From positions 1 to 34,229 of the forward strand of contig JAILOI010000096.1 of the NCBI GenBank assembly GCA_024690885.1: 34,229 bases of DNA, read 5' to 3'. The notes under the pieces were generated by a model that was not told the DNA's origin, ran no database searches, and worked only from the letters and a program-made list of their open reading frames with translations. The DNA comes from Lachnospiraceae bacterium (GTDB lineage Bacteria; Bacillota; Clostridia; Lachnospirales; Lachnospiraceae). A program made the position numbers and the translations under genes. The stretch's first letter is position 1. Each line of letters starts with the position of its first letter. Of this stretch, positions 1 through 34,229 are shown piece after piece.

Positions 1-516
1 TTATTGTACCAGCAAGTCCATGAGGGCCATGTAGACGTCTTCGTACTTGGCCTTCCAGTTGACCACGATGGCCTCGGCCTGTTCCTTGGAGGCAACGTGG
101 AGGTTGATGTCTACCACGTTGTGACCTTCTTCGGTGACGCGGCAATGGACCAGGTAGCCGCCACCGGTGGCATCGTAGTAGTCGGCGGTGACGGAGTTGT
201 TCTTCTTCATGGTGAGAGAGTTCTCGGCGAAGTAGTTCTTCATGTCTTCTTCGATGGCCGGTGTGATGCGGTCCGGGAAGAGCTCGAGGGTGCGCTCACC
301 TTCTTCATTGATGACGTACTGGGTGGAGTTGACCGAGGTGCTCATGTCAATCATCTGGGCTTCCACCAAGTCGCTGATGGTTTGCTGGATGGTGAAGTAG
401 TCGGTGTACTTGCGATCCAGGAAGAAGTCGGTTACCTGTTTGGTACTTAATGGAAAGTTCACCTTGGAAAGTAAGTTGAGTACCATAATTTTGTAGATAA
501 TGTTTGATTCAGCCAT
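1..516 (-). CDS. DUF4364 family protein (winged-helix-like)
   Basis: 171-aa ORF; MAESNIIYKIMVLNLLSKVNFPLSTKQVTDFFL... resembles Clostridia DUF4364 proteins; no overlapping plausible + gene. Confidence 0.75.
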   Translation of the reverse strand: MAESNIIYKIMVLNLLSKVNFPLSTKQVTDFFLDRKYTDYFTIQQTISDLVEAQMIDMSTSVNSTQYVINEEGERTLELFPDRITPAIEEDMKNYFAENSLTMKKNNSVTADYYDATGGGYLVHCRVTEEGHNVVDINLHVASKEQAEAIVVNWKAKYEDVYMALMDLLVQ

Positions 517-539
517 GGGCGTAACCTTCCTTGTAGTCG

Positions 540-1691
540 TTATTGAATGTGAGCCTTGACAGCAGCAGCAACGGCATCGGCAACCTGAGGATCAAAAGCC
601 TCCGGCATAATGAATTCGTCGCAGAGCTTGTCAGAAGGAACTAAATCGGCGATGGCATTGGCAGCGGCCAATTTCATCTCCTCGGTGATTTGTTTTGCGT
701 GGCCTTCTAGGGCACCACGGAAGATGCCAGGGAAAGCAACCACATTGTTGATCTGGTTCGGGAAATCGCTGCGTCCGGTACCGACGATACGAGCGCCGGC
801 TTCCTTGGCGATGTCCGGCATGATTTCCGGCGTTGGGTTAGCCATGGCGAAGATGATGGCGTCGGAATTCATGGAACGAACCATATCTGCAGTTAAAATG
901 CCGGGCTTGGAAACACCGATGAAGACATCAGCACCAACCAGGGCATCAACTAAGGTGCCTTCTACGTGGCGTGGATTGGTTACCGGGAGCATCTCTTTCT
1001 GGGCCCAGTTTAAAGCTTCGTGATCGGCACGTAAAATACCGTAGAAGTCACAGAGGATTAAGTCCTTGAAGCCATAACGAAGGAGAAGCTTTGCGATGGC
1101 AAGACCGGCAGAACCGGGGCCATTGAGAACGATACGAACGTCTTCCTTGTTCTTGCCGGTGACGCGGAGGGCGTTGATTAAAGCGGCAAGTACAACGATG
1201 GCAGTACCATGCTGGTCGTCGTGGAAAACCGGGATGTCTAACATCTCCTTGAGGCGACGCTCAATTTCGAAACAACGAGGAGCAGAGATGTCCTCTAAAT
1301 TAATGCCGCCAAAGGTAGGGGCAATGTTGGCAACGGTCTGAATGATTTCTTCCGTGTCCTGGGTGTCTAAGCAGATTGGAAACGCATTCACGTCGCCGAA
1401 TTCCTTGAATAATACGGCTTTGCCTTCCATTACCGGCATAGCAGCCTCCGGACCGATGTTGCCCAAACCAAGAACTGCACTACCGTCGGAAACAACTGCA
1501 ACGGTGTTGGCTTTCAAGGTGTAGTTATATACTTGAGATTTATCTTCCGCGATGATACGACAAGGGGCAGCAACACCCGGTGTGTATGCAAGCGCTAAGT
1601 CTTCTCTGGAATTTACTTTTGATTTTGCAACAGTTTCGATTTTGCCATTCCACTCGGCATGAAGCTGGATGGCTCTCTCGTCATTGGTCAT
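540..1691 (-). CDS. NAD(P)-dependent malic enzyme
   Basis: LAYTPGVAAPC, VSDGSAVLGLGNIGPEAAMPVMEGKAVLFKEF, FHDDQHGTAIVVLAAL motifs. The provided ORF extends to 1793, but MTNDERAIQLH (start near 1691) preceded by an AGGGAGA-type SD is the likely start. Confidence 0.92.
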   Translation of the reverse strand: MTNDERAIQLHAEWNGKIETVAKSKVNSREDLALAYTPGVAAPCRIIAEDKSQVYNYTLKANTVAVVSDGSAVLGLGNIGPEAAMPVMEGKAVLFKEFGDVNAFPICLDTQDTEEIIQTVANIAPTFGGINLEDISAPRCFEIERRLKEMLDIPVFHDDQHGTAIVVLAALINALRVTGKNKEDVRIVLNGPGSAGLAIAKLLLRYGFKDLILCDFYGILRADHEALNWAQKEMLPVTNPRHVEGTLVDALVGADVFIGVSKPGILTADMVRSMNSDAIIFAMANPTPEIMPDIAKEAGARIVGTGRSDFPNQINNVVAFPGIFRGALEGHAKQITEEMKLAAANAIADLVPSDKLCDEFIMPEAFDPQVADAVAAAVKAHIQ

Positions 1692-1883
1692 AATGATGAT
1701 CTCCCTTCTTTTTACGCTTATCAAGTTTAGCATGATTAAAAAATGCTTGCAAGAGAGGAAAAAAGGGGTTATACTTTGTACAATCAAAAACAATTCATTG
1801 TTTTTAATTTCTTAATGAATATCACATTTTTCCCAGAACATTTTTTAGAATGAATATAGAATAAGAAATTCAAAGGAGAATAC

Positions 1884-3305
1884 ATGAGAGAAAAGTATGA
1901 GAGTTTGGCAGTTGGCGTTCTGCGAGACTTAGCGAAAGCCAGAGGTCTGAAAGGCATTTCCAAATTAAAAAAAGAAGAACTGGTGGAAGCGATGTTGGCA
2001 CAGGATGCCATCGATGCCAAGAACAAAGCGGCAGAAGAAAATCCGAAGCATGCATCACATGGTGAGCGCAGCGAGCGTCCGGAACGAGGAGAACGTCCGA
2101 AGCGTATGAGCCATGGAGAGAAGAGTGAGCGACGGGAAGAAGGCACAGAAGAAGGCGAAGAGCGTCAGCTTCCGCATTATGATGATGCCAAGACGGCCAA
2201 CGGAATCCTAGAAGTGTTACAGGACGGTTATGGATTCATTCGTTGTGAGAACTACATGCCGGGAGAGAACGATGTTTATGTTTCTCCATCCCAGATTCGC
2301 AAGTTTAACTTGAAGACCGGCGATATCATCGTGGGTAAGACACGGAAGAATAATCCGAATGATAAGTTCGGCGCCCTGCTGTATATTGAGAACATCAACG
2401 GATATGCACCGGAAGCTGCGGCACGTCGTCCTAACTTCGAGGATTTAACCCCGATTTTCCCGGATGAGCGCATCCGTTTGGAACGTCCGGGCTGTGGGGT
2501 ATCGGTTCGTATCGTGGATATGTTATCCCCAATCGGTAAGGGACAGCGTGGTATGATTGTTGCTCAGCCGAAGGCCGGTAAGACAACCTTATTAAAGCAG
2601 GTGGCAAAATCCGTAAAGGTTTCTCATCCGGAGATGCATCTGATTATCTTATTGATTGATGAGCGTCCGGAGGAAGTTACCGATATGAAGGAAGCCATCG
2701 AGGGTGAGAACGTAGAAGTTATCTATTCCACCTTTGATGAATTGCCGGAACATCATAAGCGTGTATCCGAGATGGTCATCGAGCGTGCAAAACGTTTGGT
2801 GGAGCACGGACAGGATGTTATGATTCTGTTAGATTCCATTACCCGTCTGGCACGTGCGTATAACTTAACGGTTGCACCAAGTGGACGTACACTTTCCGGC
2901 GGTTTGGATCCGGCAGCACTGCATATGCCGAAGCGTTTCTTCGGTGCAGCACGTAACATGCGTGGCGGCGGAAGCTTGACCATCCTGGCTACCGCTTTGG
3001 TTGAGACCGGAAGCAAGATGGATGATGTGGTATTCGAGGAGTTCAAGGGTACCGGTAATATGGAATTGGTATTGGATCGTAAGTTATCGGAGCGCCGTGT
3101 ATTCCCGGCCATTGATTTGGCCAAGTCTTCCACCAGACGTGAAGATTTGCTTCTGAGCAAGGAAGAATTGGAAGCATCCGATTTGATTCGCCGAAACTTA
3201 AACGGCATGCGGAAGGAAGAAGCAGGAGAAGCCATCCTTCATATGTTTACACATACCAAGAACAATGCAGACTTTGTACAGATGGTGTTAAAGCGCCTGA
3301 AATAA
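1884..3305 (+). CDS. rho: Transcription termination factor Rho
   Basis: Rho_N-like N-terminus, cold-shock-like RNA-binding domain (DVYVSPSQIRKFNLKTGDIIVG), Walker A QPKAGKTTLLK, VILLDSITRLARAYN; Arg/Glu-rich N-terminal insertion. Confidence 0.97.
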   Translation: MREKYESLAVGVLRDLAKARGLKGISKLKKEELVEAMLAQDAIDAKNKAAEENPKHASHGERSERPERGERPKRMSHGEKSERREEGTEEGEERQLPHYDDAKTANGILEVLQDGYGFIRCENYMPGENDVYVSPSQIRKFNLKTGDIIVGKTRKNNPNDKFGALLYIENINGYAPEAAARRPNFEDLTPIFPDERIRLERPGCGVSVRIVDMLSPIGKGQRGMIVAQPKAGKTTLLKQVAKSVKVSHPEMHLIILLIDERPEEVTDMKEAIEGENVEVIYSTFDELPEHHKRVSEMVIERAKRLVEHGQDVMILLDSITRLARAYNLTVAPSGRTLSGGLDPAALHMPKRFFGAARNMRGGGSLTILATALVETGSKMDDVVFEEFKGTGNMELVLDRKLSERRVFPAIDLAKSSTRREDLLLSKEELEASDLIRRNLNGMRKEEAGEAILHMFTHTKNNADFVQMVLKRLK

Positions 3306-3321
3306 ATTTTCGGAAAACCCT

Positions 3322-3350
3322 TGCACCATTTCTATATACATGCTACAATA
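3322..3350 (+). promoter_or_regulatory. sigma-A-type promoter for rpmE (TTGCAC-N17-TACAAT)
   Basis: -35 TTGCAC 3322-3327, 17-nt spacer, -10 TACAAT 3345-3350, about 68 nt upstream of rpmE. Confidence 0.6.
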
Positions 3351-3417
3351 TGAAAGCTGTTTATCGGGATGTGAATAGTTTTAACTTTATGATTATAGAT
3401 TTAGTGAGGTGAAAAAC

Positions 3418-3621
3418 ATGAGACAGGGAATCCATCCGGATTACTATCAGGCAACCGTAACTTGTAACTGTGGTAACACTTTCGTAACCGGTTCTACCAA
3501 GGAGAACATCCACGTAGAAATCTGCTCTAAGTGCCATCCATTCTATACTGGTCAGCAGAAGGCATCTAAGGCTCGCGGACGTATCGATCAGTTCAACAAG
3601 AAGTACGGTATCCAGGGTTAA
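3418..3621 (+). CDS. rpmE: 50S ribosomal protein L31, zinc-ribbon type
   Basis: [48 protein letters not shown] with CxC...CxxC; start moved to ATG 3418 behind a GGTG-containing SD. Confidence 0.95.
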
Positions 3622-3638
3622 TAATTGTACGATAGTAG

Positions 3639-3675
3639 AAGAGGTTGAGATTGTAAAATCTCAGCCTCTTGTTTG
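3639..3675 (+). terminator. Intrinsic terminator-like hairpin after rpmE
   Basis: AAGAGGTTGAGATT (3639-3652) / AATCTCAGCCTCTT (3657-3670), one G-U, followed by GTTTGTT. Confidence 0.65.
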
Positions 3676-3692
3676 TTATAAGGGAGAATGTT

Positions 3693-4634
3693 ATGAGATA
3701 TTCAGGGATTGGCGGACAGGCGATTATGGAAGGCGTGATGATGCGCAACGGCAATTCATATGCGGTTGCAGTACGTCTGCCGGATCAGTCCATTCATGTG
3801 GATGTTCATCAGGTGAAGGGAATCCACGAGGGGATTCAGAAGATTCCCATTGTTCGTGGTGTGTATACCTTTTTCTGGTCCCTCATCATAGGACTGGGTT
3901 CCTTGATGGAATCGGCATCTTATTTCGAAGAGGAAGGGGATGCGAAGGTTGACAAGCAGAACCTGTCCGAGGAAGAACAGAAAAAATTAGAACGCAAGGA
4001 GAAGGCCGAGATGGGCGGAACCCTGCTGTTGTCCTTCGTTTTGGCGCTTGGTATTTTTATGGCCTTGCCTTACGGGATTTCCGCTTTGCTGGGCCGTTTT
4101 ATTGCAAATCCAATGCTGACTGCGTTTATCGAAGGCGTGTTGCGTGTGGTGATTTTTATTCTCTATATTGCAATAATCTCCAAGACGGATGATATTAAGC
4201 GGACCTTCATGTACCACGGGGCCGAGCATAAGTGCATCAACTGCATCGAAAGCGGATTGGAACTTACGGTGGAGAATGTGCGGAAGTCAACGCGGCTGCA
4301 CAAGCGCTGTGGAACCAGCTTTCTGTTTATTGTGCTGTTAATCAGTATCTTTATTTTTATGTTTATTCGGATGGATTCCCATCTGTTGCAGTTGGTGTTA
4401 CGCCTTCTGCTGGTGCCGGTGATTGCCGGTATTTCCTATGAGTTTATTCGCCTGGCAGGACGGACTGAAAATAAGCTTATCAATGCCTTAAGTCAGCCGG
4501 GACTCTGGATGCAAAAACTCACCACAAAAGAGCCGGATGATGATATGATTAAGGTAGGAATTGCTTCGGTAGAAGCAGTGTTTGATTGGAAGTCATTTTT
4601 GGAAGGCGATGAGGCACGTTGCTCCATCTCCTGA
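3693..4634 (+). CDS. DUF1385 domain-containing protein (YqhQ-like membrane protein)
   Basis: MRYSGIGGQAIMEGVMMRNGNSYAVAVR, YHGAEHKCINCIESG; located between rpmE and prmC as in other Firmicutes. Start at ATG 3693 preferred over 3669. Confidence 0.9.
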   Translation: MRYSGIGGQAIMEGVMMRNGNSYAVAVRLPDQSIHVDVHQVKGIHEGIQKIPIVRGVYTFFWSLIIGLGSLMESASYFEEEGDAKVDKQNLSEEEQKKLERKEKAEMGGTLLLSFVLALGIFMALPYGISALLGRFIANPMLTAFIEGVLRVVIFILYIAIISKTDDIKRTFMYHGAEHKCINCIESGLELTVENVRKSTRLHKRCGTSFLFIVLLISIFIFMFIRMDSHLLQLVLRLLLVPVIAGISYEFIRLAGRTENKLINALSQPGLWMQKLTTKEPDDDMIKVGIASVEAVFDWKSFLEGDEARCSIS

Positions 4635-4646
4635 AGGAGAAGCGGT

Positions 4647-5522
4647 ATGAAGTTTGTCAGTTATTTGGATGCGGTGAAGGCCGGAGAGGAAACCCTTGCG
4701 GCGGCCGGCATTGTAGATGCGAAAATTGATGCGAAATATCTGTTTGAAAGTATGCCGGGACATGATTCCAATTTCTTATTGTTGTATGGCAGGCGTCAGA
4801 TGGATGAGGACCAGCGGCTTGCTTATGAGGCGTTGATTCAGAAGCGGGCCAGTCATATTCCGCTGCAGCATATCCTAGGCTATACCGAGTTTATGGGACT
4901 TCGTTTTACGGTGAATGAACACGTGTTGTGTCCACGCCAGGACACGGAAACTCTGGTAGAACTTGCCCAGTCCTACTTACAGCCGGGATGCCGGGTTTTG
5001 GATATGTGTACCGGTAGCGGTTGTATCCTGATTTCCCTTTTGGCTTTAGGCAAACGGGGCGTGGTGGAACCGGGTGGATTTGTTGGTGTTGCCAGCGATA
5101 TCTCCGAGGAAGCATTGGAAGTGGCGAAGCAGAATGCCGAAGATCAACGGGTGGAGATTCGCTTTTTACAGGGAGATCTGTTTGATTCCCTACAAGCACT
5201 TCCAACAGAGGAACGGCGTTTTGATTTGATTGTTTCCAATCCACCGTATATTCCGACGGCCGGAGTATGGTCACTGATGCCGGAGGTGCGTGACCATGAA
5301 CCGAAGATTGCATTGGACGGTTCGGATACGGGGTTGGTTTTCTACGAGCGTTTGACTTCGCAGGCAAGTGAGTTTTTGAAGCCGGGTGGACGGATGCTGG
5401 TGGAAATCGGATATGATCAGGCCGAGGATGTGTGTCAATTGTTCCGGGAGCATGGATTTTCGGATGTGGTTTGTCACAAGGATTTGGCCGGGAACGACCG
5501 CGTGGTGATGGGACACTTGTAG
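4647..5522 (+). CDS. prmC: Peptide chain release factor N5-glutamine methyltransferase
   Basis: RQDTETLVELA, VLDMCTGSGCILISL, FDLIVSNPPYIP (NPPY motif); upstream of prfA. Confidence 0.95.
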   Translation: MKFVSYLDAVKAGEETLAAAGIVDAKIDAKYLFESMPGHDSNFLLLYGRRQMDEDQRLAYEALIQKRASHIPLQHILGYTEFMGLRFTVNEHVLCPRQDTETLVELAQSYLQPGCRVLDMCTGSGCILISLLALGKRGVVEPGGFVGVASDISEEALEVAKQNAEDQRVEIRFLQGDLFDSLQALPTEERRFDLIVSNPPYIPTAGVWSLMPEVRDHEPKIALDGSDTGLVFYERLTSQASEFLKPGGRMLVEIGYDQAEDVCQLFREHGFSDVVCHKDLAGNDRVVMGHL

Positions 5523-5549
5523 CGCTACAACCGGGAAGAAATCATGGGT

Positions 5550-5578
5550 TTGCGAGAAGGCAGGCTTCATGTTATAAT
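5550..5578 (+). promoter_or_regulatory. sigma-A-type promoter for prfA (TTGCGA-N17-TATAAT)
   Basis: -35 TTGCGA 5550-5555 and -10 TATAAT 5573-5578 with exact 17-nt spacing; followed by a GGCTGT/ACAGCC leader hairpin. Confidence 0.6.
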
Positions 5579-5636
5579 AGGCGGGCTGTGTCTAACAGCC
5601 GTAACGTATGACAGTTGTAGGATATAGGAGTGTAAG

Positions 5637-6713
5637 ATGTTTGATAAATTAGAAGACCTTCTGATTCACTATCAGGAGATTATGAATATGTTAAGTGAAC
5701 CGGATATCGCCAATGACAGCCGTCGCTTTCAGAAGCTGATGAAGGAGCAGAGTGATTTGACTCCACTGGTAAACGCTTACAATGAATACAAGAAGAATAA
5801 GCAGGCAATTGAGGATTCTCTTGCAATTTTGGATGAGGAATCCGATGAAGAGATGAAGGAACTGGCTAAGGAAGAATTGAACGAGGCTAAGTCCCGCGTC
5901 GAGGAATTAGAGAACGAGTTGAAGGTGCTCTTGCTTCCGAAGGACCCGAACGATAACAAGAACGTTATCGTAGAGATTCGTGGTGGTGCCGGCGGAGACG
6001 AGGCAGCCCTTTTTGCTGCTGAGATTTATCGTATGTACATCCATTATGCAGAGAGCCGTGGATGGAAGACAGAGTTGATTGAAGCAGAAGAGACCGGTAT
6101 CGGTGGAATGAAGTCCGTAAACTTCATGGTTTCCGGTAATGGCGCATACTCCGTATTGAAGTATGAGTCCGGGGTACATCGTGTACAGCGTGTTCCGGAG
6201 ACGGAGTCCGGCGGACGTATCCATACCTCTACCATCACTGTTGCAGTTATGCCGGAGGCAGAGGACGTAGATATTGAAATCAATGAGAAGGATATCCGTA
6301 TTGACGTTATGCGTGCGTCCGGTAACGGTGGACAGTGCGTTAATACCACGGATTCTGCGGTTCGTTTGACCCATTATCCAACCGGTATTGTGATTTATTC
6401 TCAGACCGAGAAGTCTCAGTTACAGAACAAGGACAAGGCATTCGCTCTGTTGCGTGCCAAGTTATATGATATGGAACTGCAGAAGCAGCAAGCAGAAGCA
6501 TCTGCAGAGCGTCTTAGCCAGATTGGAACCGGAGATCGTTCCGAGAAGATTCGTACCTATAACTTCCCACAGGGACGTGTGACCGATCATCGTATCAACT
6601 TGACCCTCTATAAGTTGGACAAGATTATGGACGGTGATATTCAGGAAATCTTAGATGCCCTGATTGCAGCTGACCAGGCGAAGCGATTATCCACCATGGA
6701 TCAGGCAAGCTAG
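5637..6713 (+). CDS. prfA: Peptide chain release factor 1
   Basis: [22 protein letters not shown] motif ([22 protein letters not shown]), [18 protein letters not shown]-type C-terminus. Confidence 0.97.
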
Positions 6714-6766
6714 AGGGCATGGTGAAGCTTTTTGCTTTATTAATTGCACAAAATTTAATGCACGAA

Positions 6767-6802
6767 AAGAACGTAATTACCGCGAATTGCGTTCTTTTTT
6801 TA
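6767..6802 (+). terminator. Intrinsic terminator after prfA
   Basis: AAGAACGTAATT (6767-6778) / AATTGCGTTCTT (6785-6796) followed by T-tract. Confidence 0.8.
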
Positions 6803-6814
6803 TTATGCTATAAT
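6787..6814 (+). promoter_or_regulatory. Putative suf operon promoter (TTGCGT-N16-TATAAT)
   Basis: TTGCGT 6787-6792, TATAAT 6809-6814, upstream of sufC. Confidence 0.5.
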
Positions 6815-6849
6815 TAACCATATGTGAAATGGTGGTTTGAATATACACT

Positions 6850-6863
6850 ATTCCCATAGGAAT
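6850..6863 (+). promoter_or_regulatory. Dyad operator-like site ATTCCCATAGGAAT upstream of sufC
   Basis: ATTCC-CATA-GGAAT inverted repeat, downstream of the -10 and within a wider TTTGAAT...ATTCAAA dyad; resembles an Rrf2-family (IscR/CymR type) operator. Confidence 0.45.
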
Positions 6864-6888
6864 TCAAATATATAAGGAGGCACATAGA

Positions 6889-7647
6889 ATGGCCGAGCAG
6901 ATTTTAGATGTATCAGGACTGAAGGTTACCGTAGAAGACAAGGAAATCCTTCATGGCCTGAATTTAACTGTTAATGCAGGTGAAACACACGTAATTATGG
7001 GACCGAACGGTGCCGGCAAATCAACCTTAGGCTCTACGCTGATGGGTGACCCTCGCTATGAAATTACCGCAGGCAAGATTATGTTTAACGGTGAGGATAT
7101 TACCGGTGAGAGCGCAGATAAGATTTCCAAGAAGGGCATGTTCTTATCCTTCCAGAATCCGGTGGAGGTTCCGGGTATTACCCTTTCCAATTTCATCCGA
7201 AGCGCGTTGGAACAGAAGACCGGTAAGCACATTCGTGTTTGGGACTTCAAGAAGGAATTAGATAAAACCATGGAGCTTTTGAACATGGATCCTTCTTATG
7301 CAGAGCGTGATTTGAATGTGGGCTTCTCCGGTGGTGAGAAGAAGAAGGCAGAGATTCTTCAGCTGTTGATGTTGAAGCCGTCTCTTGCAATTTTGGATGA
7401 GACCGATTCCGGTTTGGATGTGGATGCGGTTCGTATCGTATCTGAGGGTATCGAGGTTTATAAGAAGACGGTTGGTGGTGCACTTTTGATCATCACCCAC
7501 AGCACCAAGATTTTGGATGCATTGGATGTGGATGCTACCCATGTGTTGGTGGATGGTAAGATTGTTCATGACGGTGACCAGAGCTTGATTGCCGAGATCA
7601 ATGAACATGGTTTTGAGCAGTTTATGAATGAGTCCGCGAAGGAGTAG
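6889..7647 (+). CDS. sufC: Fe-S cluster assembly ATPase SufC
   Basis: GPNGAGKSTLGSTLMG Walker A, FSGGEKKKAEILQ signature, LAILDETDSGLDVDAV Walker B. Confidence 0.97.
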   Translation: MAEQILDVSGLKVTVEDKEILHGLNLTVNAGETHVIMGPNGAGKSTLGSTLMGDPRYEITAGKIMFNGEDITGESADKISKKGMFLSFQNPVEVPGITLSNFIRSALEQKTGKHIRVWDFKKELDKTMELLNMDPSYAERDLNVGFSGGEKKKAEILQLLMLKPSLAILDETDSGLDVDAVRIVSEGIEVYKKTVGGALLIITHSTKILDALDVDATHVLVDGKIVHDGDQSLIAEINEHGFEQFMNESAKE

Positions 7648-7651
7648 ATAG

Positions 7652-9061
7652 ATGAAAGAGAAGACACAGGTTGATGACATTGATCGTAGCATCTATGACT
7701 TTCGCTACGAGGAGAAGGACGTCTATCAAGTAGAAGAAGGTCTGACTCCGGACATTGTTCGTCAAATTTCGAAGGATAGAAACGATCCGGACTGGATGTT
7801 GGAGTTTCGTTTGAAATCATTGGAAACCTACAACCAGATGGGCGTGCCGGATTGGGGCCCTTCCATTGAGGGCTTGGATATGGATAATATCATTACCTAT
7901 ATTCGCCCGAAGTCGGAACGTATGCAGAAGGATTGGAACGATGTTCCAACCGATATCAAGGATACCTTTGAACGATTGGGTATTCCACAGGCAGAGCGCG
8001 CATCCTTAGCCGGCGTTGGTGCTCAGTACGATTCGGAATTGGTATATCACAATATCAAGGACGAAGTGGCTGCACAGGGCGTTATTTATACGGATGTGGA
8101 GAGCGCAATGCGGAGCGAATATGCGGATATGGTTCGTGAGCATTTCATGAAGCTGGTGCCTCCGACGGATCACAAGTTTGCAGCACTTCATGGTGCTGTT
8201 TGGTCCGGTGGATCCTTTGTTTATGTACCACCGGGAGTTTCCGTAGAGATTCCGTTACAGTCTTATTTCCGCCTGAATGCGGCGGGAGCCGGACAGTTTG
8301 AGCATACCTTAATCATCGTAGATGAGGGTGCATACCTTCACTTTATCGAAGGCTGTAGTGCACCGAAGTACAACGTGGCAAATTTACACGCCGGATGTGT
8401 AGAACTTTTTGTTGGCAAGAACGCAACCTTGCGTTATTCCACCATTGAGAACTGGTCGAAGAATATGTACAACCTAAACACCAAGCGTGCCAAGGTGGAA
8501 GAAGGCGGTAAGATTGAATGGGTATCCGGATCCTTTGGTTCCCATGTTTCTTATCTATACCCAATGAGTATTCTAAACGGCGACAATTCCCGTTGTGAGT
8601 TCACCGGTGTTACATTCGCCGGAGAAGGTCAGAATTTGGATACCGGTACCAAGGTGGTTCATGTGGGCAAGAATACCTCTTCCTACATCAACACCAGATC
8701 CATCTCTAAGAGTGACGGTATTTCCACCTTCCGTAGTTCCGTTGTGGTTGGACCGAAGGCCAAGGGATCGAAGTCTGCGGTCTCCTGTGAATCTCTGATG
8801 TTGGATCCACAGTCCCAGTCCGATACCATTCCTGCAATGGATATCCGTACCGACGATGTGGATATCGGACACGAAGCGAAGATTGGACGCATCAGCGATG
8901 ATGTGGTGTTCTATCTTATGAGTCGTGGTATGTCAGAGGAAGACGCGAAGGCGTTGATTGTCAGCGGCTTTGCAGATAATGTAAGCAAGGAACTGCCGCT
9001 GGAATATGCGGTAGAGATGAATAACCTCATCCGTTTGGAGATGAAGGGTAGCATCGGTTAG
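7652..9061 (+). CDS. sufB: Fe-S cluster assembly scaffold protein SufB
   Basis: YDFRYEEKDVYQVEEGLTPDIVRQIS, GGSFVYVPPGVSVEIPLQSYFRLN, FEHTLIIVDEGAYLHFIEGCSAP, VSCESLMLDPQSQSDTIP. Confidence 0.97.
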   Translation: MKEKTQVDDIDRSIYDFRYEEKDVYQVEEGLTPDIVRQISKDRNDPDWMLEFRLKSLETYNQMGVPDWGPSIEGLDMDNIITYIRPKSERMQKDWNDVPTDIKDTFERLGIPQAERASLAGVGAQYDSELVYHNIKDEVAAQGVIYTDVESAMRSEYADMVREHFMKLVPPTDHKFAALHGAVWSGGSFVYVPPGVSVEIPLQSYFRLNAAGAGQFEHTLIIVDEGAYLHFIEGCSAPKYNVANLHAGCVELFVGKNATLRYSTIENWSKNMYNLNTKRAKVEEGGKIEWVSGSFGSHVSYLYPMSILNGDNSRCEFTGVTFAGEGQNLDTGTKVVHVGKNTSSYINTRSISKSDGISTFRSSVVVGPKAKGSKSAVSCESLMLDPQSQSDTIPAMDIRTDDVDIGHEAKIGRISDDVVFYLMSRGMSEEDAKALIVSGFADNVSKELPLEYAVEMNNLIRLEMKGSIG

Positions 9062-9076
9062 GAAGGAGGTAGAGAC

Positions 9077-10135
9077 ATGAGTGAACAGACAATCAAGATT
9101 AATCATCTACCTGCACCTACCTGGCATTGGCTTCATATGAACGATGCAGATGTATCCGTTCCGGATGAACTGTTGACCTATATTGCAGCAGACGAAGTGC
9201 CAAGTGGCGTTGAGAAGACGGTTTTAGACGCACCAACCTTAGGTGCGGTTGCAACCGGATTCGGTAAACACGCAGATGTGATTTTTGGTGGCGTAGGTGA
9301 AGTGACATCCTATCGGACCACGGCAGAAGTAGCGGCTCCGGTTCGTTTGGATTATGATTTTAGTGAAGGGGCGAACAGCGTCAATGCCATTGAACTGATT
9401 GCACCGGAGCATACCGAGATGCTGGTGATTCAGCATTTCCATTCCGAGGCCAATGGATTTGGTTTTGCAGGAGTAGAGACCAAGTATGATGTTGCCAAGA
9501 ATGCCAAGATTACCTTGGTTCAGGTGCAGATGCTTGGGGATGATATGACCTTTTGCAACAATGTCGGTGGACGTTGTGACGACGAAGGTTCCTTTCATTT
9601 GATTCAGTTGGTATTAGGTGGCAAGCGTACCTATGTAGGAAGCCATACGGCATTATCCGGTGTGAAGTCCAACCTTGCGGTGGATATGGCTTACATTGTT
9701 TGTGACGATCACGTATTGGATATGAACTACGTGGCAGATCATACCGGTAAGAAGACGGATTGTGTCATCAATGCCAACGGCGTACTGCGCAATCAGGCGA
9801 AGAAAACATTCCGTGGAACCATCGATTTTAAGCGTGGCTGTGCCGGCGCAACCGGTGCGGAAGCGGAAGATGTATTGTTGATGGACGATGGTGTGATTAA
9901 CCAGACCATTCCGTTGATTCTCTGTACCGAAGAGGACGTGGAAGGTAGCCATGGTGCAACCATCGGTAAGCTGAACGAGGATTTGTTGTTCTATATGGAG
10001 TCCCGTGGTATGGAGCTGAAGGATATTTATGAGATGATGGCCCGCGCCCGTGTGGATGCGGTTTGTAACTTGATTCCGGATGAGCCGACCAGACAGTTAG
10101 TGGTAGAGTATTTAGGTGAAGAAGAGGAAGCATAA
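9077..10135 (+). CDS. sufD: SufD-like Fe-S cluster assembly protein
   Basis: SufBD C-terminal domain (FRGTIDFKRGCAGATGAEAEDVLLMDDGVINQTIPLILCTEEDVEGSHGATIGKLNEDLLFYMESRGM); between sufB and sufS. Confidence 0.9.
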   Translation: MSEQTIKINHLPAPTWHWLHMNDADVSVPDELLTYIAADEVPSGVEKTVLDAPTLGAVATGFGKHADVIFGGVGEVTSYRTTAEVAAPVRLDYDFSEGANSVNAIELIAPEHTEMLVIQHFHSEANGFGFAGVETKYDVAKNAKITLVQVQMLGDDMTFCNNVGGRCDDEGSFHLIQLVLGGKRTYVGSHTALSGVKSNLAVDMAYIVCDDHVLDMNYVADHTGKKTDCVINANGVLRNQAKKTFRGTIDFKRGCAGATGAEAEDVLLMDDGVINQTIPLILCTEEDVEGSHGATIGKLNEDLLFYMESRGMELKDIYEMMARARVDAVCNLIPDEPTRQLVVEYLGEEEEA

Positions 10136-11358
10136 TGACAGAAGCGGATCAGCAGATTCGAGGACAATTTCCGATCCTTACCGACCGGAATGTTGTCTAT
10201 CTTGATAATGCCGCAACGTCTCAGAAACCACCATGTGTGATTGAGGCGGCAGCAGAGTATTACAAGCTTAATAATGCCAATCCGATGAGAGGATTGTATG
10301 AACTAAGTATTGACGCGACCAATGCATATGAGGATGCCCGTAAAACCGTGGCCAACTTCATTCATGCAGCGCGTCCGGAGGAAATTGTATTTACCAGAAA
10401 TGCCACAGAGGGCATGAATTTACTTGCTTATTCTTATGGTATGCATTTCCTGAAAGAAGGTGACGAGATTATCGTCAGCATTGCAGAGCATCACAGTAAC
10501 ATGTTGCCATGGCGCCAGGTTGCCCAAGCCACCGGTGCTCATGTCACCTATCTGTTCTGCAAGGAAGACGGGGAGCTTTCTCCGAAGATGTTGGAGGACA
10601 TTATTTCGGAGAAGACCAAAATCGTTGCTATTACACAGATTTCCAACGTGTTTGGACGATTGAATGATATCAAGGGCTTTGCTGCAGTTGCCCATGCTCA
10701 TGGTGCAATTATGGTAGCAGACGGTGCCCAGTCTGTTCCGCACATCCCGGTGGATGTGGTGGATTTGGATGTGGATTTCATGGCGTTTTCCGGACACAAG
10801 ATGTTTGCACCCATGGGAATTGGTGCCTTGTACGGCAAGTATGAGTTGTTGGAGCAGATGCCTCCGTTTTTGTACGGCGGCGAGATGATTGAATATGTCA
10901 CCATGGAAGATGCCACCTATGCGGAAGTGCCTCACAAGTTTGAGGCCGGCACGGTGAACGTCGGTGGTGCAGTGGGCCTAGCGGAAGCGATTCGGTTTAT
11001 GGAACGCTTTGGCTGGGAGCGAATTGAAAAGCGGGAGAATGACCTGACGGTATATGCCATGGAGAAAATCACCAAGATTCCTCACGTGCATGTGTTAGGC
11101 TCTGCAGATCCACTGGATCACCACGGCATCATTACGTTTATGATTGATGGGGTTCATCCCCATGATGTGGCAGCGATTTTCGATGCGCATAACATTGCGA
11201 TTCGCGCCGGTCATCACTGCGCACAGCCGTTGCATAAGTTCTTAGGCAAGTTGTCTACGTCCCGTGCATCCTTGGCGTTCTATAACAACGAGGAAGATAT
11301 TGATGCGTTTATTGACTGCTTAAGTCATATTCGTACCGATATGGGATATGCAGATTAG
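10135..11358 (+). CDS. sufS: Cysteine desulfurase SufS
   Basis: VYLDNAATSQKP, AEHHSNMLPWR, DVDFMAFSGHKMFAPMGIGALYG (PLP-Lys), RAGHHCAQPLHKFLG (active Cys). Confidence 0.96.
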   Translation: MTEADQQIRGQFPILTDRNVVYLDNAATSQKPPCVIEAAAEYYKLNNANPMRGLYELSIDATNAYEDARKTVANFIHAARPEEIVFTRNATEGMNLLAYSYGMHFLKEGDEIIVSIAEHHSNMLPWRQVAQATGAHVTYLFCKEDGELSPKMLEDIISEKTKIVAITQISNVFGRLNDIKGFAAVAHAHGAIMVADGAQSVPHIPVDVVDLDVDFMAFSGHKMFAPMGIGALYGKYELLEQMPPFLYGGEMIEYVTMEDATYAEVPHKFEAGTVNVGGAVGLAEAIRFMERFGWERIEKRENDLTVYAMEKITKIPHVHVLGSADPLDHHGIITFMIDGVHPHDVAAIFDAHNIAIRAGHHCAQPLHKFLGKLSTSRASLAFYNNEEDIDAFIDCLSHIRTDMGYAD

Positions 11359-11379
11359 CCAACAGCAGATAGGAGTATT

Positions 11380-11805
11380 ATGGCAAATACATTTTATAAT
11401 GAGATTTTAACCGATCACAATATGAATCCGACCCATAAACACGCCATCGAGGGTGCAAACTACACCCTTGAAGGCGTGAATCCGTCTTGTGGAGACGATA
11501 TTATTTTGCAGCTTCGTGTGGAAGACAATATTATCGTAGACGGTGGATATACGGGAGACGGATGCGCAATTTCCCAGGCTTCTGCGGATATGATGTTGGA
11601 TTTGATTATCGGCAAAACCAAGGAAGAGGCGCTTCGTCTGTCTGAGATTTTTTTGCGTATGATTACCGGGAAAATCACGGAAGAAGAGCATGAAGAGCTG
11701 GAGGAAGCCGGTATTCTCCAGGATGTTTCTCATATGCCGGCACGCGTGAAGTGCGCAGTTTTAGGTTGGCACACCATGGACGAGATGTTCAAACCCGGTG
11801 AGTAA
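11380..11805 (+). CDS. sufU: Fe-S cluster assembly / sulfur-relay protein SufU
   Basis: NPSCGDDIILQL, GGYTGDGCAISQASADMMLDLI, VKCAVLGWHTM. Confidence 0.95.
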   Translation: MANTFYNEILTDHNMNPTHKHAIEGANYTLEGVNPSCGDDIILQLRVEDNIIVDGGYTGDGCAISQASADMMLDLIIGKTKEEALRLSEIFLRMITGKITEEEHEELEEAGILQDVSHMPARVKCAVLGWHTMDEMFKPGE

Positions 11806-11823
11806 CCAAAGAGGAGATATTGT

Positions 11824-13197
11824 ATGAGTAGAAAAGTGGATATTGCAATTATTGGAGCAGGGCCGGGAGGAATTTTCGCGGCCTACGAACTGATGAAAAA
11901 AGACCCTTCGAAGAAGGTGGTGGTCTTCGATTCCGGCTATGCCTTAGAGAAGCGTCATTGCCCAATCGATGGCAAGAAGATCAAAAGTTGTATCAGCTGT
12001 AAGGTTTGTTCCATTATGAACGGATTCGGCGGTGCCGGTGCGTTCTCCGATGGAAAGTACAACATCACCAATGACTTTGGAGGAACCCTCTATCAGTATA
12101 TTGGTAGAGAAGAAGCAACGAATCTCATGTATTACGTGGATGAGATTAATATGAGTCACGGTGGAGAAGGCACCACGCTGTATTCTACTGCAGGCACTTC
12201 CCTGAAGAAGGTGTGCATGCAGAACAAGCTGCAGCTGTTAGAAGCCAGTGTGCGTCATCTTGGAACCGATAAGAATTATGTGGTATTGCAGCATCTCTAC
12301 GATGAGCTGAAGGACTTGGTGGAGTTTCGTTTTGAAACCAAGGTGGATCGGGTAGAGGATTTAGCACCGGGTTATCGCTTAACCTTCGGTGAGGAAAGCT
12401 TAGAGTGCGATACCTGTATTATCTCCGTTGGACGTAGCGGTAGTAAGTGGATGGAAACCATCTGTAATGATTTGAACATCCAGACCATGTCCAATCGTGT
12501 GGATATCGGTGTTCGTGTGGAGATTCCGGCTGAGATTTTTTCCCATATTACAGATGAATTATACGAGGGCAAGATCGTTTATCGTACAGAGAAATTCGAG
12601 GATTTGGTTCGTACCTTCTGTATGAACCCGAAGGGAATTGTGGTAAACGAGAATACCAACGGTATCATTACGGTGAACGGTCACAGTTTTGAGGATGATT
12701 CCAGAAAGACCAACAATACCAACTTCGCCCTGTTGGTATCCAAGCATTTTTCCGAACCGTTTAAAGACAGTAACGGTTATGGTGAGAGTATCGCCCGCTT
12801 GTCTAATATGTTAGGTGGTGGTGTAATCGTACAGCGCTTCGGCGATCTGGTACGTGGACGTCGTTCCACCAATAAGCGTATTGAGGAGTCTACGGTGCAG
12901 CCAACTTTGAATGCGACACCGGGAGATTTGTCCCTTGTCTTACCAAAACGTATTTTAGATGGTATTATAGAGATGATCTATGCGTTGGACAAGATTGCAC
13001 CGGGTACGGCCAATGACGATACCCTGTTGTATGGTGTGGAAGTGAAGTTCTACAACATGTCCGTTGCATTGGATGAACATCTCGAAACCAACCACAAGGG
13101 CTTATATGTCATCGGAGACGGTAGTGGTGTGACCCATTCCTTGTCCCATGCATCGGCCAGTGGTGTTTATGTTGCGCGTAAGATTGTGGAAGCATAG
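11824..13197 (+). CDS. NAD(P)/FAD-dependent oxidoreductase (COG2509-like)
   Basis: N-terminal Rossmann IAIIGAGPGGIFAAYEL, CISCKVCSIMNGFGGAGAFSDGKYNI, C-terminal GLYVIGDGSGVTHSLSHASASGVYVAR. Confidence 0.85.
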   Translation: MSRKVDIAIIGAGPGGIFAAYELMKKDPSKKVVVFDSGYALEKRHCPIDGKKIKSCISCKVCSIMNGFGGAGAFSDGKYNITNDFGGTLYQYIGREEATNLMYYVDEINMSHGGEGTTLYSTAGTSLKKVCMQNKLQLLEASVRHLGTDKNYVVLQHLYDELKDLVEFRFETKVDRVEDLAPGYRLTFGEESLECDTCIISVGRSGSKWMETICNDLNIQTMSNRVDIGVRVEIPAEIFSHITDELYEGKIVYRTEKFEDLVRTFCMNPKGIVVNENTNGIITVNGHSFEDDSRKTNNTNFALLVSKHFSEPFKDSNGYGESIARLSNMLGGGVIVQRFGDLVRGRRSTNKRIEESTVQPTLNATPGDLSLVLPKRILDGIIEMIYALDKIAPGTANDDTLLYGVEVKFYNMSVALDEHLETNHKGLYVIGDGSGVTHSLSHASASGVYVARKIVEA

Positions 13198-13232
13198 AAC
13201 CTGTCTCTACTCGGTTCGGTCAGGAGATTCCT

Positions 13233-14366
13233 ATGAAAAAACGATGGCGTGATGAACTTCTTACTTTTTCACATTATAATTGGGACCATGGAATCCGGGA
13301 AAACCGGGAAGCCGTTTCGTATGAGAATGCAGTTCTGACGTGGAACGGGATTTTGATCAATGTCATAGTCAATCTGGCGTTATTTATCTTCTATGGGTTG
13401 TACGAAGGAAGCTCTATTGAAACCATGGGATTTGCGGTTGTGATTCCAATTGGTTTGATCCTCTTGCTGTTGTTTCGCAGGTTGTATGGACGTTTTGAGG
13501 GGACGGAGTTTGCTATGGTTGGCATTCCGTATCTGGTGGGAACACTGATGCTGCTGTTCTGTACCTATATGATTGTCAGTCCCTTTGTTCAGGCGTCTTT
13601 CTATGCGTACTTTCTGGTCTTAACCTTACAGACCACCTTGATTATCGATCGGCCCAAACGGAAAGCACTGATCGTACTGCTGTGGGGCGTGATGCTCCAA
13701 GTCACGAACCTCTATAGTTACTTAGGGGAAGTACGGCAGCAGATGACCGCTATTCACGGAACCATCGTCGTATTGGCGTCGTTCCTGTGTGGATGGTTTA
13801 TTTCCTGGCGACGGATGCAGGGCTTTGATAATGAACGGGAATTGCTGTATATGTCCACCCATGACCGACTGACAAGGCTTCGGAATCGTGCCAGTCTCTA
13901 TGCAGATTTTGATCAGTTTTCCAAGGATGGCAGTATCTGTGGCATTCTGGTTTTTGATATTAATTCCTTCAAAAAGTTGAATGATACCTATGGGCATATC
14001 TTCGGAGATGAAGCCATTGAATATGTGGCCGGCATTCTTAGAATCTGTGAAGAACGCTATGGCATCGCTTTCTATCGCTATGGTGGAGATGAATTCGTTG
14101 GTATTCACCTGAAACTTTGCCAGGATGATCCACAGAAACTTTTGCCGCACATCAAGCGGCGGGTGAGTGAGGCTCAGTTGTGCACCATGGATGGAATTGA
14201 AGTGACGATTCGCATTAGTGGTGGCTATGCAGCCTATGAAGAAGGCATGAGTTTAGAGGCACTTGTAAATCTGGCGGATGAAGCCATGTATGAAGACAAG
14301 GAAGAGATGAAACGACAGGGATTGGTTTCTTTTGGTGAGGAAATGTTTGTCCCGGTACGAAAATAA
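13233..14366 (+). CDS. Membrane GGDEF-domain protein (putative diguanylate cyclase)
   Basis: Hydrophobic N-terminal half with several TM segments; THDRLTRLRNRASLYADF and YRYGGDEFVGIHL active-site motif. Confidence 0.92.
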   Translation: MKKRWRDELLTFSHYNWDHGIRENREAVSYENAVLTWNGILINVIVNLALFIFYGLYEGSSIETMGFAVVIPIGLILLLLFRRLYGRFEGTEFAMVGIPYLVGTLMLLFCTYMIVSPFVQASFYAYFLVLTLQTTLIIDRPKRKALIVLLWGVMLQVTNLYSYLGEVRQQMTAIHGTIVVLASFLCGWFISWRRMQGFDNERELLYMSTHDRLTRLRNRASLYADFDQFSKDGSICGILVFDINSFKKLNDTYGHIFGDEAIEYVAGILRICEERYGIAFYRYGGDEFVGIHLKLCQDDPQKLLPHIKRRVSEAQLCTMDGIEVTIRISGGYAAYEEGMSLEALVNLADEAMYEDKEEMKRQGLVSFGEEMFVPVRK

Positions 14367-14369
14367 TGC

Positions 14370-14411
14370 AATCCACACTTACACGTTCGTCGGTAAGTGT
14401 GGATTTTTTTT
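14370..14411 (+). terminator. Intrinsic terminator after GGDEF gene
   Basis: AATCCACACTTAC (14370-14382) / GTAAGTGTGGATT (14393-14405) plus T-tract. Confidence 0.85.
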
Positions 14412-14477
14412 GTCTAGTCTGTTATCATGTAAGCCGTGAGTGAGGCTCACGGAGTATAGATTATAAGGAGACCGAAC

Positions 14478-15356
14478 ATGAATGAATATGTAATTGTCGT
14501 TGATTTGTCTGCAAATATCAGTACGGATTTTGTAGAGAAGCATAATCTTGTATTTATTCCTATGAATTATTCCATCGGAGATGAGGAGCGCGTCAGTGCC
14601 CATATGGAATCCGATGATCTGATGAAAACCTTCTACGAAAGCCAGCGCAAGGGAATCGAGACCAAGACCAGTCAGATTACCCCTCAGCAGTATATGGAAG
14701 CCTTCGAACCATATGTGAAGGCCGGCAAGGATGTGGTTTACATCTGCTTATCCAGTGGTTTGAGCAATACCTTCAACAGTGTATCTCTTGCAAAGCGAGA
14801 ACTGGAAGAGGAATATCCGGATGCCAAGGTATATCCGGTGGATTCTCTGGCGGGAACCGGTTGTATGGGATTGCTGGCAGAAGAAGCTGCTTACAATCGT
14901 GAGAAGGGAATGAGTGCTGAGGAGAACTACAACAAGCTTTGTGAGTTGGTAGATTCCTTATGCCACGTATTTATGGTAGATGATTTGATGTACTTACATC
15001 GCGGTGGCCGTGTTCCGGCAAGTACAGCGATTATGGGTACCGTCTTGAATATCAAGCCGCTGTTGATTGTAGGTGAGGACGGTAAGCTTCCGATGATTGA
15101 TAAGAAGCGCGGCATCAAGCCTGCCATGAACCGTATGGTTGAGATTTACGAGAAGACCTATCGCAAGGATATGAATCGTGTGTATATCGTACATGCGGAT
15201 GCAGTAGACCGTGCCGAGTTCTTGAAGGAGAAGGTGCTTGCTGTCAATCCAAATGCGGATATTGAAGTGCAGATGCTATGTCCGGTGATTGGTTCTCATA
15301 CCGGTCCGGGAATGGCTGCCATTCTTTACTTTGGTGATCGTCATCACTTGGGTTAA
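14478..15356 (+). CDS. DegV family (fatty-acid-binding) protein
   Basis: DLSANISTDFVEKHNLVFIPMNYSIGDEE, KTSQITPQQYMEAFEPY, YICLSSGLSNTFNS, LHRGGRVPASTAIMGTVLNIKPLL. Confidence 0.93.
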   Translation: MNEYVIVVDLSANISTDFVEKHNLVFIPMNYSIGDEERVSAHMESDDLMKTFYESQRKGIETKTSQITPQQYMEAFEPYVKAGKDVVYICLSSGLSNTFNSVSLAKRELEEEYPDAKVYPVDSLAGTGCMGLLAEEAAYNREKGMSAEENYNKLCELVDSLCHVFMVDDLMYLHRGGRVPASTAIMGTVLNIKPLLIVGEDGKLPMIDKKRGIKPAMNRMVEIYEKTYRKDMNRVYIVHADAVDRAEFLKEKVLAVNPNADIEVQMLCPVIGSHTGPGMAAILYFGDRHHLG

Positions 15357-15392
15357 TGGGCTTTTTTCAAAATTTTATAATGTTTATTTTTC

Positions 15393-15426
15393 AGTGCATC
15401 TATTTCAAAATAGGTGCACTTTTTTA
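15393..15426 (+). terminator. Intrinsic terminator after degV
   Basis: AGTGCATCTATTT (15393-15405) / AAATAGGTGCACT (15408-15420), one T-G mismatch, then T-tract. Confidence 0.75.
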
Positions 15427-15510
15427 CTGTGTGAAAAAGGGGAATATGGTATGATTTAATGGTCAGAATATGTAGGTATTCTGAACTTAGGGATTTGGAG
15501 AGTTGAGGAA

Positions 15511-17184
15511 ATGAAACAACAGTGGTGGCACGACAAAGTCGTGTATCAGATTTATCCGAAAAGCTTCTGTGATACCACCGGAAGCGGCATCGGAGACTTG
15601 AATGGAATTACGAAACACCTGGATTATTTACAGGATTTGGGGGTGGATATCATCTGGTTATCCCCTTGTTATCCGTCTCCCATGGCGGACCAGGGATACG
15701 ATATTTCAGACTATCGGAATATCCATCCGGATTTTGGTACCTTGGAGGATTTTGATCGCCTGGTGGCAGAGGCCAAGGCACGCAATATTGGAATCATTAT
15801 GGATTTGGTGGCCAATCATTGCTCGGATGAGCATCCATGGTTTCAGGCGGCGATGAAGGATCCCTACGGGGAATACGGCAAGTACTTCTATCTGGAAGAG
15901 GGAATGGATGGTGGTGCGCCGAACAACTGGCGGTCTTATTTTGGAGGCAGTGCCTGGGAGAAGGTTCCGGCGACGGACAACCTTTATTACTTACATATGT
16001 TTCACAAAAAGCAGCCGGATTTGAATTGGGAGAATCCCAAGGTGCGCCGGGAAATCTACGATCTGGTGAATTTCTGGTTTGATCGTGGCGTGGTTGGATT
16101 TCGTATTGACGCGATTACGGATATTAAGAAGCCTAAGACCTTGCGGGGACGTAACTATCCGCCGGACCGGGAGGATGGGATGGTTTTCTGCAAGCGTATG
16201 CTTCAAGATGCCCATGGCATCGGGGAGTTTTTGACGGAACTGAAGGAAGAATGTTTCCTGCCGCATCAGGCGTTTACCGTAGGAGAAGTCAGTGGACAAC
16301 GGGAAGAGGAAACCGCAGATTACGTGGGAGTGGACGGCTACTTTAGCAGTATGTTCGACTTCGAAGTGGTGTCCGAGGAGTCCAAAGACGGAGGAGAATG
16401 GTACAAGAAGAAGTTCATTACCCCGTCCATGTATCGGCGTGCGATGGAACGAACCCAGAAGCGGATGGAACCCATCGGTTTGATTTCTACGGTGTTGGAG
16501 AATCACGACGTTCCGCGGATTGTAAATCGGATGCTGCGGGATGAGGATCGCTGTGATGCCGCCAAGAAGGCGTTGGCGGTGCTGTATTTGTTCCAGAAGG
16601 GGATTCCCTTTATTTACCAGGGGCAGGAGATTGGTATGGAGAACACCTACAATCCGGATGTTTTTTCCATGCAGGACGTATCCAGTCATGGCGAATACCG
16701 GGCGGCCATCGATGCCGGTGTGTCGGAGGCGGATGCGGTGGCAATCGTCAATCGCTACTCCAGAGACAATGCCAGAACACCCTTCCAGTGGGACGATTCC
16801 CCACAGGCGGGATTTACCACCGGGACGCCGTGGCTTGCGGTCAATCCCAATTATAAAACCATCAATGCAGCCGCAGAAGTGGGACGGGAGGATAGTGTGT
16901 ATGCCTTCTACAAAGCGGCAATTGCGCTACGCAAGGATGCAACATATCACGATACGATGGTGTATGGAAGATTTGATCCCATTGCCTGTGCGGATGAATC
17001 GGTGATTGCCTATGCCAGAGTGGATGGGAACAGACGAATCGTTGTAGTTTGCAACCTGCAGTCTAAGACGACAAGCATTCCAATATATGGAAGCAAAGTA
17101 TTATTGAACAATTATGACCACTTGCAGAGGGAGGCAGATTCCATGGAACTTCTGCCATTCCAGGCAGTGGTTTTGAAGGACTAA
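15511..17184 (+). CDS. GH13 alpha-glucosidase (oligo-1,6-glucosidase / glucan 1,6-alpha-glucosidase-like)
   Basis: WWHDKVVYQIYPKSFCDTTGSGIGDLNGI, GVDIIWLSPCYPSPMADQGYDISDY, VGFRIDAI, FTVGEVSG, VLENHDVPR. Confidence 0.93.
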   Translation: MKQQWWHDKVVYQIYPKSFCDTTGSGIGDLNGITKHLDYLQDLGVDIIWLSPCYPSPMADQGYDISDYRNIHPDFGTLEDFDRLVAEAKARNIGIIMDLVANHCSDEHPWFQAAMKDPYGEYGKYFYLEEGMDGGAPNNWRSYFGGSAWEKVPATDNLYYLHMFHKKQPDLNWENPKVRREIYDLVNFWFDRGVVGFRIDAITDIKKPKTLRGRNYPPDREDGMVFCKRMLQDAHGIGEFLTELKEECFLPHQAFTVGEVSGQREEETADYVGVDGYFSSMFDFEVVSEESKDGGEWYKKKFITPSMYRRAMERTQKRMEPIGLISTVLENHDVPRIVNRMLRDEDRCDAAKKALAVLYLFQKGIPFIYQGQEIGMENTYNPDVFSMQDVSSHGEYRAAIDAGVSEADAVAIVNRYSRDNARTPFQWDDSPQAGFTTGTPWLAVNPNYKTINAAAEVGREDSVYAFYKAAIALRKDATYHDTMVYGRFDPIACADESVIAYARVDGNRRIVVVCNLQSKTTSIPIYGSKVLLNNYDHLQREADSMELLPFQAVVLKD

Positions 17185-17199
17185 TGCAAAGGGGAACAC

Positions 17200-20100
17200 A
17201 TGTCATTGCAATTTATTACCGGTAGCAGTGGAAGCGGGAAGTCCACCTACCTTTACCAACAGATGATTGAGGAATCCATCGCGGATCCGGGACGATTTTT
17301 CTTAGTGATTGTTCCGGAGCAGTTTACCATGTCCACCCAGCGACAGTTGGTGGAGCTGCATCCGAGACACGGTTTGATGAACGTGGAGATTTTATCTTTT
17401 GAACGCTTGGCCTACCGTGTATTTGATGAGCTTGGAATCTCGACGGCATCGGTGCTGGAAGAGACCGGTAAGAATCTGGTGGTACGACGTGTGGCGCGAA
17501 AGCTGGCGGATGAGCTGCCGACCCTTGGTCATAATATGAACAAGAAGGGATTTGTGTCCCAGGTGAAGTCGCTGATTTCCGAGTTGTCCCAGTATCATAT
17601 CGGTTGTGAAGAATTCGAGGAAATGATTGCAACCCCCGGCATGTCCAAAAGCTTCTACCAGAAGGGCCGGGATTTGCTGCGACTGTATCAGGGATTTCTT
17701 GACTTCATTGATGGGAGTTATATTACGTCGGAGCAGTTGTTGGAGCTTCTGATGGATCACGTGGAGGAGTCGTTGTTTGTCCGGGATTCCATCCTGGTGT
17801 TGGACGGATTTACCGGTTTTACTCCGGTTCAGCAGCAGTTATTGTTGCGCCTGTTTCCACTGACGGCAGAGATTCGTTGCGCCATCACCATCGATCCGGC
17901 GGAGGCGCTGCTGTCGAAACCTGCAGAAGAGGAACTGTTTGCCATGAGTAAAAAGATGGCAGCTTCCCTTGTGAAGATGGCACAGATGACCGGTGTAGAT
18001 GTCTTAGATCCGGTGGTTCTAGCCATGGATGAGACATCCAGATATCCGACGGATCATGCCCTAAAGCATCTAGAAGCCAATCTGTTTCGTGTGGAGAAGA
18101 CGCAGCGTGAGGATGCTTCAGGCATTCATCTGGTGCGTGCGATGGATCCCAAGGAGGAGTTGGCCTATGCGGCAGCCACAATCCAACAACTGTTGCGCAA
18201 GGAGGATGTGGCCTATCGATATCAGGATTTTGCCCTGGTGTGTGCCAGGATGGAGGACTACAGTCCCTATATCGATGATATTTTCCGGGATTATGAAATT
18301 CCCCTGTTTAAGGATGAGAAAGCTGTGATCCAGCTACAGCCTGCCATCGAGTTTGTGCGCAGTGCCATTCACGTGGTGACGGACCGCTTTTCTTATGATG
18401 CCATGTTGCACTTTTTCCGTTGCGGATTGACGGGGCTTACCTCTGAAGAAATCGATCAGATGGATAACTACCTCTATCAGTCCGGTATCCGTGGGAAGAA
18501 TAAGTGGATGCATCCCTTTATGGTTTGCCCCCATGGATTTGATGGAGAAGCGTTGGTGGTCATCAATGACATGCGAAGCTTCATTATGGAGAAGGCAGGT
18601 GGTTTTTTTGATGCATTTGCCAAGAAGCAGATGGACGTACGGAGTCGGGCAACGGCATTGTACGAGTTGCTGGTGGCCTTCGATGTGGAAACACAGCTCC
18701 ATGATTTTGCGTCTGATTATGAAGCGGCAGGGGATGAGAAAAAGGCCAGAGAATACCAGGATATCTATGGTATCGTGATTGGTATTCTCGATAAGATGGT
18801 GGCACTGATGGGGGAGGAAGTCCTCGATGCCGGTCAGTTTTTGGAACTGTTTGAGTCCGGTGTGGAGACTGCCCGCATCGGTATGATTCCGCCGGATTCC
18901 GACAGCGTGGTATTCGGTGATATGGAGCGTACCCGACTACAGGATATCAAGGTATTATTCCTGCTGGGTGCAAACGAGGGCGCTATTCCGAAGGCGGTGT
19001 CGGGTGGAAATATGTTCTCCCAAAGTGAACGCCTGTTACTGAAGGAAGCTTCCTATGAACTGGCACCGACGGACCAGGAGAAGGCGTTCATGCAGCGATT
19101 TTATCTATACTTGACCTTGACCAAGCCCAAGGATGCTTTGTACGTCAGCTACGCCAAAATTTCCAACAATGGAGAGAGCTTGCAGAAGTCCTATCTGATT
19201 TCGGTGTTGACGGAACTTTTTCCGAAGTTGCACCCGGTGGATGCCAAGGCGGACCAGCGAATCTGGCGGGAAGCCAAGTCTCTGGCCAAGGATTACTGCA
19301 TCGATTTGATGCGCCGGTTTGTTGCCCGGGAGGAATTAACCGAAGCACAAATCCGGGAGATGGATGCCTTATTTTGCGTCTTTTATCTGGGAGAAGAGGA
19401 AGAGATGCAGCAGATTTTGGATGGCATTTTCTATCACCATGAGAATGAGAAAATCTCCGCCGGCGTAATGAAGGCCTTATCCAACGGACGCATCCAGGGA
19501 AGTGTTTCGCGTCTGGAAACCTATGCCGGTTGTGCCTACCGGTATTTCCTTCAATACTTGCTGGGACTGTCGGAACGGCGTGAGCATGCCTTCGAGGCAG
19601 TGGATATGGGCAGTCTCTACCACGATGCCTTGGAAAAGTACGAGCGTGGGGTAGCGGAAGCCGGAGAGGACTGGCAGACGATTACGCCGGAGCGTTCCAA
19701 GGAAATCCTGCAGGAGAGTATTGCCAGGGCATACGAAGAGATGGAGAAGGTGGAATCCTTTGACAGCGCCAGAGAAAACTATATTCGCACCCATATGGAG
19801 CAGACCTTGGAACGGACGGTTTGGGCACTGACCAAGCAGGTGCGTCAGGGTAGTTTTACCCCACGTTCCTTCGAACTTCCCTTAGGGGAGCTGGCGGAGG
19901 GCGGCAAGCTGGTGTATCCACTGGAGAATACCATGGAGTTGCAGCTCAACGGTGTGATTGACCGTATTGATGATTTTACGGTGGATGATACCTTGTATGT
20001 GAAGGTGATTGATTATAAGTCGTCGGCCAAGGATATTCGACCGGGGGACTTGTACTATGGGTTACAGATTCAGCTGATTTTCTATCTCAATGCAGTGATG

Positions 20101-20616
20101 GAAGCGAAGGCGAAGCAGAACACCAAGGTGGCACCGGCGGCGGTGCTGTATTATCACATCGACGACCCGCTGATTCCCACCTCTTACGGGGTGGCGGACG
20201 AACCACTGGAACAAAGCATCTTAGAAGAGTTGAAGGTCAAGGGCTTAGTCAATGATAACGCAGTGGTCCTGGAAGCCTTGGATCAGGAGATTTATGCCAC
20301 AAAGAAATCCAGTGTGATTCCGGTGGAATTGAAAAAGGACAACACCACCAACGCCCGGAGCAAAGTGGCATCGGAGGAAGAATTCGGATTGCTTTGCCGG
20401 TACGTGCAGAAGAAGGTGGTGGATATCGGTAATGCCATCGCCCGGGGCGAAATCGCGGCCGAGCCGTATGCACGGAAGGATCGCAATGGTTGTACGTACT
20501 GTGAGTATCACAGTATCTGCGGCTTTGATGCGCGGATGGAAGGCTTCTCCTATCGAAGACTGGGAGAGTTAAAGGCCGATGAGGCTTATGCACGGATGAA
20601 AGAGGAATTGGATTGA
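17200..20616 (+). CDS. addB: ATP-dependent nuclease subunit B
   Basis: GSSGSGKSTYLYQQM N-terminus; UvrD-like repeat, C-terminal RecB-type nuclease with Cys cluster (CTYCEYHSICGFD); immediately upstream of addA. Confidence 0.95.
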   Translation: MSLQFITGSSGSGKSTYLYQQMIEESIADPGRFFLVIVPEQFTMSTQRQLVELHPRHGLMNVEILSFERLAYRVFDELGISTASVLEETGKNLVVRRVARKLADELPTLGHNMNKKGFVSQVKSLISELSQYHIGCEEFEEMIATPGMSKSFYQKGRDLLRLYQGFLDFIDGSYITSEQLLELLMDHVEESLFVRDSILVLDGFTGFTPVQQQLLLRLFPLTAEIRCAITIDPAEALLSKPAEEELFAMSKKMAASLVKMAQMTGVDVLDPVVLAMDETSRYPTDHALKHLEANLFRVEKTQREDASGIHLVRAMDPKEELAYAAATIQQLLRKEDVAYRYQDFALVCARMEDYSPYIDDIFRDYEIPLFKDEKAVIQLQPAIEFVRSAIHVVTDRFSYDAMLHFFRCGLTGLTSEEIDQMDNYLYQSGIRGKNKWMHPFMVCPHGFDGEALVVINDMRSFIMEKAGGFFDAFAKKQMDVRSRATALYELLVAFDVETQLHDFASDYEAAGDEKKAREYQDIYGIVIGILDKMVALMGEEVLDAGQFLELFESGVETARIGMIPPDSDSVVFGDMERTRLQDIKVLFLLGANEGAIPKAVSGGNMFSQSERLLLKEASYELAPTDQEKAFMQRFYLYLTLTKPKDALYVSYAKISNNGESLQKSYLISVLTELFPKLHPVDAKADQRIWREAKSLAKDYCIDLMRRFVAREELTEAQIREMDALFCVFYLGEEEEMQQILDGIFYHHENEKISAGVMKALSNGRIQGSVSRLETYAGCAYRYFLQYLLGLSERREHAFEAVDMGSLYHDALEKYERGVAEAGEDWQTITPERSKEILQESIARAYEEMEKVESFDSARENYIRTHMEQTLERTVWALTKQVRQGSFTPRSFELPLGELAEGGKLVYPLENTMELQLNGVIDRIDDFTVDDTLYVKVIDYKSSAKDIRPGDLYYGLQIQLIFYLNAVMEAKAKQNTKVAPAAVLYYHIDDPLIPTSYGVADEPLEQSILEELKVKGLVNDNAVVLEALDQEIYATKKSSVIPVELKKDNTTNARSKVASEEEFGLLCRYVQKKVVDIGNAIARGEIAAEPYARKDRNGCTYCEYHSICGFDARMEGFSYRRLGELKADEAYARMKEELD

Positions 20617-23600
20617 TGGAGTGGACGAAACATCAACAACAGGTTATACAACTACATCAAAGAGATTTGCTGGTATCGGCAGCGGCCGGTTCCGGTAAGA
20701 CGGCGGTCTTGGTGGAGCGAATCATTCAGATGATTCTCGATGAAGCAAACCCGGTGGATATCGATCGGATTCTGGTGGTGACCTTTACGAGAGCGGCAGC
20801 CAAGGAGATGAAGGAGCGTATCTTCGAAGCCATTCAGAAGGCAGTGAAGGCGCATCCCGACAATCATCATCTGCTGCGACAGATGACCTTGATTCACAAC
20901 GCCCAGATTTCCACCATCGATAGCTTCTGTAGTTCTCTGGTTCGTCAGCATTTCGGTGAGATTGATCTGGATCCGGATTATCGGATGGCGGATACGGGGG
21001 AGCTGGAACTTCTGATGAGCGGTGTCTGGGATGAGGTATTGGAAGCCAACTATGAAGTGGCAAGCACGGAATTTCTGCATCTGGTGAATTGCTATGCCAA
21101 GAGAGACCGGGACGATCAATTGGTGGAAGCCATGCGTCACATCTATCTGATGTCCCAGGCCTATCCGTGGCCGAGCGAGTGGCTGGCTCACTTATTGGAT
21201 CCCTATCAGGTGGATTCGTTGGAAGCATTGGAAGCTTCTTCCTGGATGCAGCAGTGGCGAACCAATTTGGCAGAGGAGCTGGGACGGTTACAGCAAGAGG
21301 CCGAGGCGTTGCTTCGGGATTTACGGGAAGTAGCAGGAGACGATGTCCATCCCTACGAGGATGCTTTGCAAGGGGATTTACGCATCATCGATCATCTGTC
21401 TCAGGCAACAACTGCAACCGAGCTGGTGGAACAGATTGGAACCATGCCGGAGTTTACCAGACTCTCCACCAAGAAATTTGAGAAGCAGGACCCCGAGGAG
21501 CGGGAAGCCTGTAAGTTGCGTCGCAATCGTATAAAGGATGGGATTACCCATCTTATCGAAGCTTTTGGCGGGAAGACATCGGAATCCATCCTTCTGGAGA
21601 TGCAGGATTTGCGTGGCATTGTAACGGAGATGATTCGCTTAATTAATCAGTTTGATGCAGCGTTTACCGCAAAGAAACGCAGCCTGGGAATTCTGGACTT
21701 TTCCGATATTGAGCACTGCGCATTGGACATCCTGGTGGATGCCACCACCAAGGAACTGCGTCCGGTGGCCAAGGAGTTGGCTGCCTACTACGAGGAAGTC
21801 ATGGTGGATGAGTATCAGGACAGTAACCACCTGCAGGAGACCATCCTCTACAGTATTTCCAAGGACTGCCTGGGGGCTCACAATTACTTTATGGTGGGCG
21901 ATGTGAAGCAGAGCATCTATCGATTTCGTCAGGCGGAACCCCAGATTTTTAACGGCAAGTATCATGCCTTCTCTCCGACGGAAAGTGAGCAGCAGCGCAT
22001 TGATCTGGACCAGAATTTCCGAAGCCGTAACAACATCATTGAGACGGTCAATGATGTATTTCGTTATATTATGAAGCCGGATATGGGTGGCGTGGATTAT
22101 GATGATGCCGCCTCCCTGAAACTCGGGGCTTCCTATCCGGAGAGTACCTCGGATTTATCTACGGAGGTGCAGATTGTGATCAAGGACGATCCGCTGTTTG
22201 CAGAAGAGGAGCTCAGCGGGGAAGAGGCAGAGTTTGTCTTCATCGCCCAGCATATCAATGCCTGGATGCAAGCGGGGATGGAAGTCTACGACAAGAAATT
22301 AAACGCCATGCGTCCGCTGCAGTATCGGGATGTGGCCGTTTTGCGGCGTGGTTTATCTGGTGGTGTGGGCGAGCGATTGGTGGAGATTTTGGATGCCTAT
22401 CGCATTCCCGCACATCTGGAAAGCAGCACCGGATACTTTAACACCCTCGAGGTGGAAGTGATTCTATCCTTCCTAAGAATTCTGGATAATCCAAGACAAG
22501 AAGTTCCTCTGGTTTCCGTGCTTCGTTCTCCGATGGTGGGACTATGTGATGAGGACTTGGCCAATATTCGGGTGGAATTTCCCAAAGTCGCATTCCAGGA
22601 AGCGGTGGCGGCATATACGGAGGCTCATCCCGAACATGCAGCTTTACAGAAATTCTCCCGGCTTTATGAGTATTTGCGGGGGCTGACGGTGGATACTCCA
22701 ATCCATCGCATCATTCAGATTCTCTATGAGAAAAGCGGTTACCTGCGTTATGTACAGGCGCTGCCATCCGGTGCTACCCGACGGGCCAACCTGGAGAAGC
22801 TGGTGGATATGGCGATTTCCTATGAGGCCACCAGTTTCCAGGGACTGTTTCACTTCGTAAACTACATTGAGAAGTTGAAAAAGTACCAGGTGGATTTTGG
22901 CGAAGCGGATCTCGTCAGTGACGAAGACAACGCGGTGCGGGTGATGACCATCCATAAAAGCAAGGGCTTGGAGTTTCCGGTGGTGATTCTAAGTGGTGCC
23001 ACCAAGCAGTTTAACACCTCGGATCTGAAGGGGGATGTGCTACTTCATGCCTCCATGGGTGTGGGATTGTATCACATCGATCCCCTGCGACGGGTGAAGG
23101 ATACGACCTTGTATCGGACGCTGTTGTCGGATACCATTGCCCTCGATAACCTAGGCGAGGAACTGCGGGTATTGTATGTTGCTCTCACCAGAGCCAAGGA
23201 AAAACTGATGATTACCGGTTGCATGAATCAGAAGGATTTGGAAAGCCTGACCCTAAAAGAAGTGGGAGCCGGGGAGTCCTTCTATGAGCGTAAGACGGCC
23301 AAGTGCTATCTGGAATGGATGTTGCCGGCCATCTTACACCATCCGGGCAAGTATCAGATTCAGACGGTGGAGAGCGCTCATCTAGTCAGTGGTGCGGTGG
23401 CCGGAGAATTGATGGATACCATTCTGCGGGAACAGTTGGTGGCACGAAGTGCCAATGCGGATTCGGATTACGTGACGGAAATTACCCGTGGATTTGTTCA
23501 TACCTATGGGCATCCGCGTCAGACGGGATGCAAGATCAAATACTCCGTATCGGAGTTAAAGCATCAGGCCATCGAGGAAGCCATGGCAGACGGATTGCTT

Positions 23601-24230
23601 CCGGAGCATGAAGAGAGCGAGAGCCAGCCGATGTTTGGAACGGATGTGATCAAACGGGTGGTTCCGGCCTTTATATCCGGGGAAGAAACGGACGGCGTGT
23701 ATATCGGTGCGTTGCGTGGTACAGCCATGCATCGTTATATGGAGTGCTTCGACTTCGTACGAGAGAATGCGGGGGAGAGCTATGAGGTCCAGCTGGACGA
23801 GATGGTTGCTTCCGGCAAGGTTACGAAGGAACAGGAGGCATTGTTACGTCCCGGTCAGCTGGTGAAGTTTTTGCAAAGTGATATTGCCGGACGGATGATG
23901 AGTGCTGCTGTTGCAGGGAACCTCTACAAGGAGCGTGCCTTCGTTATGGGAGATACGCCGGCTCACTTTTTTGCCAATGATGTTGGAAATCCATCAGATG
24001 AGCAGATGGTGTTGGTACAGGGAATTATCGATGTCTTTTTCAAAGAGGAAGACGGCATCGTATTATTGGATTATAAGACTGACCGTGTGGATAGCGGCGA
24101 AGAACTGGTGGTACGCTACAAGAGGCAGATGGAGCTGTATGCAGATGCCATTATGCGTACCCAGGGAATGCCGGTGAAGGAGATGTATCTGTATTCCTTT
24201 GCTTTGGGCGAAACGTTGTTGGTGGAATAG
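20616..24230 (+). CDS. addA: ATP-dependent helicase/nuclease subunit A
   Basis: WTKHQQQVIQL, LLVSAAAGSGKTAVLVERI, VMVDEYQDSN, MTIHKSKGLEFPVVI, RVLYVALTRAKEKL; C-terminal nuclease VLLDYKTDRV. ATG at 20616 overlaps addB stop (TGATG). Confidence 0.96.
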   Translation: MEWTKHQQQVIQLHQRDLLVSAAAGSGKTAVLVERIIQMILDEANPVDIDRILVVTFTRAAAKEMKERIFEAIQKAVKAHPDNHHLLRQMTLIHNAQISTIDSFCSSLVRQHFGEIDLDPDYRMADTGELELLMSGVWDEVLEANYEVASTEFLHLVNCYAKRDRDDQLVEAMRHIYLMSQAYPWPSEWLAHLLDPYQVDSLEALEASSWMQQWRTNLAEELGRLQQEAEALLRDLREVAGDDVHPYEDALQGDLRIIDHLSQATTATELVEQIGTMPEFTRLSTKKFEKQDPEEREACKLRRNRIKDGITHLIEAFGGKTSESILLEMQDLRGIVTEMIRLINQFDAAFTAKKRSLGILDFSDIEHCALDILVDATTKELRPVAKELAAYYEEVMVDEYQDSNHLQETILYSISKDCLGAHNYFMVGDVKQSIYRFRQAEPQIFNGKYHAFSPTESEQQRIDLDQNFRSRNNIIETVNDVFRYIMKPDMGGVDYDDAASLKLGASYPESTSDLSTEVQIVIKDDPLFAEEELSGEEAEFVFIAQHINAWMQAGMEVYDKKLNAMRPLQYRDVAVLRRGLSGGVGERLVEILDAYRIPAHLESSTGYFNTLEVEVILSFLRILDNPRQEVPLVSVLRSPMVGLCDEDLANIRVEFPKVAFQEAVAAYTEAHPEHAALQKFSRLYEYLRGLTVDTPIHRIIQILYEKSGYLRYVQALPSGATRRANLEKLVDMAISYEATSFQGLFHFVNYIEKLKKYQVDFGEADLVSDEDNAVRVMTIHKSKGLEFPVVILSGATKQFNTSDLKGDVLLHASMGVGLYHIDPLRRVKDTTLYRTLLSDTIALDNLGEELRVLYVALTRAKEKLMITGCMNQKDLESLTLKEVGAGESFYERKTAKCYLEWMLPAILHHPGKYQIQTVESAHLVSGAVAGELMDTILREQLVARSANADSDYVTEITRGFVHTYGHPRQTGCKIKYSVSELKHQAIEEAMADGLLPEHEESESQPMFGTDVIKRVVPAFISGEETDGVYIGALRGTAMHRYMECFDFVRENAGESYEVQLDEMVASGKVTKEQEALLRPGQLVKFLQSDIAGRMMSAAVAGNLYKERAFVMGDTPAHFFANDVGNPSDEQMVLVQGIIDVFFKEEDGIVLLDYKTDRVDSGEELVVRYKRQMELYADAIMRTQGMPVKEMYLYSFALGETLLVE

Positions 24231-24239
24231 GAGGTTGTG

Positions 24240-24743
24240 ATGAAGCTGGCAGATTCCGTATATATTGCAACGGGTGCAATTGTATGTGGAGATGTGGAGA
24301 TTGGCGAGGATGTTGGCGTATGGTATAACGCCGTGATTCGTGGCGATGAGTATCCCATCACCATCGGGGATCGCACCAATGTGCAGGATGGGGCCATCCT
24401 ACATGTGGGCAACGGACATCCGTGTCACGTGGGCTGTGATGTTACCATCGGTCATGGTGCAATTGTCCATGGTTGTACGGTGGGGGACGGCAGTTTGATT
24501 GGCATGGGGGCTACGATTTTAAATGGGGCCAACATCGGCAAAGGCTGTATCATAGCGGCCGGCGCTCTGGTGACGGAAGGCATGGACGTGCCGGACGGAA
24601 TGATGGTGATGGGTGTGCCGGGGAAGATTGTGCGTGCGGTTCCCAAAGAACAGCAGGAGTATATGAAACGAAATATTCAGCTATACGTGGAGGAGGCAAG
24701 GAAAAATCGCCTGCATCCACCGGTCATAGCGAAGGAGAGTTAG
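24240..24743 (+). CDS. Gamma-class carbonic anhydrase / left-handed beta-helix hexapeptide protein
   Basis: VWYNAVIRGDEYPITIGDRTNVQDGAILHV, IGHGAIVHGCTVGDGSLIGMGATI hexapeptide repeats. Confidence 0.92.
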   Translation: MKLADSVYIATGAIVCGDVEIGEDVGVWYNAVIRGDEYPITIGDRTNVQDGAILHVGNGHPCHVGCDVTIGHGAIVHGCTVGDGSLIGMGATILNGANIGKGCIIAAGALVTEGMDVPDGMMVMGVPGKIVRAVPKEQQEYMKRNIQLYVEEARKNRLHPPVIAKES

Positions 24744-25340
24744 ATGATTGCGTTAACAAAAGACTTGGTGTTGGCTTCCGGCTCACCGAGACGGAAAGAA
24801 TTATTGGAACAGGTGGGACTGGCATTTACCATCGATGTGGCAGATGTGGATGAATCCATGGAGGAATTAGATCCGGGAAAACTGGTGGAGGCATTGTCCA
24901 AGAAAAAGGCGTTACATGTGTTAGAACGCCATATGGATGCCATGGTCTTAGGTGCAGATACGGTGGTGGCTTATGATGGCGAAATTCTCGGCAAGCCGGA
25001 GGACGAAGCGGATGCACTGGCGATGCTTAGTATGCTGGCCGGCCGGGAACATGAAGTTTATACCGGAGTGACGCTGGCATGGAGCGAGGATGGGGTTGGT
25101 AAAATCGATACCTTCCATGTGGTAACCAAGGTGTCCATGTACGATGTGCCTCGCGACTTACTGGAGGCATACATCGCCACCGGGGAGCCCATGGACAAGG
25201 CCGGTGCCTATGGCATCCAGGGCAAAGGCGCCGTATTGGTAAAAGGAATTGTTGGGGACTATAACAACGTGGTGGGACTTCCCATTGCAGAGGTGTTCCG
25301 GCACTTGGATGCACTTTCTCATCACAAGAGTTATACATAG
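24744..25340 (+). CDS. maf: Maf family nucleotide pyrophosphatase
   Basis: LVLASGSPRRKELLEQVG, VLGADTVVAYDGEILGKPEDEADA, GAYGIQGKGAVLVKGIVGDYNNVVGLPI. Confidence 0.95.
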   Translation: MIALTKDLVLASGSPRRKELLEQVGLAFTIDVADVDESMEELDPGKLVEALSKKKALHVLERHMDAMVLGADTVVAYDGEILGKPEDEADALAMLSMLAGREHEVYTGVTLAWSEDGVGKIDTFHVVTKVSMYDVPRDLLEAYIATGEPMDKAGAYGIQGKGAVLVKGIVGDYNNVVGLPIAEVFRHLDALSHHKSYT

Positions 25341-25363
25341 GGGTTTATTTAGGTTATAGAGAT

Positions 25364-26434
25364 ATGGAAGTAAAAGAAACATTACGGGAACAGGTATTGG
25401 AATGGATCAATTCGGTAGAGGATTCTGCCCTGAATTTTTCCGAAATGCATATGAAGAATATGCCACCTGGTACGGTGGCGGAAGTTTGGGGTGACTGGAC
25501 CCATCACAACGGGATGGTGCGGGAACAGGACGATCTGATGAATATGGACGCCTACCACATGAGTGACTGCGGTTACATGCGGTATGTGACGAAGTTTCTC
25601 TTAGAGCAGGAGTCCAGCTTTTTCCGCCAGCAGTGCAAGGACTCGGAACTGACGGAAGCGCATCGACACGAGTATGTGGAGCTTGCCTATATTGTCAGCG
25701 GTACCTTGCGGCAGCGAATCGTGGGCGGTGATGAAGTGTTCCAGGCCGGCGAGGTATGTGTCATCGGACAGAATTCGGTACATCAGGATTATCTGGTGGA
25801 CGAGGATTCGGTGGTGATTTTCATTGGGATTTCCAATGATTTGTTTGGTTCCAAGAATACCTTCATGAGTCGGTATTCCCGAGCCCAGGATTTCTTCCGG
25901 GATTTGGTGGTACAGCGTAAGAAGGATCTGAAGTTCATCCGGTTTATTCCAAGAGGTGGCATCAACGAGGAGTTTGAGGATATCATTCATCAGATTATTC
26001 TGGAGAACATCGGCTGCCGCACCGGTTATGTAAATATTGTCGCCGGTCTTCTGGAGCGCTTGAATGACATGTTGATGTCCCAGTTTCAGATTTCCATGTC
26101 CAAGGGGGAGCAGTCCCAGGTGCGTAAGCTGCTCTTCGATGATGTGGTGGATTACATCAATCAGCATTATGCTTCCGTTACGCTGGATGATTTGTGCGAG
26201 CGGTTTGCCTACAATGCCTATTACTTCAATCGGTTGATCAAGGAAAATACGGGTCTAACCTATTCGGATTATCTGAAGAATATCCGGATGGACAAGGCGG
26301 CCTTTTTGTTAAAGACCACAAGGGATTCCGTGGACCGGATTGCGCATCAGGTGGGGTATACGAACCAGGGCTTTTTTTACAAGAAATTTAAGGAACGATT
26401 TGGGGTATTACCGGCGGAATACCGTACCCTCTAG
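25364..26434 (+). CDS. AraC-family transcriptional regulator with N-terminal cupin domain
   Basis: Cupin (HRHEYVELAYIVSGTLRQRI) and C-terminal HTH_18 (DDLCERFAYNAYYFNRLIKENTGLTYSDYLKNIRMDKAAFLL...VGYTNQGFFYKKFKERFGVLPAEYR); adjacent to ara genes. Confidence 0.93.
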   Translation: MEVKETLREQVLEWINSVEDSALNFSEMHMKNMPPGTVAEVWGDWTHHNGMVREQDDLMNMDAYHMSDCGYMRYVTKFLLEQESSFFRQQCKDSELTEAHRHEYVELAYIVSGTLRQRIVGGDEVFQAGEVCVIGQNSVHQDYLVDEDSVVIFIGISNDLFGSKNTFMSRYSRAQDFFRDLVVQRKKDLKFIRFIPRGGINEEFEDIIHQIILENIGCRTGYVNIVAGLLERLNDMLMSQFQISMSKGEQSQVRKLLFDDVVDYINQHYASVTLDDLCERFAYNAYYFNRLIKENTGLTYSDYLKNIRMDKAAFLLKTTRDSVDRIAHQVGYTNQGFFYKKFKERFGVLPAEYRTL

Positions 26435-26585
26435 TTGTGTCAGAATATGTCAGTGCTTTCCGGTCAAATAGCAGAATAGTGAATGGAGAATTCCTGTCAT
26501 TGCGGATAAAGTAAAGCTATAAAAGACGCTGCGTGGGGCAGCGAACAGCGATTTATTTTGACCATGAAACAGGAGGGTTCTATTC

Positions 26586-28082
26586 ATGAATACAGGAAAG
26601 AAGTATCAGTTTTGGTTTTGTACCGGATCTCAGGATCTCTACGGAGATGAGTGCCTGGCAAACGTTGCAGCACACTCCAAGGAGATGGTGGCATTCTTAA
26701 ATGCCAGCGGCATCTTGCCTCATGAGGTGGTTTGGAAGCCAACACTGATTACCAACGAATTGATTCGTCAGACATTCAACGAAGCCAACAACGATCCAAA
26801 TTGCGCCGGTGTCATTACCTGGATGCATACGTTCTCTCCGGCGAAGAGCTGGATTTTAGGATTACAGGAATTCCGTAAGCCATTGTTACATTTCCATACC
26901 CAGTACAATCAGGAAATTCCGTATGATTCCATCGATATGGATTTCATGAACGAGAATCAGGCGGCACACGGTGACCGTGAGTATGGTCATATTTTCTCCC
27001 GTCTACACAAGGACCGCAAGGTTGTGATGGGGTACTGGAAGGATGAGAAGGTGCTCCGCCGCATCGCTGATTGGATGATTACTGCAATCGGCGTGATTGA
27101 GTCGAGTCATGTTCGTGTTTGCCGTGTAGCTGATAACATGCGCAACGTTGCAGTAACCGAAGGTGATAAGGTAGAGGCACAGATCAAGTTTGGCTGGGAA
27201 GTGGATGCTTGGCCAATCAACAGCGTGATTCCTTATGTGGAGGCTGTTTCCAAGGGGGATGTGGACGCCTTGGTCGAGGAGTATTATTCCAAGTACAAGA
27301 TTTTGCTGGAAGGCAGAGATGAGAAGGAATTCCGTGAGCATGTGGCAGTTCAGGCTGCACAGGAAATCGGATTTGAGAAGTTCTTAAGTGAGCATGATTA
27401 TCACGCCGTGGTTACCCACTTCGGTGACTTGGGTGCACTGCAGCAGCTTCCGGGTCTTGCAATGCAGCGTTTGATGGAGAAGGGATACGGCTTCGGCGCA
27501 GAAGGTGACTGGAAGACCGCAGCACTTCTTCGTGTGATGAAGTTGATGACCGCAGGCATCAAGAATGCCAAGGGAACTTCCTTCATGGAGGATTACACCT
27601 ACAATTTGGTTCCTGGTAAGGAAGGCATTTTGCAGGCACATATGCTAGAGGTTTGCCCGACCATCGCAGACGGCGATATCTCTATTAAGTGTCAGCCTCT
27701 TTCCATGGGTGATCGTGAGGATCCGGCTCGTCTGGTATTCACATCCAAGGAAGGACATGGTATTGCTTGCTCCTTGATTGACTTAGGAAATCGCTTCCGT
27801 TTGATCATCAACGAGGTGAACTGCCACAAGACAGAGAAGCCGATGCCGAAGCTTCCGGTTGCTACCAATTTCTGGACGCCGGAGCCATCCTTGGAGGTTG
27901 GTGCTGAGGCATGGATTTATGCCGGTGGTGCACATCATACTGCATTTTCTTATGATTTAACGGCAGAGCAGATGGTAGACTGGGCAGATGCAATGGGCAT
28001 TGAGTCTGTGGTCATCAACAACGACACCACCATCCGTGGTTTAATTCAGGAAATGCGCTGGAACAGCGTTTATTATCGTTAG
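26586..28082 (+). CDS. araA: L-arabinose isomerase
   Basis: YQFWFCTGSQDLYGDECL, GVITWMHTFSPAKSWILGL, GAEGDWKTAALLRVMK, YAGGAHHTAFS. Confidence 0.97.
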   Translation: MNTGKKYQFWFCTGSQDLYGDECLANVAAHSKEMVAFLNASGILPHEVVWKPTLITNELIRQTFNEANNDPNCAGVITWMHTFSPAKSWILGLQEFRKPLLHFHTQYNQEIPYDSIDMDFMNENQAAHGDREYGHIFSRLHKDRKVVMGYWKDEKVLRRIADWMITAIGVIESSHVRVCRVADNMRNVAVTEGDKVEAQIKFGWEVDAWPINSVIPYVEAVSKGDVDALVEEYYSKYKILLEGRDEKEFREHVAVQAAQEIGFEKFLSEHDYHAVVTHFGDLGALQQLPGLAMQRLMEKGYGFGAEGDWKTAALLRVMKLMTAGIKNAKGTSFMEDYTYNLVPGKEGILQAHMLEVCPTIADGDISIKCQPLSMGDREDPARLVFTSKEGHGIACSLIDLGNRFRLIINEVNCHKTEKPMPKLPVATNFWTPEPSLEVGAEAWIYAGGAHHTAFSYDLTAEQMVDWADAMGIESVVINNDTTIRGLIQEMRWNSVYYR

Positions 28083-28108
28083 TGGGAATGATATAAAGGA
28101 GAAAACAT

Positions 28109-29710
28109 ATGAGTATGGATAACAAGCGTGCGATCGAAATGGGGGAGACCGCACTGGGTATTGAATTTGGTTCGACACGAATCAAGGCATCTTTGATTAA
28201 CAAGAATCATGAACCGATTGCCGGTGGAGACTTCACCTGGGAGAATCGGTTTGAACATGGGGTATGGACCTATCATACCGAAGAAATTCACGAAGGCCTG
28301 CAGACCTGCTACAAGCGTTTGGTTGCAGATATCGAGAGCAAGTACGGCGTGGTTCCCACCCGCTTTGGAGCCATCGGTATCTCTGCGATGATGCACGGCT
28401 ATCTGCCCTTTGATGCGGACTGGAATCAGCTGACGGAGTTTCGAACCTGGCGTAACACCATTACCGGTGAAGCAGCAGAGGAATTAACGAAGGTGTTTGA
28501 TTTCAATATCCCACAGCGTTGGAGCATTGCCCATCTGTATCAGGCGGTGTTGAACAAGGAAGCACATCTTTCCAAGTTGGCACACTTTACCACCTTGGCA
28601 GGTTACATCCATCATTGCTTAACCGGTGTGAATGCATTGGGTGTGGGTGAGGCCAGTGGTATGTTCCCGATTGATAGTTCCATCAATGACTATGATGCAA
28701 CCATGTTGGATGCCTTTGATCGCAAATTAGATGAGAAGGGTTACTCCTTCCGTATTCGGGACGTGCTTCCGAAGGTGCTGGTTGCCGGTGCGGATGCCGG
28801 TTGCTTAACCGAAGAAGGCGCGCGTTTCTTAGATCCAAGTGGCAAGCTGGAAGCCGGTATTCCATTTGCTCCGGCAGAGGGTGATGCAGGAACCGGTATG
28901 GTTGCAACCAATTCCGTTCGTGTTCGTACCGGTAATGTTTCTGCAGGTACTTCTGATTTTGCCATGATTGTGGTGGACAAAAAGCTTGGCGTTCACCGCG
29001 AGTTGGATATGGTGACCACCCCGGCCGGTCGTCCGGTTGCTATGGTTCACTGTAACAACTGTACCTCCGACATCAATGCCTGGGTGGACCTTCTGGCTGA
29101 GTTTGGTGGCCTCATTGGCGCTGACATTGACAAAGGCGAGTTATATCCGAAACTGTTCAATCTGGCAATGACCGGGGACAAGGACTGCGGCGGTTTATTA
29201 TCCTTTAACTACTTCTCCGGTGAAGGCGTGACCGATTTAGATGCCGGTCGTCCGTTGTTTATTCGTACACCGGATGCGAAGTTTACTTTAGCAAACTTCA
29301 TGCGTACCCATATCATGTCTGCGATGGCTACCTTGAAGATTGGTTTGGATATCTTAACCAAGGAGGAACAGGTTCCGATTGATGCCATCTATGGTCACGG
29401 CGGTTTCTTCAAGACACCGGAAGTTGGTCAGCGTGTTTTATCCGCTGCGGTGGATGCTCCGATTTCTGTTATGGAGACGGCCGGCGAAGGTGGCCCTTAT
29501 GGTATGGCTCTCTTGGCTGCTTTCACCATCTGGCGTGATGACAAGGAAGCATTGGAAGATTACTTAGGTTCGAAGGTTTTTGGCAATGCCACCTCGGTTA
29601 CGGTTTCTGCGGATGCCGATGAGGTTGCCGGTTTTGCTTCCTTCTTAGAATCCTACAAGAAGGCACTGGATGTGGAACGTGCCGCAATTACAAGCATCGG
29701 AGGCAATTAA
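28109..29710 (+). CDS. FGGY-family carbohydrate kinase, probable L-ribulokinase
   Basis: [15 protein letters not shown] phosphate-1 motif, [59 protein letters not shown]; between araA and araD. Confidence 0.88.
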
Positions 29711-29711
29711 G

Positions 29712-30410
29712 ATGTTAGAAGCATTAAAAAAAGAAGTTTACGAGGCAAATATTTTACTCCCGAAATATCACTTGGTAACATTCACCTGGGGCAATGTGAG
29801 CGCAATCGATCGTGACAGCGGCCTTTTTGTTATCAAGCCCAGCGGCGTAGACTATGACACGATGTCCCCGGATGACATGGTGGTGATGGACTTAGACGGC
29901 AACAAGGTGGAAGGCAAGTTAAATCCTTCCTCCGACACGCCGACCCATCTGGAACTTTACAAAGCGTTTCCGGAAATCGGTGGTGTGGTTCACACCCACT
30001 CTTCCTATGCAACCAGTTGGGCCCAGGCCGGTCGCAGCATCCCTTGCTACGGCACCACCCACGCGGATTATTTCTACGGTGATATTCCTTGTGTGCGCTG
30101 TCTGACGGAAGAGGAGATTGAAGACGCTTACGAGACCAACACCGGTCTGCTCATCGTCAACGAATTCAAGCGTCTTGCCAAGGATCCCGTGGCGGTTCCG
30201 GGTGTTCTCTGCAAAAACCATGGTGTGTTCACCTGGGGCAAGGACGGTCACGAAGCCGTTCACAATGCGGTTGTTTGCGAGGAAGTTGCCAAGATGGCAT
30301 ACCGCTGCGAAATCATCAATCCGGAGGTTGCTCCGGCGCCTCAGGCGTTACAGGACAAGCACTATTTCCGCAAGCATGGGGCCAATGCCTATTACGGTCA
30401 GGGCAAGTAA
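29712..30410 (+). CDS. araD: L-ribulose-5-phosphate 4-epimerase
   Basis: [64 protein letters not shown]. Start [17 protein letters not shown] at ATG 29712, 3' of kinase stop, preferred over 29670. Confidence 0.95.
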
Positions 30411-30420
30411 CTGTTGTTTC

Positions 30421-30709
30421 GCTTTGTTTCTACAATCCGCATACTCCTACCGGAACGCTTTCATTTGGAGTATTTTATTGCTTGTTTCTATAATCCGCAT
30501 ACTCCCGCGAGATCGCTTTCGCTTTCGGTGTAAGCGTAGCGGATACTATGTAATTTAAAGGATGGCTTCGGCCATCCTTTTTAAATTACAAGTACCGACG
30601 CTTCCACAGACTCGCTACAGAGTATGGGATTATAGAAACAAGCTTACTTAACCAATATCTATCTTGTGCCGTTATATGAGGATGGAGTATGAGATTGTAG
30701 AAACAAAGC
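30421..30709. repeat. Nested long inverted repeat / giant stem-loop downstream of araD
   Basis: GCTTTGTTTCTACAATC 30421-30437 pairs 30693-30709; CATACTCC 30440-30447 pairs 30684-30691; GCTTGTTTCTATAATCC 30480-30496 pairs 30627-30643; CATACTC 30498-30504 pairs 30620-30626; apical 19-bp-class UUCG hairpin 30550-30589. Confidence 0.85.
30550..30589. terminator. Strong UUCG-capped hairpin, likely (bidirectional) intrinsic terminator
   Basis: GTAATTTAAAGGATGGC-TTCG-GCCATCCTTTTTAAATTAC; T-tract on both strands. Confidence 0.75.
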
Positions 30710-30771
30710 TTATATGACCAATATCTATCTTGTTCCTTTATATGGGGATGGAATATGGGATTGTAGAAGGC
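30620..30771. repeat. Tandem ~65-66 bp direct repeat, about 2.3 copies
   Basis: GAGTATG[A/G]GATT[A/G]TAGAAACAA(A)GCTTA...ACCAATATCTATCTTGT...TATATG[A/G]GGATGG at 30620 and 30685; partial third copy GAATATGGGATTGTAGAAGGC at 30751. Confidence 0.85.
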
Positions 30772-30897
30772 TTGCGTGGAACGATTCCATTGCCTGACCG
30801 GTTGGACCGTTGTGTTTGGGGGATGGGTGGTCTTTTTATGCGATAAAAGGGGTGTTCACCGGTATCAGAAATGTTATAATAGGCAGGCGGAGGGAAG

Positions 30898-31731
30898 ATG
30901 ACTATGTTTAAAAAAGAGATTACGGCAGCAACGCTGAAGTGGGTCGCTGTTATTACCATGATTATCGATCATTTTGGAGCGAGTATTTTGGAGGGTGCGG
31001 TTACCAGAGGAACTCTTATGCCTACGCCGCAGTACCTATTGTTGGACTTGGTGGTTCGTGCCATTGGCCGTATCGCTTTTCCAATTTTTATTTTTCTGAT
31101 GCTGGAAGGATTGTATCACACCAGAAATCGTTGGAAGTATTTGGGGCGTTTGGGCTTATTGGCACTGATTTCCGAAATTCCGTTTGACTGGGCGTTCTGG
31201 CTCACCAGAAATCAGGTGGAGAATCATCAGTTTATGGAGTTTCAGCATCAGAATGTATTTGTGACCCTTTCCATTGGCCTGTTTATGATGATTCTGTTGG
31301 AAGCGGTTCGTCCGCACAGCATGGGCCTGGCGTTGGATCGAGAGATTGCTGCGCGTGATGGCATCGAGTTTGCGAAGGAACGGTGGTATGTCGTACTTGG
31401 ACGGATTGTACTGTGTATCATCATTGCCTTGGCTTGTATGTGGCTGAATAATTTTTTACGTGCGGACTATGGGTTCGTGGGTATTGTGGGCTTTCTTGGC
31501 ATGTACTTGGGCAATCTGTTATGGCGTGTAAATTGGCGTACCCTGTTACTGGGTGTGGCCGGTCTTACCATCTTCAATGCGTTCGAGATTGTGTCGGTGT
31601 TGGATTTGTTATTGATTCGTAATTATCGGGGAACCAAGGGTTCTTCCATGAACAAGTGGGTGTTTTATTTTATTTACCCCGTGCATTTGGCAATCTATGG
31701 ATTGATTGTTATGTTTGTAGTTTTAAAATAA
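30898..31731 (+). CDS. TraX family membrane protein
   Basis: LKWVAVITMIIDHFGA, AIGRIAFPIFIFLMLEGLYHTRNRWKYLGRL, C-terminal FYFIYPVHLAIYGLI; preceded by TATAAT and GGAGG SD. Confidence 0.88.
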   Translation: MTMFKKEITAATLKWVAVITMIIDHFGASILEGAVTRGTLMPTPQYLLLDLVVRAIGRIAFPIFIFLMLEGLYHTRNRWKYLGRLGLLALISEIPFDWAFWLTRNQVENHQFMEFQHQNVFVTLSIGLFMMILLEAVRPHSMGLALDREIAARDGIEFAKERWYVVLGRIVLCIIIALACMWLNNFLRADYGFVGIVGFLGMYLGNLLWRVNWRTLLLGVAGLTIFNAFEIVSVLDLLLIRNYRGTKGSSMNKWVFYFIYPVHLAIYGLIVMFVVLK

Positions 31732-31746
31732 TTTGGAGGCTTTAAG

Positions 31747-32004
31747 ATGCAGTACGATGAGATTTGTATTCAAACTTTTTTGGAGAAACAGTTGCAGCTG
31801 TTTCCGGAACCGGTAGCGGATACCGAGGAAGAAGCGGAGTATTTCCTGGAAGATTGTTGTGCCGTTGTGTGCAAGGACAAGAAAGAAGTGAAGGAGTATA
31901 TGCTGGAAAACTTGGATGCTTATGGCATGTCGGATGAGGAGATTCTTTCTTGTGAGGAAGTGTTTGCTCTACCGGATGGCCGTTTCTTAATCGTGGAAGG
32001 ATAA
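31747..32004 (+). CDS. Small acidic conserved hypothetical protein
   Basis: 85-aa ORF with SD (TTGGAGG) in tight same-strand spacing between traX-like and PPIase genes. Confidence 0.7.
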   Translation: MQYDEICIQTFLEKQLQLFPEPVADTEEEAEYFLEDCCAVVCKDKKEVKEYMLENLDAYGMSDEEILSCEEVFALPDGRFLIVEG

Positions 32005-32007
32005 GTT

Positions 32008-33000
32008 ATGAAGCGGATGCAAAAGTTTATTGCTTCCCTATGCCTGGTCGCGTTGATGGCGTGCGGGGTTTGCGGATGTACGGTAAACAATCATGTGGTT
32101 TATTTTTCCGGTGGCGCCGGATTTGGCAACGTCTTTCGAATTGGAGACTTACGTTGCCCGCTGAAAGAAGCCAAGGTTTATCTGGCCAATTACAAAAATC
32201 TATATGGCACCGTCGGTTCTGTGAGTTTGTGGGATGATGACTTCGATACGGTATCCATGGAATCCTCCATCAAGGATTCTGTGATTTCACATCTAAGCAA
32301 TGTGTACTCCTTTGACTTGTATGCCAGAGATCAGAAAATTTCATTAACGAAAAAAGAAGAAGCTGCCATTGAGGATGCAGCCAAAGAATATTATGCGTCG
32401 CTTTCCAAAGAGGAAGTAAAATATCTTCGTGTATCAGAATCGGATATTCAGCAGATGTACAAGAATTATGCGCTGGCTGAGAAGGTATACTTTACGTTGA
32501 TGGATACGGTAGACGATGAGGTAAGTGAGGATGAGGCGCGCGTGATGGATGCGTATGTGTTGTTTGTAACGGACAAGCAGTTAGCGCAATCCATTGCAAA
32601 TAAAATTGCTGCAGGCAATGAATTTGAAACCCTGGTGAACACATACAGTGAAAAGGACAAGACCGTGGTTTCCTTCGGACGTCACACTTATTCTACAGAG
32701 ATTGAATCGGTGGTGTTCCAGTTGAACAACGGAGATATTTCTTCTATGTTATCGGACGAAGATGGATTTTATTTTTTCCAGTGCGTGAACAAATACAACG
32801 AACAATTATCGGAAGAAAATAAAAGTAACGTCATCGCAGAACGAAAAGAAGAGTTGGTGCATCAAATTATTGCATCACAAAATGAAACTTATTATTCTCA
32901 TTTGAATCAAAAACTTTGGGACAAAACTTCCATGAATTTGGATGAGAGTATTACTACAGATTCCTTCTTCGAAGTGCTAAACAGCCACATTTCTTACTAG
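32008..33000 (+). CDS. Putative lipoprotein, SurA/PrsA-like peptidyl-prolyl isomerase (parvulin type)
   Basis: Signal peptide with lipobox-like LMAC/VCGC; parvulin-like segment VMDAYVLFVTDKQLAQSIANKIAAGNEFETLVNTYSEKDKTVVSFGRHTYSTEIESVVFQLNNGDISSMLSDEDGFYFFQCVNK. Confidence 0.8.
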   Translation: MKRMQKFIASLCLVALMACGVCGCTVNNHVVYFSGGAGFGNVFRIGDLRCPLKEAKVYLANYKNLYGTVGSVSLWDDDFDTVSMESSIKDSVISHLSNVYSFDLYARDQKISLTKKEEAAIEDAAKEYYASLSKEEVKYLRVSESDIQQMYKNYALAEKVYFTLMDTVDDEVSEDEARVMDAYVLFVTDKQLAQSIANKIAAGNEFETLVNTYSEKDKTVVSFGRHTYSTEIESVVFQLNNGDISSMLSDEDGFYFFQCVNKYNEQLSEENKSNVIAERKEELVHQIIASQNETYYSHLNQKLWDKTSMNLDESITTDSFFEVLNSHISY

Positions 33001-33066
33001 TTTCTGTGTGTTTTTGTTTTGTTGTATTTCCAACAAAATAATTTTTAAGAAAAATTGTTTGAAAAT

Positions 33067-33102
33067 AAAAGTAGTAAATTTTTAAATTTACTACTTTTTT
33101 TA
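33067..33102 (+). terminator. Intrinsic terminator after PPIase gene
   Basis: AAAAGTAGTAAATTT / AAATTTACTACTTTT followed by T-tract. Confidence 0.75.
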
Positions 33103-33189
33103 TATTTGCAAATCATTCGGATAAGTGTATAATCAAATTTGCGAGATTAGATTTTTTGTCTACCAATTTTTCAATGAGAGGAGAACAGT

Positions 33190-33669
33190 ATGGACGAGAT
33201 CAAGAAATTATCCGAAGAGCTTGCAAAAGATGTAAGCACCAAGGCTACAGAAGCAAAGAAGGCTGTTGAGTCTAAGGCTGCTGCAGCTAAGAAAACCGTT
33301 ACTAAGAAGGCTACCGCAGCTAAGAAGGCAGCGACTACTAAGACTGCCGCTGCTAAGAAGACCGTAGCTAAGAAGGCTACCACTACCAAGAAGGCAGCTA
33401 CAACTAAGGCTACTGCAGCTAAGAAGACTGCAACCAAGAAGGCTACAACAGCTAAGAAGACCGTTGCTAAGAAGGTCGCAGCAGTTGTTAAGGATCCTAA
33501 GGTAAATGTTAATTTACAGTTTGCTGACAAGGATTTGAAGCTGAACGACATCGTTAAGAAGGTTCAGGCTGCTGAGAAGAACGGCAAGAAATATGATATC
33601 TACTTGAAGCCGGAAGAGCACAAGGCTTACTTCGTTGTTGATGGTAAGGCTGGAGCAATTGACTTATAA
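33190..33669 (+). CDS. Histone-H1-like Ala/Lys/Thr-rich protein with DUF6465-like C-terminus
   Basis: KKAVESKAAAAKKTVTKKATAAKKAATTKTAAAKKT... repeats followed by folded tail VNVNLQFADKDLKLNDIVKKVQAAEKNGKKYDIYLKPEEHKAYFVVDGKAGAIDL; SD GAGAGGAGAA. Confidence 0.85.
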   Translation: MDEIKKLSEELAKDVSTKATEAKKAVESKAAAAKKTVTKKATAAKKAATTKTAAAKKTVAKKATTTKKAATTKATAAKKTATKKATTAKKTVAKKVAAVVKDPKVNVNLQFADKDLKLNDIVKKVQAAEKNGKKYDIYLKPEEHKAYFVVDGKAGAIDL

Positions 33670-33704
33670 GTCTTTTTAGGGGAATTTTTTTTATCGGGTT
33701 TTTA

Positions 33705-33733
33705 GGACGTTGGTTTTCCAACGTCCTTTTTTT
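33705..33733 (+). terminator. Intrinsic terminator after histone-like gene
   Basis: GGACGTTGG (33705-33713) TTTT CCAACGTCC (33718-33726) TTTTTTT. Confidence 0.9.
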
Positions 33734-33782
33734 GTTGCCCATGCCCGTCACCCTTTTCTTTGTATCCTGTGGTCTAAGGATA

Positions 33783-34218
33783 GATTTTCTCGTGGGTAAA
33801 GACATGCCTTCCCAGGTGTCCTTTTAACAGGATTTTACATGTTCAAAGTGATTGTACGTCCATCTGACGCACGCTTTTTTCTTTTGATATCCGCTCTGTA
33901 TTTTGGCTTCCATCCCGTAGTCGCTTGGCACTGTGTTACAACGAAGTTTGTTTTCACGGATTTGGGCACCACATAAGAATCGCATCCGTGCTTGGGCTTA
34001 TGTTCGCCATGCCGTCCATGGCATGGCGTGCCCATCCGTTGAAAACAAATCTTCTGTAACACAAGCACCCGCTTTTAGGGGATGGAACCAAAATACAGAG
34101 GGATATCCAATTGATACAAAATAATTAGCGTGCGTCAGGGACGTACCTTCACAAAGAACATGTAAAGACTTTAAAAGACACCGAAGGAGGAAGGCATATC
34201 TACCCACGTTAGAAAATC
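33783..34218. repeat. Giant imperfect inverted repeat (about 436 bp) able to form a single long branched stem; structured RNA or DNA-hairpin/MITE-like element
   Basis: In-register complementary blocks: 33783-33790/34211-34218, 33791-33797/34202-34208, 33804-33812/34189-34197, 33815-33820/34177-34182, 33822-33827/34171-34176, 33834-33844/34156-34166, 33848-33851/34149-34152, 33854-33861/34139-34146, 33864-33874/34128-34138, 33886-33892/34101-34107, 33894-33906/34088-34100, 33908-33916/34079-34087, 33932-33940/34055-34063, 33943-33946/34051-34054, 33947-33955/34041-34049, 33957-33961/34034-34038, 33964-33969/34028-34033. Confidence 0.9.
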
Positions 34219-34229
34219 ATTCTTATGAT

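Follow-up and report, generated by a model that had tools for sequence, protein, structure and literature searches.

The question raised by this locus is what kind of element lies at the end of the window (the whole stretch of 34,229 nt that was analysed, which is all of contig C108), and whether its stem is kept as RNA or as DNA. An earlier, sequence-only reading had described there a giant nested inverted repeat and had taken it for an undescribed large structured RNA or, failing that, for a mobile or replication-type DNA hairpin. The element is a giant, multicopy, mobile-looking form of a known orphan motif, TwoAYGGAY, and it is the giant form that is new. The evidence agrees with the guess of a DNA hairpin no less well than with that of a structured RNA.

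Results

The giant repeat is borne out by folding. As RNA, the 470 nt at 33760–34229 form one rod of −233 kcal/mol, compared with a mean of −118.8 (sd 5.8) for 100 shuffles, none of which was as stable (z = −19.8), and the minus strand folded with DNA parameters gives −142.2 (z = −22.7). From its outermost pair the imperfect palindrome, assigned to the minus strand, spans 33783–34218, and the blocks quoted in the sequence-only reading were found in nested order: 33783–33812 with 34189–34218 (the outer arm, which has a recurring GATTTTCT / AGAAAATC block), 33834–33861 with 34139–34166 (beginning TTTACATGTTC, outside the Rfam model and recurring in other copies), 33864–33884 with 34118–34138, and 33894–33906 with 34088–34100, the first two of these being supported by copy alignment as well as by pairing. 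The long stem thus stands, but the earlier count of about 132 Watson-Crick pairs does not, since about 157 pairs make up the enclosing stem across the 436 nt of the hairpin. The contig ends at 34229, only 11 nt past the hairpin, and the window copy may therefore be incomplete; it is probably cut off by the contig end. On the other side, 33734–33782 (GTTGCCCATGCCC...) is probably the remainder of one arm, whose partner would lie past the contig end, and other copies end in TTTTTTGATTGCCC / TTTTTTGTTGCC. Immediately before the inserted region is the intrinsic terminator of the upstream gene (33705–33733, plus strand; GGACGTTGG TTTT CCAACGTCC T7). The gene is at 33190–33669 on the plus strand, outside the element, and belongs to the DUF6465 family (PF20069, E 5.9e-15) with a Lys/Ala-rich N-terminal part. 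The element is indeed a unit separate from this gene, which had been called histone-like.

The tip of the palindrome is already known. A cmscan search matched minus-strand positions 33919–34077 to Rfam RF01731, TwoAYGGAY, over the full model 1–168 with 53.8 bits against a gathering cut-off of 43, which places the motif on the strand opposite to that chosen in the sequence-only reading; on the plus strand no other Rfam family came near threshold. The sequence and the minus-strand fold give two apical hairpins with AYGGAY-like GGA loops, one at 34005–34028 with ATGGAC at 34014–34019 and one at 33972–34002 with ACGGAT at 33984–33989, and two such hairpins were present in 78 of 86 copies. Because the model is 168 nt long it accounts for the tip only, and what had been called undescribed is so for the outer palindrome beyond the model. 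The sequence-only reading had named a hit to a known Rfam family as grounds for refuting it, and this match does so in part. The window element is nonetheless firmly an extended RF01731 element. TwoAYGGAY was listed in a 2010 survey as a probable RNA that is probably not cis-regulatory (PMC2864571), and a proposal of 2014 made it a CsrA ligand on account of loops resembling CsrA sites (PMC4333381); our literature search found no later test of that proposal.

The sequence-only reading had missed the copy number. In the host genome, a Lachnospiraceae MAG of 2.18 Mb that is 81% complete, there were 26 RF01731 matches, 21 of them above the cut-off, and the window copy is one of these roughly 26. 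Many intact copies have about 200–260 enclosing pairs, far past the Rfam core, though a few of the longest stem calls probably take in fortuitous pairing with neighbouring genes. About seven full-length copies have T6–7 tracts on both sides at 232–248 nt from the core, and the unit is therefore about 620–650 nt; an element of about 436 nt, as first described, is large and structured but shorter than the full-length form. Conserved terminal inverted repeats were examined, and the sequence beside the T tracts varies between copies. Aligning 22 copies brought out blocks that recur beyond the bounds of the Rfam model, and strong arm-to-arm covariation: for 57 of 71 consensus pairs, at least one copy has both partners altered with the pairing retained. 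Within a copy the arms match out to about 300 nt from the core, and at 150–250 nt the mean score was 63 within copies versus 16.5 between copies, with 12 of 18 copies above the 99th percentile of the between-copy arm control. Arms match within a copy, then, and mostly not between copies.

Two further features of the copies were observed. At L060, L062 and L079 the outermost arms match perfectly for some 34–40 bp; the 5′ arm is rich in C, the 3′ arm in G, and CCCCGCCG / CGGCGGGG is frequent in them. Where two TwoAYGGAY copies on opposite strands lay within about 700 nt of each other, all nine pairs noticed had the minus-strand copy first and the plus-strand copy second, a divergent arrangement (G086 C1 and C5, G008 C47 and C33, G037 C123, G116 C7 and G329 C47; loci L098, L100, L101, L103, L108, L109, L112, L113 and L114), and one close pair in G372 was on the same strand.

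Comparison with relatives showed that element sites are polymorphic, a MITE-like feature. Three same-genus genomes had 2, 7 and 2 RF01731 matches versus 26 in the host. The window site downstream of the DUF6465 gene was located in Lachnospiraceae bacterium XBD2001 and in MAG RUI004, where the counterpart terminator leads, directly or after a second terminator, to convergent htpG (Hsp90) with the element absent, and an RF01731 scan of these two loci gave no match. Where the host has copy C13_7979, in a stretch of about 680 bp, G150 has 31 bp; at the C48 site the gap measures 858 bp in the host and 222 bp in G049, and at the C103 site G049 has a different palindrome. At C13_5905 the relatives carry a small gene instead, and this site is therefore not a simple insertion. 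Gain in the host is the simpler reading, loss in the relatives being possible. No target-site duplication was found among these relatives, which at about 75% identity are too diverged for exact placement of the ends. Orientation relative to the gene on the 5′ side of the motif was random overall (same/opposite: 10/9 in the host, 6/9 and 8/6 in two other genomes).

The same sites offered some observations of their own. A second kind of intergenic palindrome, sharing GAAGGTCTGCGNAGCAGAGCTT and having no significant Rfam match, occurs in the same-genus genomes G049 and G150 (L170, ~450–730; L165, ~5358–5379; L166, ~4891–4912), in G049 at the same site as copy C103 of the window's genome. Around copy C13_5905 (L063, 5623–5650 and 6325–6343) the palindrome reaches the two convergent genes and overlaps their ends, where both have, about the stop codon, a TCTAATCACAAG-like tail in inverted arrangement; template switching across the element might leave such a trace. 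Another intergenic region of G049 (L172, ~900–1350) contains several short inverted repeats in succession, built on CCCTATGCC / GGCATAGGG.

RNA helices tolerate G-U but not A-C pairs, and G-U is expected to be the commoner of the two in a stem kept as RNA. SRP RNA from 22 Lachnospiraceae, the RNA control, had 20.1% G-U and 1.2% A-C, and the TwoAYGGAY alignments 0–3.3% G-U and 0.3–1.8% A-C. The pooled G-U:A-C counts were 49:30 for TwoAYGGAY versus 199:12 for SRP RNA (p = 9e-11), the former itself leaning slightly towards G-U (p = 0.04), and because the copies are related these counts are of non-independent events. Among single changes from Watson-Crick pairs between copies the G-U:A-C ratio was 0.81–1.14 in two genomes versus 2.1–2.7 in SRP RNA at every divergence compared. 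The apical hairpins had 6 G-U and 3 A-C against 1102 Watson-Crick pairs. As a caveat, one smaller set, the core in G122, gave a G-U:A-C count of 12:1. A first count on arm-to-arm alignments was mixed between zones, probably due to some conserved mismatches. Two other RNA controls gave 19:8 in 57 intrinsic terminator hairpins, which is at most suggestive, and 7:0 in six tRNAs. A rate of double changes above that of SRP RNA was also considered and rejected, the double:single ratio being 0.14–0.62 versus 0.53–0.78 in SRP RNA, and the argument for a DNA-level process therefore rests on the missing G-U preference. Since covariation is strong and comes without that preference, the stem seems to be maintained as DNA; upkeep of the arms at the DNA level is supported, not proven. 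Template switching is perhaps the route of upkeep. Such switching in the course of replication has been described as able both to make and to repair hairpin arms (PMC8794818), and it could act on an RNA gene or on a pure DNA element.

The loops invite comparison with CsrA sites. CsrA has the published consensus RUACARGGAUGU, whose GGA usually sits in a loop of six bases, and in SELEX short stems were preferred (PMC7652899); the tip stems of TwoAYGGAY copies are often longer than these. The host has csrA (PF02599, E 1.2e-25). In a family sample of 150 genomes csrA was found in 21 of 21 motif carriers versus 80 of 150 overall (Fisher 4e-7), and in a class sample of 391 genomes in 31 of 36 carriers versus 125 overall (2e-12), both tests ignoring relatedness. 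The five motif genomes lacking csrA are drafts in several contigs, and three of the five are less than 90% complete; all 12 motif-bearing families fall among the 37 families with csrA. Flagellin, though, tracked the motif equally (33 of 36 motif genomes in the class sample, 142 overall), so that motility confounds the link to csrA; the association was accordingly downgraded as proof of function, and the link may be to motility. A putative CsrA-decoy role of the copies is plausible. Inspection of the aligned 5′ arm by eye showed no promoter.

Several motif genomes also have a divergent CsrA-like protein of 93–132 aa, mostly as a second copy (G008 C14; G037 C137; G042 C27 and C54, with L132 677–964; G060 C30 and C52; G143 C16). 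In G042 its neighbours are a small tyrosine-recombinase-like ORF and a gene resembling flagellin; it lies 1.2 kb from a TwoAYGGAY copy, and was set aside as having no clear link to the motif.

Discussion

Our tentative explanation, which we hold as possible and not as established, is that the window hairpin is one copy of a dispersed, mobile palindromic element with a TwoAYGGAY tip, kept up as DNA and acting as a CsrA decoy. Mobility is suggested by the many copies and their differing presence between close relatives, and a DNA process by the match of arms within copies together with covariation that shows no preference for G-U. Template switching, or arm-to-arm correction of the extruded palindrome, would keep the arms complementary, and copies would multiply in the manner of a non-autonomous insertion element, frequently next to gene terminators. 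In what is the least certain part of the proposal, a transcript of the motif strand would present two GGA hairpin loops to a CsrA dimer, and the set of copies might then serve as a scattered decoy. The slight G-U excess counts against this explanation in so far as a pure DNA element would not need it. Other points against it are that no target duplication or transposase came to light, that flagellin tracks the motif as well as csrA does, and that tip stems are often longer than those CsrA prefers. Extended to RF01731 as a whole, the proposal becomes doubtful, though worth stating: the family may be primarily a class of palindromic DNA elements and not an RNA family, widespread in motile Clostridia, its arms built and matched by template switching, spreading beside gene terminators and bearing CsrA-like GGA loops at the tip.

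The missing G-U preference would also agree with a mobile palindrome acting at the DNA level only, in which a recombinase or transposase recognises the folded strand or cruciform through the tip loops and the element does nothing as RNA. Random orientation to genes, differences between relatives in copy number and site, and the position of several copies between convergent terminators are all consistent with it, but the GGA loops matching the CsrA consensus and the tracking of csrA by the motif would then be coincidence, no enzyme could be assigned, and the relatives, too diverged for exact ends, gave no target duplication; we consider it rather unlikely. The same loops, two per copy, are what a classical family of CsrA-sequestering sRNAs would predict, with copies expressed, stems selected as RNA and the giant stem serving only to stabilise the transcript. 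Co-occurrence with csrA, covariation, the earlier proposal (PMC4333381) and the divergent arrangement of the nine close pairs agree with this, but G-U is not preferred over A-C as it is in SRP RNA and is scarce even in the tip hairpins, and several copies, lying between convergent terminators, have little promoter room outside the hairpin, which makes such a family unlikely.

Two other explanations were rejected. A cis-regulatory leader or riboswitch has in its favour the Rfam type label only and is very improbable given the random orientation in three genomes and the verdict of the 2010 survey (PMC2864571). An assembly chimera joining a sequence to its own reverse complement could be suspected because the window copy, like several others, is at a contig end; it is scarcely credible, as the arms are imperfect with recurring internal loops common to many copies, and intact copies occur inside contigs and RF01731 also in single-contig genomes.

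Listed in 2010, TwoAYGGAY is still an orphan candidate RNA, and the analysis gives three testable handles on it: its near confinement to csrA-bearing, flagellated Clostridia, the difference in its sites between related species, and stems that lack the G-U preference of control RNA. If the DNA reading is true, covariation by itself does not prove an RNA function, and a comparison of G-U with A-C may be needed for families now listed as RNA. If the decoy reading is true, this would be, to our knowledge, the first CsrA-sequestering RNA system in Clostridia.

Among known systems the element is closest to TwoAYGGAY as modelled, sharing the whole-model match and the paired GGA-loop hairpins, but the palindrome is about 440 nt in the window and 620–650 nt in full copies, with outer blocks absent from the 168-nt model. 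It resembles the sRNAs CsrB/CsrC and RsmX/Y/Z in that its hairpin loops carry GGA as the CsrA consensus does, in a host with csrA; those, however, are from Gammaproteobacteria and carry many sites in one RNA, whereas the copies here are in Clostridia, with two sites each, predicted only, over about 26 loci. With MITE or REP/BIME palindromes it shares being non-coding, dispersed, intergenic, palindromic and sometimes arranged as inverted pairs. REP units are far shorter than these giant palindromes. The element also differs from these palindromes in that no transposase or target duplication was found for it, that its outer arms are mostly unrelated between copies and that its internal loops are conserved.
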